This document shows positions 1 to 64,000 of a stretch of DNA of 64,000 nt, piece by piece. Location: NCBI RefSeq assembly GCF_007744675.1, contig NZ_CP036269.1, positions 2,583,546 through 2,647,545 on the forward strand. The letters are read 5' to 3'. The position numbers and the translations under genes were made by a program. The notes under the pieces were generated by a model. The model made no database searches, was not told the DNA's origin, and was given only the letters and a program-made list of their open reading frames with translations. This DNA is from Gimesia alba (GTDB lineage Bacteria > Planctomycetota > Planctomycetia > Planctomycetales > Planctomycetaceae). Numbering within the stretch: the first letter of the stretch is position 1; each line of letters starts with the position of its first letter.

Positions 1-1
1 A

Positions 2-82
2 CATTATTACTTCGAAGCTCCGAAAGGTGAAGAACCCGATTTGAACGAGGTCGTCCATCGCTGGGTCAACCAGGCAGACTGA
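2..82 (+). CDS. C-terminal tail of an unidentified gene (cut by window edge)
   Basis: From base 2 an open frame of 26 sense codons runs to a TGA at 80-82. It ends in a charged and aromatic stretch (HYYFEAPKGEEPDLNEVV, then HRWVNQAD). It stops 8 bases before the stop codon of the convergent gene on the other strand, which is normal spacing for two converging genes. Only the extreme C-terminus is visible, so no family can be named, and a chance open frame of this length is possible. Confidence 0.45.
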   Translation, partial: HYYFEAPKGEEPDLNEVVHRWVNQAD

Positions 83-90
83 TACCTCGT

Positions 91-915
91 TTAGCGGTTG
101 TTAGAACTGATGAGTGCTTCTTTTGCCGCTCGTGACATCGCTTTGATTTCCAACTCGCGTTTCAAAGCCGCGCTGCGGCTGGCTTGTGTTTCGTGATACT
201 CAATGCTGACGGGAAGACGACTGCGGGTATAGCGGGCACCCGTTCCCGTGTTGTGCTGCTGACATCTGCGGGTCAAGTCTGTCGTGATGCCCGTGTATAA
301 GGAACGATCAGCACACCGGAGGATATAGACAAACCAGACCGTGGGAGTCTCCGCCGAGCGGTCATTTTTTAGTTCGGCTTCTGCCAATCCCATAGCGTTC
401 AAATCGATTGGCAAATGAAGCATCCTTTGAAATGCTTCATTGGGCGTGCAGTAACTATCCGATTTCTTTTCGACAATGGCGGATGTTAGGTAATCATTCA
501 GTTCATAGCTGACTTCCAGCAGAGGAATTTGTTGTTCAATTAAAAGATCTTGTGCGTATTCAACCAGCAGATTCATCGAACTGGTGACAGAATGATTCAA
601 GGCTTTGGCAAACTGAATGGATTCTCTTTCGGATGCAATGAATTTTTCGAATGTCTGTTGATGAGTATCAGCGGCTGTGAAGTCCCGGATACAGTTCAAG
701 GCACATTCTGTGAACTGTCTTTGGTTAGTGATTCCTTTGCCGGTCATCAGGCAGGAATAAAGGGACTTTGTGTTGCTCAGCAAGATATATTGGCGGCGAT
801 CGGCAGTAAACAGGCGACAGGACCAGTCTGCAAAAGGATTCTGGTTTAAGGGTCGGAGAGTCAGTGTTCCCGTTTTAATTTTCTGGTTGAGTTTATGGGA
901 AAGGCGAAAGATCAT
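91..915 (-). CDS. DUF6933 - GIY-YIG nuclease-domain fusion protein
   Basis: A 274-residue protein with two recognisable parts. Residues 1 to about 165 match DUF6933: a MIFRLSHKL start, then NQNPFADWSCRLFTADR, QYILLSNTKSLYS, and AKALNHSVTSSMN-type motifs; its function is unknown. Residues ~193-274 are a GIY-YIG domain of the short UvrC/YhbQ type (VYILRC ... LYTGIT, RRCQQHN, ending in a Lys/Arg/Glu helix). I start at the ATG at 913-915 rather than 13 codons upstream because DUF6933 proteins begin with this M-I-x-R-L motif. No signal peptide is visible, so it is probably cytoplasmic. Stand-alone YhbQ-like proteins are about 80-100 residues, so the domain is complete. The fusion could be functional or could mark a lost stop between two neighbouring genes. 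Confidence 0.85.
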   Translation of the reverse strand: MIFRLSHKLNQKIKTGTLTLRPLNQNPFADWSCRLFTADRRQYILLSNTKSLYSCLMTGKGITNQRQFTECALNCIRDFTAADTHQQTFEKFIASERESIQFAKALNHSVTSSMNLLVEYAQDLLIEQQIPLLEVSYELNDYLTSAIVEKKSDSYCTPNEAFQRMLHLPIDLNAMGLAEAELKNDRSAETPTVWFVYILRCADRSLYTGITTDLTRRCQQHNTGTGARYTRSRLPVSIEYHETQASRSAALKRELEIKAMSRAAKEALISSNNR

Positions 916-1054
916 TTTGTCACTACCGATTTCATCTGATACTTTAGGCTGCAATTATGGTATCTTGCGATGAATTCCATTGAGAATCAATCCAAACATG
1001 AATTTCGATGTGAAAGCAGCTTTACTTTTTTACGTTTGATGCAAGGGCAACCCA

Positions 1055-1507
1055 ATGGGGTTCTTTTCAAAATATTTTAATCGCTTTCAGCCCCAGGAGT
1101 ATTCTGACCCTGAACTAGGCGTCATGATTTCAGATCGAGATGGGAATTGGAATGGAAAATTTACGCTTCAACCTTCTGGAAAAGCAGTTCCGTTTTCAAT
1201 TCCCGGAGCTCCTGGCATCCCGCCCGGGGATCAGCTTGATTTCATGAGACAAGTGAGAGATCGTTTTGCTGAAGTAGAAATGCAACTTGGAAAAACGATG
1301 TTTCAGGGAATTGATCCTCGGAATGAAGGAGCCTCACCAGAAGAGGTGTTTTCACACATGAAGCTGACAGAGATCTTCTTTTCGAATTTGGGTGTGTCAC
1401 CCTTTAAATGGGAAATCTGGTATGAAAATGACCTGGATCAAGCGGGGCATGCATTTTGTGTTGAGATGCGGGATTGGAAATACGATGGGTTCAGTATGAA
1501 TGGTTAG
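1055..1507 (+). CDS. Hypothetical protein, 150 aa
   Basis: A soluble 150-residue protein with no signal peptide or membrane segment. It starts MGFFSKYFNRFQPQEY and contains a Gly/Pro-rich stretch (SIPGAPGIPPGDQLDF) and an aromatic C-terminus. A purine-rich AAGGGC lies 9-10 bases before the ATG. Codon use and base composition look genuine, and the frame ends 25 bases from the stop of the convergent gene. I do not recognise the family. Small, acidic, aromatic-rich solitary proteins like this are often immunity proteins or orphans of polymorphic toxin systems, but no toxin is adjacent, so this is only a suggestion. Confidence 0.7.
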   Translation: MGFFSKYFNRFQPQEYSDPELGVMISDRDGNWNGKFTLQPSGKAVPFSIPGAPGIPPGDQLDFMRQVRDRFAEVEMQLGKTMFQGIDPRNEGASPEEVFSHMKLTEIFFSNLGVSPFKWEIWYENDLDQAGHAFCVEMRDWKYDGFSMNG

Positions 1508-1532
1508 CAGTTGAAACAGGCTCAATGAATCA

Positions 1533-2315
1533 TTACTGGTTCGTTGGAAATGAGCCACCTGTTTTCAGGATTTTTTCAGTTGCTCTTTCGAGTTTTCGAT
1601 TCCGTTCTTTGTACTCCAGTTCCGCTTCATCTTTGATGAGCAGTCCTGAAAGCGGGGTGTTCGAGATCAGTTGTTTTGACTTGCCGACAACAAATTTCCC
1701 GGCGTCGTAGGTATAGCCGCCCACGGTTCTGAAAACGCGGGACGTTGTTTTGGGAACACCGGTTTTACTGATCAGGCCAACGGTCGCTTTGGCTGTACCG
1801 GCTGTCGCATTTTTAAACGTGGTTCCGATCGGGAGATGATTCTTGTACGAAACTTTCGCTCCGCCATCATGGGGAAACGAAACGAGAATACGACTTTTTC
1901 CGTAACGATATTCAATCATGTCTTTTGAGTACAGCACTTCGGGAGCGCCGGGGAGCAATTGCACATCAGCATAGACTCGGCATTTCGTTTTCGGATGATT
2001 TGCCACCACGATCGAAGGGCCGCCTGGAATGTAAGGACCTTGAAACTTGCGGTCTCCCGTGTAGTAGTATCGGTGAACCAGGACAGTGGGAGGAATTTCA
2101 ATTTTTGAATTGTCTCCATCAGATTCCACAAGCACCGCCGGGATGCCGTCGGAACTGACGCCGGGCAGGATGACATCGATTTCCTGGGTCGCCGGCACAG
2201 GCGCTTTCTTCTCTGCATGAGCCGTCGCATTGATTTGAAACAAGGCGATCCAGATGATTCCGGCATGAATCAAATTCGTTTTTCGAATACAGGTGAATTT
2301 CGTTTTTGGGAACAT
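1533..2315 (-). CDS. Hypothetical exported protein, 260 aa
   Basis: An exported protein of unknown function. The N-terminus has a basic region followed by a hydrophobic stretch (AGIIWIALFQI) ending in ATAHA, a plausible signal peptide. The mature part is beta-rich with many Gly/Pro (IYIPGGPSIVV-like), and the last 40 residues are a charged helix. The longest frame begins at 2351, but the ATG at 2313-2315 has a GAGGA box seven bases upstream and is preferred. It lies 20-60 bases downstream of another exported protein on the same strand and is probably co-transcribed with it and the giant secretin-like gene. No known domain recognised. Confidence 0.75.
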   Translation of the reverse strand: MFPKTKFTCIRKTNLIHAGIIWIALFQINATAHAEKKAPVPATQEIDVILPGVSSDGIPAVLVESDGDNSKIEIPPTVLVHRYYYTGDRKFQGPYIPGGPSIVVANHPKTKCRVYADVQLLPGAPEVLYSKDMIEYRYGKSRILVSFPHDGGAKVSYKNHLPIGTTFKNATAGTAKATVGLISKTGVPKTTSRVFRTVGGYTYDAGKFVVGKSKQLISNTPLSGLLIKDEAELEYKERNRKLERATEKILKTGGSFPTNQ

Positions 2316-2371
2316 CCAATTTTCCTCAAACTTTTGTAGAACGTTTCGCATGTTGAATGATTTCTCGCAGT

Positions 2372-3052
2372 TTACTTCTCGTAGTAGAGTTCCATTTCAA
2401 CTAGATTAATTCGGTCGTAAAATTCCTGAAGATTTCTTTCAAACTGAGTTGGTTTGGCCCAGTTGCTGGTAAACTGTCGGGGAGCGGGTTCTCCACTTTT
2501 TACCCAGAACAAGGGGAATTTATGTGCCGCCAGTAACGATTTTCGTTGCAGATTTTTCTCATCTCGTGCATAACAGCGAATTGCCACGTGAACGCGACTG
2601 CCTTTGAGGTATTGCTGAAAATTGGGTTGATTTCCGAGCGCTTGTTGAATCGCCGTAAGTGCCTCACCACGGCTGGGATTAAAATGTGCATTGACTGCCA
2701 AGTTCCATTCTCCGGTCTCCTGAAAGCGAAAATCGGTTTCAGTCAGCACGGCAGGGATCACCAAGGGGAGCTGGTCTGAGCGATGGAAATATCTCGTTTT
2801 CGTTTTGGTACGGATCTGATTTGTTTCAGTATCAAACTCTTCGACTGCAACCACGACCTGTTCCGTCAATTCCACTCGGCTGCGGGCAGAGGTGGTACGA
2901 GTGTCATAATCATAATTGTAGGGAATTCCACACGTTCGGGTTGGAACGCGCCTGGGAAACAATTCACTGAATGCGGTGCCTGTCACAATCACTGCCATGC
3001 ACACAAAGCTGAGCCTCAACAGCGAGTTCTTATCAATTTTTTTAATGACCAT
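2372..3052 (-). CDS. Hypothetical exported or membrane-anchored protein, 226 aa
   Basis: The N-terminus has Lys residues, then a hydrophobic segment (LRLSFVCMAVIVTGTAFS), read as a signal peptide or anchor. The rest is soluble, with a long beta-like region and an amphipathic helical C-terminus (FERNLQEFYDRINLVEMEL). An AAGAG box precedes the ATG. It sits 67 bases downstream of the ~2220-residue secretin-like gene on the same strand. A small exported protein next to a secretin could be a pilotin or accessory factor, but no lipobox or known pilotin fold is evident, so this is inference from position only. Confidence 0.75.
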   Translation of the reverse strand: MVIKKIDKNSLLRLSFVCMAVIVTGTAFSELFPRRVPTRTCGIPYNYDYDTRTTSARSRVELTEQVVVAVEEFDTETNQIRTKTKTRYFHRSDQLPLVIPAVLTETDFRFQETGEWNLAVNAHFNPSRGEALTAIQQALGNQPNFQQYLKGSRVHVAIRCYARDEKNLQRKSLLAAHKFPLFWVKSGEPAPRQFTSNWAKPTQFERNLQEFYDRINLVEMELYYEK

Positions 3053-3119
3053 TATAGACTCTTATGTTCAATTAGTCTGATGGATTATGAGTGAGAAAAG
3101 CCGATTCACTTGGCGTGTT

Positions 3120-6100
3120 TTAATTCCTGAAAAGTGATTTAATTCGAGAGACAGACCGTTTGTAGATACTGGTTTGTTTGGGTTGTGAAGGTGCCGCTTT
3201 TTGTTGAACTGGATAATTATTTGCTGGTACCTTTGGTGTGGCCGCAGTCGGAGCTGAACGCGTCACTGATTGAGAAACCACTCTTCTGGGTGAAGAAATC
3301 CGGGCTTCCTGCTGAGGGCTCACGATTGTCGGCTCCCGTTTAGGGGATAAATCTGTGGCCGTCCAGGAAGCTGGCTGAATCTGGTTATCCCGGACCGGCA
3401 TTGCTGAAGTCTCAGCGGGCGCTGCCGAGGGAATTGGCGGCAGTGAATTCAAGCCGGGACCTGATGGTAATACCGGAACTGCCCGGTCAGTGTCTCTAAA
3501 ACCATCACGGTTGGAACGGGGGATAAATCGTTCGGAAGGATTTTGTTGTTCAGGATGAAAGTTTTCCTGAAGGTGACTTCGTTTAAGATTCAAGCCAGGC
3601 CCCATGTATCCGTTGGGATGGACATCGGGAATGGTTTCCTGTGTACGGTACAGGTCGGAGCGTCGTTCCGGTTCTTTGATCTGCAGGAATTGATCGACCT
3701 GCGAACCAGCGTAGTCGTAAACGCGATTTTTCAGGAAGCGATCGCGGCCTTTGGAGATGAACTCGCGGTTAGACAGTTCCAGCGGTCCGACATCAGCGAC
3801 CGCGGGAGCCCAGCGGAGTCCCATCAAGTCAAACAGGGTCGGATAGATGACCGCCTGACTCATGATCTGGCTTTGTTGCAGAGAACTTTCTGCACTTGGC
3901 GTCGGTCGGAACAGGACGCCGACTCCCGGTACGTCCGACAGAAGTGGAACTCCATTAGCAGTTCGCGATGCTTTCAAGGCGATCACAAAGCGGCTGATTT
4001 CCCGGAGTTCGTAGTTCCCCAGTTGGACGTCGGTATCGATGAAGTGTTCCTTAATTCTTCCCAGATGCTTTTCGTCAGCCCGAACAGGTTCCCGCACATT
4101 GGTACGATAGAGATAGTTCAGATCGAAGACGACCGCCTGACCGTCCGGCTGAATGACGGGGCGAACAGTGAAGCCGGTTCCTGTTTCGAATTTGAACACG
4201 GCTGGGTCCGGAATTAAATTTTCAAATGCAGAGCCGAAACGTTGCCCCTGAGATCCCGGTTGTCCTAAGACCTGTTTGTCTAACGAATCGGGTTTGATCG
4301 TATATCCCCCCTGCACGTTCTCGCCACCGTTCATGGAGGTAATTGCCAGGAAGGTCGGGTCATTCACCAAGGCGCCATATTCTTTAAACGCAGCCTCGGC
4401 AATATTCATGCCTTCGACGATGGCCAACTGCCGTTTGGGGAGATCGAATTCGATCGTCGCCTTGGGGGCGACTTTACCCAGCGAGCGGTTGTTGGTCAGG
4501 ATGCTGGATGTTTCCATCGAGCCGAACGAAACATTCCAGTAGCGGCTGGCATCACGGGCTTCCTTGAAGGCGGGATAATAAAACTGCGTATTGAAATCGT
4601 CTTCCAGTGCGGTGGCGATGCGCTTCAGATAGTTATCGATGTTGGCGGTATGTGCCCGGGTTCCTTCGACCAGTTCGATGAATTTATCCTCTGTCTGGTC
4701 GATTTGCATGTCGAGGAACTTTTTGTGATCCAGCGAAAGACGGGAGTTTTTCGCATTCTGTTCAGCAAATTTCAGTTTCAGTCCCGCTTCAAACAGTTCA
4801 TTGAATGATTTGTCGACCGTCTGGAAAAGTTCGATTGCTTCTTCGTAGATCGGATTTCCACTTTTCAGATATTGAAAGACCTGTGAATTGACCGTTCTCC
4901 AATTGGAATAGGCCGTTTGAATACCCGCGGAATCGGTTCCTGCTTTACCCAGTTTTTGGTTTACGTCTTGAAGTTCTTCAACAAAATGTCGGGCTGTATC
5001 TGCCGTATGCTCGCTGACATCTTTGATTAGGTAATAGGCACGGGCAATGCGATGAATGTCTCGCATCGAATCCATTTCTTTACTTTCGATTTCATTAAGG
5101 TAATGTTGTGCCTGATCCAATTTCTTTTGCATCGCTTCCGTCTGGTTATACCAATACAGTTTTTTTATCGCCTGTCTTGCGTCATTGACATATGCTTTTG
5201 TGATTTTATCGAGATCATCAAAATTCGGTTGACCAGTGATCATTAAAGCGACTTTGTTAGAGTTATTTGAACTAAAATTTTCAAATCTAAAATTGAATAC
5301 TTTATTTCCGTATTTGAATTTTCCCTTTTGCTTGAGAATTACCTTCTTGTACAGTTCATATCCTTCTTTGTTCTTCAGGGTATTAAGATTCTGTCGTACG
5401 GAACTCAAGCTCTCTTGAATCATTGAATTTGTAATCTGAATATTTTTTGATGATTTAATTAAAGGTGAAATGTTTGAACTCAGATTGTTTAGGGATTGGG
5501 AATTTTGAATTATTTCAGGGAAAAAATTCACTAAGACAACCCAAAGCCGTTGATCAAAAGGAGTATATATATTCTGACCTTCTTCCGGGTCGATAGGAAA
5601 CAGAGTTTTAATAAGCTGAGCTTTTTCTGCTTCTGATAACGAATTGATGTCGATTGTCTTGTTAACCGCAAATGCCCTTAAGACTTCGTTCACAACCTGT
5701 TCGAAGACCCTCTGAAATGAATCAAATTTCTGTGTGACTGCAGCGTATTCATTGCTGATTTGAGAAACGCGTGCCTGTAATCGGGCTGTGGTTTGGATGA
5801 CTTTGATCTGGCTGTCTTGCACCGATTTTTGTACTTCCGCGAGTGCCTGTTCTTCGAGATCTTCTTTTGCTTTGGCTGCTTTCAGTTCTTCCAGATAGTT
5901 GCCGACGCGTTGTTCGATCATGGCGCGTTCCATGACGTGCAGGTTGAGTTCTCGTTCGGTGGTCAGTTTGGCTTTGAAGATTTGTGCCAGCCGGACGAAT
6001 TCGCGTTGGATCGGCGTCATGGTATCGGTGCCGATGACTTCGTGATCGAAGAAACCCCGGAAGGACTGGAAGTTGGCATACGGTGCCAGCAGGTTCATTT

Positions 6101-9100
6101 TATGCGGATGTTTGTTCGCTTTCGTAATGCCGCCCTGGTAGAGGAACTGGCATTCTGCATTAGGCAGGTCTGTTTCAATCGAGGCATAAAATCGTGCCAG
6201 AATCTGCTGCCGAATGTCGTTTTTGGCTAGTGCCAGCACGAACAGGGCAGACGAGAGACTGGTGGTGTCCATCGAATGAATGGAGAGCAGTTTGTTGCCG
6301 GACTGCAGGAATTCGGAATCCATTTCCTGAAGTGCTTCAATGAAATCGCGTCCGAAGAACGCGTACAGATATTTTTCGTCGCGCTGTTCCTGTGTCATCG
6401 CGAATCCATCCTGACAGGTGGAGATGGCGACTTCGGAAGCGACGGCGACGATTGCTTTGCGTAACATCTGGGCAGACTGCACGGTCAGAAACCGGCTCTG
6501 ATCGATTGATTTCTGAATCCGGTCGGCGACGTTTTCCATACGTTTGGCATCTTCGCCGTTGACCTGGATGGTGTGCATCGCAATGCGAACCTGTCCGACG
6601 GGGGAATCGATCTGGTTGATCATCGTCCGGATGATATTCACCCCTTTGATCGGACCTCGCAGATGAATCAATCCTTCACCGATGACTTTAATCGTGACTT
6701 GTCGAACGGCGTCGTAAGATTCAGGATCACCGTTTCCGATGGTATAAAGATCTGTTTTTTCCGCCCGCAATTCGCTGCGGAACAATGCTGCGCTGAGTTG
6801 GTCTTCTTTCAGATCCAGTTTTTTGAGCTCGTCGTCTTCAGTATTCATCTCAGAAGACAGTGTCGAGATATCGCCCCGCAAGTCGTTCATGACCCGCTGA
6901 GCATCAGTGATGGCAGACTCGAGTTGGTTTTTGGTCGCGTCATCAATATCGGGGTTGGCACGTTCACGCACCAGGCCGCTGAGAATCTGTTGCTGGTTAC
7001 GGTATTCGTTTTCTTTTTGCCGCAGTTCTTTTGAGGCGCGAATCGCTTTTTCTTCCTGCAGACGGCGATTGAGGACGGCTGCTTCGTAGGATTCTCTGGC
7101 CTGATCGGCTTGCAGCTGGGCCTCCTGGTAGCCTTTATGATTCAGCGACTGAACTTCCGAATTGAGAATCTGTGCAACCCGATGGGCATCGCGATAGTAA
7201 TACAGCCGCGCGACCCGGGTCACGACTTTGTCTGAAGGATTGAATCCATCTGCAGGGAGATCCCGTTTTTCATATTCATGATATTCCACAAATTCCGTAG
7301 TCGGGACCGCGGGAACGGCGGTGCGACTGGCAGAGGCGGAGTCACTACCGGGTTTGTTTAAAACACGGACAAAATTGGTGCCGGGCTGTTTATCGTTCCC
7401 CTCCAGCTTGTTGCCGAAAATGTCTTTGAGTTCACTTCCTGTAATCACGAGTTGATAAATATCGGCTGGTATGTTTTCAAATGAGAGTATTACTGCATTG
7501 TCATACGACTGGTAGACTCCCTTAGTGATATTCAACGTTTCACCACTCAGAAAGTTGCCGGTACCTTTGCTGGGGATGAGATGGAATATTTTTTTGAGAT
7601 CAACAGAAGAAAATGGGTCTTTATCATCCCCTTCTAATGGATTCTTGGAAGAAAATTTGATTTTCAGCTTTACCACACCGGGGGCCGTTCCGAAGTTGGG
7701 AGGCTGGACGTCGACCACTTCCAAGCCGCCTTTCTGAATGTTGAGCGTGAATGTCTCGCTTTGACTGCTGGAGAGTTGGTCGCCTTGCGCAAATTTAATG
7801 TAGAGTTTGTATTGACCGTCGGGTAAGGGGGCGAGAAACTTCGCTGTTTTCATGTTTTCGAAGTCACCAAATCCTATGGGACTGTTCGATCCTTTGGAAA
7901 ACAGGACATACTGAATATTCTGTGAGCCACCAGAGGTACTCTGAAAGATGGGGGAATTCGTATTCAGGAAGAAAGGCTCTGTAGTAGATATGGCTACCGG
8001 TGATTTTTCATCAGAGCCTATCTTGAAAGCAGAAAGCTGTATCGTTCCTGAGTTTTCTGTCAGTGTACTGTTTTGAAGTTGAATTTTGACGGCGTTAGAA
8101 AACGAAAATTGATCGCCTTCCTGTCTAAGAATATACAGCGATTCATCAACAATTGCTCCGTCTTTATTGATCTTCAGTGTTGCCTGCCAGGCACCGTTCT
8201 GTCCTGGCTGGTAGTCTACTTTCAATTGTTGTGGAGTCGCTGGCAGAAGTTTGCCGCCGCTCTGGTTGAAGAGCATGAATTTTAACGCACGATCCGGGCT
8301 GGCATTGGTTCCGGATAAGACGAGATACCCGTTAAATACGTTGAGAGTGTTCTGAAAGTTTGTTTTGGGTTCTGCGTATTTCTGATTCTTGTAGGAAGTG
8401 AGTGCTGGTTTCAACGGGTTGATCGCAGCCGGTCTGGGGATCATGACGGTAATCGTTTTTGATTGACCCTTACCTGGTTCGCTGACCCAACTGTCTTTAA
8501 ACCGGAACTGGTAGATACCATGTTCAAGTCCAGAGAGAGTGTAAGTTTCTGCAGTCGATGAGACTTCGTCTTTGACCGCTTTTATATTTGACTCGAATTG
8601 ATTGGCAGTCGCTGGAATCGAATCGATCTTCTGAGATTCGAAGACGGCTGTTCGGTCTTTCGATTTCGTAATATTGAGTATCAGATTCGAACTGCGAAGC
8701 AGATAACAGGGAGTTCCATTTACGTTGGAATTTGGTTCGGAATAATCAATGGCGAGCATAGAAGGATCGCCGTCACCACTATCTGTAACAATGCCGATTT
8801 CAGGGTATTGAGGCTGGTTCTGAATGATGTTTTTGATTTTGAATTCGAACGTTTCGTAGGGAGCTGGTTTATCTTGTTCAAACAGTTTCAATACGTACTC
8901 ACCCGTCTGCTTGATTTCATGCGTAACCGGGTTACCAAAATCGGCGGCTGGTTTGTTTACTGAAAGCAAAGATTCTTCGGTAGTGCCTGTTTTGCGAAAT
9001 AGTTCCAGCTTGCAATCGATCTGTGTGCCACTAATGAGAACCGACAGATTTGCGGTGGGACCAGGCAGAAAATATTCGCCTCCATCCGTAATCGAAGTGA

Positions 9101-9788
9101 CCGTGCTGGAGGTTTTGGGAGATTTCACTTCAACGGATTTGATGATGGGATAATTTTTGATCTGGAAAGTGAATGTATCAGATGCAGTCGAACTAGTCGG
9201 AAGACTTACCACAATAGTCAAATCACCGTTGACAAAAGTCTGTGGGGGAATGGAATACGTTGCGGTTACTGGGTTCGCAGAGGACGTAGCGAACACTAAA
9301 GAACCCTGAATCCCCGTTGCTGCCGGCTGGGTGATATCAGTCGCCCCAATATCACTTCCTTTTGTGAATAGAAATGAAATACTCTTCAGTTCTTCCGGCG
9401 TTAGATAAAATATGGGAGCGGTTCCACCAGTACCATCTTTATTGATTGTTCCAACTGTTTTATTATCGACGAGTAAGGAAACGCTTGTCTCATTTGGGGA
9501 AACAGTAGGCTGACTATTAATTGCGGCCACTTGTTGCAACACTCTAGTTTGCGGAGCGACCGAGGTAGGGATCGGGCTGGCCTGGCTCGCTGGTGCAGCG
9601 GGGACCCTGATTAGATTTGGTGCTTGCTCAAGTTGTCTGGTATGAGAGGAGCCTACCTGCTGGATGGTGGGGGCGGTTGCCGGATGTTGTTGGGTCGTTT
9701 GTATCCAGTACATGCCGGCTCCAATGCCGATGGCGGAGCAGAGACAAACGGCCATACAATTCAACAATAAACCGAGAAACTTCTTCAT
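3120..9788 (-). CDS. Giant exported secretin-like protein (~2222 aa)
   Basis: A very large envelope protein. Residues ~1-30 form a signal peptide or anchor, followed by a Pro/Thr/Gln linker. Residues ~100-850 look like repeated Ig/fibronectin-type beta domains. About 875-1010 is coiled coil. About 1030-1090 resembles a secretin N-domain (VIGEGLIHLRG, then INQIDSPVGQVRI). A helical, coiled-coil insert of some 650 residues follows. About 1750-2005 resembles the secretin outer-membrane barrel domain, with GTGFTVRPVIQPDGQAVVF and, at 1946-1961, G-VPLLSDVPGVGVLFR, the hallmark of secretin C-domains. A Pro/Ser/Gln tail ends with basic residues. Ordinary secretins are about 400-750 residues. The longest frame opens with TTG at 9812, but ATG at 9788 (MKKFLGLLLN) gives a typical leader and is preferred. 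Residues ~1383-1580 are encoded by markedly AT-rich DNA. The secretin assignment is by motif reading. Confidence 0.8.
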   Translation of the reverse strand: MKKFLGLLLNCMAVCLCSAIGIGAGMYWIQTTQQHPATAPTIQQVGSSHTRQLEQAPNLIRVPAAPASQASPIPTSVAPQTRVLQQVAAINSQPTVSPNETSVSLLVDNKTVGTINKDGTGGTAPIFYLTPEELKSISFLFTKGSDIGATDITQPAATGIQGSLVFATSSANPVTATYSIPPQTFVNGDLTIVVSLPTSSTASDTFTFQIKNYPIIKSVEVKSPKTSSTVTSITDGGEYFLPGPTANLSVLISGTQIDCKLELFRKTGTTEESLLSVNKPAADFGNPVTHEIKQTGEYVLKLFEQDKPAPYETFEFKIKNIIQNQPQYPEIGIVTDSGDGDPSMLAIDYSEPNSNVNGTPCYLLRSSNLILNITKSKDRTAVFESQKIDSIPATANQFESNIKAVKDEVSSTAETYTLSGLEHGIYQFRFKDSWVSEPGKGQSKTITVMIPRPAAINPLKPALTSYKNQKYAEPKTNFQNTLNVFNGYLVLSGTNASPDRALKFMLFNQSGGKLLPATPQQLKVDYQPGQNGAWQATLKINKDGAIVDESLYILRQEGDQFSFSNAVKIQLQNSTLTENSGTIQLSAFKIGSDEKSPVAISTTEPFFLNTNSPIFQSTSGGSQNIQYVLFSKGSNSPIGFGDFENMKTAKFLAPLPDGQYKLYIKFAQGDQLSSSQSETFTLNIQKGGLEVVDVQPPNFGTAPGVVKLKIKFSSKNPLEGDDKDPFSSVDLKKIFHLIPSKGTGNFLSGETLNITKGVYQSYDNAVILSFENIPADIYQLVITGSELKDIFGNKLEGNDKQPGTNFVRVLNKPGSDSASASRTAVPAVPTTEFVEYHEYEKRDLPADGFNPSDKVVTRVARLYYYRDAHRVAQILNSEVQSLNHKGYQEAQLQADQARESYEAAVLNRRLQEEKAIRASKELRQKENEYRNQQQILSGLVRERANPDIDDATKNQLESAITDAQRVMNDLRGDISTLSSEMNTEDDELKKLDLKEDQLSAALFRSELRAEKTDLYTIGNGDPESYDAVRQVTIKVIGEGLIHLRGPIKGVNIIRTMINQIDSPVGQVRIAMHTIQVNGEDAKRMENVADRIQKSIDQSRFLTVQSAQMLRKAIVAVASEVAISTCQDGFAMTQEQRDEKYLYAFFGRDFIEALQEMDSEFLQSGNKLLSIHSMDTTSLSSALFVLALAKNDIRQQILARFYASIETDLPNAECQFLYQGGITKANKHPHKMNLLAPYANFQSFRGFFDHEVIGTDTMTPIQREFVRLAQIFKAKLTTERELNLHVMERAMIEQRVGNYLEELKAAKAKEDLEEQALAEVQKSVQDSQIKVIQTTARLQARVSQISNEYAAVTQKFDSFQRVFEQVVNEVLRAFAVNKTIDINSLSEAEKAQLIKTLFPIDPEEGQNIYTPFDQRLWVVLVNFFPEIIQNSQSLNNLSSNISPLIKSSKNIQITNSMIQESLSSVRQNLNTLKNKEGYELYKKVILKQKGKFKYGNKVFNFRFENFSSNNSNKVALMITGQPNFDDLDKITKAYVNDARQAIKKLYWYNQTEAMQKKLDQAQHYLNEIESKEMDSMRDIHRIARAYYLIKDVSEHTADTARHFVEELQDVNQKLGKAGTDSAGIQTAYSNWRTVNSQVFQYLKSGNPIYEEAIELFQTVDKSFNELFEAGLKLKFAEQNAKNSRLSLDHKKFLDMQIDQTEDKFIELVEGTRAHTANIDNYLKRIATALEDDFNTQFYYPAFKEARDASRYWNVSFGSMETSSILTNNRSLGKVAPKATIEFDLPKRQLAIVEGMNIAEAAFKEYGALVNDPTFLAITSMNGGENVQGGYTIKPDSLDKQVLGQPGSQGQRFGSAFENLIPDPAVFKFETGTGFTVRPVIQPDGQAVVFDLNYLYRTNVREPVRADEKHLGRIKEHFIDTDVQLGNYELREISRFVIALKASRTANGVPLLSDVPGVGVLFRPTPSAESSLQQSQIMSQAVIYPTLFDLMGLRWAPAVADVGPLELSNREFISKGRDRFLKNRVYDYAGSQVDQFLQIKEPERRSDLYRTQETIPDVHPNGYMGPGLNLKRSHLQENFHPEQQNPSERFIPRSNRDGFRDTDRAVPVLPSGPGLNSLPPIPSAAPAETSAMPVRDNQIQPASWTATDLSPKREPTIVSPQQEARISSPRRVVSQSVTRSAPTAATPKVPANNYPVQQKAAPSQPKQTSIYKRSVSRIKSLFRN

Positions 9789-10023
9789 GACGAGGCATCC
9801 ATGCTTGTTCAAAATGAGAAGGCTTAAGATCTGGATTGAAATTCACTAGTGCTGAAGTGAAATCTCTATACACGTCTGTTTATCGACTTGGGTGAAATTT
9901 ACACCTATCGATAATTCCAATAATTGAAACCGTAACGATTATCCGGGTCCTAGGGGTTCCTGTTAGTTAGAATGGGTAGGATGGGTGGTGGCAACATTCC
10001 GTTTCAAACGCAAAGAACTCATG

Positions 10024-10064
10024 AAAAAAGCCATGAACTCCATCTGAATGAAGGAACTCATGGC
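10024..10064 (-). terminator. Rho-independent terminator after the 861-aa gene
   Basis: On the minus strand a hairpin with arms GCCATGAGTTCC and GGAGTTCATGGC (10 of 12 paired, at 10030-10064) is followed by six T residues (10024-10029). It lies 22 bases after the stop codon of the upstream minus-strand gene. This suggests the 861-residue gene is transcribed separately from the giant gene downstream, or that read-through is limited. Confidence 0.75.
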
Positions 10065-10086
10065 CTGACTGATTTTCAATTGGCAC

Positions 10087-12672
10087 TTAATTGTTATAAG
10101 GCGGGGTGCCAAACACGGCATTGCCGCGGCGGCGAATATCGCGGATCTGTCCACTCCGATTGACCAGGATGGGGGCATAGCCCTTTATGGACTTGCTTTC
10201 GGCATATTTTGCCGATTCGGACTGGTCCTGTTTATACTCTGAGGGGACGATCGTCTGTTTGGGAATCGTGAGGGGGTACCATTGTCCGTTATCTAATTGC
10301 ACCAGTAGTTGCAGCGTGATTTCGGCCCGAACTGTCGATCGGGTTTCGAAGTCGAGTTGATATCGTCCATCTTTGGTGATGGCTAACCGCATTTGATCCA
10401 GGACCGCCCCCTCTGTTTCAAAGGAGCTTCCATCGCGATGATAGCGCGGCAGAGGGAACGAAGCAGGGAAGGGGAAGGCAAATTCCTTGACCGCGATCTT
10501 TTTGCTTTCCGAGGTCTCCAGGTCAATCGAATCAGTATCAGTATCGGAATCGGAGTCAGAATCGGAGCTGGAAGTAGAAGTGTCAGGAGAACGAGATTCA
10601 GAAGTGGGGTCAGTATTCATCGCTGTAGTGGGACTTGCAGTGAAGGTATCCGGTGATTGGGTGGTCAGTGAGTCGTTTATTGAAACGGTATGATTTGCAT
10701 TTGGCGTGCTTCCTGAAAATAAACATTCAAAAACATCGGCATCCGGTCTGGCCAGGTGAACGCCTCGGTTTCGGATCGAAAACGAATGGACTTCGCCGTC
10801 CCATTTTCGCTTACCATCAGTCACAACAAGCTCGTCGCCGAGAAGCAGCCTGTATGATTTATCCCAGCCTGAGATGGGCGCCGCATATTTTTCGGTCAGC
10901 GGCAATTTTTTACCATCCAGCCAGAAGTGAAGTGTCTGGTCATAAAAGCTGATCACGACATTGTGGATTTCGTTTGCCTTGATTCCTTTTTTGAAATGAA
11001 CTCCTTGAGATCCTCCATTCGTTTTGCTCAGCCCGTTTTGGTCTAGAGCATTCCCAGCGTCTGTCCTGATCCGAAAAACCAGTTCGTCTTTGTACTGCCC
11101 CAGTGTGAAATTCCGCAGATTGGGGTCCTGGGAAAAAGAAACGATTCGCATCAATTCACTCGTTGCCTGCTGGGGATCCATTGTTTTAAAAGTGATATCA
11201 AGAGTGAATTCTCCCGACTTTTTACAGGCATCCAGAATCTTGTCGCTATATTCTTTTTCGATGAGTACGCGATGGGTTAAAAAGGGTAGTGTTTCGAGCT
11301 GTTTAATGTTTTTGAGGTATGATTCCCTGACGGCTTCGGGAGAGGGCCAGCTAAAGACCGCTTCATTACCCCAGCCTGTGCGTAGGTATTTCATGCATTT
11401 TTTCAGTGACTGGATCTCGCGATTCAGGTCGGCAAATTTTCCATTGATCTGATTTTGGAGGGCCTGATCTGCCTGCTGCTGCTTAGTCAGTTCTTTAGTA
11501 ATCTTTTCGACAAGTGTGCTTAATGAGTCAATTTGTTTTTCATATGCAGAGAGAGCCTGCGCCTGATGTGCCTGTGCGATCTCTCCTTTTATTGAGTCAT
11601 TCAACTTTTCAAGCTGTTCTGCTAACTCTTCCTTTAATTCGTCTTTGGTGACGTATTTGCGTTTCTTTTTCTTTTTTGAATACCGACTGTTGACGAATTC
11701 GAATTCGGAATCGTCTTCCAGGCGGGGATCATCTTGGCTGTTTCGTGATCTGTTTTTGAAGTTTTCCTCGATCAATTCTGTATTACGAGCCATGATGACG
11801 GTGGATCGTGCAGTTGTTTTGACCGCGGATGAATAATCACTCTCTTTGTCGTGCCGCTTCACTTTGACAGTGATCAACGAAGTGCCGGGGGGGAGAATTG
11901 GTCCAAACAAGAAATAGGAATCGAGTTTGGATTCTTTTCTGATGATCACAGGCTTCGTGGGTTCACCATTGACAAACAGGCTGATCTGATCTCCGGCTAT
12001 AACGTTCTTCAGCTTGAGCGACAGCTCTCCCTGTTCTGCCAGCCGCGTATCAATGGAACTGATGATTGGTGGCTCTGGCGAGGCCGCCGATACTTTGAGC
12101 CAGAAATCAATTATTTTTTTAGAATCATTTGTCGTAATATCAATGGAATACATTCCTGCGGGTAGTCTGGAGATTACTTCTGAAGACCGTCCACCTAGTT
12201 TGTTACGTTTCTTCTGTGGAGAAAAGGGAGTGAGCTTGAAAGTGAGGATTGCTTTTTCTTTTTTGATTTTAAACTCAGAATGACACTTTTGAAAAGTCAG
12301 TTCCACATTTGAATTCTTAACAGGATCTTTTAAGGGGACATAAGAAATTCTGAGCGGCTGATTTGTCGCTTCGATCTGGGAACTGGAGGAGTCGAGCGTC
12401 ACCCACTTTCCACCTGTGAGTAATTCGAACTTCAAGTGATCTTTGAGCGGGTTTGTTTCTGCCTCTTTTGAATCCTGCTCTGAATTAACCAAATCATTTC
12501 CGAAGTCAGCAGAGTTTCGAATCAGATGCTTGAAGCTGCGTTTTAGTTTTGACGTCTTGGTTTTGGCGATCTGGGTTTGAAAGTTCTGTGTATAGCCTGT
12601 GTTGCTGCTCATCCACAGAATTAGCAACATAAGGCACGACGTCAAAGTGATTTGAGATCGGATTGGTTTCAT
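10087..12672 (-). CDS. Exported coiled-coil / LamG-like protein, 861 aa
   Basis: An envelope protein of unknown role. Residues 1-29 are a clear signal peptide ending near NTGYTQ. About 100-290 is beta-rich and Ig-like. About 325-440 starts with a lysine cluster (KKKKKRK), then a long coiled coil. About 480-640 looks like a concanavalin-A/LamG sandwich (FTLDITFKTM, IHNVVISFYDQTLHFWLDGK, LLLGDELVV). About 680-720 is a Ser/Asp-rich spacer of alternating S-D residues. The C-terminal ~150 residues are basic and beta-rich. A GGGAGAAG box precedes the ATG. It shares the layout of Ig-like region plus coiled coil with the giant gene downstream on the same strand, suggesting a shared surface structure; a terminator lies between them. 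Confidence 0.8.
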   Translation of the reverse strand: MKPIRSQITLTSCLMLLILWMSSNTGYTQNFQTQIAKTKTSKLKRSFKHLIRNSADFGNDLVNSEQDSKEAETNPLKDHLKFELLTGGKWVTLDSSSSQIEATNQPLRISYVPLKDPVKNSNVELTFQKCHSEFKIKKEKAILTFKLTPFSPQKKRNKLGGRSSEVISRLPAGMYSIDITTNDSKKIIDFWLKVSAASPEPPIISSIDTRLAEQGELSLKLKNVIAGDQISLFVNGEPTKPVIIRKESKLDSYFLFGPILPPGTSLITVKVKRHDKESDYSSAVKTTARSTVIMARNTELIEENFKNRSRNSQDDPRLEDDSEFEFVNSRYSKKKKKRKYVTKDELKEELAEQLEKLNDSIKGEIAQAHQAQALSAYEKQIDSLSTLVEKITKELTKQQQADQALQNQINGKFADLNREIQSLKKCMKYLRTGWGNEAVFSWPSPEAVRESYLKNIKQLETLPFLTHRVLIEKEYSDKILDACKKSGEFTLDITFKTMDPQQATSELMRIVSFSQDPNLRNFTLGQYKDELVFRIRTDAGNALDQNGLSKTNGGSQGVHFKKGIKANEIHNVVISFYDQTLHFWLDGKKLPLTEKYAAPISGWDKSYRLLLGDELVVTDGKRKWDGEVHSFSIRNRGVHLARPDADVFECLFSGSTPNANHTVSINDSLTTQSPDTFTASPTTAMNTDPTSESRSPDTSTSSSDSDSDSDTDTDSIDLETSESKKIAVKEFAFPFPASFPLPRYHRDGSSFETEGAVLDQMRLAITKDGRYQLDFETRSTVRAEITLQLLVQLDNGQWYPLTIPKQTIVPSEYKQDQSESAKYAESKSIKGYAPILVNRSGQIRDIRRRGNAVFGTPPYNN

Positions 12673-12976
12673 TACGACAGCTTCTCCCGAGTTGACCTAA
12701 AGATTGAGTATTCAGTTCCAGGTTTTGTATACCGATGGTTTTTATGTTCAGTTGTGGGTTCACTCTAAACTTTTACTGAGACAAAAGTCAACTGTTTTCA
12801 TATTGAAGATGGGATAAATAGGATGTTTGTTCCAAAGTGCATTTCGCCTGAAGGATGATGAACGAGATCAGATTCCTGCAGATAACGTCTTTGGGTTTGC
12901 TGAGCACTATGGGGCGCCAGTTTACCAGAGTTGCGGGAGAGCCGTCGGTTGGTAAATCATGCTGTATCGAGCAGGT
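12673..12976. other. Intergenic gap with no recognised gene
   Basis: 304 bases between the 861-aa gene start and the stop of the split HEAT gene. The stretch just upstream of 12672 should carry the promoter for the 861-aa gene. No convincing -35/-10 pair, terminator or conserved small frame was found; open frames here are short and lack ribosome-binding sites. Confidence 0.4.
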
Positions 12977-13655
12977 TTATTCTTTTGTGACATTTGTCTT
13001 CTTTTTGTCTGTCGAGAGTTTCCGGATGGCATTCTCTGCAATCTCGCGCAGCCACATATCGTCTGACGCGCGCAGCTTGTCGAGATCCGGAATCGCTATT
13101 TGGGCCGATGCTCCCATTTCTCCCAAGGCGCGGGCGGCCTCACGTGGGACGCCGAAACGATTCGGGTTCTTTTCGATTAACGCCTTCCGTAGTGCGGGGA
13201 TGGCTGCCTTGGCAGAGGGACCGATGCCACCCAGTGCTTTTAAGACTGTCTCCCGAAATGTTCCCCATTCCGACTTATCTTCTATTTCGAGGGCCTGAAT
13301 GAGCACGGCTATGGCGGCATCGTTGCCAATTACACTTAAGGCTTCCACCGCCTCTGACTGAGCTTGAGTATTATTTGTTGGACCTTCGCGCACCTTCCGA
13401 ACGAGAAAGTCGAATCCTGCTTTGGCCTCCGGTTGGTTCGGGACGATTTTTACCAGTGCAGCAGCTGCCCAGACTTTGACGATCTCAACCTCGTGTATCC
13501 CCTCCCAGAGCCCAGAGGTCCTACTCTCTTGCTCCCTGTTTTCGTTGTCCATAAGCACGTCACTCGCCAGAAACCGCTTCAATGTTGGAACTGCGGCTGC
13601 TGCTTTGGGACCAATGTCAGCCAGGGCCCGGATGATGTCGAGACGAACGGGCATA
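12977..13655 (-). pseudogene. HEAT-repeat protein, 3' part of an IS-split gene
   Basis: The C-terminal half of a HEAT-repeat protein. At least five alpha-helical repeats of the type V-A-A-L-G-x-I-G-P-x-A-x-x-A-x-P-x-L can be read (for example ALADIGPKAAAAVPTL, ALGGIGPSAKAAIPAL, ALGEMGASAQIAIPDL). Joining minus-strand base 14594 directly to 13655 after removing 13656-14593 keeps the frame (DVGYT-MPVRLDI) and rebuilds a 495-residue protein with the 5' part at 14592-15402. On its own this half lacks a signal peptide. The few residues upstream of MPVRL in the present frame come from the IS end. The precise join argues for a recent insertion rather than decay. Confidence 0.85.
13654..13655. repeat. 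Target site duplication TA (left)
   Basis: TA at 13654-13655 directly abuts the left IS end and is repeated at 14592-14593. A TA duplication is known for the IS427 group of the IS5 family. Only two bases, but removal of the IS plus one TA restores the HEAT frame exactly. Confidence 0.75.
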
Positions 13656-13684
13656 GAGGGCATCTCAAAACCTTTTTAATAGTG
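13656..13684. repeat. IS left terminal inverted repeat
   Basis: 29 bases beginning GAGGGCATCTCAAAAC; 19 positions match the complement of the right end. The orfB stop codon lies inside this repeat. Confidence 0.8.
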
Positions 13685-14066
13685 TAAATAAACACCCAAG
13701 AATTACAAAGCTTTCGTAGAGGTAATCGTGATATTCCCAGCGCGTGACAATGCGACGATAGTTGTGGAGCCAGGCAATACTGCGTTCCACAATCCAACGT
13801 CGTTTGAAGCGTGGAAGCTTTCGACCATCTTGCGTCGGCGGTTTGACTCTCGATTTTCGATGCGGGCAGATCAGATCGATATTCTTTTCCATCAGCCGTT
13901 TGCGCAACGAGTCCGAATCGGCGGCTTTGTCATAAACAAGTCGCTCGGGTTGTCGATTTTGCAATGTGATTTTTTCAAGCAGCGGTTCGATCAGCTTGAC
14001 TTCGCTACGACGGGCCGATTCTGTGTCGATCGCCACAGGTGTCCCGTGACGATCGACAAAAATCAT
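13665..14066 (-). CDS. IS5-family transposase, orfB (DDE C-terminal part)
   Basis: Carries the second half of the DDE catalytic domain: VYDKAADSDSLR supplies the second Asp region, and RWIVERSIAWLHNYRR (the R-x3-E element with its Trp/Arg context) supplies the Glu. It overlaps orfA by ATGA. The natural frame continues upstream of the ATG as TRRGKGTKV, a sequence conserved in fused IS5 transposases. This means the protein is probably made as an orfA-orfB fusion by -1 frameshifting rather than from its own start. The predicted fusion is 281 residues, the usual size for this group. Confidence 0.88.
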   Translation of the reverse strand: MIFVDRHGTPVAIDTESARRSEVKLIEPLLEKITLQNRQPERLVYDKAADSDSLRKRLMEKNIDLICPHRKSRVKPPTQDGRKLPRFKRRWIVERSIAWLHNYRRIVTRWEYHDYLYESFVILGCLFTLLKRF

Positions 14067-14509
14067 GACCTTTGTGCCTTTGCCACGACGAGTCGGGCCA
14101 ACTCTTCTACCCCTTTTTTTGCCGAGGCAAAAGTGCCATCAGCAAAGGTTTCCGAGAAATCAATCTGGCCAGCATCATCCATTCGTTCCAAGATGATTTG
14201 CCAGGCAGATAAGAGCCGCCCTTCGATCGTCCATTGCTGGAAACGTCGATGGCACGTCGCTTTTGAGGGATACTCTCTTGGTAAATCTTTCCATCGTGCT
14301 CCTGTCACCAAAATCCAGAGAATGCCTTCCAGGCAATCTCGTGGATGGGCTTTTGGACGTCCTCCCTTTTTGGAAGGGGGAGTCCAGGGAAACAGTTTTG
14401 CGACTAAAGACCATTGTTTATCGGTCAAAACGACCGGGCGTTCCGTCCTGGACGCTGTTTTTGTGGAAACCCGTTTTCGTTTGGGCCACCAGACCAGCGT
14501 CATATACAT
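14063..14509 (-). CDS. IS5-family transposase, orfA (DNA-binding and first Asp)
   Basis: N-terminal part of the transposase: LTDKQWSLVAKLFP, GGRPKAHPRDCLEGILWIL and TGARWKDLPREYPSKAT are the DUF4096-type N-terminal domain of IS5 transposases. DFSETFADGTFASAKK carries the first catalytic Asp. After the AKK the zero frame reads 18 unrelated residues before a stop, whereas the -1 frame reads the conserved VGPTRRGKGTKV. This orfA product alone would lack two of the three catalytic residues. Confidence 0.88.
   Translation of the reverse strand: MYMTLVWWPKRKRVSTKTASRTERPVVLTDKQWSLVAKLFPWTPPSKKGGRPKAHPRDCLEGILWILVTGARWKDLPREYPSKATCHRRFQQWTIEGRLLSAWQIILERMDDAGQIDFSETFADGTFASAKKGVEELARLVVAKAQRS
14114..14120 (-). 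promoter_or_regulatory. Candidate -1 ribosomal frameshift site (A7 run)
   Basis: On the coding strand the transposase reads GCA AAA AAA GGG G. Seven A residues followed by four G fit the A-AAA-AAG class of -1 slippery heptamers. Slipping here joins orfA (132 codons) to the orfB frame and yields the conserved AKK-RGRRVGPTRRGKGTK sequence. Frameshifting at such runs is established for several IS families. Confidence 0.75.
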
Positions 14510-14562
14510 AAGAAATTCTCCTTTCAGGAGAACACTTCATGCAAAAGACGCGCCAAACCGTT

Positions 14563-14591
14563 CACTTTTTTTGACGTTATGAGACAACCTC
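14563..14591. repeat. IS right terminal inverted repeat
   Basis: 29 bases whose complement begins GAGGTTGTCTCATAAC; partner of 13656-13684. Followed by the second TA duplication at 14592-14593. Confidence 0.8.
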
Positions 14592-15402
14592 TAGTGTAGC
14601 CAACATCGTAATATGCATCCCACCGTCGTTTTTTTGTGAGTAAATGATCATTCAGATCGCGCACAGCAGATTGTGCCCTACCATGGAACTTGCCCAGGGT
14701 CTGTGCTGATGCAGCCACAATGTCACCATTGGCGTTCTTTAATCCTTCAACAAGCAACGGGATGGCCAGCGTCCCTTTCGGGTCGGCATCATGAAGTGTT
14801 GTCAGGGCGGCTTCGCGAACGAAGTCTTCTTCTTTGGAACGACGAAACACGCTTTCAAGGAGAGGCACTGCTTTTTGAGGGGTGACGCCTACTTTCCCAA
14901 CGGCACGAACGGCATCCCAGCGAACCCATTCGTCATCGTCAGTCAGGAGGTTTTTTAGTGCGTTGAAGGAATGATTCGCGGGGGGACCAATTTCTCCGAG
15001 CGTTTTCGCGGCATATTGGCGGACTGTCTTGTCGCGGTGACTCAGTGCTTTAATCAGTGAGGGAACCGCTGGTGGTCCAATCTCTACAAGTACCTCAGAC
15101 GCAACATCTTGAACGCGCGGGCCGAAGAAGTTGAATTCTACATCGACTGGTTTACCTGGATCATTGAGTGCAGCAATCAGCGGCTTGATGGCGATTCTCG
15201 CCTTCGGACCGAGTGCTTTCAGTGAACGTGCCGCAGCGTATCGCACCTTGGGGTTGTCCGATTGCAGCAAATTCACCAACTCTGTAACTTCGTCCGCTCT
15301 GAGTTGAGTGGCAAGCAGGAGACAACAGAGGAAGACGAGCAAGCATTGTATCTGAAGCAAGTCTGTTACCATTCGCAAGGTTTCCAGAAAAAAGTCGCTC
15401 AC
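14592..15402 (-). pseudogene. HEAT-repeat protein, 5' part of an IS-split gene
   Basis: The N-terminal half of the split gene. Residues ~13-36 are a signal peptide (LLVFLCCLLLATQLRADE), followed by about six HEAT repeats (AARSLKALGPKARIAIKPL, AAKTLGEIGPP, AVRAVGKVGVTPQKAVPLL, AAALTTLHDADP-like). The present frame runs on into the IS to 14524, adding about 21 foreign residues. An exported truncated product of ~290 residues is still possible. The original protein was probably a periplasmic helical scaffold. Start choice: ATG at 15402; the second Met 11 codons later is an equally plausible leader start. Confidence 0.85.
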
Positions 15403-15771
15403 CGGCGCCGCTGAGTAAAAAATTCCTGAAGGATAACAGGCCGACAGGGGGCTGCTAAGCGCTTCTTGTATCGTACCTGATTCGGGACCAAATATATAAT
15501 TTTTCTTGCATTAATCTGAGTCTATGTACAGAATAGATGTAGTGTCTCAGCGCAAGACTTTATGGATCATGATTTTGACTGTTGCAGTTTGACTGGAGCA
15601 GTATTAAGGGGCGTGTGTCTGTTTCATCCAGCAATCGAACAACTTCGCGCTGGTGAATTAATTTTCTGATCAGAGTTGCCAAGCTCAACTTCTCTGTGCT
15701 GCACTGCGTTCTTAGATCTCATATTTTAGTATTCCCTGCTCAGATCAAATTCCTTGAAGAGAGAGCAAGAT
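15403..15771. other. Divergent intergenic region upstream of the MoxR operon
   Basis: 369 bases between the divergent HEAT gene and MoxR; promoters for both must lie here. A plus-strand candidate is TTGCAT at 15506-15511 with a 17-base spacer and CAGAAT at 15529-15534; TATATAAT at 15493-15500 is another possible -10 without a good -35. Neither is strong. No small gene or riboswitch was recognised. Confidence 0.35.
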
Positions 15772-16764
15772 ATGACAGCAGAAATTGCTGAGGATCAGGT
15801 TGGAGAATTCGTCGGTCGTGTCCGCTCAATTCGAGAGAGTCTGCATCAGGTTGTGGTCGGACAGGATGAAACGATCGATTTATTGTTAACTTGTGCGTTA
15901 ACCGGATCGCATGCTTTGCTGGTGGGGGTCCCCGGACTGGCCAAAACTTTGATGGTCAAAGCGTTGGCATCCACTTTTGACTGGAAGTTTTCCCGCATTC
16001 AATTCACTCCCGACCTCATGCCTTCAGATATTACGGGGTATGAACTGCTGGGGAAGCGGAATAATGACGATTCACCCACAATGACGTTTCGGCCCGGGCC
16101 GGTGTTTGCCAATCTGGTGCTGGCCGACGAAATTAATCGCGCAGCGCCCAAAACACAATCGGCCATGCTGGAAGCAATGGCGGAAAAACAGGTCACGGTT
16201 GGGGGGCAGACATACAGTCTGGAAGATCCCTTTATCACGATCGCCACACAGAACCCCATCGAACAGGAAGGTACTTATCCTTTACCTGAAGCGCAGTTGG
16301 ATCGGTTTATGATGGAGATTCGTATCGAATATCCGCAGCCGGATCAGGAAGAAGAAATTGTCATGAAAACGGCCGGAGGCGTTCCCGCTCTTCCGGACGC
16401 CGCCCTTGATCGAGAAATGTTTCTCCAGTTGCGAGATCTGGTGTTAGCTGTTCCCGTGCCCCGGAATGTCGCGAAATTCAGCGTCTTACTTTGCGGTTCC
16501 AGCCGTCCGCAAGATCCGCGTGCCAGCCAGTTTGTAAAAGATTATATCTCGTGGGGAGCAGGACCCCGGGGTTCTCAGAATCTGGTCATCGCCGCCAAAG
16601 CACACGCCTTACTCAAGGGAAGAACCGCTCCCACTGAGTCTGACATCATGGCGGTTGCTCTACCGGTATTAAGACACCGGATTTGTATCAATCACCGCGC
16701 AGTGGGAGATGGTGTATCGACCCAGGATGTGATCGAACACTTATTGAAAACAGCGCAAGAGTAA
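15772..16764 (+). CDS. MoxR-family AAA+ ATPase
   Basis: A cytoplasmic chaperone-like ATPase of the MoxR/RavA class, which acts on VWA-domain partners. Walker A is at residues ~49-57 (VGVPGLAKT), Walker B reads LVLADEINRA, sensor 1 is ITIATQNPIEQEGTYPLPEAQLDRF, and the C-terminal lid domain follows (SDIMAVALPVLRHRI). Length (330 aa) is typical. The frame can be opened at a TTG at 15754, but the ATG at 15772 has an AGAGAG box at the right distance. It is the first gene of a nine-gene plus-strand operon. DUF58 and two VWA proteins follow directly, the usual MoxR partners. Confidence 0.96.
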   Translation: MTAEIAEDQVGEFVGRVRSIRESLHQVVVGQDETIDLLLTCALTGSHALLVGVPGLAKTLMVKALASTFDWKFSRIQFTPDLMPSDITGYELLGKRNNDDSPTMTFRPGPVFANLVLADEINRAAPKTQSAMLEAMAEKQVTVGGQTYSLEDPFITIATQNPIEQEGTYPLPEAQLDRFMMEIRIEYPQPDQEEEIVMKTAGGVPALPDAALDREMFLQLRDLVLAVPVPRNVAKFSVLLCGSSRPQDPRASQFVKDYISWGAGPRGSQNLVIAAKAHALLKGRTAPTESDIMAVALPVLRHRICINHRAVGDGVSTQDVIEHLLKTAQE

Positions 16765-16788
16765 AAAACTCCCGAGCCATTTCGTTAT

Positions 16789-17715
16789 ATGTTTACTAAT
16801 CAGATGAGTACAGATTCAAAAAGCCCGTTTCTTGAGCTAAAAGCATTAGCTGCTTTGGAGCATATGCGATTCTCAACGCGGCAGCGCATTGAGGGGGCCT
16901 ATAGTGGACGGCACCAGTCTCGCCAAAAGGGAGGAGCAGGAGAGTTCACTGACTACAGGGAATACTCGGATGGAGAAGACCTGCGGCGGCTCGACTGGAA
17001 AGTGATGGCGCGCACCGGCAAGGCATATGTGCGGCTTTTTCAGGACGAAAAAAATCTGTTATGTACCCTGGCCATCGATGCCAGTGCCTCAATGAAATTC
17101 GGAGCACAAAGCAGTTCAGACCTGCGGGGCTCCAAAATGGAATATGCCCAGTATCTGTCTTCCGCTTTGTCGCATGTGATTTGCCGTGGACAGGATCAGG
17201 TAGGACTGGCAATTCTGACCGATCGACTGCAGGAGTATCTGTTGCCTGGAAGTACACCAGGGCATGTTGCTCATATTCAGCAGCTGATTTCAGAGATTCA
17301 GCCCGTGCCGGAAACCCGTATGTCCGGGGCAATGCAGCAGCTATTTGAACAGAGTAAGTCGCGCGGCGTTCTGATGTTGATGAGCGATTTTCTCGTTGAA
17401 GATCTAGATGAGTTGTTTGCAGCCGTGCGTTTGTTTCGTCACCGCCAGTCAGAAGTCATCATCCTGCATCTGATTCATCCTGATGAAGAACGGCTGCCTG
17501 CAGGCACGGCGTATCGTTTTGAAGGTCTGGAGAATGAAGGGAGTGTCGATTGTTCGCCGGCTGAAATACAGTCGCTCTACCAGCAGCGTTTCCAGGCGCA
17601 CACCGACTCCGTACGAACCTTGTCGCTTACGAATGGATGTGACTATCTGCGTATATCGACGGCGATTCCCTATCTGCAGACGCTCGGGGAATTTCTGGTT
17701 GAACGAGAGGGGTAA
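16789..17715 (+). CDS. DUF58 domain protein (VWA-like, MoxR partner)
   Basis: A 308-residue DUF58 protein. The signature YREYSDGEDLRRLDWKVMAR is at residues ~50-70, followed by a VWA-like fold with a metal-site motif DASASM (D-x-S-x-S) near 97. No signal peptide. In known MoxR operons DUF58 proteins work with the ATPase on an envelope target. It starts 24 bases after the MoxR stop. An internal ATG five codons downstream (16804) could also serve. Confidence 0.93.
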   Translation: MFTNQMSTDSKSPFLELKALAALEHMRFSTRQRIEGAYSGRHQSRQKGGAGEFTDYREYSDGEDLRRLDWKVMARTGKAYVRLFQDEKNLLCTLAIDASASMKFGAQSSSDLRGSKMEYAQYLSSALSHVICRGQDQVGLAILTDRLQEYLLPGSTPGHVAHIQQLISEIQPVPETRMSGAMQQLFEQSKSRGVLMLMSDFLVEDLDELFAAVRLFRHRQSEVIILHLIHPDEERLPAGTAYRFEGLENEGSVDCSPAEIQSLYQQRFQAHTDSVRTLSLTNGCDYLRISTAIPYLQTLGEFLVEREG

Positions 17716-17784
17716 CTCAACGGGATAGAAGGAATCATGAGCCTGTTTCAGGAAGCCTGTTTTTTTCAGTGAATGAATTAAAAA

Positions 17785-19893
17785 ATGTTTTTACATCCGT
17801 GGATCTTGTTACTGGGAGCGCTGGCCATTGGTTTGCCGTTGCTGATTCACAAACTGACTCAGCCGAAGCCAACCCGTGTACCCAGTTCCACAATTCGCTT
17901 CATTCAGAGTGCGGTGCAACAGCGTCGTAAACATCACCGGTTGCGCGATTTTATTGTTTTAACGTTGAGAACGCTTGCCGTCGCTTTGCTGACCTTTGCA
18001 CTGGCACGCCCTCTGATCGGTCTGCAGCGGCAAGAGGAACCCGTCGATCAGACCAGGGTCGTTCGAGTTGTTGTCATGGATTTGAGTCAGAGCATGGCAA
18101 CACGAATCCGTAACGTCGAGCTTTTTGAGCGTGGGCGACCACTGGCGTCGAAAAAGCTGGGATACCAGGCCGATCTGAAGGCAGATCTGATTCTGGCAGG
18201 TGCGCGATCGAGGGCCGTGTTCGGCACTCCTTCCACAAACCTTCCCGCACTACAGCAGGAACTGGCTGCAGCGGCTCCCCGACCGGAAAAGTTAAACGTC
18301 CAGCTGGCTTTGAATATGGCTTCTGATCTGTTGCTTCAGGAAAGCGGTGAAAATACTGATATTCGGCGTGAGCTGGTCTTTGTGAGCGACTTTCAGCGTT
18401 CGAATTGGGCCAATGCAAACTTTTCCGTTCTGCCTGAGGATACTGAAATTCAACTGCTGTCTGTGGCTGGTGAAGAAACGCCGCCCAATCTGGCAATTCT
18501 CAATGTTTCCACGCAGGGCCGGGCAGAGGTGGGGCAGGAATTGCAGCTTGTGGTCGACGTCGGGAATTATTCTTCCACACCGCGACAGGTTCAGGTCGAC
18601 ATTGCTCTGGGTGATGCCGTCTATCAAATCAAAGGACTCTGTTCGCCCCGTTCCAGAACAAGATTGTCCGACAAAATCATTCCCCGCGAAGCGGGCTGGT
18701 TAACCGGTGAGGCAAAGCTGGTGGGAATCAATGATGCCCTTCCGGTCGACGACCGTCGCCCCTGTGCGATTGAAATTCGACAACCTCCGGCCTATGTGCT
18801 GATCACCAGGCAGCCCGCCAACCAGCGACCCTCTTCGAGTTACTATCTTGAACGTGGTCTGCTGCCCGTGGAACCGCGAGATACTCAAAACAGTTCTAGG
18901 CTGGTCCGACTGGATCCGGACAATTTTGATACCCAGGTGCTTGCAGAGGCAGATGTGATTGTGCTGGACCATCCAGGTCGACTGTCGCTCGAGGCAATCA
19001 GACATCTGGCTGCATTACTTCGCCGCGGGCGGGGAATTCTTTATGTAGCTGCGGAGCCGATCGATGCCACCAACTTACGACTGCTGTCTGAGGCAATTGG
19101 TGAGGGGGGGCAATTGCCGGTCGATTTTTTCCCCCCTGCGTTAACGGAACGACGCCAGGACCTGTTGCTGACAGAGCCGCAGCATGATCGTGCACCATTT
19201 TCCATTTTTGGCGACAACCTCAATGCAGCAATCGAACCGTTACGTTTTTCAGGCGGGCTCTCTTCGCGTCGCAAAGAAAATGCATTGGAAGACGATATTC
19301 TCGCTTCCTTAAGCGATCGATCAGCGCTGCTGGTTGTCAGCTCGCATGATTCCGGAGTTCTGGCTGTCTTCAATGCGGATCTGGGGAGTTCCAACCTGCA
19401 CCAGTCTCCGATTTATGTGCCCCTGCTGGCCGAGCTGGTGCAAAACTACATCCTGCACCGCGGGCAGGGGAATGAGGAACGGATCTGCGGGGAAGCCTTT
19501 GATGTCGATCTACCCGCCGAAACAGGTAGTCTGCAGGGATTGAAAATCAGCGGCCCTCGTCTTCAAACGGAAAGTCTCGGGAGCCTTTCTCAGGAAGCGT
19601 ATGGTCTGGTCTGGAGTGCTGAGGGGATTGACAAGCCCGGCGTCTATCGAGTCCAGCGTCAACAGGGCACAGAGTATGCATTGGTGGTGGCCCTGTCACC
19701 GGACGAAAGCGATTTAAGGAGCCTGACTTCCGAGGTTTTACAAAAACGTCTGGCTGGGGAACGCCGGATCCAATTCAATACGATTGATCATACTGAAGCA
19801 ACTGAGACCGATCTGATCTGGACCTGGCTGGCGATCGCCTGCATGTTCTGTCTGATTGGCGAGATTGTTGCGCTCAAACTGTTTCGTACCTAA
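17785..19893 (+). CDS. BatA-type membrane protein with VWA domain, 702 aa
   Basis: The N-terminus is the BatA membrane module: a first transmembrane helix (ILLLGALAIGLPLLIHKL), then the conserved TQPKPTRVPSSTIRF stretch, then a second helix (FIVLTLRTLAVALLTFAL). A VWA domain follows with MDLSQSM (the D-x-S-x-S metal site) near residue 95. The middle is an Ig-like and DUF4350/amidotransferase-like periplasmic region (ADVIVLDHPGRLSLEAIRHL). The C-terminal helix (WTWLAIACMFCLIGEIVAL) anchors it again. Known relatives act downstream of MoxR; their substrate in planctomycetes is not established. 69 bases separate it from the DUF58 gene. Confidence 0.9.
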   Translation: MFLHPWILLLGALAIGLPLLIHKLTQPKPTRVPSSTIRFIQSAVQQRRKHHRLRDFIVLTLRTLAVALLTFALARPLIGLQRQEEPVDQTRVVRVVVMDLSQSMATRIRNVELFERGRPLASKKLGYQADLKADLILAGARSRAVFGTPSTNLPALQQELAAAAPRPEKLNVQLALNMASDLLLQESGENTDIRRELVFVSDFQRSNWANANFSVLPEDTEIQLLSVAGEETPPNLAILNVSTQGRAEVGQELQLVVDVGNYSSTPRQVQVDIALGDAVYQIKGLCSPRSRTRLSDKIIPREAGWLTGEAKLVGINDALPVDDRRPCAIEIRQPPAYVLITRQPANQRPSSSYYLERGLLPVEPRDTQNSSRLVRLDPDNFDTQVLAEADVIVLDHPGRLSLEAIRHLAALLRRGRGILYVAAEPIDATNLRLLSEAIGEGGQLPVDFFPPALTERRQDLLLTEPQHDRAPFSIFGDNLNAAIEPLRFSGGLSSRRKENALEDDILASLSDRSALLVVSSHDSGVLAVFNADLGSSNLHQSPIYVPLLAELVQNYILHRGQGNEERICGEAFDVDLPAETGSLQGLKISGPRLQTESLGSLSQEAYGLVWSAEGIDKPGVYRVQRQQGTEYALVVALSPDESDLRSLTSEVLQKRLAGERRIQFNTIDHTEATETDLIWTWLAIACMFCLIGEIVALKLFRT

Positions 19894-19939
19894 GACTGAT
19901 TACCAGATTGATTGAAGCGATCAAAGAAAGTTCAGCTGA

Positions 19940-22222
19940 ATGTTTCAAGGGCTCACCATTGAACCTTTAATCTCGCCTGCGTTGTGGATGACTCTGGCGA
20001 TCCTCTCAGCTGCCCTGCTGTTCTGGTATGGCAGGGAGCGGGTCGGTACGTTGTCGAAACGACGCTGGATCTGGATCCTCAGCTTAACGGGGCTCGGGAT
20101 GGGGGCCGTTCTGCTGATTTTACTCAATCCGATCTGGGTTGAACCGATTGCGCCGCCCGCCGGGAAACCCCTGTTAACAATCCTGATAGACAACTCCGCC
20201 AGTATGGACATTGCGGACGTGGAAGAGGGCAAAACACGTTTTCAGTCGGCAATCAGAATCGCGGAAGCATTGACGAAAGATCTTCAGTCTCGTTTTGATG
20301 TGCGAATTAGAAAATTCTCCGGTAACACCTCTCCCACAGACTTGAGTGAATTGCCGATGATCACACCCGATGGATCCTTCACCGATTTGACGGGGGCGAT
20401 CACGTCCGGTATTACCGATGATCGTCCGCAGGGCCAGGCTTTGTTTCTGCTCAGCGACGGCATTCACAACGGGCCGGGGGGGATCGAATCTCTGCTGGAC
20501 GTATTACGGACCACAAAAGCGATGGCGGTTCCCGTATATACGAAAACCCTGGGCGGCAATCTGCAGTTGAAGGACCTGGAACTCCTGCTGAACCGCCCGC
20601 AGGAACTATCGTTTGCGGGGCAGAATGTACCCGTCGAAGTGGCAGTGAAACAACGCGGACTCGTAACTGATAAAGCGACGGTCAGCCTGCTGTCTGAGGG
20701 CAAAGAAATCGAGAGCCATGAAGTGCGGCTGGCAGCCGATGCGACGACGAACGTACTTTTCAATGTCAAACAAAAAGTGCCAGGGCTGTATCGATATGAA
20801 GTCCGTCTGAAACCGTTATCTCAGGAAGCCACTTCGGCTAATAACTCGGCGACATTGCTGCTACAGGTTGTGAAGGAGCCGATCCGTGTCTTACTGCTGG
20901 AAGGGAAACCGTACTGGGATGGAAAATTCCTCATGCGAACTCTGGCTGCCGATCCTTCGTTGGAACTGGATGCGGTCGTTAAAATGTCAGAAACCAGATA
21001 TCTGAAACGGTCACTTCGTCTGCAACCAACAGCCAGTTCAGGCAATCCCGATTCACCGGCTGCGGACATTCAGCGGACCGAATCTTCCACGGTACTCTCC
21101 GATCCGCATGCACTGCTGAATGATGTGAAGCAGATTTCACAATACCAGGTGATCGTGCTGGGGCGAGACTCCGAATGTTTCTTGTCGGAAGCGCTGGTCG
21201 AGCGATTGAAAAACTGGGTTTCACGCGATGGCGGATCTTTAGTCTGCTATCGTGGGTCACCGGTGGCCAGCGTCAGCCAGGAGTTGGCACAAATGTTGCC
21301 GGTGCGCTGGTCGCCGACCCGGGAATCCCGTTTTCGCATGAGTCTGACCGATCGTGGTGCAAACCTGAATTGGCTGGTGCCTTCCGCAGAAAGTGATCAG
21401 AGCATGCTCAATCAACTACCTTCGCTGACCACGCACGCAAAGCCAGAGCGCCTGAAGCCGCTGGCGGTTGTGCTGGCCCGTTCACAAAGTTCCGCAGAAA
21501 GTGATCCTGTTGTCATGTACCAGTCTTACGGCACAGGACGTGTTGTGACAATTGAAGGCTCCGGAATGTGGCGCTGGGCGTTTCTGGCACCGCAGTTCCA
21601 GAAACATGACGAAATTTACGGTTCTCTCTGGCAAAGTCTGTTGCGCTGGCTCGTCTCCAGTGTGGGGCTGGTGCCCGGCCAGGATATGGTCTTAAGATCG
21701 GAAAAAGTCAGATACGCCACCGATGAGCCCGTCTCCGCTTTGTTACTGATGCGCGAAGACGCCAGCGGGGATGCGGTCCCGTCCGTTGAGCTGACTGATT
21801 CTACTGGAAAAACGCTCGACACTGTCACACCGGTTCCCCTGGGAGATGAGCCGGGAGTTTATCAGGTTTTGTTTGGTCAGTTGCCAGAAGGCCGCTATCG
21901 TTCTTTTATCAAAAATACAACAGGAAAAACGGATCAAAGATCGTCCGAGATCGCCTTTGATGTCCGTCAGCAGTTCCTGGAAAAAATCGAGGTGGCAGCC
22001 CGCTCTGATATTATGGCGAGAATCGCCAGTGAAAGTGGGGGTACCGTGATCGAGGATCCCAATCCAGAGCAGTTCGCCCGGGAATTTCAGGAACACCTTT
22101 CCGATTCACTTCCCCAGCGGACCGTTCGCTTTTCCGCCTGGGATCGCTGGTGGGTATTAATATGTGTGGTGCTGATCTGGGGCACGGCCTGGGGAATGAG
22201 ACGGGCAGGGGGATTAGTATGA
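19940..22222 (+). CDS. VWA-domain membrane protein with amidotransferase-like fold, 760 aa
   Basis: Two N-terminal membrane helices (residues ~13-30 and ~43-65) precede a VWA domain containing IDNSASMDI (metal site D-x-S-x-S) at about 87-92. A beta-rich region comes next, then a class-I amidotransferase-like fold (YQVIVLGRDSECFLSEALV). This fold shows no obvious catalytic Cys-His-Glu triad, so it is probably structural. A C-terminal helix (WVLICVVLIWGTAWGM) ends the protein. It is a paralogue in layout of the preceding BatA-type gene, 46 bases away. The two VWA proteins probably form a membrane complex controlled by the MoxR/DUF58 pair. Confidence 0.88.
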   Translation: MFQGLTIEPLISPALWMTLAILSAALLFWYGRERVGTLSKRRWIWILSLTGLGMGAVLLILLNPIWVEPIAPPAGKPLLTILIDNSASMDIADVEEGKTRFQSAIRIAEALTKDLQSRFDVRIRKFSGNTSPTDLSELPMITPDGSFTDLTGAITSGITDDRPQGQALFLLSDGIHNGPGGIESLLDVLRTTKAMAVPVYTKTLGGNLQLKDLELLLNRPQELSFAGQNVPVEVAVKQRGLVTDKATVSLLSEGKEIESHEVRLAADATTNVLFNVKQKVPGLYRYEVRLKPLSQEATSANNSATLLLQVVKEPIRVLLLEGKPYWDGKFLMRTLAADPSLELDAVVKMSETRYLKRSLRLQPTASSGNPDSPAADIQRTESSTVLSDPHALLNDVKQISQYQVIVLGRDSECFLSEALVERLKNWVSRDGGSLVCYRGSPVASVSQELAQMLPVRWSPTRESRFRMSLTDRGANLNWLVPSAESDQSMLNQLPSLTTHAKPERLKPLAVVLARSQSSAESDPVVMYQSYGTGRVVTIEGSGMWRWAFLAPQFQKHDEIYGSLWQSLLRWLVSSVGLVPGQDMVLRSEKVRYATDEPVSALLLMREDASGDAVPSVELTDSTGKTLDTVTPVPLGDEPGVYQVLFGQLPEGRYRSFIKNTTGKTDQRSSEIAFDVRQQFLEKIEVAARSDIMARIASESGGTVIEDPNPEQFAREFQEHLSDSLPQRTVRFSAWDRWWVLICVVLIWGTAWGMRRAGGLV

Positions 22223-22433
22223 AATGTTTACATGCTGCCGAAACGTCGGAATGGAGCAGACAGATGCGATCAATTTGTAGACTGGCTCTGAATGCCATAC
22301 AATACCTGATACGAAGCGCCGTCGATTGTTATCCAATCATCAAAAAACTACTGCGGATCACCGTCAGGATAAGACCTGGTATTTCCGGACTGGATCTGCG
22401 GTTCATCATCTTTTCAGACACGAGGAAATCGTG

Positions 22434-25322
22434 ATGGCCCATCGATTGTTAACCGAAGTTCTCTTAAAGCTTCGACGCCGCAAACTTTGGATCGAAGGGG
22501 GATCCGCCTTCGGTTGGGGGCTGGCTCTGGGGCTGGTGTGCCTGATTCTGGGCATCTGGATGGATCTGCTGTTTGAATTCACTCCCGCCCTGCGGATTGC
22601 AACTCTCATTCTGGCACTGGCGGCCTGCGCAGTACTGATTTTTGTAATGTTGTTTAAAGCTACGCTCCAGAATCACGCGCGGATGATTGCCGCGCGGCTC
22701 GACAATGTTGCTGGCACTCAGGGGCAAATCTGTTCCGGTCTCGAACTTTCGCTGATGAACGGTTCCTATTCCGGTTCTGCTAACCCGGAGTTGACGAGCG
22801 CGCTGGCAGAAATTGCTGTCAGCCGAGCCGCGGACTTGGCGGCGCAAGCAGATTGCTCCCGGGCCATTCCGGTCGATCCCATGAAACGCTCGTTTCTGGT
22901 ATTTGCCGGCCTGCTGGTGATTCCGATTTTCTTTGCGCTCCTGTTACCGCAGCTGGCTGCAACAGAGTGGAACCGGTTTGTGAATCCGTCCGGTGATCAT
23001 CCTCCATATTCACACATCCGATTTCAAGTCGATCCGGAAGGGGCACAGCTCGTTTTTGGAGCAGGGATTGATATTCACGTCACACTACAGGGAACCCCGG
23101 CCGACGATCTTGAGCTTGTGCTTGAACCCTATAACACACAGGTTACCTACCAGGAGCAGTCAAAGATCGAACCTTTGGACGTGCTCCCGATGTTCGCTGA
23201 AAGTGGTAATCGCTGGAGAGCAACGATTTCCGACATTCGGGATCCGCTGACTTATTATGTGCGTACGCGGGATGCGCGCAGCCGTCGATTTCACATCGAA
23301 GTGATCACCGTTCCGAAAATCGTTGATGTTCGTGTTCAGGTGATCGCGCCCCGGTATACCGGTCTTCCGGATTATGAAGGGCCGATACCCCGAGATGGTC
23401 TGTCCGGTCTGCCTGGTACGCAGGTGAAAGTCACCCTGTCCAGCAACCGCCCGCTTTCCGGCGGAAAGCTGAACTATCTGTCGAAAGGGGAGCAGCAGGA
23501 GTTTGTTCTGAATCCGACTGAGACAGGCAGCGAAGAAGTCAGGGGGACGTTTACGATTCAAAAGCCAGGCCAGATCGTGCTGTCTGTGGTTGATATTGCT
23601 GGTCAGGAATCAAAAGATACGGTGACTGCGCCGGTCACACTGCTGCTCGACGAGCGTCCGTTTGTCCGTCTCCTGCAGCCCCAGTCGCTTTCATTGTCCA
23701 CTCCGACGGCCAGAATCCCTGTTGTGATATCAGCCGAAGATGATTTTGGGCTCTCGCGACTGCAATTGTTTCGCAATCTGAACAACTCGCGTTTCCTGCC
23801 CCTGGACATTCCGTTTTCAGAACCGTCTCCCGTGCATGCGCATGAAGTCGTGATGTTGCCACTGGCTGAATACGGTCTCGAAGCGGGAGATGAAATCCGG
23901 GTGTTTGCCCGGGTGGAAGATAACGACCCGAACACGGGAGTTCAGGATCCGGCAAATCCAGAACGCATCATTGGCAAGGGATCGGAAAGCTCGGTCGCGG
24001 TGATTCGGATTATCTCGCAGGAAGAATTTGAAAGCATGCAACGCAGTCGCAATGGTCTGCAGATGCTGATGTCAAAATATCAGCAGGCCCGCCGCCGCAT
24101 GGAATCTCTGGCGGAGAAAATGGAAACGCTGCAGAAGAAAATCGAACAACTGCCGGCAGATTCCCCTCTGAAAAAAGAAGCCCTCAAGGAACTGCAGGAA
24201 CTGACGAAGTCGATCGCCCAGGAAGCGGAAACGCTGAAAAAACTCGCCGACTCACAACTTCCTTATCAACTGGATCAGGAACTGTCGCCTGGACTGAAAA
24301 AACAGGCTGAGGCATTAAAGGACATGTCAGAACAGCTGCAGAGGCTGACCAAAAATAAAGAGGCCACAAATAAACAGACGGCGGAACAACTGAGTGCGAT
24401 GTTGGACTCTCTGAAATCGCAGCGTGAGCAACTTGACTCGGAAATGATGGCACCACTGGAAACTCTCTCAAAAATCATGCCGTTGATGCTGGATCAGTCC
24501 CGGTTCGTTCAGCTTTACAAACAACAGCGGGATCTAGCCAGTCGCCTGGAATCTCTGAAAGAGAAATCTGATACCGATGATCCCGTTTTAAAAGCACGCA
24601 TGCGCGATCTTGAAGCCGAGCAGAACATGATTCAGGAAGAACTTGTTCAACTACTTAATGATATCGAAGAACATGTTGAGCAACTGCCACTGGAACCGCG
24701 GTTTGAGGAATTACGTAAATCGGCTCTGGAGTTTGTTAGCGCAGTCAGAGTCAGTGGAGCCGCAGAGGCGATGACGGAGGCTGCTCAGGGACTGGCAAAA
24801 TTCTCCGGTACACAAGGGCACTCCGGGGCACTGAAAGCAGCCGACATACTTCAGAAGTTTCTGTCACAATGTGAGGGAGTCGGCCAGGCTGGGCAGAATG
24901 CGTGCCGAGGTGGTTTACCAGGATTCAATCCTTCGCTCGGCGATTGTATCGGGCAAACGATCAGTCAGTTGCTGAAAGAAGCTGGTTTTCGCCCCGGTAC
25001 TGGAAAAGGAAATGGAATGGGATCCGGAGCCGGTGGGGGCTTCAGTGCCAGACGCAGCACGATGCAGAATATCGGCCTCTACGGCGAAACTCCCTTTATG
25101 GATCAGTCTGCAGCGCATCAGGGCTCATCCAGTGATCAGGCACGCGAGGCCCCCGGTCGTTCTGGTGGGCAGGCGTTTGCGCGGCAGGAGGAGCGTTCGT
25201 CTTTTAATACCAGCGGTGCCTTTCAAGCTTCTGGGACAGGGGAAGCCGCAGTCCCACTGAAATACCGACGAAAAGTGGGACGCTATTTCCAGCGGATCGC
25301 TGATGAAGTCGGAGAACAATAA
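22434..25322 (+). CDS. Large coiled-coil membrane protein of the MoxR/VWA operon, 962 aa
   Basis: Residues ~20-75 hold two membrane helices (ALGLVCLILGIWMDLLF and IATLILALAACAVLIFVML), with a third near 145-165 (FLVFAGLLVIPIFFALLL). A beta-sandwich periplasmic region (~200-520) follows, then about 250 residues of Lys/Glu/Gln coiled coil, then a Gly/Ser-rich C-terminus. The general layout resembles DUF4175-type proteins found with VWA operons. The longest frame begins at 22326, but the ATG at 22434 has a GAGGAAA box and gives a normal N-terminus. A 211-base gap precedes it, the largest in the operon; no separate gene was found there. Confidence 0.85.
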   Translation: MAHRLLTEVLLKLRRRKLWIEGGSAFGWGLALGLVCLILGIWMDLLFEFTPALRIATLILALAACAVLIFVMLFKATLQNHARMIAARLDNVAGTQGQICSGLELSLMNGSYSGSANPELTSALAEIAVSRAADLAAQADCSRAIPVDPMKRSFLVFAGLLVIPIFFALLLPQLAATEWNRFVNPSGDHPPYSHIRFQVDPEGAQLVFGAGIDIHVTLQGTPADDLELVLEPYNTQVTYQEQSKIEPLDVLPMFAESGNRWRATISDIRDPLTYYVRTRDARSRRFHIEVITVPKIVDVRVQVIAPRYTGLPDYEGPIPRDGLSGLPGTQVKVTLSSNRPLSGGKLNYLSKGEQQEFVLNPTETGSEEVRGTFTIQKPGQIVLSVVDIAGQESKDTVTAPVTLLLDERPFVRLLQPQSLSLSTPTARIPVVISAEDDFGLSRLQLFRNLNNSRFLPLDIPFSEPSPVHAHEVVMLPLAEYGLEAGDEIRVFARVEDNDPNTGVQDPANPERIIGKGSESSVAVIRIISQEEFESMQRSRNGLQMLMSKYQQARRRMESLAEKMETLQKKIEQLPADSPLKKEALKELQELTKSIAQEAETLKKLADSQLPYQLDQELSPGLKKQAEALKDMSEQLQRLTKNKEATNKQTAEQLSAMLDSLKSQREQLDSEMMAPLETLSKIMPLMLDQSRFVQLYKQQRDLASRLESLKEKSDTDDPVLKARMRDLEAEQNMIQEELVQLLNDIEEHVEQLPLEPRFEELRKSALEFVSAVRVSGAAEAMTEAAQGLAKFSGTQGHSGALKAADILQKFLSQCEGVGQAGQNACRGGLPGFNPSLGDCIGQTISQLLKEAGFRPGTGKGNGMGSGAGGGFSARRSTMQNIGLYGETPFMDQSAAHQGSSSDQAREAPGRSGGQAFARQEERSSFNTSGAFQASGTGEAAVPLKYRRKVGRYFQRIADEVGEQ

Positions 25323-25384
25323 ATTGATATTACCTGGTGCTCAGTCCGTACCCAGATGGTTTTTACTGAGAAAAGGAGAATCAG

Positions 25385-26209
25385 ATGATGGTAACCCCCA
25401 AAAAATTAGATAGAAAATCGAAACAAAAATGGTTTCAATTGACTGTGCTGCTGGGGGCACTTGTTGTTTGGGGGATGCATGGTGCTGCTCAGCAAGTGAC
25501 CCCTCGAAAAGCGAAATCGCAGGCGGCCGCTTCGACTTCTGGTACGCCAGAATCCAGTCAGACAGAGTCGGACAAAAGCAAAACACAGCAACGAGTTCCA
25601 GATCCCAAGCAGGTCGGTCGGGAGTCGGAAAGCATTGTCCAGGTCGCCAACCTGGTTTATGCCGGTGTCAAAAGCAGCCAGTGTTTTTCAGATCACTTTC
25701 TGGTTGAAGTCGAAAAACATTCAGCGATCTCTACCAGTCGTCGATTCCACGCGGTCAAACTCAGTTCCGATGAACTGTTCAATTTTCCGATGGTGATTAT
25801 GACGGGAGAGGGGGAGTTCCGGCTGACCGATGCGGAGCGGAAAAACCTGAGAACCTACGTTGAACGAGGGGGGCTGCTGCTGGCTTCCGCAGGCTGTTCA
25901 TCGGGAGAGTGGGATCGCTCATTCCGCAAAGAGATGGCCACTGTCTTTCCCAAAAATTCACTGAGCCAGATCGCAATGAATCATCCCGTTTTTAACACGG
26001 TATTTGAAATCAAAAAATTAGTGGCCAAACACGGGAAGCCGCGTCCGCTCAATGGAGTTTCGTATGAGGGACGACTGGGAGTGATTTATTCCCAGGACGG
26101 CTTAAATGATACCGCACATACTCAAGGTTGCTGCTGTTGTGGCGGTAATGAAATCAAGAACTGCGTCCAGATCAATGCGAATATTCTCGCTTACTCATTG
26201 ATCTATTAG
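25385..26209 (+). CDS. DUF4159 domain protein, exported
   Basis: A 274-residue protein with a signal peptide or anchor (residues ~19-37, TVLLGALVVWGMHGAAQQ), a Ser/Gln/Lys linker, and a DUF4159 domain from about 85 on (FNFPMVIMTGEGEFRLTD, LRTYVERGGLLLASAGCSSGEW, FRKEM). DUF4159 has an amidotransferase-like fold and is common at the end of planctomycete MoxR/VWA operons. A Cys-rich motif, QGCCCCGGNEIKNC, lies near the C-terminus and could bind metal; this is unusual enough to note. It starts 62 bases after the preceding gene, with an AAAGGAGA ribosome-binding site. Confidence 0.9.
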   Translation: MMVTPKKLDRKSKQKWFQLTVLLGALVVWGMHGAAQQVTPRKAKSQAAASTSGTPESSQTESDKSKTQQRVPDPKQVGRESESIVQVANLVYAGVKSSQCFSDHFLVEVEKHSAISTSRRFHAVKLSSDELFNFPMVIMTGEGEFRLTDAERKNLRTYVERGGLLLASAGCSSGEWDRSFRKEMATVFPKNSLSQIAMNHPVFNTVFEIKKLVAKHGKPRPLNGVSYEGRLGVIYSQDGLNDTAHTQGCCCCGGNEIKNCVQINANILAYSLIY

Positions 26210-26268
26210 TACATCGTGGAAAAGTTTCCAACATTCGACTTTGATGAACACAGGCAAAAGCTCCTGAA

Positions 26269-27708
26269 ATGAATGATTCACCTACGCCACGCAACCGGAT
26301 CCTGCTGTCGACGATTGTCGGGATTTGTGCGATTTCCATCGTGAGCGTTGCTGTCGTCAAAGGGCTGAAGCAGGATCAAAACCTCCCGCAGACCGCTCAG
26401 GAGGACGTTGCCGTTGCTCGCCCGATCACATTGATCGCCAGTTGCGATACGGCAGGCTGGATTGTGCCCTGTGGCTGTACGTCGAATCAATCGGGAGGGC
26501 TGCTCCGACGCGGAACTTATGTTGCTGCTGAGCAGCAGAACTCAAAAGTGGTTCTTGTCGATGTGGGAGGCGCAGCTGGCGGAGAATCTTCCTATAACCG
26601 GACCAAATTCGAAGCAATTCTGCAGGGAGAAATTCAGATGGGAATCGCCGCTCATAATTTGGGCGGCTCGGAAATCAAACTGGGAGCCGATTACCTGCAG
26701 GAACTGCAGAAGAAAATAGAGATCCCTTTCGTCTCAGCCAACATTCGCGATGCCGATGGAAAGTTCATTGCGGAGACAAAACGTCTGGTGGACGCGAGCG
26801 GAACGCGTCTGCTGATCGTGGGCGTTATTTCGCCGCAGTATGCTGTTTCTGGCTTGCAGATCAGTTCCCCCCGCGATGCTGTATTGGCAATCGTCGATCA
26901 AAATAGAGATTTGTATGACTGGCTGATCGTGCTGGCGTATATGCCAGAAGAAGAGTTACGACGTTTTGCTGCTGAGCTGCCGGAGGCGGATGTGATTCTG
27001 GGCGGAGCCACGCACCAGAGCATCGCTCCCGGTTCCATCGGGCCGACGACTGTGGCGGCGGCAGCCAATCAGGGGAAATTTCTGGTGCAGCTGCAGCCGC
27101 CCCCCGGAAACCGCCAGGCTGGCTGGGAGGGGCGCGTGGTGGAAATGACGGAAGACTTTTCCGACAACGAGCAGCAAAAACAGAATCTGCAGGCATTTTA
27201 TGCGGAACTCGAAAAACGGGATTTTACCGCGAGTGAAACCGGATTTTCTCCACCTCTGCCGGTGAATCCTCCTGCCGGTTACTTGATCGCGGGAACCGAA
27301 TCCTGCCTGAAATGCCATCCGGCAGATTGCGACCAGTGGGAACGTTCGGCGCACGCACATGCCTGGAAAACATTAACCCGATCGGGGGCGCACGTCGACT
27401 CTGACTGTCAGCGATGCCACACGACGGGCTTTGGTTTACCCGGTGGTTTTGTTTCAAGGGGCCAAAGCCCTGAGCGGATCGATGTGGGCTGTGAAAGTTG
27501 TCACGGCCCTTCAGCCGCCCACGTTCAGAATTCTGCAAACAGGACACCATTTTTAGCCAGAGATCAATGTGTTTACTGCCACGACCAGGAAAACAGTCCG
27601 GAGTTCAATTACGAAGAATACTGGAAACAGATCATCCACGGTCAGCAGCCCGCCGTCGCAGCATCGTTTCAGCAACGCCTGGAAACAGGTACGGAGGCTA
27701 AACCGTGA
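26269..27708 (+). CDS. Metallophosphoesterase-like / tetrahaem cytochrome c protein
   Basis: An exported redox protein of 479 residues. One N-terminal membrane helix (ILLSTIVGICAISIVSVAVV) is followed by a UshA/5'-nucleotidase-like calcineurin fold (ITLIASCDTAGWIVPCGC, then GGLLRRG, VLVDVGG, LGGSEIKLGADYL). Four c-type haem motifs come after it: CLKCH ~346, CQRCH ~380, CESCH ~408 and CVYCH ~434, plus spare His residues for a second axial ligand. The usual D-x-H metal motif at the start of the phosphoesterase is replaced by a Cys-containing version with P-C-G-C at 67-70, so hydrolase activity is doubtful. Related UshA-like proteins with this Cys motif are sometimes selenoproteins; here the codons are TGT. 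The next gene overlaps its stop. Confidence 0.85.
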   Translation: MNDSPTPRNRILLSTIVGICAISIVSVAVVKGLKQDQNLPQTAQEDVAVARPITLIASCDTAGWIVPCGCTSNQSGGLLRRGTYVAAEQQNSKVVLVDVGGAAGGESSYNRTKFEAILQGEIQMGIAAHNLGGSEIKLGADYLQELQKKIEIPFVSANIRDADGKFIAETKRLVDASGTRLLIVGVISPQYAVSGLQISSPRDAVLAIVDQNRDLYDWLIVLAYMPEEELRRFAAELPEADVILGGATHQSIAPGSIGPTTVAAAANQGKFLVQLQPPPGNRQAGWEGRVVEMTEDFSDNEQQKQNLQAFYAELEKRDFTASETGFSPPLPVNPPAGYLIAGTESCLKCHPADCDQWERSAHAHAWKTLTRSGAHVDSDCQRCHTTGFGLPGGFVSRGQSPERIDVGCESCHGPSAAHVQNSANRTPFLARDQCVYCHDQENSPEFNYEEYWKQIIHGQQPAVAASFQQRLETGTEAKP

Positions 27709-30700
27709 TGAGCAGAACAAGACGAATCCCGACAGGGAGTATCCATTTAACTGGCATCGTGCCGCATGCTCTGGTGCGAGCTGTCCGCAGTGTGGGTTTA
27801 CCAGGTTTACTGTCTCTCTGCGTCATGCTGAGTCCCGCGGTGGCTCAACCAGACACTGAAGTATTGGAAGCCAGAAAACCGGCTGTTGCGCAGGCAGAGC
27901 AGTTGCCCTGGCTGGAGTCGCTGCCGCAGGCTTATCAACAGGCTCAACAGCATGGTAAACCGATCTTCTTACGACTGGAAGGAAAATCCTGTCCCTACTG
28001 CAAAGTGCTCGACGAGGAAATTCAGAAAACGGTTGCCCAGAATGAACTGAAACGCTGGATGCTGGTGCGGCTGGATGTCGACCAGTCTCCCGCTGCTGCA
28101 CAGCAGATGGCCGTCGGTCCGATTCCAGCTCTGCGTCTGCTGACGCCGACCGGCCTGGTGATCGAGTCGAAGGATGGGGCTATGGCTGCAGGGGATCTCG
28201 TCGAATGGCTGCAGGAGCATTATGAGGCTGCCGCAGTCATTCCGGAGAAAGCCTTGCTGGCTACCGGCGCTCCCGATGCATTAGACGTGATTCGTCTGGT
28301 CAAACTGTTCAAAAAACGGGATGCCACACTACGTGAGGCCGCCATTCAGCGCCTGCTGCCCTATCCCGATGCCGCAGCGCCGCTGGTGGTGAATGCATTT
28401 TCCGAAGGCCCGCTCGCTTCACAACTGTCTGCACTGGAACTGCTGCGCGAATGGAAGGCCCCCGTTGAAGGACTCGATCCCTGGAATCCAAATTCTCTCA
28501 GTCTGGAACGACTGCAGAAACTGACCGGCTGGCTCGAACAGATTGATGACACACAGGAAACCCTGGTACGAAAAAAACTGACCCCGGTCGAGCTGAATTC
28601 CTGCTCCAAGATGATAGACACGATGTTGACAACGACTCCGGAAGAGGCACGCGCTGTCCGAGAACGCCTGGCCCGCTATGGTCGACTGCTGCTACCGGAA
28701 GTGACTGCTCGGTTGAAATCTGTCGAAACAGATCAGGCACGGGAACGCTTAACTGCGTTGCGTTACAGGCTGGTCGCGCCAGACAGGTTGGTGCTGGAAT
28801 GGCCCGGCGGCATTGATCGACTGGCGGCGACCGATGTGACGGTCCGGCACAAGGCCATTGATGAGCTCTCAAAACGTGCGACATCACAGGAAGAAGAACT
28901 GCTGCTGGAGCTCTTCAGTGACCCGGCACCACTTGTCCGGGAAATCAGTCTGCGAACGTTGACCACAGTGGGAGGGACTTCGGCCAGGAAGTCCCTGATC
29001 CAACTCTTGAATGACCCCGAGCCCAATGTCCGCGCTGCAGTCCTGAAACAGCTCGCTGAGAAGCCGTCTGCCAGTATTGTCCCCTCAATTGCCACGTATG
29101 TGGAACAGGAAAAAGATCCGGATCTGGTTGTGCATGCGGTGCGATTCTTTCGCGAGGCGAAAGGCAATGCGTCAGCGGAAGCACTGGTCAAACTGTTTTC
29201 GCATTCCAGCTGGAGAGTGCGGGCGGAAGCCGCCGAAGCCATCACCAAGGTCGTGGGACGTTACTCGCCTCAAAAAACCTTACATGCCGATATTTTTATG
29301 GCCCTGATCAAGCTGCTGGACGATGAAGACAGCTTCGTAGTCAGTCGTGCGGTCGATGCGCTGGCAGAGGCCGATCTGGTCGTGGCTGTGGAACCGTTGG
29401 CGAAAGTGGCGGCGCGGCATCCGGAGCTGGCGACATCTGTGATCAAAGCGCTTTCCCATGGGGAAAAACAGAGAGTCAAATCAATTCCTTATCTGCGTGA
29501 GTTCTGCAGACACAAAGAAGCTGAAGTTCGCGCTGCAGCCATCACCGGTTTGTGTGAACTCACACCCAAAGAAGTGAAGGAGGAGCTGCGTGAATTGCTG
29601 GCTGATCCGGAGAGTTCCGTACGGACGGCTGCGGCAAATGCCTTGTTTGAAATTCTCCGGTTCGAAAAAAATCCCGCCTCGGTGGTGAGCGTGGGATCCC
29701 CTTTTTCAGACGCGATTACCAGGAAATTGAACTCAGCACTGGCTAACAAAACAGGAGCCACCGGGAGCGACACTCAGAAAGAGGATGAAGAAAATGCACC
29801 CAAGACCCAGACCGAAGACGTTCCCAATCAACAGCATACTCGAGATTACGAAAACAGGCTGCAGTCGATCCGGGAAGGAAAATTCAGAGCCGCGTGGATG
29901 TTTGAACTGGTGCCCTTGCTGGAATCAATGCTGACGCAGGAATCGGTGGATGAGCAGTTGGCTGGCGCTCGCGCCCTGATCGGGCTGGGAAAGGATCAGC
30001 ATACCATTCCTCGAATACAGGCCATTTTAAAATCGCATCCTGAGCACATCAGCAGCATTGCCAGTGTTCTGCCCTGGTTGCTGTGGGACGATCGAGTTCA
30101 ACTCTTTGAGGAAATGATTCAGGTTGCCCCCGCTCCGTCAGATTTATACGAAACGGTCCGGCGGATGGCGGGACCTCGTGATTACCGGGCAGTGAATGCA
30201 TTCTGGAAACTGCTGACCCGCCAGGATATGGACGCCGCGCTGGCCTTTATGATTATCAGGAACTTCAGGCAGATTTACTTTGGGAAATCCTATTATGATT
30301 TCGATGATTATTCGACCAGCACAAAAAAACGGGTTGCGGCCGACATGGTTCCCCATATTCAATCGAGTGTGTTCTGGCAGAGAACCGTTGCTTTAGCTGT
30401 GTTGCTGTCCGTTTCCCGTGAAGAAGCCGAGAAAATTTCAGAGTCCCTGCTTTCGGAAAAGTCCACATCGGAGCCACTCCGCGAAGTAGCCTTTCATGTT
30501 TATCTTGTTGCGCAAACCAAGACGCAGGCCAGGAATTCTGCGATCAAAGGGCTTTCTGAAAAGAGTCCCGCGCTGCGTAAGATTGCGCTCGCATATCTCA
30601 GCATGGGAACCCAGGCAGTTTCGTCGGTGATGAACAATAAACTGGCGTTGGAATTCAATAACCCTGAAGACAGTCTTTCTCAAAAGTGGGGACTGCCGAT

Positions 30701-31088
30701 TATCCCCGAAGCACCTGATGGACTCGACCCTCAATTGTTGAAGCCGTTACTGAATTCGGATGATCTACAAACCGCAGCCTATGCCGGCTATCTTTTGACG
30801 CTGCTCGATGATCCGGACGGTTTACCAGTCCTGCTGGATTACTGGAGCTATTCCAGGGAAAAGGACCTGCGCTGGACGCGGCTTGTTTTCAGGGCGATTG
30901 CCTACAAAAATGAGATATCCCAGGTGCCGCTGTTAACCTCAATCTACGAGCAGCAGATAAAGCCCCTGGGGTATTACAAGAGTATGACGAAAGAATTTTA
31001 CTGGACGATTCGTATTATGACAGGACCGGATATACTCGCGTTGAGGAAACGGATTCGTGATGAAATCGGAATGCATCGACTACGTTAA
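27708..31088 (+). CDS. Thioredoxin-like domain + HEAT-repeat protein, 1126 aa
   Basis: An exported protein. A signal peptide lies near residues 28-48 (LPGLLSLCVMLSPAVAQ). A thioredoxin fold follows with the active site CPYC (residues ~103-106, in LRLEGKSCPYCKVLDEEI) and a cis-Pro region (VGPIPALRLLTPTG). Then about 900 residues of alpha-helical HEAT repeats, split by an acidic spacer rich in Glu/Gln/Thr near 690. The ATG shares its A with the TGA of the cytochrome gene; a GTG three bases earlier is also possible. Translational coupling with a multihaem cytochrome suggests a role in disulfide or haem-protein maturation in the periplasm, which is inference. No similar length is known to me for a thioredoxin protein. 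Confidence 0.85.
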   Translation: MSRTRRIPTGSIHLTGIVPHALVRAVRSVGLPGLLSLCVMLSPAVAQPDTEVLEARKPAVAQAEQLPWLESLPQAYQQAQQHGKPIFLRLEGKSCPYCKVLDEEIQKTVAQNELKRWMLVRLDVDQSPAAAQQMAVGPIPALRLLTPTGLVIESKDGAMAAGDLVEWLQEHYEAAAVIPEKALLATGAPDALDVIRLVKLFKKRDATLREAAIQRLLPYPDAAAPLVVNAFSEGPLASQLSALELLREWKAPVEGLDPWNPNSLSLERLQKLTGWLEQIDDTQETLVRKKLTPVELNSCSKMIDTMLTTTPEEARAVRERLARYGRLLLPEVTARLKSVETDQARERLTALRYRLVAPDRLVLEWPGGIDRLAATDVTVRHKAIDELSKRATSQEEELLLELFSDPAPLVREISLRTLTTVGGTSARKSLIQLLNDPEPNVRAAVLKQLAEKPSASIVPSIATYVEQEKDPDLVVHAVRFFREAKGNASAEALVKLFSHSSWRVRAEAAEAITKVVGRYSPQKTLHADIFMALIKLLDDEDSFVVSRAVDALAEADLVVAVEPLAKVAARHPELATSVIKALSHGEKQRVKSIPYLREFCRHKEAEVRAAAITGLCELTPKEVKEELRELLADPESSVRTAAANALFEILRFEKNPASVVSVGSPFSDAITRKLNSALANKTGATGSDTQKEDEENAPKTQTEDVPNQQHTRDYENRLQSIREGKFRAAWMFELVPLLESMLTQESVDEQLAGARALIGLGKDQHTIPRIQAILKSHPEHISSIASVLPWLLWDDRVQLFEEMIQVAPAPSDLYETVRRMAGPRDYRAVNAFWKLLTRQDMDAALAFMIIRNFRQIYFGKSYYDFDDYSTSTKKRVAADMVPHIQSSVFWQRTVALAVLLSVSREEAEKISESLLSEKSTSEPLREVAFHVYLVAQTKTQARNSAIKGLSEKSPALRKIALAYLSMGTQAVSSVMNNKLALEFNNPEDSLSQKWGLPIIPEAPDGLDPQLLKPLLNSDDLQTAAYAGYLLTLLDDPDGLPVLLDYWSYSREKDLRWTRLVFRAIAYKNEISQVPLLTSIYEQQIKPLGYYKSMTKEFYWTIRIMTGPDILALRKRIRDEIGMHRLR

Positions 31089-31158
31089 AGCTGATTAGAC
31101 ATCATTAGAAACGAAAACGATATTTAAAAATGTCTCAACTGATGGCAGGAGAAGGACT

Positions 31159-32118
31159 TTGATGAACTCTATGATGATACGCACATTGCTGGTTGTGTTA
31201 CTGTGTACCACTGGAAAACCCGCATTCTCGCAATTTGGGGGAAGCGGAATTCTGGAAGGTGAAGCAGGAACTGTTTCTGGAAACGGCACGGTTGTGATTA
31301 AGAAAACGCCTGCTGTGATGCGCATGCAAATCGATCTGCTTTCCAAGGCCAGTTCCCTGAAAGAGGCATTGGCCGGCCTCAAGGAGAGAATTGAAGCAAC
31401 GCGCGCCCAACTTGCCGCCTTTGGAGCCGATAAAGCATCAATCAAACTTGGCGAACCAAAACTTTCAGCGGGTAAATCTGACAGGCAGCAACAGATGGAG
31501 GCGTTACTGTTAGAAAGGATGAAAAGTCTGAACCGGGGCAAAACACAGAAAAAGAATGCCCCCACCTCACCTGTCACGGTGTCCGTGCAATTGTCCGTAG
31601 AATGGAAACTGAAAGCGAAAACGGTCGAAGAACTATTATTAACGACACATCCCCTGCAAAAAAAAATTAAGGATGCAGACCTGGGAGGCCTGAAAGCAGC
31701 CAGTAAGCTCTCCCCGGAAGAACAGGAAATTATGGAAGAGATGGGGGAAAGGGCGATGTATGGCGGCGACGGGGAAGCCAAACCGGGAGAACCGGTGTTC
31801 TCATTCGCCAGTCCGATCTCCCAGGAGGAAGAAGACAAAGCACTGGCGGAAGCATTCCAAAAAGCCAGGTCGCAAGCATCGCGTCTGTCGAAAGCCGCGG
31901 GTTATGAACTGGGAAAATTGAACTCGATTTCCAGTGATGCTGGATCTTCCGGCGAAGAAAACGAATACGGCTACCGATCTGCTTACTACTCCGTCGCGCG
32001 GAGTTTGTACTCTGCTGAGAATTCAGAAGACAGTCAGGCCGAGGCGGTGAGTGTCCTGCCTAAGCAGGTGAAGTATCATGTAACAGTGACTGCTGGTTTT
32101 GAATTGAAAGAAAAATAA
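31159..32118 (+). CDS. SIMPL (DUF541) domain protein, exported
   Basis: A 319-residue protein with a signal peptide (MIRTLLVVLLCTTGKPAFSQ). The SIMPL pattern is visible: a small Gly-rich start (VSGNGTVVIKKTPAVMRMQI), the helix SSLKEALAGLKERIEATRAQL, and a C-terminal helix AFQKARSQASRLSKAAGYEL, closed by a final beta strand (YHVTVTAGFEL). A lysine-rich spacer follows. SIMPL proteins are periplasmic or outer-membrane proteins of unclear role, often in stress or envelope contexts. It is the last gene of the MoxR operon, 70 bases after the thioredoxin/HEAT gene, and converges with the DUF1552 gene. Confidence 0.82.
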   Translation: MMNSMMIRTLLVVLLCTTGKPAFSQFGGSGILEGEAGTVSGNGTVVIKKTPAVMRMQIDLLSKASSLKEALAGLKERIEATRAQLAAFGADKASIKLGEPKLSAGKSDRQQQMEALLLERMKSLNRGKTQKKNAPTSPVTVSVQLSVEWKLKAKTVEELLLTTHPLQKKIKDADLGGLKAASKLSPEEQEIMEEMGERAMYGGDGEAKPGEPVFSFASPISQEEEDKALAEAFQKARSQASRLSKAAGYELGKLNSISSDAGSSGEENEYGYRSAYYSVARSLYSAENSEDSQAEAVSVLPKQVKYHVTVTAGFELKEK

Positions 32119-32209
32119 GCGTTCGTTACAGAACAGAGCCGGAAATCACAGAGAGACGTTTGACGAGTTCCGCTACCGTGCATCGCTTGCATCGCATTAG
32201 GTCACTGTT

Positions 32210-33598
32210 TCAGGATTTGGCAGGGATCTCTGCGATCTGTTTCGTTGCGATTCCGACGGGGCGGTCCAGCGGAATCCCGATGCACGTCAGTAAGGTACTT
32301 AGCAAGTCGCCCTGGTTTCCTTTCACATCGGGCAGGAAGCGACCTGTGTTGATCGCACCGCCGCCGCTTCCGGCGAGGATGAAGGGCAGGTTGGCCCGGG
32401 TGTGCCGGTCGCCATCTTCGAGTCCGGAGCCCCACATCATGATGCAGTTCTCCAGCAGCGTGCCGTCCCCTTCTTTCAGGCTGTGCATCTTGTTGACCAT
32501 GTAGGCAAACTGGTCGATGTTGAATTTCGTGATCGCGGCGACTTTGTCGACCTTCTTCTTCTCGCCGTTGTGGTGCGTCTGGGAATGATGCTGGTCGTTG
32601 AATCCAAGTTCAGGATAAGAGACGCCGTTCGGGGTCGAGCCAATGTAGGTGCTGACGCGGGTCGTATCAGTCTGGAAGGCCAGCACGTTGAGGTCGCACA
32701 TCACCTGCATGTACTCGCTGCGTTTGTCCCCCTCGGGAATCTTGATCTCGATGGGGGGTGAGTCGGTCTTATGACTGCGGCTCGGGCGGATGCCTGCTTT
32801 CTCAAGGGCCGCTTCTTTCTGACGCATTTCAATGGCGGCAATCCGTCGTTCCACCGAACGCACACTGTCCAGGTATTGATCCAGCTTCTTCTGGTCGGTT
32901 TGGGACAGGGTGCGACGCAAATCGCGGGCACCGCCGATCACCAGATCCAGCATGCTCCGGTCTAAACTGCTCATCCCGTTCGCCGACAGTCCGTCCCCTT
33001 TTTCCTTCTTGTTGAACAGACGATTCAGCACGTTGCGGGGATTGGTCTCCGCGGGAACCGCCTGGGTCGGCGAGCGGAAGCTGCAGTGCGAATAGTAGGC
33101 CTCGTTCAGCCCCGCCTGGTTTTCCTTCCACGTTTGCGGCATCGTGGCCAGTTCCAGTGAAGGCAGAGCGGTAAACGCGCCCAGCGAATTCGCGGCAATC
33201 TGATCGGCGGAGATGGAGATACTGATCTCGTCCCGCTTGTCCGGATCGGGCAAGGCCGCGGTGAGCCACGTCGAGAGTTCGAGCGCGTGCGGCGCGCCTC
33301 GGAAGGGACCGTTGGAAACGCCGGCGATCCCCTTCATCAGCAGACACTGATCAATCACAGGCCGCAGCGATTCAAGGGCAGGGGGCGGCGAGGTCAGAAA
33401 CGTCTTGGGATCTTTGGGCCAGAACTGATCCATAATCACGCCATGCGGCATATACATGAACCCCATTCGGACCGGCGGCTTGAATTCTTTTTTCTCGCTG
33501 GCTTCGGCCCAGCCCATGACATCCAGCAGAGGTAAGGCCAGTGCGGTTCCCAGGCCTTTCAGACAGGTGCGACGATCGATTTTTTTATAATTGCTCAT
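32210..33598 (-). CDS. DUF1552 protein, Tat-exported
   Basis: A 462-residue DUF1552 protein. The N-terminus is a Tat signal ([19 protein letters not shown]). Family motifs are visible: [28 protein letters not shown], an [13 protein letters not shown]-like segment, [23 protein letters not shown] and [28 protein letters not shown]. The length is typical. DUF1552 proteins resemble alkaline-phosphatase/sulfatase-fold proteins and almost always accompany DUF1592-type cytochromes; their substrate is unknown. It is the second gene of a two-gene minus-strand operon, 60 bases after the DUF1592 gene. Confidence 0.95.
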
Positions 33599-33658
33599 GG
33601 GAAGGCCTTCAGGTGGGGGGCTGGAATGCAGAGGAAAATCGGGTGTGTGGTTCGTCTG

Positions 33659-35584
33659 TCACTCAATGCGACGATGCGTGAACGGATAACTGGTGACGAC
33701 CTCGGTGATGAGTGTCTGCATGCGATAGTCGTCTTTGGCGATCTTCTGCATCAATTCATCGATCACAATTTCGTCATACCCTTCCAGGCGTCGGCATAAT
33801 GCATAGGCTAACAGTCGCTCGACCAGATTGCGAGAAAACTTTGTGTTCTGCTCGGCGATAATGGCTTTTAATTCTTTAGGATTGGAAAAATGGCGGCCCC
33901 CCGGAAGCTCCCCCGAGGCATCGATGGCCTGACCGTTTTCATCCTGGTCGCGCCAGCGTCCGATGGCGTCGAAGTTCTCCAGGCCGAATCCGATCGGGTC
34001 AAGTAAGCGATGGCAATTGGCACAGACCGCTTCGGAGCGGTGCAGTTCGGTGCGCTCGCGGAGTGTCAGGTTGGCGACCTGTTTTTGATCCTGTTTCTCC
34101 AGTGACGGCACATTGGGCGGAGCAGGGGGGACATGATCCCCGAGCACCTGTTCCAGCACCCAGACGCCTCGATTGACGGGGCTGGTCCGGTTGGGAAAGG
34201 AGGTCGCGGCCAGCACGCCGGGCATTCCCAGGATTCCGCCCCGATTGCCATTGGTCAGCTTGACCTTCCGCATCTCGGAGCCAGTGACGGTTTTTTCCAG
34301 GCCATAGATCGACGCCAGGTTCTCATTGAGGAAGGTAAAATCGCTGTCGATAAAATTCGCAATGCTGCGGTTCTCACGCACGATGCTTTCGAAAAAGAGG
34401 CGGGCTTCATCGTACATCGCCGTGCGCAGGGCGGCGTTCATCTGCGGAAATTTTTCAGGGTCAAACGTTCGCTCGTGCAGATTTCCCAGCTTCAGCCACT
34501 GCGCACCAAAGCCGTCAAACAGGGCCCGCGATCGCGGGGCCATCAGCATCCGCCTGACCTGATCTTTCAGCACCGGCAGCTCGTGCAGCTTTCCCTGATC
34601 CGCCAGCGCCATCAGCTCCTCATCGGGCATGGTGGCCCACAACAGATACGAGAGACGCGAGGCAAGCTGAAAATCATCAAGGGGCACAATTCCCTTCTCG
34701 GTTTCAATCTCCTTGGCCGGCGTGATAAACAGAAACTGGGGAGAAACCAGAATCGCCTTAAGCATCAGCCGACAGGAGGCGTAGTAGCTGAGTTTGTTCT
34801 GTCGTCCCAGGTCAAAGACCTTCAGCAGGACATCAATTTCCGCAGCAGAGGGGGGCCGGCGGTAGGCCTTTCGCGCCAGTGACGATGCCATTTTGCGGGC
34901 GGTCGCTTGATCGTCCGTCCCGGACGGGAGTGGTTCTCCAAAGAGTTGCTTTTGAATTTTGGTGGGCGGTTCCCCTTCCGGCGCCAGAATCTGATTCAGC
35001 ACGTTTTCGGAGATGGCCAGATACTGTTCGAGTTGCAGCGGGGAGAGCGAATTGAGATATCCTTCGCCGCTGACTTCGTCCGGTAGACTGCCGACGATGT
35101 TGGGATCGACGTCCAACAGATCGTGCAGCGTGTTGCCATATTCCGTTTTGGTGAGCCGCCGAATGACAAACGCCCCTGGATCTTTCGGGCTGAGATATTT
35201 CACCTTCTGCAGCCATTCCGCAAACATCCGGCGTTCTTCATCGGTCGGCTGATCCAACCCCTCCGGCGGCATATCGTGCGTTTTCACGCGAGCCGCCGAC
35301 TTCTTCCACTTCTCACTAAAGGCAGCATGACCGGGACTCCGTAGCGCAGGGTCAAAACTGAGCCCGGCTTCGGTGGGCCGTCGGTTCTGGTGACACTCGA
35401 TGCAATACTTTTTGATGAAGGGAGTGACCTGCTTACTGAAAAACTGCTTCGCATCCGCTTTCCGCGCCGCCAGCGTTTTGTCCTCCTTGGACTCAGCCCG
35501 ACTAAACTGCGGACAGACCCACAAGACGCCCCACACCAAAACGGCAATCACGCCGCGAACAAAACGTGCCTCTAAAACTGACAT
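33659..35584 (-). CDS. DUF1592/DUF1588/DUF1587 planctomycete cytochrome protein
   Basis: An exported 641-residue protein. Signal peptide 1-30; PSCyt-type c-haem site CIECH at 61-65; DUF1587/DUF1595 region with [19 protein letters not shown]1592 with [22 protein letters not shown]1588 with [25 protein letters not shown]-type sequence; and a second CxxCH (CANCH) in [24 protein letters not shown]; a DUF1585 helical end closes it. GAGGAG precedes the ATG. It and its DUF1552 partner form a conserved planctomycete pair, presumably an exported redox enzyme, but no substrate is known. Paralogous to the pair at 38-41.6 kb. Confidence 0.95.
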
Positions 35585-35859
35585 TCAATCACTCCTCAAA
35601 CAGCAACCTTTATATAAACGCATTATAGTTTCTGCATATGTCAGTGTAAACAAGGGTAGGGAGCGGAATGTGTGCCGGGGAAGGGGCGGGGCGCTGATAT
35701 ATTTTACAAGCCGCCGAAAAGAGTCGCTAAAACCATCCTTGGGGAGTTGGTTGGCTGCGTCATCAAGTCAGGTGTATGATGACTCGGTAAATTCGGGTAC
35801 ATCAGTCCTGACGCTTTAAATGTCTGCTGTTTAAAATTTTCCTGGGAACGAGTTTAATC

Positions 35860-36270
35860 ATGAAAAGGCTTATGGGGATAACTTATAAGGATTGGGTTGT
35901 CAAATTTGGTCTAGATCCGAAAAAACACTATCATTCAGAAGATAGTAAAAGAGGGTTCTCATTTTTTATTGAAACAAATGAGTTTTTGTTTATTGATGAA
36001 GTGTTAGCTTCTATAAATATTTATAATTTCCCTGCGGCATCCAATATTCCAGGATTCGTATTTCCTGTCGAGACCGGATTTGAGAAGCTTCTGGCCATAC
36101 TTGCAGCAGAGGGCATCGATTGGGAATTATATCAAGAGTACTCTTATGAGCACTGGGTCGTAATTAAATTGCTGCAGCAGGGTCTTCTCTATGAGTTCCA
36201 ATTCGATTTTGACGATCATACATTAAAATTGCAAAGAGTGAGACTTGAAAGAGATCGAGATAGGATATGA
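35860..36270 (+). CDS. Hypothetical orphan protein, 136 aa (AT-rich)
   Basis: A soluble protein starting MKRLMGITYKDWVVKFGLDP, rich in Phe, Tyr and acidic residues, with no signal peptide. The DNA is clearly more AT-rich than the flanking DUF1592 genes, suggesting recent acquisition. A GAACGAG box precedes the ATG weakly, and a hairpin of the dispersed palindrome family follows the stop. I do not recognise the family. Composition and isolation resemble immunity proteins of polymorphic toxin systems, but no toxin is present. Confidence 0.7.
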   Translation: MKRLMGITYKDWVVKFGLDPKKHYHSEDSKRGFSFFIETNEFLFIDEVLASINIYNFPAASNIPGFVFPVETGFEKLLAILAAEGIDWELYQEYSYEHWVVIKLLQQGLLYEFQFDFDDHTLKLQRVRLERDRDRI

Positions 36271-36283
36271 AACATGTAATAAA

Positions 36284-36320
36284 GGAAGTCGGACTATATA
36301 AATAAAGAGTCCCGACCTTT
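36284..36320. repeat. REP-like hairpin copy A (GTCGGACT/AGTCCCGAC)
   Basis: A diverged copy of the dispersed palindrome, 14 bases after the stop of the 136-aa gene. Arms GTCGGACT and AGTCCCGAC pair with one bulge, followed by CTTT. It could act as a terminator. Confidence 0.6.
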
Positions 36321-36373
36321 GCTACAGAGCATTCCTGTTCCCTTTATTTTCACTTAGTATGAATTAGACGGTT

Positions 36374-36413
36374 TAAGGTGTCAGGGCTTTGAAAATATTG
36401 AGCTGACATCTTT
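36374..36413. repeat. REP-like hairpin copy B
   Basis: Arms GGTGTCAGGGCT and AGCTGACATC around an AT-rich loop. Shares TTTAAGGTGTCAGG with copy C; the two flank the 220-aa gene. Confidence 0.6.
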
Positions 36414-36433
36414 ATTCTCGCACCAATTATCAA

Positions 36434-37096
36434 GTGAGGGACATCATACAGATGCGTTATATCAGTGGAAGCATCATTGGTTTTGCTATCAAAATTGAAT
36501 CGATTCAAAAAATAAACAAGAAAGAAGCTGAAGGTTATATTCAGTTATTTTTAGAACAAGTGAAACAAGAGGACGATGTCGATCCTAACATTCCTGACAA
36601 CGAACTATCTGAAGATTTTTTAGAGTACTACAAGATGCAGGAGTCCAATATAAGGAAAATATTTGGTCTTTCACATGACCCAATAGAGGCTTACGGTTTA
36701 TTAGAATTTCCCTTTCAGTTTATATGTGATCTATTTGGAACAGAGTTGGAAAAAGATAGCAACTTACTTGAAATGCCCCCAATTTGTGATCTGGAATTCG
36801 AAAACAGTAAATTAAATGGATACTATAAGACACCCTTTGGATTCCCCCCTAAAGATGAAAATATCGGGTACTTAACTCTGGAGGAAATCAAAGAAGAAAG
36901 ACAACAACTGGAAGGCAGTCTTCAGAAAACATTTGAAGAAGTTTGGAATTTTAGAGGGCTGAATCCTCAACAAATTGAGGAAGATAAAGAATTATGGAAA
37001 AATCTAATTTTTCCAGCGAGAAAGACATATCTGGATTGGCTGGATTACTGTATTCAGGAAGGAACTGATTTAATCATTATCCATTATTTAAATTAG
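36434..37096 (+). CDS. Hypothetical orphan protein, 220 aa (AT-rich)
   Basis: A highly acidic, helical protein with no signal peptide. The longest frame opens with a TTG-like weak region; the frame used begins MRDIIQMRYISG, and an ATG at 36452 (MRYISGSIIGFAI) is a likely alternative start. It contains repeated Glu/Asp/Gln runs and a C-terminal ARKTYLDWLDYCIQEGTD. The AT-rich base composition contrasts with neighbours. It is bracketed by two closely similar hairpins (copies B and C). No family recognised; possibly an immunity-type or phage-derived orphan. Confidence 0.68.
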   Translation: MRDIIQMRYISGSIIGFAIKIESIQKINKKEAEGYIQLFLEQVKQEDDVDPNIPDNELSEDFLEYYKMQESNIRKIFGLSHDPIEAYGLLEFPFQFICDLFGTELEKDSNLLEMPPICDLEFENSKLNGYYKTPFGFPPKDENIGYLTLEEIKEERQQLEGSLQKTFEEVWNFRGLNPQQIEEDKELWKNLIFPARKTYLDWLDYCIQEGTDLIIIHYLN

Positions 37097-37113
37097 TTTT
37101 GTGAACAGTTTAA

Positions 37114-37155
37114 GGTGTCAGGTCCATTCAATTTATGGACCTGACATCTTTTTTC
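37114..37155. repeat. REP-like hairpin copy C (perfect stem, T tract)
   Basis: Arms GTGTCAGGTCCAT and ATGGACCTGACATC form an almost perfect stem followed by six T residues, 17 bases after the stop of the 220-aa gene. It has every mark of a Rho-independent terminator on the plus strand. Confidence 0.8.
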
Positions 37156-37177
37156 TTTCTTGCGATGACACATTCAA

Positions 37178-37205
37178 CCGGGGCTAAGGCCCTGCGGCTG
37201 ATGGT
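37178..37205. repeat. 28-bp CGGCTAA repeat, copy 1
   Basis: Matches 37458-37485 at 25 of 28 positions (GGCTAA-GCCCTGCGGCT-ATGGT). Contains a GGGCTAAGGCCC-like inverted core. Purpose unknown. Confidence 0.6.
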
Positions 37206-37291
37206 GCAGGCACTCTGGTTTCTGATTTCGTGATCTGAGAAAATTTCGTTGCCCGGACGTTTTCGATCAACTTGATCAGGGGCCGTTTCTT

Positions 37292-37392
37292 CACCCTGGT
37301 GCGGGGTGTTTATCTCTTATGATGCTGTGGTGATCTGGTAGGATTTGTTTGCTGGTGAAGCGTTTGTTTTCACTGGAATCTACCGGCGGCCA
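37292..37392. repeat. Mosaic repeat, 5' part (copy 1a)
   Basis: About 100 bases closely similar to 58134-58231: both run CCTGGTGCGGG, TCTGGTAGGATT, GGTGAAGCGTTTGTTT and TCTACCGGCGGC. Confidence 0.7.
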
Positions 37393-37457
37393 GGTTGTGT
37401 TTCTTTAATGATTGAATGTGATTACCAGGACCGCAACCTAACCCAGGTTGGTATTAA

Positions 37458-37485
37458 CCGCGGCTAACGCCCTGCGGCTAATGGT
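37458..37485. repeat. 28-bp CGGCTAA repeat, copy 2
   Basis: Second copy of the unit at 37178-37205, same orientation, 280 bases downstream. Confidence 0.6.
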
Positions 37486-37602
37486 CGTTTATTGCGGTCA
37501 TAGTCCTCAAAACAGGAGCAACAGCACACTGTCGACCACCGTGAATTTTTACATTGATAACTCTATAGACCACAAAATCACGCTCAGAACTAATAAATAA
37601 AC

Positions 37603-37718
37603 ACTACCTAGCGCCGACCCGCTCACTTTTTGTTTGTCGTGCTGGTTCCCGTTGTTCTTTTATTTTGAATGGGATGTCGCGCGGCGGGCGAGCACATAGA
37701 CTCGCCCCTACATCGGGA
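37603..37718. repeat. Mosaic repeat, 3' part (copy 1b)
   Basis: CTAGCGCCG-CCCGCTCACTTTTT matches 58231-58257, and the following TTGTTCTTTTATT-TGAATGG-ATGTC and GGCGGGCG...CGCCCCTAC matches 44868-44950. The end is an inverted repeat (GGCGGGCGAG / CTCGCCC). Confidence 0.7.
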
Positions 37719-38092
37719 GAGAGTATTATGATTGTGAAATGGATTTTGGGGAAAGGCGTGGGGCGGTCAAGGGGATTGGAGAAACGTTCTGTGGCGAAGC
37801 GTGGCGGGATGTGTTGTCAGGGTGGCGGGCGGTGTTGGTTGTGTGGCGTTATGCGTCGGCGTGTGTCGACCCGCATAACTTTTTTGGGGTTGGTTGGGGA
37901 AAATCGTGCTCAAACCAGCGGTTTATTGGATGGTGCAGTTTGTTTCGTTCCGGGTCTGCACCTGAACCAGTAGTGTTCTCGCGCGCGACGCATAACTAGA
38001 GATCATGGCAAACGGCGGGGCGGCGTCAAGATGTTTTTATACAGCAAAGGCAGGGGAGTTTCAGTGGTGAAGAGGCTGAACCATGGAATGGA

Positions 38093-39442
38093 TCAGGTCA
38101 ATAATTGCTGGACCGGGCCGGTGCTGTCGGCAAATCGCTTGAGCTTGAGCCCCATGACTTGTGCGTGCGTGAGCCAGAGGTTTGCCAGGGCGGTGCCATC
38201 GGAGCAATGCAGATGCTGTCCCGTCTTTAATTGTCCTCCGCCAGAACCCGCGACGACGATGGGCAGGTCGGTATATTGATGCGTGGCACCATCACCCAGA
38301 CCGGAACCATACGTGAAAATGGTATTATCAAGCAATGTCGTTCCATTCGCTTCACGGATTCCATCCATCTTCTGCACGAGATACACAAACTGTTCCATAT
38401 GGAATCGATCCACCTGCAACAGTTCTTTCATAAACTTATTTTGATTATGAGACATCTGATGATGGCTCATCGGTTTGTCGAACAGCGATTCATATCGCAT
38501 GGGTGTATCCCAGCGTTCGGGCCCAATCATCAACGTGGCCACATTGGTCAAACCAACCTGCAGTGCTGCCACCATCAGGTCTCCCATCAGGCGAATATAT
38601 TGGCCACGGGGGAGTTGTGAGTTATCTGGTTCTTTCACTGAAGCTTTGCCAATTTCATTTTTAATCTGATCGAGTTTATCCATCTGTTCTTCGATCGTCC
38701 TGATGCCATCGAAGTACTCCGCAAATTTCTCACGGTCGGCACGGCCGAGTCGTCTGTTTAATGAACGCGCATCTTCGAGAACCAGTCCCGTGATATCGCG
38801 ATAGGCCTGATTCTCCTGTGTGCCGAACATCCGGCGATAGACTTTTCGCGGATCACGAATCGAGGGCGCCACATGACCCGTCCCATACCAGGAGATATTA
38901 TCAAAGTAGATCGACTCTTTGTTGTCATGATGGCTGTTGCAACTCAGTTCCAAAGTGCGGAAAGGAGTCTTCTCCCCGACATGGTCAGCGATGATATGAT
39001 CGAGAGTCCGGGACAGGGGGTACACCGACGACTTGACGGCGTGGGCAGTGGCACTGCTTAAAAAACAGGAGGCACACTGCGCATGAACGTCACTTCCATG
39101 CTTGTAGAAACGGTCCATGCCGGTGATCAGTGTGACTTTCTGCTTGACTGCTTCGAGTGGCTGCTGAGTGGGAGTCAGTTCTTGCAGAGGTCGCATCCCG
39201 ACTTGAAGACCGGTTTCCCGGGTAATCTCTTCCTGACTACTCGTGAATTTGGGGATCGCTGCATCCTGTTCGCCCGGAAAGAAACCACGACGCACCACAC
39301 CAATGGGCACATAGAAGACCGCCAGGCGCCGCGCCGGTTTCGGAGGGACTTCAGAGTGCGCGAGACTTTCCATCCAGGGCAATGCCAGGGTCGCACCTGC
39401 TGCGCCGCGGAGAAATGTGCGTCGATTGATTTCAAACATCAT
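38093..39442 (-). CDS. DUF1552 protein (second pair), Tat-exported
   Basis: A 449-residue DUF1552 protein with a Tat leader (NRRTFLRGAAGATLALPWM). Motifs in order: RLAVFYVPIGVVRRGFFPG, an ITGMDRFYKHGSDVHAQCA segment, ISWYGTGHVAPSIRDPRKVY, MSHHQMSHNQNKFMKEL, and FTYGSGLGDGATHQYTDLP. It is paralogous to the DUF1552 gene at 32.2 kb but belongs to a different subfamily. It lies 51 bases downstream of its DUF1592 partner. Substrate unknown. Confidence 0.94.
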   Translation of the reverse strand: MMFEINRRTFLRGAAGATLALPWMESLAHSEVPPKPARRLAVFYVPIGVVRRGFFPGEQDAAIPKFTSSQEEITRETGLQVGMRPLQELTPTQQPLEAVKQKVTLITGMDRFYKHGSDVHAQCASCFLSSATAHAVKSSVYPLSRTLDHIIADHVGEKTPFRTLELSCNSHHDNKESIYFDNISWYGTGHVAPSIRDPRKVYRRMFGTQENQAYRDITGLVLEDARSLNRRLGRADREKFAEYFDGIRTIEEQMDKLDQIKNEIGKASVKEPDNSQLPRGQYIRLMGDLMVAALQVGLTNVATLMIGPERWDTPMRYESLFDKPMSHHQMSHNQNKFMKELLQVDRFHMEQFVYLVQKMDGIREANGTTLLDNTIFTYGSGLGDGATHQYTDLPIVVAGSGGGQLKTGQHLHCSDGTALANLWLTHAQVMGLKLKRFADSTGPVQQLLT

Positions 39443-39493
39443 TCTACCATTCTAAGCTGACATGTTAATGATTGTTTTTGAGAGCGCGTCTGA

Positions 39494-41584
39494 TTATTCA
39501 ATGACGGGCTCGTTCCTCTGCCTGACTGTACTCTGTAAGAACGGGGGGCTCAAGACGATTTCTTTGATGAGCGACTGGAACCGGTAATCAGCGGCTGCTG
39601 TATCAGCCACAATCTTGTCCAATGCCAATGAATCGGCAACTCCCATTTCGCGTCCCAGGGCAAACGAAAGTAAATGCGCCGCAAAGGCACGAGTAAACCG
39701 GTCCTTTTCAGCCAGCAACGCATCTTTGAACTCGATAATATTTGAGAATTCATGTTTGCTTAACAGCTTGCCACTGGCGTCGACCGTTCGTCCATTGGAA
39801 TATGTTTCACGCCACAGGCCTGCTGCATCATAATTTTCTAATGCAAACCCTAATGGATCAATCCGCTGGTGACAGCCCGCGCAGTTGGGGTGCTTTCGAT
39901 GGGCGGCGAAGCGCTCACGCAACGTCAAATTCTCTTCGCCCTCCTTCGGCTTATCCTCCAGCAAGGGGACATCAGCGGGCGGTGGTTTGGGAGGATCATT
40001 CAGAATGACGCCCGCAATCCAGGCACCGCGTGTAATCGGCTGGGTGCGAGTGGCACTCGATGTCATCGTCATGACGGCAGCGTTGGTGATCACGCCACCC
40101 TGCCGCCGGTCTTCCACAGGAACGCGCCGAAAATTCACCGTCACGGGCGAGCCTGGATTTCCCCGTTTCCCATCGCGATACCAGGCATTCAGCAGATCAC
40201 TTCGATAACTGAAATCGGAATCAATCAGCTTCAGCACGGACTGATCTTCAATCAGCAGTGTCTCAAACAAGAGTAATGGCTCCAGCATCATATGCATGCT
40301 GGCACGGTACTTTGCAAAGTAGAATTGCGGATACCGCTGACGATCGGGAGTGGAAGAGATGATCCGTTCCAGTTGCAGCCATTGGACTGGAAAGCTGTCA
40401 CAAAATCGTTTCAGACGTTCGTCATGCAACATGCGGGAAACCTGCGCCGTTAAAACGTCAGGCTCATGCAGTTTCCCGGCCGCAGCCAGATCGAGTAGTG
40501 TCTGGTCAGGAATACTGCCCCAGAGGAAAAACGAAAGACGCGAAGCCAGACTGAAATCATCAATTCGTGTTTGATTCGGAGTCTCCCGGTCAGCCGACTG
40601 ATCATACAGATAGAAAAACTGAGGCGAAGCCAGTACCGCTGCTGCCGCTTCCTGCATGCTTTCCGTAAACGACTTCTGATTCTGTATCTGCCGCATGACA
40701 TAAGAAGTGTAACGGTTGACAAGTTCGTCGCTGGCGGGACGCCGAAAGGCGCGTGTCAGAAATTTTCTTAAGCGAACTTCCACGATCGCCTGCGTTTCTT
40801 CCGTCGACCGGTCTTTCGAAAATTCAAAAAACTCCTTCCAGATACCACAGGTCTTCGAGTTGAAGTCGGCACTGGAGACAATGGAACGGCTCAGTCTCAG
40901 AAATGATTCCAGCAATAACGGGGAAAGCGAAAGGTGATCGGCTCTGTTATCGAAGCCGTTTTCCGCACGCAGGTCCTGTGGAAATGCGGCCACTCCGCCA
41001 AGTCGTCTTTCGATCAACTGGGACTTGCCCAGCGGACGACTGCCGACCCGCACCTGCGGGGGCATTTTTCCCGTTCGTGGTTGAAAGTAATTGTCATGCT
41101 CCCGCATCATCCGTTCCGGAAGCGAAAAGACTTCCACTTTCAGTTGGAACAGATCCTGAACGGCATTGTTGTATTGAAACCGATTCATTCTTCGAATCGG
41201 CGTTTCTGGCAAGTTGCCCTGTAATGCAATCGATTTCTTCAAGTACGCTTTCAGACTGGCGACCAGTTGCTTGTTTGTCTTTTCAGAAAGCGGCTTTTCG
41301 CTCTCGGGTGGCATGTACCCAGAGTCGACCGCTTCAATGATATTCTCCAGCAGTTCGGGATTACTTACCAACTGGTCGGCATGTTCCAGCTGGAGCAGAT
41401 TGACTTCGCCGTCCACCTTTTCTTTCTTGCCGTGACATTTCACACAGTTCTGCTGAAAGAGGGGCTGGATGACGGTCGAGAACGCATCCGCCTTTGGATC
41501 AGGCGTACGCTCAGCTCCCTGACTAAACAGGGGAGAGAGCCAGATCGCCGCGAATACGCTGATGTATAAAAATCGTGAGATCAA
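39494..41584 (-). CDS. DUF1592-family cytochrome protein (second pair), TTG start
   Basis: A 696-residue exported protein of the DUF1587/1592/1588/1585 type. Haem site CVKCH at 47-51 (QQNCVKCHGKKEKVDGEVN), RMNRFQYNNAVQDLF, SLASRLSFFLWGSIPDQTL, TRTQPITRGAWIAGVIL, and a second CxxCH in NCAGCHQRIDPLGFALENYD. The start is TTG at 41582-41584: it directly gives the signal peptide MISRFLYISVFAAIWLSP with a GAGAAG box upstream, and the next Met is far inside. Forms an operon with the DUF1552 gene downstream. Confidence 0.94.
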   Translation of the reverse strand: MISRFLYISVFAAIWLSPLFSQGAERTPDPKADAFSTVIQPLFQQNCVKCHGKKEKVDGEVNLLQLEHADQLVSNPELLENIIEAVDSGYMPPESEKPLSEKTNKQLVASLKAYLKKSIALQGNLPETPIRRMNRFQYNNAVQDLFQLKVEVFSLPERMMREHDNYFQPRTGKMPPQVRVGSRPLGKSQLIERRLGGVAAFPQDLRAENGFDNRADHLSLSPLLLESFLRLSRSIVSSADFNSKTCGIWKEFFEFSKDRSTEETQAIVEVRLRKFLTRAFRRPASDELVNRYTSYVMRQIQNQKSFTESMQEAAAAVLASPQFFYLYDQSADRETPNQTRIDDFSLASRLSFFLWGSIPDQTLLDLAAAGKLHEPDVLTAQVSRMLHDERLKRFCDSFPVQWLQLERIISSTPDRQRYPQFYFAKYRASMHMMLEPLLLFETLLIEDQSVLKLIDSDFSYRSDLLNAWYRDGKRGNPGSPVTVNFRRVPVEDRRQGGVITNAAVMTMTSSATRTQPITRGAWIAGVILNDPPKPPPADVPLLEDKPKEGEENLTLRERFAAHRKHPNCAGCHQRIDPLGFALENYDAAGLWRETYSNGRTVDASGKLLSKHEFSNIIEFKDALLAEKDRFTRAFAAHLLSFALGREMGVADSLALDKIVADTAAADYRFQSLIKEIVLSPPFLQSTVRQRNEPVIE

Positions 41585-41906
41585 AGTCGTTTCTTCTCTG
41601 GGATTGATTATTGTGGTTGAGTCTGAGACTGTTCGATGTATAAGCCGTCATTTATTCTAACTCAACCACCCCTCCTATGTCTATTACGGGATGTTTTTCC
41701 CTTGATTTCGCTGGTGTGCTTAGTATGAAACAGCAGGTGGATTTCACAGTAACAACAGCGTTTTTCAGTGTCATCTCTGCCAAATCCGACTGCAGTCCTT
41801 GCGTCTGTCCGCTTCGATCTGATAGATAAATAATACTGTTTCGATCCAATTAACGACTTCGACTTATTTCCGATATCACTCTTGGGGCAGGGCGCAGGGC
41901 ATTCCA
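41585..41906. other. Divergent intergenic region
   Basis: 322 bases between the divergent DUF1592 gene and the sulfatase; it must hold promoters for both. No clear -35/-10 pair, hairpin or small gene was found; the open frames at 41652-41925 have no ribosome-binding site. Confidence 0.35.
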
Positions 41907-43346
41907 ATGACAGATCAGCGACCAAACATCATACTCATCATTACCGATCAGCAGCGGTTCGATACGATTCAGGCAGCCGGCTATGATTTCATGGAAACGC
42001 CACACATTGATCGTTTGCATCGCGAGGGCATTGTTTTCAACAACTGTTTCATCACCGCCGCTTCCTGTGCTCCTGCCAGAGCATCACTCTTTACGGGCCA
42101 TTATCCCCATACGACGGGGATTCTGAAAAATGCCGATACCTGGAAGCATGGCTGGATCGAAAACCTGCATGACGGAGGTTACCAGACGGTCAACATTGGC
42201 AAGATGCACAGCTGGCCTTACACCACTCCCCTGGGTTTCGAGCAACGCTACGTGGTGGAGAACAAAGATCGCTACCTGGAAGGGCGCTACTTTTACGATG
42301 AGTGGGATAAAGCATTACGGGCACGCGGCCTGGTGAAACAGCAACGGGAACTCTACCGCCAGTTACCCGATTACAAAGAAAGCCTGGGCGCCTTTGACTG
42401 GCTGCTGGATGAGGATATGCATCCCGACATGTTCGTGGGGAACATGGCGGTCGACTGGATCCGCAACTATCCCGTCAGCGAGCCGCTCTTTCTGGAAATT
42501 GGTTTTCCCGGCCCGCATCCGCCGTATGATCCGATTCCCCGGTATGCCGAGTCGTATCTGAAAAAAGAGCTCAACATCGCACCCGTGCTCGAAAGCGATC
42601 TTGCGCACCAGCCGGAGCCGTTAAAGGCGATGCGCATTCATAACAACGAGGTGGATCACGACTCCGTCGTGCATCTGCTCGAACCTACAGCGGAACAGCG
42701 GCACCGGCAGCGCGCTTATTATCTGGCCAACGTCACGATGATTGACGAAAAGGTGGGTGAGATTATGACGGCGCTGGAAGAGAAAGGGCTGCTCGACAAC
42801 TCCATTGTCATCTTCACATCTGATCACGGCGATTGCCTGACGGACCACGGACACAGCCAGAAATGGACCATGTACGACGTCATTACGCGCGTGCCGATGA
42901 TCATCTGGGCGCCCCATCGCTTTGGAGCACCGCGGGCCGTTGATGGCCTGGTTCAGCAGATGGATCTGGGACCGACATTGATGGACATCGCAGACATTCC
43001 CATTCCCGAACCTATGGCAGCACGCAGCCTGTTGCCGCTGCTCCAATCGGGGCCTGAAGCGGCGTCATGTTTACGTGACGTCGTGTTCGCCGAACAGGCC
43101 AAAGATGGCATTCTGACAACCAGCAAGTTTATGACCATGGTGCGAACACAAGATTGGAAACTGGTGCATTTCCTCGACGAACCGTGGGGCCAACTGTTTG
43201 ATCTCAAAGCCGATCCTCTGGAAGTGGAAAACCTCTGGGATGCACCCGCACATTCTGAAAAGAAGAAAGAACTGCTCGCCCTCCTCCGAGAATGGCGCAT
43301 CCGCGACAGCTATGAAAACGCGGATCTCTGGGAAGATTATCGGTAA
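41907..43346 (+). CDS. Sulfatase, probably cytosolic
   Basis: A 479-residue type-I sulfatase. It begins MTDQRPNIILIITDQQRFDT with no signal peptide. The formylglycine motif C-x-P-x-R is at 54-58 (CAPAR), within FITAASCAPARASLFTGHY. The metal-site region IGKMH and the second Asp/His pair in IVIFTSDHGDCLTDHGH are present. The C-terminus is the usual small domain (LFDLKADPLEVENLWDAP). Acts on a sulfate ester, presumably of an imported sugar; the exact substrate is unknown. Needs a formylglycine-generating enzyme, not in this window. Absence of a leader distinguishes it from the exported sulfatase at 46.3 kb. Confidence 0.95.
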   Translation: MTDQRPNIILIITDQQRFDTIQAAGYDFMETPHIDRLHREGIVFNNCFITAASCAPARASLFTGHYPHTTGILKNADTWKHGWIENLHDGGYQTVNIGKMHSWPYTTPLGFEQRYVVENKDRYLEGRYFYDEWDKALRARGLVKQQRELYRQLPDYKESLGAFDWLLDEDMHPDMFVGNMAVDWIRNYPVSEPLFLEIGFPGPHPPYDPIPRYAESYLKKELNIAPVLESDLAHQPEPLKAMRIHNNEVDHDSVVHLLEPTAEQRHRQRAYYLANVTMIDEKVGEIMTALEEKGLLDNSIVIFTSDHGDCLTDHGHSQKWTMYDVITRVPMIIWAPHRFGAPRAVDGLVQQMDLGPTLMDIADIPIPEPMAARSLLPLLQSGPEAASCLRDVVFAEQAKDGILTTSKFMTMVRTQDWKLVHFLDEPWGQLFDLKADPLEVENLWDAPAHSEKKKELLALLREWRIRDSYENADLWEDYR

Positions 43347-43525
43347 TTGTTTTAATTAGCGAAAATGCTTTTGCTGTTGCCCATTTTTTCCATTCAGAGG
43401 AAATGCCGTGTAAAATTGTTTGTGGGGAATAACAGAGACAAAAAAAGTTCCAGGAAACTATTGGCGGCGATGTATATTGGGGATTTACGCTTCCTGACAG
43501 CTTTGCTCTATGCGGAATAAAATCA

Positions 43526-43960
43526 ATGAAAACTTTCAGTAAGGTGGAGTGGTCCGTATGTGTGATTACTGTTTTGATCTTAATTTATACCTTCATGCCT
43601 AACGTTGATCATTTGTCGAAACAACTGACAATCACAAAAATAAGATTAGAGGGTGTTTGCAGGCAAATCATTGAATTTGAAGAAGCAAATTCCAAATATC
43701 CCGACCCTGAGACGTGGTGCGTTCAAGTGACCCTGCTGTCATTAGGGGGCGTTGACATTTTAAAATATGATAATCGTGGTTTTCTGGAAAACTATTATGA
43801 TGCATGGGATCAACCTTTTGTCTATCAGCGAAAGGAAGACGGCACTGTTATGCTCTACTCGACTGGTTTAAATCAGATCGATGAAAATGGAGCAGGGGAC
43901 GACATTGCCTTTTTGATTCATAATGGAAAGCCTGAACTGATAAGGCAGAAACAGCAGTAA
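43526..43960 (+). CDS. Pseudopilin-like (GspG C-terminal) membrane protein, 144 aa
   Basis: One N-terminal membrane helix (SVCVITVLILIYTFM), a helical linker, and a C-terminal region resembling the major type II pseudopilin: YYDAWDQPFVYQ, then LYSTGLNQIDENGAGDDIAF (the Ca-binding-like loop). No prepilin peptidase motif is present at the start, so it is not a standard pseudopilin. Function unknown; planctomycetes have many such stand-alone proteins. Confidence 0.75.
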   Translation: MKTFSKVEWSVCVITVLILIYTFMPNVDHLSKQLTITKIRLEGVCRQIIEFEEANSKYPDPETWCVQVTLLSLGGVDILKYDNRGFLENYYDAWDQPFVYQRKEDGTVMLYSTGLNQIDENGAGDDIAFLIHNGKPELIRQKQQ

Positions 43961-44051
43961 ACGACTATCTTGGATTATGCCTTTCTTTTTGTCACTCAAA
44001 TCATTTTTCTGGCAATTCGTTGCCCTGCACGCAAGAGACTGAATCAGGTTT

Positions 44052-44840
44052 ATGACATACATCATCATTATTGTATTGGTCGTGATAGGGGTTATCGTTT
44101 TAGCCACTCTGGAAGCACTCTTTGTTGGGCTTCTTGAAGTGGTCACGAAATTCCTCGCCGCGACCCTGGAATTTGTTTACTTGGCCCTGACGCAAGGGAT
44201 CTCTACGGCTTCACAGCAGTTCAAAAAACGGATGCAGGAACGTACAAAACATCCCGCGATACCAAACTCGTCAGCAGGCACTCCGGAAACGGACGAAGCA
44301 ACGCCCACCCACTCGACACAATTCGAAATCCTGAAGTGGATTGTTTTATTCTTGCTGGCCGGATGCGTGATGATCCCTGGGTATCTCCATTATCGGAGTG
44401 AAAAACAACACAGAACAGATCAGGAACAACGTGTTAAAGAGACGCGTTCCCAGGTGAAACAGCTGGCTGATACGTTTACGCAGCAAATCAAAGACAAAAA
44501 TGCTGCGGATCCCATACCCGGTTCGCTGCGCGACCTCGACGCGTGGCAACGACCCATTAAGCTGCGGGTAGACAAGGAGTTGTTAAGCTCAGAGATCGCC
44601 GTACGTTCGTGGGGGCCAGACCGTGTGCCCGGTTCCTCCGATGATATTGTTGAAGAACGTACGATTCGTGTTTCCGCAAAAGAAGCCGGCAGCGATCTCG
44701 CCAAACGTGGTGTAAAAGCAGTCCGCAACCGGATCGTCGAAATGCTGCCCGGAGGCAAGAAAGAACAACAGCCTGAAGAGCCGGACAATGGGGGAGAGGA
44801 GAATAAAAAGGAGAATAAAAGGGGCGGGACTCTTAAGTGA
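44052..44840 (+). CDS. Membrane protein with GspG-like C-terminal motif, 262 aa
   Basis: An N-terminal helix (IIIIVLVVIGVIVLATL), a second helix near residue 100 (WIVLFLLAGCVMIPGYL), a charged coiled-coil, and a GspG-like patch (RDLDAWQRPIKLR, AVRSWGPDRVPGSSDDIVE). It is likely related in origin to the preceding 144-aa gene. The last residues (KRGGTLK) and the stop codon are encoded by a copy of the dispersed palindrome at 44821-44857, so the natural C-terminus may have been changed by that element. Confidence 0.72.
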   Translation: MTYIIIIVLVVIGVIVLATLEALFVGLLEVVTKFLAATLEFVYLALTQGISTASQQFKKRMQERTKHPAIPNSSAGTPETDEATPTHSTQFEILKWIVLFLLAGCVMIPGYLHYRSEKQHRTDQEQRVKETRSQVKQLADTFTQQIKDKNAADPIPGSLRDLDAWQRPIKLRVDKELLSSEIAVRSWGPDRVPGSSDDIVEERTIRVSAKEAGSDLAKRGVKAVRNRIVEMLPGGKKEQQPEEPDNGGEENKKENKRGGTLK

Positions 44841-44857
44841 TCAAAGTCTGCCCCTTT
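44821..44857. repeat. REP-like hairpin copy D
   Basis: Arms GGGGCGGGACTCTT and AAAGTCTGCCCC around the loop AAGTGATC, followed by TTTAAT. Overlaps the 3' end of the 262-aa gene and carries its stop codon. Confidence 0.7.
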
Positions 44858-44867
44858 AATACTTTTC

Positions 44868-44950
44868 GCGCTGGTTCCAATTGTTCTTTTTATTGTGAAT
44901 GGAATGTCACAAGGCGGGCGGACACATGGGTCCCGCCCCTACGTTGGAGT
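44868..44950. repeat. Mosaic repeat, 3' part (copy 2)
   Basis: Matches 37637-37718: GGTTCC-TTGTTCTTT, TGAATGG-ATGTC, GGCGGGCG and CGCCCCTAC. A short open frame starting MNGMSQGG here and one starting MNGMSRGG at 37665 are both products of the repeat. Confidence 0.7.
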
Positions 44951-44983
44951 GGGCGACGTCAATACATACATAGAGAGTGTAAA

Positions 44984-45015
44984 GAGGTCAGGGCCAATCA
45001 GTCCTGCCTCCTTTT
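44984..45015. repeat. REP-like hairpin copy E
   Basis: Diverged copy: arms GAGGTCAGG and CCTGCCTC with a short loop, followed by CTTTT. Lies just before the gene remnant on the other strand. Confidence 0.55.
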
Positions 45016-45019
45016 CTGG

Positions 45020-45290
45020 CTATCGCGGCCTGACAATGAAAATTTTTCGGTCTGTTCCCGACAAATTCAATTTGAACTGAGATGAGGCAATTCCGTTTGA
45101 ACTCTTGTGGGCACCAAAGATGGTCGCTTGAATTGTCTTACCATTTTTTTCGACTTTCTCAAGTATGCCGGCGTGACCGAACCATGTGCCGTCGCGTTTT
45201 TTCATCCAGTACTGTATGAGGTCACCGGGCCTGGCCTCGTCTGGCTTGATCGCCGTCCCGCGTTGAATCGCAGTAACATGAATAGTAAAA
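45020..45290 (-). pseudogene. C-terminal remnant of a CHAP/NlpC-like hydrolase-type protein
   Basis: The minus-strand frame from about 45290 to the stop at 45020 encodes RGTAIKPDEARPGDLIQYW, then MKKRDGTWFGHAGILEKV and a Gly/Lys-rich end (FIVRPR). The motif A-R-P-G-D-L-I-Q-x-W ... G-H-A-G-I-L is typical of CHAP/NlpC-P60 cysteine peptidase-like proteins, where the His of G-H is catalytic. The N-terminal half with the catalytic Cys is missing: upstream the frame runs straight into hairpin copy F and a stop. It is therefore a truncated remnant. A Met at 45205 would give a 61-codon frame, unlikely to be functional. Confidence 0.65.
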
Positions 45291-45291
45291 A

Positions 45292-45332
45292 GGATCAGGA
45301 CTCTTAATCATTCAAAGAGTCCAGGCCTCTTT
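45292..45332. repeat. REP-like hairpin copy F
   Basis: Arms GGATCAGGACTCTT and AAGAGTCCAGGCC around AATCATTCA, followed by TCTTTAAT. It marks the break point of the hydrolase remnant at 45020-45290. Confidence 0.7.
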
Positions 45333-45374
45333 AATAGCTTCTACAATGAAATAAAATAAGTTGGAGAACAATGG

Positions 45375-45794
45375 ATGAAATTTATTAATTGGAATGATAT
45401 TCAAAAAAGTTTTGAGCCTTTTAAGGGTGTCTTTGAGCTACAAGATTTAATTAAATTGTGTAGTGATATAAGTATCGCTGCTTGGGAAGCCTGCTATTTG
45501 TTACCACAATGCTTTACGGAAGAAAATTTTGAGGAAAATATTGTATTAATAGAAAAAGAATGGGGCAAACACTTTGTCGATGCTCTAGTAGTAGAAGTTC
45601 GTGAAGGTATGCTGAGTGAAGTTGATAGTTTGCTAGATAGTGAAGCGTTTTCTCATGTAGTTCAAAATGGTGAATTTGACTCACATTTTCTTAAGGGAAT
45701 CAAAGTATTAAAATCTCATTTCGCAGATAATAAATGGGATTTATATCTAGACGCAAATAAAGATAGGACAGATAAAAGTGTTCGGGATTACTAA
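45375..45794 (+). CDS. Hypothetical orphan protein, 139 aa (AT-rich)
   Basis: A soluble acidic protein (starts MKFINWNDIQKSFEPFKG) rich in Leu, Asp, Glu and Phe, with a GGAGAA ribosome-binding site before the ATG. The DNA is distinctly AT-rich compared with flanking genes. No known domain; the size and composition resemble immunity or orphan proteins of the same accessory stretch (35.9-37.1 kb). Confidence 0.7.
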   Translation: MKFINWNDIQKSFEPFKGVFELQDLIKLCSDISIAAWEACYLLPQCFTEENFEENIVLIEKEWGKHFVDALVVEVREGMLSEVDSLLDSEAFSHVVQNGEFDSHFLKGIKVLKSHFADNKWDLYLDANKDRTDKSVRDY

Positions 45795-45874
45795 AAGACT
45801 ACTGATACTTTAAATGCCAGTGAAATCAATTAAGCTTCCTGACAACCTTTTTCTGACCACGAGCAAATCCAAGG

Positions 45875-46198
45875 TCAAAACCCCACGAATTGAAATTTGG
45901 CTTCCTGCCTTCCACATCTCGGGCACTTGACAGTCTGATCTCCTCGAATTGCCAAAGGGGTCATGATGGTCGCGTTCTCACCAAACTCATCGAGGGCTTG
46001 AGTTTGAATGGCTTCGTCTAGCCGTTCGTCGAAGTCCTCCTCAGGCTCATCTGCTCTTTTCTTGATTTCGACACGATGCAACACTTCGTCATCGCTCAAT
46101 ACAACAGGAACGAAGTAGCTTGACGACCAGGCATCGGAACCAAAAGGGGCCAAGTTGGATTCGTAGCCGCATGGGCATTTCAAACGGAATTGTTGCAT
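45875..46198 (-). CDS. Zinc-ribbon-like hypothetical protein, 107 aa
   Basis: A small soluble protein. Two Cys pairs suggest a zinc ribbon: CPCGYESN near the N-terminus (LKCPCG) and CPRCGRQE near the C-terminus. In between is a highly acidic helix (DEPEEDFDERLDEAIQT). The longest frame starts at 46306 within the sulfatase end, but the ATG at 46198 (MQQFRLKCPCG) removes a basic, repeat-derived leader and avoids overlap with the sulfatase. Function unknown; the zinc-binding call is inferred from Cys spacing. Confidence 0.7.
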   Translation of the reverse strand: MQQFRLKCPCGYESNLAPFGSDAWSSSYFVPVVLSDDEVLHRVEIKKRADEPEEDFDERLDEAIQTQALDEFGENATIMTPLAIRGDQTVKCPRCGRQEAKFQFVGF

Positions 46199-46233
46199 TA
46201 GAATGGTCCCACTAAACCCTGAAGCGATTAAAA

Positions 46234-46270
46234 GAGGGGCTGGACTCTTTGATACATACTGACCCTTTTT
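46234..46270. repeat. REP-like element copy G (degenerate)
   Basis: GGGGCTGGACTCTTTG followed by ACTGACCCTTTTT. Only part of the stem is preserved. It sits immediately after the stop of the exported sulfatase (minus strand). Confidence 0.5.
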
Positions 46271-46277
46271 AAGTTTT

Positions 46278-47717
46278 TTACTTCGTTTCCTGATAATCTT
46301 TCCCATTGATACTGCGGATCACAGATCGCATCCATGTATCCAGCTCCTGCTGCATCCGTTTCAGTCGCTGGGTCTGTTGAGGATTTTGGGAAAGATCGGT
46401 TTTTTCCATTGGGTCATCGCTTAGATTATAGAGTTCGAATTTGGTGCCGTTGATCCGATGCAGTTTCCAGGGCCAGTCGGTCCACGCGGCATGCCCGGTC
46501 GTGGTCTCTTCGGGAAACTGGGGGAATTCGTTGACGTCTTTGCGAACTCTTTTTGGATCATGCGGTAAGGGGGCGCCGGCCTGCTGCTTTTCCATGATCG
46601 CTTTCTGAATCTGGTCGCTCCGGGTTCCTTGCCCGCCCTGTAATTTGTGCCAGAAACCCATCGGCTTGCTGCGTTCGGTCACCGACCCCGAAATGATGCC
46701 GCTCACATCCATGCCATCGAGCGGGTGCGGCGCGTACAACTCCACGCCGGCCATCGCAAGGAGGGTCGGATAGATATCAAAGGTCGCCACAGGGACCGCG
46801 GTGCGACCTTTGAGCTGGCGTGCGGGCCATTCGATGATGCCCGGCACGCGCAGGCCTCCTTCGTAGATGCTCCCTTTTTTCTCACGACCGCCGGACGATT
46901 CCTTGACCAGCCCGCCGTTATCGCTGCAGTACCAGAGGATCGTATTCTCCGCCATGCCCATTTCTCTGATCGCGTGTCGCAGACGCCCGACCTGCTGATC
47001 GAGCAGTGTGATCTCGCGGTAGTACGCCGCGTTTGGTTTGCCTTTGTAAAGACTCGGGCCTTCCGGCACTTCCGCGTGCGGGGCATGTGGAGAAGGGAAC
47101 CAGACAACCGTAAAGATCGGGCGATTGCCGTCCTTGTGTTTCTTGAGGAATTCGAGCGTGTCATCCATCAGGATGACCGAGCCTTTTCCCTGACGATGCT
47201 CAATCTTTCCCATGCGGCTCAGGTAGGGATCGTTGTCGAAAAAGTTGAGGCCGATCACCCATTCATCAAATCCCATGCCGCTGGGATTGCAGGGCGAGTC
47301 GGGTTGGCCCGAACCCAGGTGCACTTTGCCGAAAATGCCGGTGATATAGCCGGCCGCTTTCAACGTTTCTGCGATGGTCTGCTCATGCGGGCGCATGTAG
47401 CGGCCATGGTTGGTGACTTTGGCTCGATTCGGATTACGCCCGGTCATCACGCTGGCACGGGTCGGCGAACAGACCGGCGCACCGGCATAGAATCGGTCAA
47501 AGACGAACCCGTCCTTCGCCATGGCATCGAGTGACGGCGTCTGCACAAACGGGTGACCATTATAACCGGTGTCACCCCAGCCCTGGTCATCCGCCATCAC
47601 CAGAATAATGTTGGGTTTATCGGACCTGTACGGCTTGGCCGCAAAAGAGACTTCTGTCGCGGTCAGGTAAATAACGGCTCCCATCGCTGCTAACAAAACA
47701 CGTCGATTCAGCATCAT
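46278..47717 (-). CDS. Sulfatase, exported
   Basis: A 479-residue type-I sulfatase with a signal peptide (RRVLLAAMGAVIYLTATEVSFAA). The mature N-terminus is NIILVMADDQGWGDTGYNG (metal-binding Asp pair), followed by the formylglycine motif C-S-P-T-R at 83-87 (APVCSPTRASVMTGRNP), FGKVHLGSG, and ILWYCSDNGG (Asp-Asn metal site). The C-terminal domain reads LYNLSDDPMEKTDLS. Substrate is a sulfated polymer or sugar outside the cytoplasm; not further defined. It overlaps the longer version of the small zinc-ribbon frame only if that frame's weak start is used. Confidence 0.96.
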   Translation of the reverse strand: MMLNRRVLLAAMGAVIYLTATEVSFAAKPYRSDKPNIILVMADDQGWGDTGYNGHPFVQTPSLDAMAKDGFVFDRFYAGAPVCSPTRASVMTGRNPNRAKVTNHGRYMRPHEQTIAETLKAAGYITGIFGKVHLGSGQPDSPCNPSGMGFDEWVIGLNFFDNDPYLSRMGKIEHRQGKGSVILMDDTLEFLKKHKDGNRPIFTVVWFPSPHAPHAEVPEGPSLYKGKPNAAYYREITLLDQQVGRLRHAIREMGMAENTILWYCSDNGGLVKESSGGREKKGSIYEGGLRVPGIIEWPARQLKGRTAVPVATFDIYPTLLAMAGVELYAPHPLDGMDVSGIISGSVTERSKPMGFWHKLQGGQGTRSDQIQKAIMEKQQAGAPLPHDPKRVRKDVNEFPQFPEETTTGHAAWTDWPWKLHRINGTKFELYNLSDDPMEKTDLSQNPQQTQRLKRMQQELDTWMRSVIRSINGKDYQETK

Positions 47718-48005
47718 TGTCTCTTTTCTACTTTGTGGCTGAAGTTGTGAATAAAAGCTCCTTAGAAATCAGGATTGCCAGTTTCGATCATATCAGTGCC
47801 AGACCCTGATTCACATTATCAGGTCAGCAGAGTAGGACATTTTTCCTGTATCCAGATCAGCGGGGATACAGGCTTTTGTTTCCAGACATCCGAACTGGCT
47901 GGACTAAGAAGAAAACGGTTATCAGAGGCTGGCCTCTTTTTCTGTCCAGAAAATACAGGAGCAAACCAGTTCTTTGATACAAGTTGTGGTGAGTTGCTTG
48001 ATTTT

Positions 48006-48021
48006 AGTATCAATTGATACT
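48006..48021. promoter_or_regulatory. Perfect 16-bp palindrome, candidate operator
   Basis: AGTATCAATTGATACT, a perfect inverted repeat 68 bases before the LacI-type gene's ATG. TTGATA within it could also serve as a -35 element. Confidence 0.55.
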
Positions 48022-48023
48022 AT

Positions 48024-48046
48024 CCTTTATTTCAATGAAATAAAGG
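48024..48046. promoter_or_regulatory. 23-bp palindrome, candidate LacI-family operator
   Basis: Arms CCTTTATTTCA and TGAAATAAAGG around a single central base; all 11 arm pairs match. Size and symmetry fit an operator bound by a LacI-family dimer, and the position just before the regulator suggests autoregulation and control of the overlapping downstream gene. Binding is inferred. Confidence 0.6.
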
Positions 48047-48088
48047 GATGGTAGTGTATCTGTTTCAGGGAGCATGCAGGAGATTACG

Positions 48089-49162
48089 GTGCCGGCAACA
48101 GTCAAAGACGTAGCAAAAGTAGCTGAGGTATCCGTCGGAACGGTCAGCCGTGTTTTGAGCGGTGAGCCCAATGTCTCTGCAGAGACAGCCCGACGCGTCA
48201 GAGCCGCTGTCAAACAACTGGGGTATTCTCCCTTACGTAAAAGGAGGTCTGCCTCCGATGATCGGCGGCTGTTGCGGAAGCAGATTGCAATCCTGCTCAT
48301 GGGGATGGACAGATCGTTGGCAAATCTGCCTTCGGTTGCGAGTGGAATTCACGGAGTTGAATCGGCCCTTTCTCATGCCGGCGCGAATGTTCTCTTCGCT
48401 GATTTGCCTCAAATGGACAGGCTTCCTGAAATATTGACTTCGCCCAAGACACATGGTTTGCTGATAAAAGCAGCGTTGCAGGGAAAGCTGATTGAAACTG
48501 CAGATGCAAAGTTAATCAATCGGATGCGTCAGCTCCCCACGGTCTGGTTTCTTGGTCGTCCAGACGGGTCCGACTGGGGGGATGCGGTGGAGTCAAATGA
48601 TGCGGAAGTCGGGCGACTGGCGGCGGAATATCTGCTGGCCCGGGGACACCAAAGCATCGCCATTCTCGATCCCAAGCCAGGTCACGTTACCCTGGGACAA
48701 CGCAGCGCCAGTTTCATCTGGCACGCCACTCAAAATGGCGCCAGGGTAGAACGGGTTCTTGGAGAGAAATCTAACTGGTCCATTCCTCTTCAGACCGTCA
48801 ATAACGTCGAACTGGTCGACCAGCTAATCCGGAAACTATTGAAACTGCGTAGTAAACCGACTGCTGTTTTCTGTCCTGCGGACAGTATCACGGCGATGGC
48901 ATATCATTGCTGTGCGCGTCGCCAGATTCAAATTGGTAAGGATCTCAGTTTGATTTCCTGTAACAACGAGTTACCTCTGTTACGAGGTCTCTACCCTGAA
49001 GTGACTACGATTGATATCTGTGCCGAGCAGATCGGACGCCAGGCGGTCGATCAACTGATCTGGAGATTACAACATCCAGAAGCACCACTGGTAACAGTTT
49101 CGGTGCAGCCGAGACTGGTTGAAGGGATGTCTGTGGTGAACCTGAAAAGGAGAAAGCAATGA
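48089..49162 (+). CDS. LacI-family transcriptional regulator
   Basis: Helix-turn-helix: VKDVAKVAEVSVGTVSRVLSG-type sequence (positions ~5-25), followed by the hinge helix (AAVKQLGYSP) and a periplasmic-binding-protein-like ligand domain (ESNDAEVGRLAAEYLLARGH, AVFCPADSITAMAYHC, ISCNNELPLL). An ATG at 48074 opens the frame, but the GTG at 48089 has a perfect AGGAG six bases upstream and gives the usual short N-terminus (MPATVKDVA), so it is preferred. The gene overlaps the next one by ATGA, so the pair is co-translated and it probably regulates the downstream haem/DUF6807 gene. The ligand is unknown, likely a sugar. Confidence 0.93.
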   Translation: MPATVKDVAKVAEVSVGTVSRVLSGEPNVSAETARRVRAAVKQLGYSPLRKRRSASDDRRLLRKQIAILLMGMDRSLANLPSVASGIHGVESALSHAGANVLFADLPQMDRLPEILTSPKTHGLLIKAALQGKLIETADAKLINRMRQLPTVWFLGRPDGSDWGDAVESNDAEVGRLAAEYLLARGHQSIAILDPKPGHVTLGQRSASFIWHATQNGARVERVLGEKSNWSIPLQTVNNVELVDQLIRKLLKLRSKPTAVFCPADSITAMAYHCCARRQIQIGKDLSLISCNNELPLLRGLYPEVTTIDICAEQIGRQAVDQLIWRLQHPEAPLVTVSVQPRLVEGMSVVNLKRRKQ

Positions 49163-52100
49163 ACGTGCGACTGACCCTCCTGGTCCTGCTGCTGTCAGTC
49201 AACTCCTTACTACAAGCCGAAGACGATCTACCGATCGTTCCTGAGGGCTTTGAGGTCGATGTTGTTGCCCGGGAGCCGTTAGTGAGCAATCCCTGCGTGA
49301 TGGCATTTGACCGCTGGGGACGAATCTGTGTAGCTCAGGGCCCCCAGTGGCGCGGCCCAACCCCCGACACCCCCGGAGATCGTGTTGATATTCTCATTGA
49401 TGCGGACGGGGATGGGATCAGCGACCAACGTAAGACGTTTGCCGAGGGGTTTAATTCCATCCAGGGGCTGGCCTGGCACGGTGATGATCTCTGGGTCGCC
49501 AATGCCCCGGACCTGACTGTTGTTCGTGATACTAACAATGACGATGAAGCCGACGTTTATATTCGCGTCTATACCGGTCTGGGGAATCTGGAACACTCAC
49601 TGCATGGCTTGAACTTTGGACCTGATCGTAAATTGTATATGTCGAAAGGGAACTCGAAAGGTTACAACCGGTTGGATCAGCTTGCTCCCAAAGTATTCCG
49701 GGAACTCTGGGGGCTGCCTTCTCCTGAAGGGGCTCCTGATTACACACCAGTCAAAACTTTTACAAAACAGACCTACCGACGCAAATACCACACACCGCAG
49801 GATGACTGGGGACAGCAGGGGGGAATTCTGCGCTCCGATCCCTATCGCGATGGAGTGCCGTCCGGCCAGGGGCTGGAAATCGTATCCCGCGGATTCCGGA
49901 ATCCCTGGGACATTACTTTTGATGATGGCTTCCACTGGCTGGGAACCGACAATGACCAGACACAGGGAGACAAGATCTTTGCGCCATTCTACGGAGCTCA
50001 CCTGGGGTGGGGGCATCCCTGGAGTTTTCACTGGACAGGAGAAGGGCATCTACCCACGGTCCCCGCCAGTGCTCCACTCTTTGAAGGATCAGGGGCCGGT
50101 GTAATTCATTATCATGCGAACCAGTTTCCCGAAAAGTATCAGGGAGTGTTTTTCGTCAATGACTGGATGCGGCGGGAAGTGTATGCGTTCCGCCCGCGGT
50201 GGGACGGAGCACTGATGAAATGCACGGGCGAGTTTCCTCCGGTCTTTGCGCATGCAGAGGGGGGCCGGTCTTTACCAGCGAGTTCCGGCCGCATGTTTGA
50301 GCCCACTGATATTGAAGTCGGCCCTGATGGAACTTTATATATCCTGAGCTGGGGACATGCTTACGGAGCCACGATCAAAGAGGGTAAACAGGTGGATGCA
50401 GGGCGTGTCTATCGAATTCGCTATGCGGACAATCCCCTCATCGACTGGCAACACGACCAGCGCCGCAAACCACAGGGGCAATGGACGCTCGAACAACTGT
50501 TTCAGGATTTGGCCAGTGACGTTCCCGCCTGGCGCGTGAATGCGCAAAGTGAACTACTCAGACGAGGAGAGCCGGCTCAGAAATACTTATTCTCCCGGTT
50601 GAACCAGGGCGAGCTGAGCACTGCCAGTCAGACCTGGGCTCTGTGGACCATCGGGTTAAGTTCACCTGCCGTCAGTATCGATCAATACCTGGCAGGAATT
50701 CTTGCTGGTTCGGAAGTGACCCGCAATGCCAGGATTCAGGCACTGCGTATACTGGCTCACCGGATTCGCTGGTTTGAACAATGTACGACTTTGTCTGATA
50801 CGGTCCGCCCCTTGTTGGCCAGCATCGATGCCCGACTACGACATGCAGCAGTACAAGCGATCTGGCAGGCAGAACAAAAACAGTGGATCCCTGATTTACT
50901 GGAGGTCGCCGCTGATGAATCAGATCGGATTGTTTTTTTCTCAACCTGGAATGCACTCCGCGAGCTATCATCCCTCCAGGAGCGAAAAGGATGGCTGCAG
51001 GATCCTCGCGCGGGAGTTCGACTGGCAGCGTTGCTGGGGTTGTTTCACGACGGCGCCATCAGCGGCAATGCAGTACTTGCTTTTCAAGATGATGATGATC
51101 CTCGTATTGTAAAACTGGTTAACGACTGGCTGGAGAAGACGGGGCAGGCGACTCCGCTGGTGCAATTCAATCCACCTCCAGGTGAGTATTCCCGAGCGGT
51201 CAACGTGACAGCTCAAACAACCATTTCAGGGGCTTTTCTCACTTACACACTTGATGGATCGCTGCCAACTCGCACATCTCAACGTGTGAAGGGGCCGATA
51301 CCTATAGACCACACGAGACAGTTACGAGTTGCCGTCAATCAAGGAAACAATGGAAGTAGCCAGGCTGTGACTGCCGAGTATGAGATTCGACATGTTCCCC
51401 CTTATCGGCACCGTGAATTCGTCTCGGATGTTCAGACTCCCAGCGCTCGTTATTACGAACTGGACTGGACCGGGCTTGATGTCGGCAAGCGGCATTATAC
51501 GGATCGGAAATACCACATTACTCAGGTCCCGGATGGACTGGCCGGATTACCGTTTCTGAGAACTGCCAACGGAGATGATCGCTCAACGGGAGCAGAATGG
51601 CTATCGCTGGTCACAACCGAAGACTGCGATCTCATTGTGGGAACCGATCTGCGAAACCCGGATGACCTGCGCTGGATGAAGATCGGTCAACCTGGAGGGT
51701 TTGAAGATACTGGACTGAAACTGATGACCACGGATCCCGTTTTTCGGCTGTATCGCAAACATTATCCCGCCGGTCGGGTTGTGCTGGGCGGAAACACGAA
51801 TCAACCGAAGACCGATTCTGGCCGGGGAAACTATATCGTGATTTTCCAGCGACAGATCTTATCTCCAGTGGAAAACGCACAGACAGCGACGACCGATCAG
51901 GTGCTCTCCCACATGCGAACCGCCAGTCCGGAGCGGGGGCGGGAACTGTTCCTGCATCCTCAGGGCGCTGGGTGTTTTAAATGTCACCGTATGGAGGGCA
52001 TTGGCGGTGTGCTCGCACCCGATCTGTCCGATATCGGTAACCGCGCCAGGGAACCTCGCGTGCTGATCGAATCGATCCTCGAACCGAGCAAGGTCATTAC

Positions 52101-53262
52101 CGAAGGCTTCGCCCTGCAACAGATTATCACCGTTGAGGGCAAGGTGATCTCGGGAGCCGTCATCGAGGAAACTCAACAGGCAGTGAAACTGGTTGGTACG
52201 GATGGTGTCGTCCGAACGATCGCAGTTGCTGAAATCGAAGAACGTATCGGAACCAAAGTTTCCCCGATGCCGAATGGCTTCGGAAAGATGATGAATGCTC
52301 AGCAGATTGCTGACCTCGTCGCCTGGCTGTTGACCCAGAAAAAGGTTGGTGATCGTGATGGATTTTCGTTTCAGGAATACAACGACCGGATCGAGATTTT
52401 TCTCAAATCACAGCGGATTGCGACCTATCTCAAACAGCATCCCCGATTGACGCGTCGGGCACTCGTCAACCTTATGACACCGGGGGGAATTCAGGTCACG
52501 CGCAATTTTCCACCGCGCAGCCCCGAAGACATCGACCTGGGGTATCAGGTGGAAGACGGAATCATTCATCCGGTCATGCATCCGGGACTGTGGATTGGTT
52601 TCGGTGATGTTAATGGGAATGATTACTGGCGACTGCAGGCCCAGGTCAAATACAATGGATATGTTGTACCACCTGTAGGGAGTCGAAATGCTGGGAGCTT
52701 TGCGGTGAGCAACTTGTTTATGAGCCAGAGCAAGCAGGATATCGTATGTAACGAAATCACACGTTACCGCTTTGAACGAACTCCAGACGGACTGATCCTG
52801 AGAATTGATGCTGAGTATCGATCTGATGATCACGATTTCTATTTTGGTGACCAGGAAGAATCCGGGTTGGCAGTTCGTGTCGCTTCTCCCTTACGGGTTC
52901 AGGGTGGCAGTGGCACCATACTCAATGATCGCGGAGAGCAAAATGGGGCACAGGTCTGGGGAAAGGAGGCCCGGTGGTTTGATTATGTGGGGACAGTGAA
53001 GGGACGCGAAGTCGGAGTGATGGTGCTGGCTGCTTCTCAGAATCCCCGGCCATCATGGCTGCATGCCCGTGATTATGGCGTGGTCGTCTTCAATCCCTTT
53101 CCAAAACAGCCCCGGGAACGCCGCGAACCGTACGTTAAAACCCAGGTAAAACGGGGAGAAACATTTCGACTCTCCTATGCCATCCTGATTCATGATCGAC
53201 CAGCAGATCAGCCACTGGATCATGCGAAAGCAGAACAGCAGCTATTGCAATCCCTCAAGTGA
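49159..53262 (+). CDS. PVC-type haem-binding dehydrogenase fused to DUF6807, 1367 aa
   Basis: An exported multidomain protein. Signal peptide 1-20; residues ~25-410 a glucose/sorbosone-dehydrogenase-like beta propeller (FEVDVVAREPLVSNPCVMAFD, ADGDGISDQRKTFAEGF, FDDGFHWLGTDND, FFVNDWMRREVYAF); ~420-670 HEAT-like helices; ~675-745 a chitobiase-type sandwich (TYTLDGSLPTRTSQ); an unassigned sandwich ~750-890; a cytochrome c domain with CFKCH near 939; and a C-terminal DUF6807/PmoA-like domain from ~1085 (GLWIGFGDVNGNDYW, WGKEARWFDYVGTVKG, HARDYGVVVFNPF). PVC-type dehydrogenases usually end after the haem domain, so the DUF6807 addition is notable. It overlaps the LacI gene by ATGA. Likely oxidises or processes a sugar outside the cytoplasm. 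Confidence 0.92.
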   Translation: MNVRLTLLVLLLSVNSLLQAEDDLPIVPEGFEVDVVAREPLVSNPCVMAFDRWGRICVAQGPQWRGPTPDTPGDRVDILIDADGDGISDQRKTFAEGFNSIQGLAWHGDDLWVANAPDLTVVRDTNNDDEADVYIRVYTGLGNLEHSLHGLNFGPDRKLYMSKGNSKGYNRLDQLAPKVFRELWGLPSPEGAPDYTPVKTFTKQTYRRKYHTPQDDWGQQGGILRSDPYRDGVPSGQGLEIVSRGFRNPWDITFDDGFHWLGTDNDQTQGDKIFAPFYGAHLGWGHPWSFHWTGEGHLPTVPASAPLFEGSGAGVIHYHANQFPEKYQGVFFVNDWMRREVYAFRPRWDGALMKCTGEFPPVFAHAEGGRSLPASSGRMFEPTDIEVGPDGTLYILSWGHAYGATIKEGKQVDAGRVYRIRYADNPLIDWQHDQRRKPQGQWTLEQLFQDLASDVPAWRVNAQSELLRRGEPAQKYLFSRLNQGELSTASQTWALWTIGLSSPAVSIDQYLAGILAGSEVTRNARIQALRILAHRIRWFEQCTTLSDTVRPLLASIDARLRHAAVQAIWQAEQKQWIPDLLEVAADESDRIVFFSTWNALRELSSLQERKGWLQDPRAGVRLAALLGLFHDGAISGNAVLAFQDDDDPRIVKLVNDWLEKTGQATPLVQFNPPPGEYSRAVNVTAQTTISGAFLTYTLDGSLPTRTSQRVKGPIPIDHTRQLRVAVNQGNNGSSQAVTAEYEIRHVPPYRHREFVSDVQTPSARYYELDWTGLDVGKRHYTDRKYHITQVPDGLAGLPFLRTANGDDRSTGAEWLSLVTTEDCDLIVGTDLRNPDDLRWMKIGQPGGFEDTGLKLMTTDPVFRLYRKHYPAGRVVLGGNTNQPKTDSGRGNYIVIFQRQILSPVENAQTATTDQVLSHMRTASPERGRELFLHPQGAGCFKCHRMEGIGGVLAPDLSDIGNRAREPRVLIESILEPSKVITEGFALQQIITVEGKVISGAVIEETQQAVKLVGTDGVVRTIAVAEIEERIGTKVSPMPNGFGKMMNAQQIADLVAWLLTQKKVGDRDGFSFQEYNDRIEIFLKSQRIATYLKQHPRLTRRALVNLMTPGGIQVTRNFPPRSPEDIDLGYQVEDGIIHPVMHPGLWIGFGDVNGNDYWRLQAQVKYNGYVVPPVGSRNAGSFAVSNLFMSQSKQDIVCNEITRYRFERTPDGLILRIDAEYRSDDHDFYFGDQEESGLAVRVASPLRVQGGSGTILNDRGEQNGAQVWGKEARWFDYVGTVKGREVGVMVLAASQNPRPSWLHARDYGVVVFNPFPKQPRERREPYVKTQVKRGETFRLSYAILIHDRPADQPLDHAKAEQQLLQSLK

Positions 53263-53357
53263 TAGTGGGGAAGTATTCACGCATCGCCACGATCTAAACT
53301 TTAAATAGTGAATAGAAACTTCTAAACATCAGACAAGCAGACTCAGTGGCTAAAAAA

Positions 53358-53404
53358 GGGGTCAGGACTATTTGATTGTTATTCAGGGGCCTGTCCCCTT
53401 TTAC
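53358..53404. repeat. REP-like hairpin copy H
   Basis: Arms GGGGTCAGG and CCTGTCCCC with a longer, diverged middle, then TTTT. Lies between the convergent PVC-type and ceramidase genes and could terminate either. Confidence 0.65.
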
Positions 53405-53444
53405 GTACTGCCACGAGCAGTGTATTCGCAACTGTTGCTGAGCG

Positions 53445-54881
53445 TTATTTACGCAGATGAAGTTCTTCCAGCATCTCTAACAGATTGTCCGTCAGGATGA
53501 CTGAAGCCTCTTTTTGGACGACATTCGTGCCCAGCCAGGTTTCGTAACCGCCGAGCCGATGTTGTTCGGGAGGTGGTAAGTAGCCGTGTCGACCGTTGGC
53601 TAATCCGATGACCATCGTGCGTGCGAACGGGCTCCGATCCTTCAGTTCCAGTCCGATTTCGACCAGAGTTTCAAAGGGGATGCCCACAATGGCATAGTCA
53701 CCAATGCGAATGGCCTGGATGGTGACTGTGAGGGAGTCTTCTTCACGTTCGTGAGCCTGCACCACTTTGCGGGCGTAGTTGACGGCTTTTTTGGGCAGCC
53801 TGGCGATTTTGTTCTTGTCTTTTAATGCGAGCACTTTTTGTGCTGCGGACACATCTTCTGCAGAGGGACGTCGGTATTTCAAGTCGACCTGTCTCTCCCG
53901 CATGTCGATGGTGATATCGCGCTGGTGGGTCTCAATTTTTTTGTATGCAAAATAAGCGGCATCGGCGGCTTTGCTCGCCACAATACGGACTTGCTCGAAC
54001 GGCTCCCGGGGGGGACGGTTCACGAGAAAGGGGATATTGTTGATATCGCCTGAGGCGCCATTAGACATCATGGCTACGAAATTCTGACCGGCGCGCAGAC
54101 GACTTGGCATCAGGCGAGCGAACTCGCCAAAGTAATCTGCGGAAGCATGCTTTTTAGGGATCCCTCCCACATAGTGCAACGCATAGTTGGCCAATAAGGC
54201 CAGCGGTTTTCGCTTCTGATTCTGAATGGACAGCACCATCAATTCCGGATCGGTGGGGCCAGCGGGCCGGTCCAGCACGGCCGGGCTGGTTCCCGGATTC
54301 ATTTTCACGATGTCCATTTTCCCAAAGGGATTCGCGGGCATCTTTCCGGGCTTCAGAAACCAGCGTCGATTGAATACTTCTTCAGGAAGATCATGAGAGG
54401 CCATGCCCAGGGAAGCGGTTTGCTGTTGATCGAACGCCTGAATGATTGCTTGGGCCAGTCCTTTGATCAGAACTTCCCGATAAGCGACATCCCCCGGAGA
54501 ACCTTCCGTCCGGTTGGAAGGAGGAGCCGAGTGCGTATGCGTTGATGAAATCAGGATTCGATCAACGGGAATCCCAGTTTTCCTGGAAGCGATCAGTTTG
54601 GCTTCGTTCAACATTTCGGGGGGAGCGCCGAGTGCATCGAGTACGGCAATCGCAACAACGGTCTTGCCATCATTCAAGACGATCGCCCTGGCATGCAGCG
54701 GGTCGTGGATGGCACTTTTGTCCATCGCCTTTCCACTTCGCAGGCTGACAGGGAACAACTGTGGTGAAACATCAACTGCACAAGCCCCCGCGCGAAGTTG
54801 ACCCGACTCGGCCTGTGCCTCGCTGGCAGGTCCCGTGGCACACCAGACGAGCAGGGTGAAGAATATGGTCCGCCAATACAT
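53445..54881 (-). CDS. Neutral/alkaline ceramidase-like exported protein
   Basis: A 478-residue protein with a signal peptide (TIFFTLLVWCATGPASEAQA). Matches the N-terminal domain of neutral/alkaline non-lysosomal ceramidases: LRAGACAVDVSPQLFPV, HDPLHARAIVLNDGKTVVAIAVLD, ILISSTHTHSAPP (Zn and active-site region) and FVAMMSNGASGDINNIPF. Known enzymes of this family cleave the amide bond of ceramides. Many planctomycete relatives are of unproven specificity. It is shorter than full ceramidases (~650+), lacking the C-terminal Ig-like domain. Divergent from the oxidoreductase gene. Confidence 0.9.
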   Translation of the reverse strand: MYWRTIFFTLLVWCATGPASEAQAESGQLRAGACAVDVSPQLFPVSLRSGKAMDKSAIHDPLHARAIVLNDGKTVVAIAVLDALGAPPEMLNEAKLIASRKTGIPVDRILISSTHTHSAPPSNRTEGSPGDVAYREVLIKGLAQAIIQAFDQQQTASLGMASHDLPEEVFNRRWFLKPGKMPANPFGKMDIVKMNPGTSPAVLDRPAGPTDPELMVLSIQNQKRKPLALLANYALHYVGGIPKKHASADYFGEFARLMPSRLRAGQNFVAMMSNGASGDINNIPFLVNRPPREPFEQVRIVASKAADAAYFAYKKIETHQRDITIDMRERQVDLKYRRPSAEDVSAAQKVLALKDKNKIARLPKKAVNYARKVVQAHEREEDSLTVTIQAIRIGDYAIVGIPFETLVEIGLELKDRSPFARTMVIGLANGRHGYLPPPEQHRLGGYETWLGTNVVQKEASVILTDNLLEMLEELHLRK

Positions 54882-55215
54882 AGTATCCTCTTTCCATCAA
54901 ATGGTCATGGTTTTCCTGTGCACCGATTGTGACAAACAGACTGCTCCTTCCAGAATCGCATTCGATTGATGAATCCTGGATCATCCGCTGATTAATATAT
55001 TAGCAAACAAGCGCACCAGAATCACGAATCAAAATTCAGGGACTACCACCAAATCTGGATGCAGAACGAATTACGAATTTGTTCACACTTCGTCATACTG
55101 TCTCAATTGACGTATCGGGAACAGTTTATGTTATAATCGAGGTCTAACCAAAATCATAAACCGGCTCTGACCCAAAATACTTCACACTAAACGACTCGAC
55201 AGGAAACCCACCATC
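54882..55215. other. Divergent intergenic region with promoter
   Basis: 334 bases between the divergent ceramidase-like and oxidoreductase genes. It contains a good plus-strand promoter (see 55107-55137). A short AT-rich stretch near 55000-55030 probably holds the minus-strand promoter, which I cannot place exactly. Confidence 0.5.
55107..55137 (+). promoter_or_regulatory. Sigma-70-type promoter for the oxidoreductase gene
   Basis: TTGACG (-35) at 55107-55112, a 19-base spacer, then the extended -10 TGTTATAAT with TATAAT at 55132-55137. It lies 79 bases before the ATG. The spacer is longer than the ideal 17, but the extended -10 compensates. Confidence 0.65.
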
Positions 55216-56547
55216 ATGACATCCGCCTCAGATACGACTCGCCGCGATTTTTTGAAAACATCCGTTGCCGCCGCGTCCGCTTTTGCTGCACCGGCATTTG
55301 TCCGCGGACAAAATTTGAACTCGCAATTGCAGTTTGCGGGCATCGGCACCGACGGCAAAGGGTATTCCGATATCAAGCTCATCGCCAGCCACGACAAAGT
55401 GAAATGTGTCGCCTTTTGCGATGTCGATTTGTCGCGGACCGAAAAAGTCAAGCCTTTGGCCCCTGAGGCTCCTGTCTACCAGGACTACAAAAAAATGCTG
55501 GATGAACTGGGTGATAAAATCGATGCCGTCTCGGTTTCGACCCCCGACCATACACACGCCATCATCAGCATCGACGCGATGCAACGCGGGAAACACGTTT
55601 ACTGCCAGAAACCGCTGACGCGCACGGTTTGGGAAGCCCGCCAGATGCGACAGCAGGCAAAAAAAGCAGGCGTCATCACGCGGATGGGAAACCAGATCCA
55701 TTCGCACTCGGCTTATCGCACCGGAGTGAAAGCGATTCAAGATGGCGTTATCGGGAAGGTGAAGGCCATCCATTCCTGGGTCGGCACCACCGGGCATGGA
55801 CGCAGCGGTTTACTCGACCGGCCTGTGAAAAATGAAGCGGTGCCAAAATCGCTCGATTGGAACCTCTGGATCAGCGTGGCTCCCATGCGTCCTTACGGCG
55901 GAAACCGCGTGTACCATCCCTTTACATGGAGAGACTGGCAGGACTTCGGCTCCGGGGCGATCGGCGATTTCGGTTGCCATTTGCTCGACCCGGTGTACAC
56001 GGCCCTCAAAATCACCGGCGACCCCCTGAGCGTGCGCTCGGAACACACGGGCATGAACGACGAAGTCTGGCCCGCCCAGGAAACCATCAAATACGTTGTT
56101 CCCGGGACGCAGTATACGGCCAGTCGCAGTCTGCCGATAACCTGGTACGATGGCGGACGGCGGCCGAGTAACGGAATCGCCAAACTGTTACCCGGGCAAT
56201 CTCTGCCGAACAGCGGCTCAGTTTTCGTCGGTCAAAAAGGGAACATGATTCTGCCCCATGTCGGCCAGCCGTTCGTCAACATCGAAGGTGTGAAAATCGA
56301 ACCGGTAGAAAGTCTCGACCATTATCACGGCTGGGTCGATGGTTGCCTGTCCGGAAAACAGCCCAGCGACGGGTTTGAATACGGCGGCCATCTGACCGAA
56401 GCTGTGCAGTTAGGGAATGTGGCCGCGTACTTTCCGGGCGAAACCCTCGAATTCGATGGCAAAGCCGTCAAGATCACGAACAACTCGGCTGCGAATAAAT
56501 ATCTGACGCGAGACTACCGCAGCGGCTTCGAAATCGCCTCGACTTAG
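55216..56547 (+). CDS. Gfo/Idh/MocA-family oxidoreductase, Tat-exported
   Basis: A 443-residue NAD(P)-dependent oxidoreductase with a Tat leader (TTRRDFLKTSVAAASAFAAPA). The Rossmann region shows FAGIGTDGKGYSDIK and FCDVDL; VSVSTPDHTHAIIS and GKHVYCQKPLTRTVWEARQM follow (the EKP motif reads QKP, common in the exported planctomycete branch). GAIGDFGCHLLDPVY is in the C-terminal domain. Its substrate is unknown; relatives act on sugars or inositols. A clear promoter precedes it and the strongest REP-like hairpin follows. Confidence 0.95.
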   Translation: MTSASDTTRRDFLKTSVAAASAFAAPAFVRGQNLNSQLQFAGIGTDGKGYSDIKLIASHDKVKCVAFCDVDLSRTEKVKPLAPEAPVYQDYKKMLDELGDKIDAVSVSTPDHTHAIISIDAMQRGKHVYCQKPLTRTVWEARQMRQQAKKAGVITRMGNQIHSHSAYRTGVKAIQDGVIGKVKAIHSWVGTTGHGRSGLLDRPVKNEAVPKSLDWNLWISVAPMRPYGGNRVYHPFTWRDWQDFGSGAIGDFGCHLLDPVYTALKITGDPLSVRSEHTGMNDEVWPAQETIKYVVPGTQYTASRSLPITWYDGGRRPSNGIAKLLPGQSLPNSGSVFVGQKGNMILPHVGQPFVNIEGVKIEPVESLDHYHGWVDGCLSGKQPSDGFEYGGHLTEAVQLGNVAAYFPGETLEFDGKAVKITNNSAANKYLTRDYRSGFEIAST

Positions 56548-56573
56548 ACTGTGGTATTCTTCGTAGTAGATAA

Positions 56574-56634
56574 AAAGGGGTCAGGACTCTTTATCGATAA
56601 AAGAGTCCTGACCCCTTTAATCTGACCCCTTTAA
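56574..56634. repeat. REP-like hairpin copy I (full length) plus half copy
   Basis: Arms AAAGGGGTCAGGACTCTTT and AAAGAGTCCTGACCCCTTT pair perfectly over 19 bases around ATCGATA, followed by AATCTGACCCCTTTAATG, an extra right arm end. This is the best preserved copy and serves as consensus. 27 bases after the oxidoreductase stop, so probably also a terminator. Confidence 0.85.
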
Positions 56635-56775
56635 TGCCCCCCCCCCTATCTATCTTTTGTCACCTCTGCGTACAATGCGTTCAGTCGTGGGAATTATCGA
56701 AAATATGCTGAGTTCTATTTTACTCCGTGTAGCAGAAGAGCTATACGACGAAAACAATTGAAAACACGAAGCATA

Positions 56776-57267
56776 ATGGTAATTATTTATCTAATCATTT
56801 TTTTGTTAGTTGCAGTAGTGGTAGTTGCGATAGGTGCAACAGTCTTAGTAATAATACTTCAATGGCGAGCAAACAAAGTGATTCAACAACAGGGTGGACG
56901 GAAACTCATCCATGAAATTAATTCTGAGCTTCAAGGTAAAGAATACTCGCTGGTGAGTCTCTCTAATAAAGTAGGCAAGCCGGAAGTCTGGATCTTCCCA
57001 CAGGACGTGGGTGAGCAGTGGGAATCGAAGATTCATCTCAGAAACGCCTCACCTAATAGAGCTTCATCACTGAAGCACACCATTACGCTGTTTCGAGAAA
57101 CGTGGAGTAATGAGTATGGATTGATACTAGAACCAGATGATGAACTATTTGTTGCAATAGCAGACATGTCGCAAGCACTTGATCTTGTTGAAAAAAAAAT
57201 CGGATATCCTGCAGTGCGAAAGATTGACTTTGCCTGTATTAATATTGACTGGGAAGAGATAGATTAA
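56776..57267 (+). CDS. Hypothetical membrane-anchored protein, 163 aa
   Basis: A single N-terminal membrane helix (MVIIYLIIFLLVAVVVVAIG), then a soluble domain with mixed charges (SLSNKVGKPEVWIFPQDVGE ... AIADMSQALDLVEKKIG). AT-rich DNA. The frame can be opened at a TTG at 56758, but the ATG at 56776 starts directly at the helix and is preferred. No family recognised. It lies between two REP-like elements. Confidence 0.65.
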   Translation: MVIIYLIIFLLVAVVVVAIGATVLVIILQWRANKVIQQQGGRKLIHEINSELQGKEYSLVSLSNKVGKPEVWIFPQDVGEQWESKIHLRNASPNRASSLKHTITLFRETWSNEYGLILEPDDELFVAIADMSQALDLVEKKIGYPAVRKIDFACINIDWEEID

Positions 57268-57390
57268 ATGAGGAACAGGACAGAAAAGTGGGCAGTGGCT
57301 CTGTTAAAATCTGCCAAGTGGCAATAAGTGTTTGATTCCACGCCTGGTTATTTTTCCTTATCGTATTCAGGATCGTAAGTAGAGATAAAC

Positions 57391-57453
57391 GTGTCAGGAC
57401 TCTTAAGTGATAATAGAGTCCTGGCACCTTTAATTAACACTGACCCCTTTAAT
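57391..57453. repeat. REP-like hairpin copy J plus half copy
   Basis: Arms GTGTCAGGACTCTT and AGAGTCCTGGCAC around AAGTGATAAT, then CTTTAATTAACACTGACCCC, a partial second right arm. The same loop (AAGTGAT) occurs in copy D. Lies 16 bases before the ATG of the next gene. Confidence 0.8.
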
Positions 57454-57468
57454 TAACAGGATTTTGAT

Positions 57469-58092
57469 ATGCGCCGATTGATCATGTTACTTGCAATTCT
57501 GTTTATGTCGAACACGGTGTTGGCTGCCGATTCGGAGTTGGCAAAGCAGATCACGGTTCCCGCTGGTTGGAGGGGGGAGCAGATTTCACTGCCCCCTTCC
57601 TTTGCTAGAGAAATGCAGTTCAAAGGGATCGAAGAAGCCCGGTTTTCGCCGGGCATGTTTCAGGAAAAGTCGAACTCGTTTTTCTCCTACTTCTTCGTAT
57701 TTCAAATCGATCCCGGCAGTGAACTCACTCCCAAAAACATCGAACGCGAATTACTCACGTATTATCAGGGGCTGTCGCGTACCATTTTCAACAGCCGAAA
57801 AAAGAACATCGATACCAGTGGGTTTACCTGCAAACTGACCAAAGCCACCCCCGTCGATCCGCAGAAGATTTACCCTCCCGGACTCGCAGAATATGCGGCA
57901 ACGGTCGAATGGACTGAACCGTTTGTTACGCAGAAACCGCAAACGCTGAATCTGATCATTCAGGTTTGGACAGACAAAACCAGCAAGCACAGCTATCTGT
58001 TCGTCTGCGTTTCGCCACAAGATTTCAAAGCCAATATCTGGCAGTCGATGCGAAACATTCGCAGCACTTTTTACCGCAATCTAAAGAAGTGA
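57469..58092 (+). CDS. Hypothetical exported protein, 207 aa
   Basis: A signal peptide (MRRLIMLLAILFMSNTVLAA) is followed by a compact alpha/beta domain: KQITVPAGWRGEQISLPPSF, FFSYFFVFQIDPGS, NIERELLTYYQGLSRTIF, and a C-terminal NIWQSMRNIRSTFYRNL. Probably periplasmic. Family not recognised. Hairpin copy J ends 15 bases before its ATG, so the usual ribosome-binding site is displaced; ATTTTGAT precedes the start. Confidence 0.78.
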   Translation: MRRLIMLLAILFMSNTVLAADSELAKQITVPAGWRGEQISLPPSFAREMQFKGIEEARFSPGMFQEKSNSFFSYFFVFQIDPGSELTPKNIERELLTYYQGLSRTIFNSRKKNIDTSGFTCKLTKATPVDPQKIYPPGLAEYAATVEWTEPFVTQKPQTLNLIIQVWTDKTSKHSYLFVCVSPQDFKANIWQSMRNIRSTFYRNLKK

Positions 58093-58133
58093 TGCTGCTC
58101 AATGAATCGTGCTTACCTCCCGTGCTATTGATT

Positions 58134-58270
58134 CACGCCTGGTGCGGGATGTTTCTCTCGTGTTGCGGTTGTGTTCTGGTAGGATTGGTTTGCGGGTGAA
58201 GCGTTTGTTTGAACTGAATTCTACCGGCGGCTAGCGCCGTCCCGCTCACTTTTTTATTGGTTCCAATTGG
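58134..58270. repeat. Mosaic repeat, joined copy (copy 3)
   Basis: Here the 5' part (as in 37292-37392) and the 3' part start (as in 37603) are contiguous: TCTACCGGCGGCTAGCGCCG. At 37.4 kb the same two parts are separated by about 210 bases. Confidence 0.7.
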
Positions 58271-58277
58271 ACAGATA

Positions 58278-58300
58278 AAGGTGTTCGGAACCTTAAGTGC
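58278..58300. repeat. REP-like element copy K (half, degenerate)
   Basis: AAGGTGTTCGGAACCTTAAGTG resembles the left arm and loop of copies D and J (GGTGTCAGGACTCTTAAGTG); the right arm is absent. Confidence 0.45.
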
Positions 58301-58816
58301 CTCTCTTTACTGGAAAGAGGAAAACCGAAGAAGCTGGCCATCGCAGCCTGCACGAGAACGTTTCTCACGATCCTGAATTCCATGATGAAACACAACCAGA
58401 CATGGAATCAAATTCTTCGCTCTGCTTGACAATATCCAAGACTATCGCTGACACCTTTGTATTCCTGCGGCATCAAGTTTTGAGGCCTGCACTCGCCATG
58501 GTGGATAATTCGCCACCAGTGGCGGCATTTTCGACACAGATGGGCGTGGGGCGTTGGCTCTTACCTATGAATTTCAAAATAAGAGGCCCTGTCAAAACTG
58601 CTCTGAGATCGTTGAGGCATTGGAAAAGTTCTTGCATTACGGCTCGTTAACATCGTTTTGAGAGCACCTCTCAGAAGAAAACCGTTAATGAATGACTAAT
58701 GGTACGCGATTTGCCTCAGTGCTTCTATGAGAGACTACGGACGTCTTCGGCCCTGATGTCAGTGGACAGAGCAGCCGAGGAGTTCTGTTTGAACCCTTGC
58801 TTAATGGAAGATAATT

Positions 58817-59716
58817 ATGAGCACTCAGCTAGAGCAGCACACCGTCGAGCATCATGGCGGTACGACGGGTACGGTCGTCGGAGAGGCATTCTACGTGATT
58901 GGAGGCAACAGCACCCCGTTTGAACATTTTGGGACGGTGCATGTGGTACCGCTGGATCCGAATGGAGAACGACGTACCCTCACCTCAATGCCCACACCCC
59001 GGGCCAATCCTGTTGCCGCTGCAGTCGGCACACGGATCTATACCGTTGCTGGTTCGATCGCATCGCAGCCTCCTGATGAGCATCGCGATGGGCCCTCGAC
59101 CGTTGTGGAAGTGCTTGATACGAACGAGGGAAGCTGGCAGACCTGTGCTCCGCTGCCAGCGCAACGCGTCAAGCCGGGTTTGGCTGCTGTCGGCAATATT
59201 CTCTATGCACTTGGCGGACGCGAAGATGAACTCGATGCAGATACAATCTTCGCCTACGACACAGTGAAAGACTGCTGGTCCGAAGTCGGCAGGCTGCCCT
59301 ATGGCGCACGTCACGGTGCTGCCTGTTCGCTTGATGGGGTCATCTACTACTGTGGCGGCTGGACGGCTGGTCCGAACAAGGGAACATTTCAAAAGTCACT
59401 CATTGCATTTGAACCACAAAGCGGCAAGGTTCTGGAACTGGCCGACATGCCTGCTTCACGGACCGCACATGCGTTTGTCGCCTGTGGTGGAGCGCTCTAT
59501 TCACTCGGTGGCGTCGATACCGAAAAGAAACCGACTTCAACGGTCTATCGCTATGAGATCGGCTCGGATACCTGGACGGAATGCGAGCCACTGAAATCAA
59601 ATCGCGCTGTGTTTGCGTGCGGAGTCGCTGGTGACGAGATTATTCTCGCTGGGGGCTGGAAACAAATGCGCAAAGAGGCAAACACGGGTGAGGAGCGTTA
59701 TTGCCCCAAGTCGTAA
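58817..59716 (+). CDS. Kelch-repeat beta-propeller protein, 299 aa
   Basis: About five to six kelch blades with paired glycines followed by Trp/Tyr (FYVIGGNS, IYTVAGS, LYALGGRED, IYYCGGWT, LYSLGGVD, IILAGGW). No signal peptide at this start. Kelch propellers bind proteins or ligands; the role here is unknown. The end (EANTGEERYCPKS) is abrupt, so the last blade may be truncated. It is the first gene of a cluster with a DUF1559 protein, lipoprotein and siderophore importer, suggesting a shared function around iron uptake, which is inference. Confidence 0.82.
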   Translation: MSTQLEQHTVEHHGGTTGTVVGEAFYVIGGNSTPFEHFGTVHVVPLDPNGERRTLTSMPTPRANPVAAAVGTRIYTVAGSIASQPPDEHRDGPSTVVEVLDTNEGSWQTCAPLPAQRVKPGLAAVGNILYALGGREDELDADTIFAYDTVKDCWSEVGRLPYGARHGAACSLDGVIYYCGGWTAGPNKGTFQKSLIAFEPQSGKVLELADMPASRTAHAFVACGGALYSLGGVDTEKKPTSTVYRYEIGSDTWTECEPLKSNRAVFACGVAGDEIILAGGWKQMRKEANTGEERYCPKS

Positions 59717-59787
59717 ATCACAACCGGTCCGCCTCCAGTGGTGAGGATACACCGATAATCTCTCATGCCCTCCAGAAAAGCGTCTAG

Positions 59788-59823
59788 TGGATTTCACATC
59801 TTCGTGCAGGATGTGAAATTCCA
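59788..59823. other. Hairpin between kelch and DUF1559 genes
   Basis: Arms TGGATTTCACATC and GATGTGAAATTCCA form a 13-base stem with one bulge and a nine-base loop. No T tract, so not a classical terminator; could be a protein- or RNA-level regulatory element or a processing site within the operon. Confidence 0.5.
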
Positions 59824-59886
59824 GTGACGCATCCGAATGCAAGAAACAGATACGCTTTAGTTTATTACCAAAAGAAAGTCAGACGA

Positions 59887-60867
59887 ATGAATAACGTGCA
59901 TCATCGCGATCGAGGAAGACGACGTGGCTTCACGTTGATTGAACTACTCGTTGTTATCGCAATCATTGCCATCTTGATCGCTTTGCTTCTGCCGGCAGTA
60001 CAACAAGCTCGCGAGGCGGCTCGCAGGACGCAATGCAAAAACAACTTGAAGCAAATTGGACTCGCGCTTCACAATTACCACGACACCTTCAGCATGTTTC
60101 CCTGCTATGAGATTCTGGAGATAAACCATGGGAGCGGCCACGAGTACAAAACCGGGTGGGTGACACAGATTTTGCCCTATCTGGACCAGGGCAATCTTCA
60201 AGGACTCTACGATTATGATTACACCTGGATGGCTCAGGAAAATGCCCATGTCGTCACACGCAAGCTGCCGGCATTCGAATGCCCCTCGACACCTGGCGGA
60301 ACCGGATTGATTGATACGGATCACTTTGCCACGGAGTATACAGCGATCAATCCGACAGTCAAAGGTTGGTCATCGGACTACGCCGGGAATTGTGGGCACC
60401 GCGCAAGTTTATTACTTCCCGCAGAAGCCAGCGACAAAAATCTGCGCAAGGGCTTTTTCGTTCGAGCGTATCCGGTTCAACCGCAGAAATTCCGAGACAT
60501 TCTCGATGGCACAACCAATACCGTGGCAGTCTGGGAGTCGAACGGCCGCGACAAAGTGTATCTTTTCAACAAAATATGGAACGACACCAGTGGGACGCCC
60601 TTGAAGGTTTCTCCAGACAACTGCTCCTGGGCATCCGGCAATGCATTCTGGCTACAATCCTGGAGCCGCGATGGAACGACAAACGGGGGATCTTACGTCG
60701 TGAATGCGACCAACAAAAACTCGCAACCGTATTCATTTCACACTGGCGGAATCCAGGTGTTGATGGCCGACGGGTCGGTCCATTTTATTTCGGATTCTAT
60801 TCATAATCTGACTTTTATTCACCTGCTTACTTCACAAGCCGGTGAGGTTGTTGACACGGGATTCTAA
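59887..60867 (+). CDS. DUF1559 protein with prepilin-type N-terminus
   Basis: A typical planctomycete DUF1559 protein (326 aa): the prepilin cleavage motif [20 protein letters not shown] (G-F-T-L-I-E) and hydrophobic helix near the start, then [22 protein letters not shown], and a C-terminal H-x9-DG element ([15 protein letters not shown]). A longer frame starts at 59824, but the ATG at 59887 with an AGACGA box fits the family. Such proteins are numerous in planctomycetes and of unknown function; they may be surface pseudopilin-like proteins. The lipoprotein gene starts 4 bases after its stop. Confidence 0.95.
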
Positions 60868-60871
60868 TCAG

Positions 60872-61333
60872 ATGTCTTATAAGGACACAAACATACGTCG
60901 AAGTTATGCTTTTGGGATAAGCCTGATTTGTCTGTTCGCCGTCGGTTGTGGCGGCTCCGTTAGTTCGGTGACCGTTTATCCGGCATCGGGATTGCTGACC
61001 GTGAATGGTGAACCGGCGACGGGTGCGATTATCGGTCTGCATCCGGTTAACGGAGATTTCGATGAGCGTGGCACACGGCCTGCCGGCAAAGTGGACGCGG
61101 ACGGAAGGTTCACATTCTCCTGTTACGATATCGACGATGGTGCCCCCTCTGGTGAGTACATTGTTGCCATCTACTGGCCACAATATCCTGGGCGGGATGA
61201 TCCGGGAGCTGATCGAATGGGGGGAAAGTACGCGGACCCTAAGTCATCGGAATTGCGAATTACAATTAGCGAAGGTGAAAACACCCTCAAGCCGATTGTT
61301 CTGGAGAACGTGAAGGTACTAAAGGGGTCGTGA
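60872..61333 (+). CDS. Lipoprotein with carboxypeptidase-regulatory-like domain
   Basis: A 153-residue lipoprotein. The lipobox is near residue 28 (LICLFAVGCGGS, L-F-A-V-G-C). The rest is a single Ig-like/transthyretin-like sandwich (GLLTVNGEPATGAIIGLHP, DADGRFTFSCYD, PSGEYIVAIYW). Small lipoproteins of this type regularly sit directly downstream of DUF1559 genes in planctomycetes. A Met 10 codons upstream (60842) overlaps the DUF1559 frame and is less likely. Confidence 0.9.
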   Translation: MSYKDTNIRRSYAFGISLICLFAVGCGGSVSSVTVYPASGLLTVNGEPATGAIIGLHPVNGDFDERGTRPAGKVDADGRFTFSCYDIDDGAPSGEYIVAIYWPQYPGRDDPGADRMGGKYADPKSSELRITISEGENTLKPIVLENVKVLKGS

Positions 61334-61439
61334 TGCTCAGAAGTTACCGATACCCGGTGTGTCAGGCAATATCCGGCATGTGTCGTAACGATTCAGGAAT
61401 TGAGGTGGTCACACCAAAGATAATGAAACTGACTCTGGG

Positions 61440-62522
61440 ATGAAGCAGTCGACGTTGATAAAAGCTCTGTTCGCAAGTGTGCTGACGATGGTCGGTCTGG
61501 TCGTTGGGGTGCGGTTTGCCCCCGCTACCGGGGACATCAGCCAACAGAAGCCGGGAGCGAAAGGCACTGGCAAAGCGGAACAGAGCGAACCGCCGGGCAT
61601 GGGCAAGACTCCCTTGCTCGTGACAAGTAAGGGCAATGAATTATCGGTCACGCACCAGATGGGAACGGTCCTCGTGCCGCGACAACCGGAACGAATCTGT
61701 TCCCTGGCGTTCACCGACGAGTTACTTGCCATCGGTGTCAAACCTGCGGCGGCGTCCTGCATGAATGGCAGCTTTTCTGACTACCTTGCGCAGCGTCTGG
61801 AAGGCGTCGTAGGAATCAATCAGTTGATGGGAGTGGCGCAGCCCAACTTCGAGACGCTGGCAACGGTTCAACCGGACTTGATTATTTCCTCTTCAGGCGA
61901 TCCACAGACATACAATCAACTCTCCCGGATTGCTCCTGTCGTAGTTATGGCGGGCGATGGAGATAACAACCGTCAACGGGTGCTTGATCTGGGAGCACTT
62001 TTAGGCCGTCGTGAAATCGCCGTGCAAACCGTCGCCGCTTATGACGCCCGCATTCAACAGGCAAAGCAAGTATTGCAGGCGAAGATCGGCAACCGCAAAG
62101 TTGCCTTTTTTCGCATCTTCGGCAAGCAGTTTTACATCCATGGTCATACGCGTGGCGGCGTGATGTTATATGACGAACTTGAACTCGCCGCACCAGGCCT
62201 GATCGAGAACTCTCCCCGCGGATTTATGTTATCTCCGGAATCATTGCTGCAACTCGATGCGGAATTCATCTTCGTCGCTGCAGAGGCCAATCAGGGTGCT
62301 CAACGCTCCTGGAGTACTCTGCTGTCTCATCCGGCATGGCAGCGAGTCCCTGCGGTTCAGACCGGGCAGGTGTATTCGCTGACTGACCAGCATCAGTGGC
62401 TGCGTCCGGGTTTTCTGGCGAAGTCCCAAATGCTCGACGAAATTCTGCACGCGATTGCCCCGGAGACGATGGAGACTGACACACCACCGGCGAGCGAGTT
62501 TGCAGATCGGGGCAGGCAGTAA
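61440..62522 (+). CDS. ABC transporter substrate-binding protein (iron-siderophore type)
   Basis: A 360-residue periplasmic-binding protein of the FecB/FhuD/BtuF class (PF01497). N-terminal signal or anchor (LFASVLTMVGLVVGVRF); then PERICSLAFTDELLAIGVKP, FETLATVQPDLIISSSGDP, ALLGRREIAVQTVAAYDARI and WSTLLSHPAWQRVPAVQTGQVYSL-type sequence. It binds a ferric siderophore (possibly haem or cobalamin) and passes it to the permeases that follow. No clear lipobox, so it may be held by its N-terminal helix. Its TAA overlaps the permease ATG by one base. Confidence 0.92.
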   Translation: MKQSTLIKALFASVLTMVGLVVGVRFAPATGDISQQKPGAKGTGKAEQSEPPGMGKTPLLVTSKGNELSVTHQMGTVLVPRQPERICSLAFTDELLAIGVKPAAASCMNGSFSDYLAQRLEGVVGINQLMGVAQPNFETLATVQPDLIISSSGDPQTYNQLSRIAPVVVMAGDGDNNRQRVLDLGALLGRREIAVQTVAAYDARIQQAKQVLQAKIGNRKVAFFRIFGKQFYIHGHTRGGVMLYDELELAAPGLIENSPRGFMLSPESLLQLDAEFIFVAAEANQGAQRSWSTLLSHPAWQRVPAVQTGQVYSLTDQHQWLRPGFLAKSQMLDEILHAIAPETMETDTPPASEFADRGRQ

Positions 62523-63568
62523 TGTCGGCAGATCGCAGCTGCAGAGGGAAAAACTCGCGTTCGACTCAGTACTGGATTTTACTCGGTATCGTCGCAGCGC
62601 TGACTCTGCTCACAGGCATGTACTCATTGAGTGTGGGGCCGACTGTGGTTCATCGACACGAGTATTGGCAAGCATTCACCCAGTTCAACAACGCCAGTGA
62701 TGCGCACTTCGTCTTACGTGAACTCCGTTTACCGCGTGCTGTTCTTGCGGGACTCGTCGGTGCGTGCCTGGCAACATCTGGCGCGCTGATGCAAGGCGTC
62801 ACGCGGAATCCATTGGCGGGACCATCGATCATGGGACTCAGTGCCGGTGGAACACTCTGTTTGTTAATTGGCTTGTTAGTCAATCCCCGTCTGGGTTATA
62901 GCGCTGCCATCGGATTATCATTGGGCGGTGCTGTCTGCGGTTACCTGACCGTCTGCTCGGTCACGTTGCTTTCGCGACGTGGGATGACGCCTGCCGGTTT
63001 TGCACTGGCGGGCGCCGTTGTCTCCGCCATGTTTGGGGCGATTACGCATGGTCTGACGATCTATTTCTCACTCCATGATGAAATGCTCTACTGGACCGTG
63101 GGAGGTGTCTCACATGTCTCCTGGGCGCAAGTATTTGTCCTGTTACCTGTCTGTCTGATTGGGTTGGTGGTGGCGCTGGCCTTGTCACCAGCGGTTACTG
63201 TTCTCAATTTGGGAGAGGAAATTGCTGCGGGACTGGGGCAACGAACTACATTGACGCGATTGGGGGCGACATTCGCGGTGCTGCTGCTGACCGGCGGAGC
63301 GATTGCAGTGGCCGGACCGGTCGGTTTCGTTGGTCTGATGGTCCCGCATTTTGCCCGGATGTTCGCCGGTGTGGACTATCGTCGCATCATTCCTCTTTCC
63401 GTCGCTCTGGGTGCCTGTCTCACCATGATCGCGGACATTGCATCGCGTTCGCTGGTGGAGGGCCGGGAAGTGCCACTCGGACTGTTTACGACCTTAATCG
63501 GTGCTCCGTTCTTCGTTTACCTGGCCAGAAGACGTTCGTCCGCTCGCAACCTCGACGAGGGAGAGTAA
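62522..63568 (+). CDS. FecCD-family siderophore ABC permease
   Basis: A 348-residue inner-membrane permease with about nine to ten helices. Family motifs: HFVLRELRLPRAVLAGLVGACLATSG-type sequence, GVTRNPLAGPSIMGLSAGG, LGQRTTLTRLGATFAVLL, and VGLMVPHFARMFAGVDYR with the cytoplasmic coupling helix. Works as a dimer with a second permease (next gene) and an ATPase beyond the window. Translation is coupled to the binding protein through a one-base overlap. Confidence 0.95.
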   Translation: MSADRSCRGKNSRSTQYWILLGIVAALTLLTGMYSLSVGPTVVHRHEYWQAFTQFNNASDAHFVLRELRLPRAVLAGLVGACLATSGALMQGVTRNPLAGPSIMGLSAGGTLCLLIGLLVNPRLGYSAAIGLSLGGAVCGYLTVCSVTLLSRRGMTPAGFALAGAVVSAMFGAITHGLTIYFSLHDEMLYWTVGGVSHVSWAQVFVLLPVCLIGLVVALALSPAVTVLNLGEEIAAGLGQRTTLTRLGATFAVLLLTGGAIAVAGPVGFVGLMVPHFARMFAGVDYRRIIPLSVALGACLTMIADIASRSLVEGREVPLGLFTTLIGAPFFVYLARRRSSARNLDEGE

Positions 63569-63571
63569 CGA

Positions 63572-64000
63572 ATGACTTGTAAACAAATCTTTCTGCTGCT
63601 TCTCGGGGTATTGCTTGCAATCGCGCTGGCCAGTCTGAGCCTGGGGAACCAATCCTTCTCGCCTTTGCGATTGGGACAAATCTTGTTTGGCGAGGGAGAT
63701 GAGATCCAGCGCATGATCTTGCTGTCCTTTCGGCTACCGCGTATCCTGATGGCCGTGATGGTCGGCGCCGCCCTGGCCGTTTCAGGCGTACTCATGCAGT
63801 GCGTTTTGCGAAATGATCTTGCCGAACCCGGCATCATGGGAGTTTCCAGTGGCGGAAATCTGGGCGTCAGTCTGGCAATCATTTTCGGAGGATCTGAGTT
63901 GATCTCTCCCTGGACATTGCCTGTAATGAGCATTGTTTGCGCGATGACAACGGTTCTTCTCGTTTGTATTCTGGCTTATGATCGGTATGCTCTTTCGCCG
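63572..64000 (+). CDS. FecCD-family siderophore ABC permease, second subunit (partial)
   Basis: Starts with ATG at 63572 (MTCKQIFLLLLGVLLAIAL), three bases after the preceding stop. It runs to the window end with FRLPRILMAVMVGAALAVSG, VLRNDLAEPGIMGVSSGGNLG, and further helices. Only the N-terminal 143 residues are visible. Forms a heterodimer with the preceding permease. Confidence 0.93.
   Translation, partial: MTCKQIFLLLLGVLLAIALASLSLGNQSFSPLRLGQILFGEGDEIQRMILLSFRLPRILMAVMVGAALAVSGVLMQCVLRNDLAEPGIMGVSSGGNLGVSLAIIFGGSELISPWTLPVMSIVCAMTTVLLVCILAYDRYALSP

What the first reader, a model, noticed from the sequence alone, without database searches (positions are those of the whole stretch)
3120..9788. 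A ~2220-residue protein with a secretin-type barrel motif and huge helical inserts
The sequence shows the secretin hallmark VPLLSDVPGVGVLFR at residues 1946-1961, preceded by GTGFTVRPVIQPDGQAVVF-type barrel sequence, and an upstream N-domain-like segment (VIGEGLIHLRG, INQIDSPVGQVRI) near 1040. Between them lie some 650 residues of mainly coiled coil, and before them some 750 residues of Ig-like domains. Ordinary secretins are three to five times smaller and have contiguous N and C domains. This could be an outer-membrane pore of a planctomycete-specific export or surface system, perhaps linked to the large surface pits of this phylum.
Basis: partly seen in the sequence, partly recalled or inferred. 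Interest (0 to 1): 0.82.

Follow-up and report, generated by a model that had tools for sequence, protein, structure and literature searches.

The report
Giant planctomycete secretin with helical crown
The gene encodes a real but highly unusual relative of the ring-shaped outer-membrane pores called secretins, with a 670-residue helical domain inserted where other secretins have a small cap; it travels with three exported partner proteins and occurs in only about one in nine genomes of one planctomycete class, so it is not the general "surface pit" protein of the phylum.

Summary
The 2222-aa ORF is real, and its C-terminus is a secretin: PF00263 at 1866-1964 (18 of 27 relatives match too). An AlphaFold model of residues 850-2045 superposes on GspD, T3SS secretins, pIV and PilQ (best Z 14.0, 191 residues). 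One N3-like ring domain is split by a coiled-coil hairpin (884-1012). A ~670-residue helical region follows the first secretin strand, at the position of the apical/cap-gate loop of GspD. A published survey of 6167 T2SS secretins gives 34-101 residues there; this family has 307-678, even in ~850-aa members without the N-terminal extension. "Ig-like" has only weak support. B belongs to a conserved module A-B-C-D (window 12672-1533, minus strand). Partners are exported, of unknown family; all 26 sampled genomes with a clear D also have B. No secretion ATPase, pseudopilin or inner-membrane platform recurs nearby. B occurs in 33 of 297 Planctomycetia genomes (few in its own genus), so the link to phylum-wide surface pits is not supported. 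Most likely: a stand-alone, patchily kept outer-membrane secretin ring with a helical apical crown. New variant of a known kind; oligomer, membrane side and cargo are inferred.

The parts
3120..9788 (-). B: giant secretin-like protein, 2222 aa
   Evidence: ORF; family of 33/297 Planctomycetia genomes
9699..9788 (-). residues 1-30: hydrophobic N-terminus (signal anchor or signal peptide; lipobox-like in some relatives)
   Evidence: hydropathy survey of relatives
7254..9698 (-). residues 31-845: variable N-terminal region, possibly Ig-like; absent from short relatives
   Evidence: conservation, length table, weak Pfam Ig hits in relatives only
7140..7241 (-). residues 850-883: first half (beta-alpha) of the N3-like ring domain, motif LYYYRDAHRVAQILN
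   Evidence: AlphaFold model and structural match; 97% identical in the nearest relative
6753..7139 (-). residues 884-1012: coiled-coil hairpin inserted in the N domain
   Evidence: two antiparallel helices, model 35-94 and 101-162
6603..6752 (-). residues 1013-1062: second half (beta-beta-alpha) of the N3-like domain
   Evidence: AlphaFold model; profile alignment to the junction of N domain and secretin domain of ordinary secretins, weak
6555..6593 (-). residues 1066-1078: first secretin-domain strand, QVRIAMHTIQVNG
4533..6548 (-). residues 1081-1752: helical apical insert (~670 aa)
   Evidence: AlphaFold model; 307-678 aa in all relatives measured
3843..4532 (-). residues 1753-1982: remaining secretin barrel strands
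   Evidence: AlphaFold model, superposes on GspD, InvG, pIV, PilQ
3897..4193 (-). PF00263 match, residues 1866-1964, with hallmark VPLLSDVPGVGVLFR
3123..3788 (-). residues 2001-2222: moderately conserved post-barrel segment and Pro-rich tail
10087..12672 (-). A: exported partner, 861 aa; conserved part is the C-terminal ~150 aa (10099-10554)
   Evidence: homologous C-terminal domain upstream of B in many loci
2372..3052 (-). C: exported partner, 226 aa
   Evidence: conserved directly after or before B
1533..2351 (-). D: exported partner, 272 aa, beta domain at residues 58-171; lipoprotein-like in some Gemmataceae
   Evidence: 26 of 26 genomes with a strong D hit also have B; alignment; AlphaFold model

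Best explanation
B is a divergent secretin that forms a multimeric ring in the outer membrane. Its C-terminal strands build the double-walled barrel. A single N3-like ring domain stacks below it in the periplasm, with a coiled-coil hairpin of about 9 nm projecting from each copy. Where ordinary secretins have a short apical loop or cap gate, each subunit carries a 300-680 residue helical domain, so the ring would bear a crown of helices at the membrane-distal tip that could gate the pore or grip a surface structure or substrate. In the giant form a variable, probably Ig-like N-terminal extension, often with an anchor-like N-terminus, reaches towards the inner membrane across the wide planctomycete periplasm. 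Exported proteins A, C and D are dedicated subunits, D perhaps an outer-membrane lipoprotein with a pilotin- or scaffold-like role. Shown: homology, predicted fold, position of the inserts, cassette conservation, patchy distribution. Inferred: oligomerisation, outer-membrane location, outside position of the crown, roles of A, C and D, and what passes through.
For: PF00263 in the window protein and 18 of 27 relatives. Profile-profile match of the C-terminal region to ordinary secretins of the same genome, E 4e-6. AlphaFold model (pLDDT 71, better in the conserved parts) with beta-alpha-[hairpin]-beta-beta-alpha, first strand, helical insert, barrel strands. Foldseek: the top 24 hits are all secretins. 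VIA-align: GspD Z 14.0, rmsd 5.5, 191 residues, model 1-1134 on chain 236-587; also T3SS secretins, pIV, PilQ. Secretin rows mix with helical rows from about Z 12, so the top of the list, not Z alone, is the evidence. In GspD the membrane tip includes alpha7-beta11 and the cap gate lies between alpha7 and alpha8 (PMC10329019); apical regions are 34-101 aa in 6167 T2SS secretins (PMC10550240) against 307-678 here. Module A-B-C-D and D-B co-occurrence, 26 of 26. Strong sequence constraint: N domain and barrel 94-97% identical between two species where the Ig-like part is 49% and the coil 40%.
Against: No oligomer could be modelled. The central gate is not recognisable; the model is poor at residues 1810-1862. 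The right border of the insert rests on the predicted fold alone; profile alignment of 1690-1800 to ordinary secretins finds nothing. The left border is weakly supported by sequence (E about 0.008, probability 5%). No N0 domain was detected, although all studied secretins are said to have one (PMC10550240). Partner D has no recognisable fold and no partner has a known function. No motor or platform genes recur nearby.
Confidence: 0.6

Rival explanations
1. B keeps the secretin fold but is no longer a channel: a ring or scaffold protein whose coiled coils and Ig-like extension tie the outer membrane to the inner membrane or to a surface layer.
For: No recognisable central gate, no N0 domain, no transport genes recurring beside it; large coiled-coil content; patchy retention.
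Against: The barrel strands and the VPLL..VP..G.LFR segment are among the most conserved parts of the protein, 94% identical between two species, as expected if the barrel matters.
Confidence: 0.22
2. B is the outer-membrane pore of the crateriform surface structures of planctomycetes.
For: Class-restricted, large, envelope-type protein; crateriform structures are said to join outer and cytoplasmic membrane (PMC5394234).
Against: Present in only 31 of 261 good genomes of the class and 26 of 155 genera; missing from most complete genomes of its own genus, whereas the structures are described as characteristic of the group.
Confidence: 0.04
3. B is an unusual outer-membrane secretin of a T2SS or type IV pilus that uses the machine encoded elsewhere in the genome.
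For: The genome has an ordinary GspD-like secretin with five Secretin_N copies (L046), so a platform probably exists.
Against: Its own dedicated module A-C-D, no N0 docking domain found, and no or far sub-threshold NCBIfam T2SS, T3SS and T4P secretin matches.
Confidence: 0.12

Closest known systems
T2SS secretin GspD (Vibrio-type, with cap gate)
   Same: N3-like domain followed by secretin barrel; best structural match Z 14.0 over 191 residues; extra sequence at the apical loop
   Different: Apical insert 307-678 aa and helical instead of about 20 extra residues (PMC10329019) or 34-101 aa in total (PMC10550240); N domain split by a hairpin; no N0-N2 domains detected; no Gsp genes beside it
Filamentous phage secretin pIV
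   Same: Few N domains before a secretin barrel; structural match Z 13.1 over 194 residues
   Different: pIV is about five times smaller (general knowledge), with no helical insert and no Ig-like extension
T3SS secretins InvG and MxiD (SctC)
   Same: Structural match Z 12-13.5
   Different: Score 20.5 bits against a cut-off of 238 for the SctC model in the best relative, none for the window protein
Giant planctomycete GspD-like secretin with 11 Secretin_N copies (L037, 2137 aa)
   Same: Similar size, same class, shares the barrel
   Different: Grew by multiplying N domains, keeps a complete PF00263, sits in a cluster that looks T2SS-like by eye; not the same family

Membership tests
Secretin superfamily (PF00263 fold) | C-terminal secretin domain homologous to PF00263 | tested here: met
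   E 3e-5 in the window protein, 18 of 27 relatives, one relative over the curated cut-off; profile match E 4e-6
Secretin superfamily (PF00263 fold) | Ring-building N domain (beta-alpha-beta-beta-alpha) directly before the barrel | tested here: met
   Predicted fold, split by a coiled-coil hairpin; structural matches start in the N3 domain of GspD. Not seen by PF03958 at sequence level
Secretin superfamily (PF00263 fold) | VPxLxxIPxxGxLF hallmark near the barrel C-terminus | tested here: met
   VPLLSDVPGVGVLFR, 1947-1961, conserved across the family
Secretin superfamily (PF00263 fold) | 12-16-fold oligomeric ring in the outer membrane | not testable with these tools
   No multimer prediction or experiment available
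Secretin superfamily (PF00263 fold) | Central gate strands | tested here: inconclusive
   Region 1786-1862 is modelled as a helix plus a low-confidence stretch
Secretin superfamily (PF00263 fold) | N0 domain at the N-terminus | tested here: inconclusive
   No N0 or STN model among the Pfam hits of 27 members; remote versions may be missed
T2SS GspD | TIGR02517 equivalog score | tested here: not met
   No hit for the window protein; 17.8 bits against a cut-off of 351 in a short relative
T2SS GspD | Encoded with gsp motor, platform and pseudopilin genes | tested here: not met
   Only A, C and D recur specifically beside B in 68 loci
T4P PilQ | TIGR02515 score over cut-off | tested here: not met
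   20.6 bits against 284 in a short relative, none in the window protein
T3SS SctC | TIGR02516 score over cut-off | tested here: not met
   20.5 bits against 238 in a short relative, none in the window protein
Crateriform surface structure component | Present throughout Planctomycetia | tested here: not met
   31 of 261 good genomes, 26 of 155 genera

The most novel reading that the evidence does not exclude
A new class of secretin machine: a stand-alone, module-encoded, possibly envelope-spanning secretin ring that carries a megadalton helical crown on the cell surface in place of the cap gate, and works with three dedicated exported proteins instead of a T2SS, T3SS or pilus inner-membrane machine.
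Probability: 0.3. Interest if true: 0.85.

Novelty: new variant of a known kind. Interest (0 to 1): 0.62.

Why it matters
Secretins are among the largest membrane pores known, and their apical region was described as 34-101 residues long in a survey of 6167 T2SS secretins (PMC10550240). A family with a 300-680-residue helical domain at that position shows that the tip of the pore can carry a whole new module, and offers a natural test of what gates or decorates a secretin. It also marks an undescribed four-gene envelope system in Planctomycetia, a group whose envelope and macromolecule uptake are debated, and it separates that system from the crateriform structures. No description was found in the open-access paper library.

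Tried and rejected
Crateriform-pit component: rejected on distribution. T2SS, T3SS or T4P secretin by membership: rejected on model scores and gene context. Defence system: PADLOC gives nothing for B, C or D, and only an unknown-function match in the coiled-coil part of A. Phage origin: no PHROG for B. Promoter scan no better than shuffles. Known fold for partner D: none found (best VIA-align Z 4.4); absence from these lists is no proof of a new fold. PDB sequence hits of the core profile are mostly coiled-coil or designed proteins and were discarded as compositional. The first related-loci scan with the single protein found nothing; the alignment scan found 56 loci. Joining the two N-domain halves in a profile did not improve the weak match to ordinary secretins. 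The 2137-aa G053 protein looked like a relative at E 1e-4 but is a GspD-like secretin with many N domains. The strand amphipathicity test is uninformative. A quick tree of 52 members mostly follows host families and gene order, with long branches and many open forks, so it decides neither transfer nor loss.
Full report
WHAT IS THERE. The ORF at 3120-9788 (minus strand) encodes 2222 residues from the ATG. Pfam finds PF00263 (Secretin) at 1866-1964, E 3e-5, slightly under the curated cut-off and over it in the genome search. Of 27 family members, 18 match PF00263 on their own, and the 820-aa relative L034 passes the cut-off. Profile-profile comparison of the C-terminal region with ordinary secretins of the same genome gives E 4e-6. 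The hallmark segment is therefore real homology, not a chance motif.

ARCHITECTURE. An AlphaFold2 model of residues 850-2045, built with 39 relatives, has mean pLDDT 71 and pTM 0.54. It shows strand, helix, a coiled-coil hairpin of two helices of about 60 residues (884-1012), two strands and a helix: an N3-like ring domain split by the hairpin. The first secretin strand (1066-1078) follows, then about 670 mostly helical residues, then the remaining barrel strands (1753-1982). Foldseek's first 24 PDB matches are all secretins. VIA-align gives GspD Z 14.0, rmsd 5.5, 191 residues, with T3SS secretins, pIV, PilQ and RcpA close behind. Because long helices alone reach Z about 12 in the same list, the evidence is that secretins occupy the top ranks and align from the N domain through the last strand. 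The insert lies after the first secretin strand and before the next, which in GspD is the alpha7-alpha8 region where Vibrio-type secretins carry the cap gate at the membrane tip (PMC10329019). The left border has weak sequence support (profile E about 0.008 to the junction of N domain and secretin domain of two ordinary secretins); the right border rests on the fold prediction only.

THE FAMILY. Relatives are found in 33 of 297 sampled Planctomycetia genomes, 26 of 155 genera; one of the 33 (G053) proved to be a different GspD-like giant. In the window's own genus only 4 of 17 genomes, the window's included, have it, and complete genomes are among those without it. An alignment-guided scan of named genomes gave 56 loci, among them Blastopirellula marina DSM 3645, Stieleria sedimenti, Gemmata sp. 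IIL30, Fuerstiella and Isosphaeraceae. A sample of the wider phylum gave no confident hit outside the class. Sizes run from 820 to about 2360 aa. The short forms lack the N-terminal extension but keep the hairpin (108-141 aa between the same anchor points) and the apical insert (307-320 aa); forms of intermediate length have inserts of 334-336 aa, and giants have hairpins of 147-383 aa and inserts of 539-678 aa. The inserts thus define the family; the Ig-like extension does not. A published survey of 6167 T2SS secretins gives an apical region of 34-101 residues (PMC10550240); its borders are defined by motifs not recognisable here, so the comparison is approximate.

CONSTRAINT. Between the window and its nearest relative the N domain and barrel are 94-97% identical, the conserved insert parts 84-88%, the Ig-like part 49% and the variable coil 40%. 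The secretin parts and the insert ends are under strong selection.

THE MODULE. Genes A (10087-12672), B, C (2372-3052) and D (1533-2351) lie on one strand, with 67 bases between B and C and 20 between C and D. A-B-C-D is the order in one clade; C-D-B or D-B in others; the shortest forms stand alone. All-against-all comparison of neighbours in 68 loci finds only A, C and D as specific conserved neighbours; other recurrent families look, by eye, like common planctomycete paralogues. All 26 genomes with a strong D hit (E below 1e-25) also have B. D has an N-terminal hydrophobic helix, a confident beta domain (58-171) and C-terminal helices, with no clear fold match; in some Gemmataceae it shows a lipobox-like motif. 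A shares a ~150-aa C-terminal domain across loci. C is poorly conserved. The giant's N-terminus looks like a membrane anchor in many relatives and a lipobox in a few; short forms look like cleaved signal peptides (judged by eye, no signal predictor available).

HOW IT MOST LIKELY WORKS. By homology and predicted fold, B should form an outer-membrane ring. The insert position puts the helical domain at the membrane-distal tip, so 12-15 copies would make a helical crown. A, C and D would be dedicated subunits. What passes through, if anything, is unknown; a gate-less scaffold ring is the main rival. The crateriform-pit idea fails on distribution: Boedeker et al. describe the structures as unique to Planctomycetes and as links between outer and cytoplasmic membrane (PMC5394234), but nine in ten genomes of the class lack this gene. 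T2SS, T3SS and T4P membership fails on model scores and context.

LIMITS. No multimer could be predicted. The model is weak at 1810-1862 and in the variable coil. Distribution figures come from one genome per species, drawn from a larger set. The paper library holds open-access papers only, so 'not described' means not found there.

Noticed in passing
91-954 (-): Fusion of DUF6933 (E 1.7e-26) and a GIY-YIG domain (E 2e-14) in one 287-aa ORF.
   Followed up: no
12977-15402 (-): Two homologous HEAT-repeat ORFs with a DDE transposase fragment (13665-14066) between them, as if an insertion sequence had landed in a HEAT-repeat gene or pair.
   Followed up: no
L037 6823-13236: 2137-aa secretin with 11 Secretin_N copies and a complete PF00263, in a cluster that looks T2SS-like by eye: a different route to a giant secretin in the same class.
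   Followed up: partly
L042 6528-9923 and L044 5836-8094 (own genome): BlaR1-type M56 peptidases with a PF00263-like domain C-terminal to the peptidase (E 2e-5 and 1.6e-8), an odd combination.
   Followed up: partly
L041 9853-14970 (own genome): 1705-aa protein with a TPR-like start and a secretin C-terminus, PF00263 hit in two pieces in the genome search.
   Followed up: no
own genome C1:6596668-6598746: 1256-aa open frame with six Secretin_N matches and no listed PF00263 match, about 15 kb from the GspD-like gene.
   Followed up: no
search: Short open frames in many Planctomycetia carry a weak version of the D beta domain (positions about 103-162), so D may belong to a wider small-protein family.
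   Followed up: no
L099, L138: Contigs labelled Nealsonbacteria and Hydrogenedentota carry clear planctomycete-type B genes; probably mis-binned metagenome contigs.
   Followed up: no
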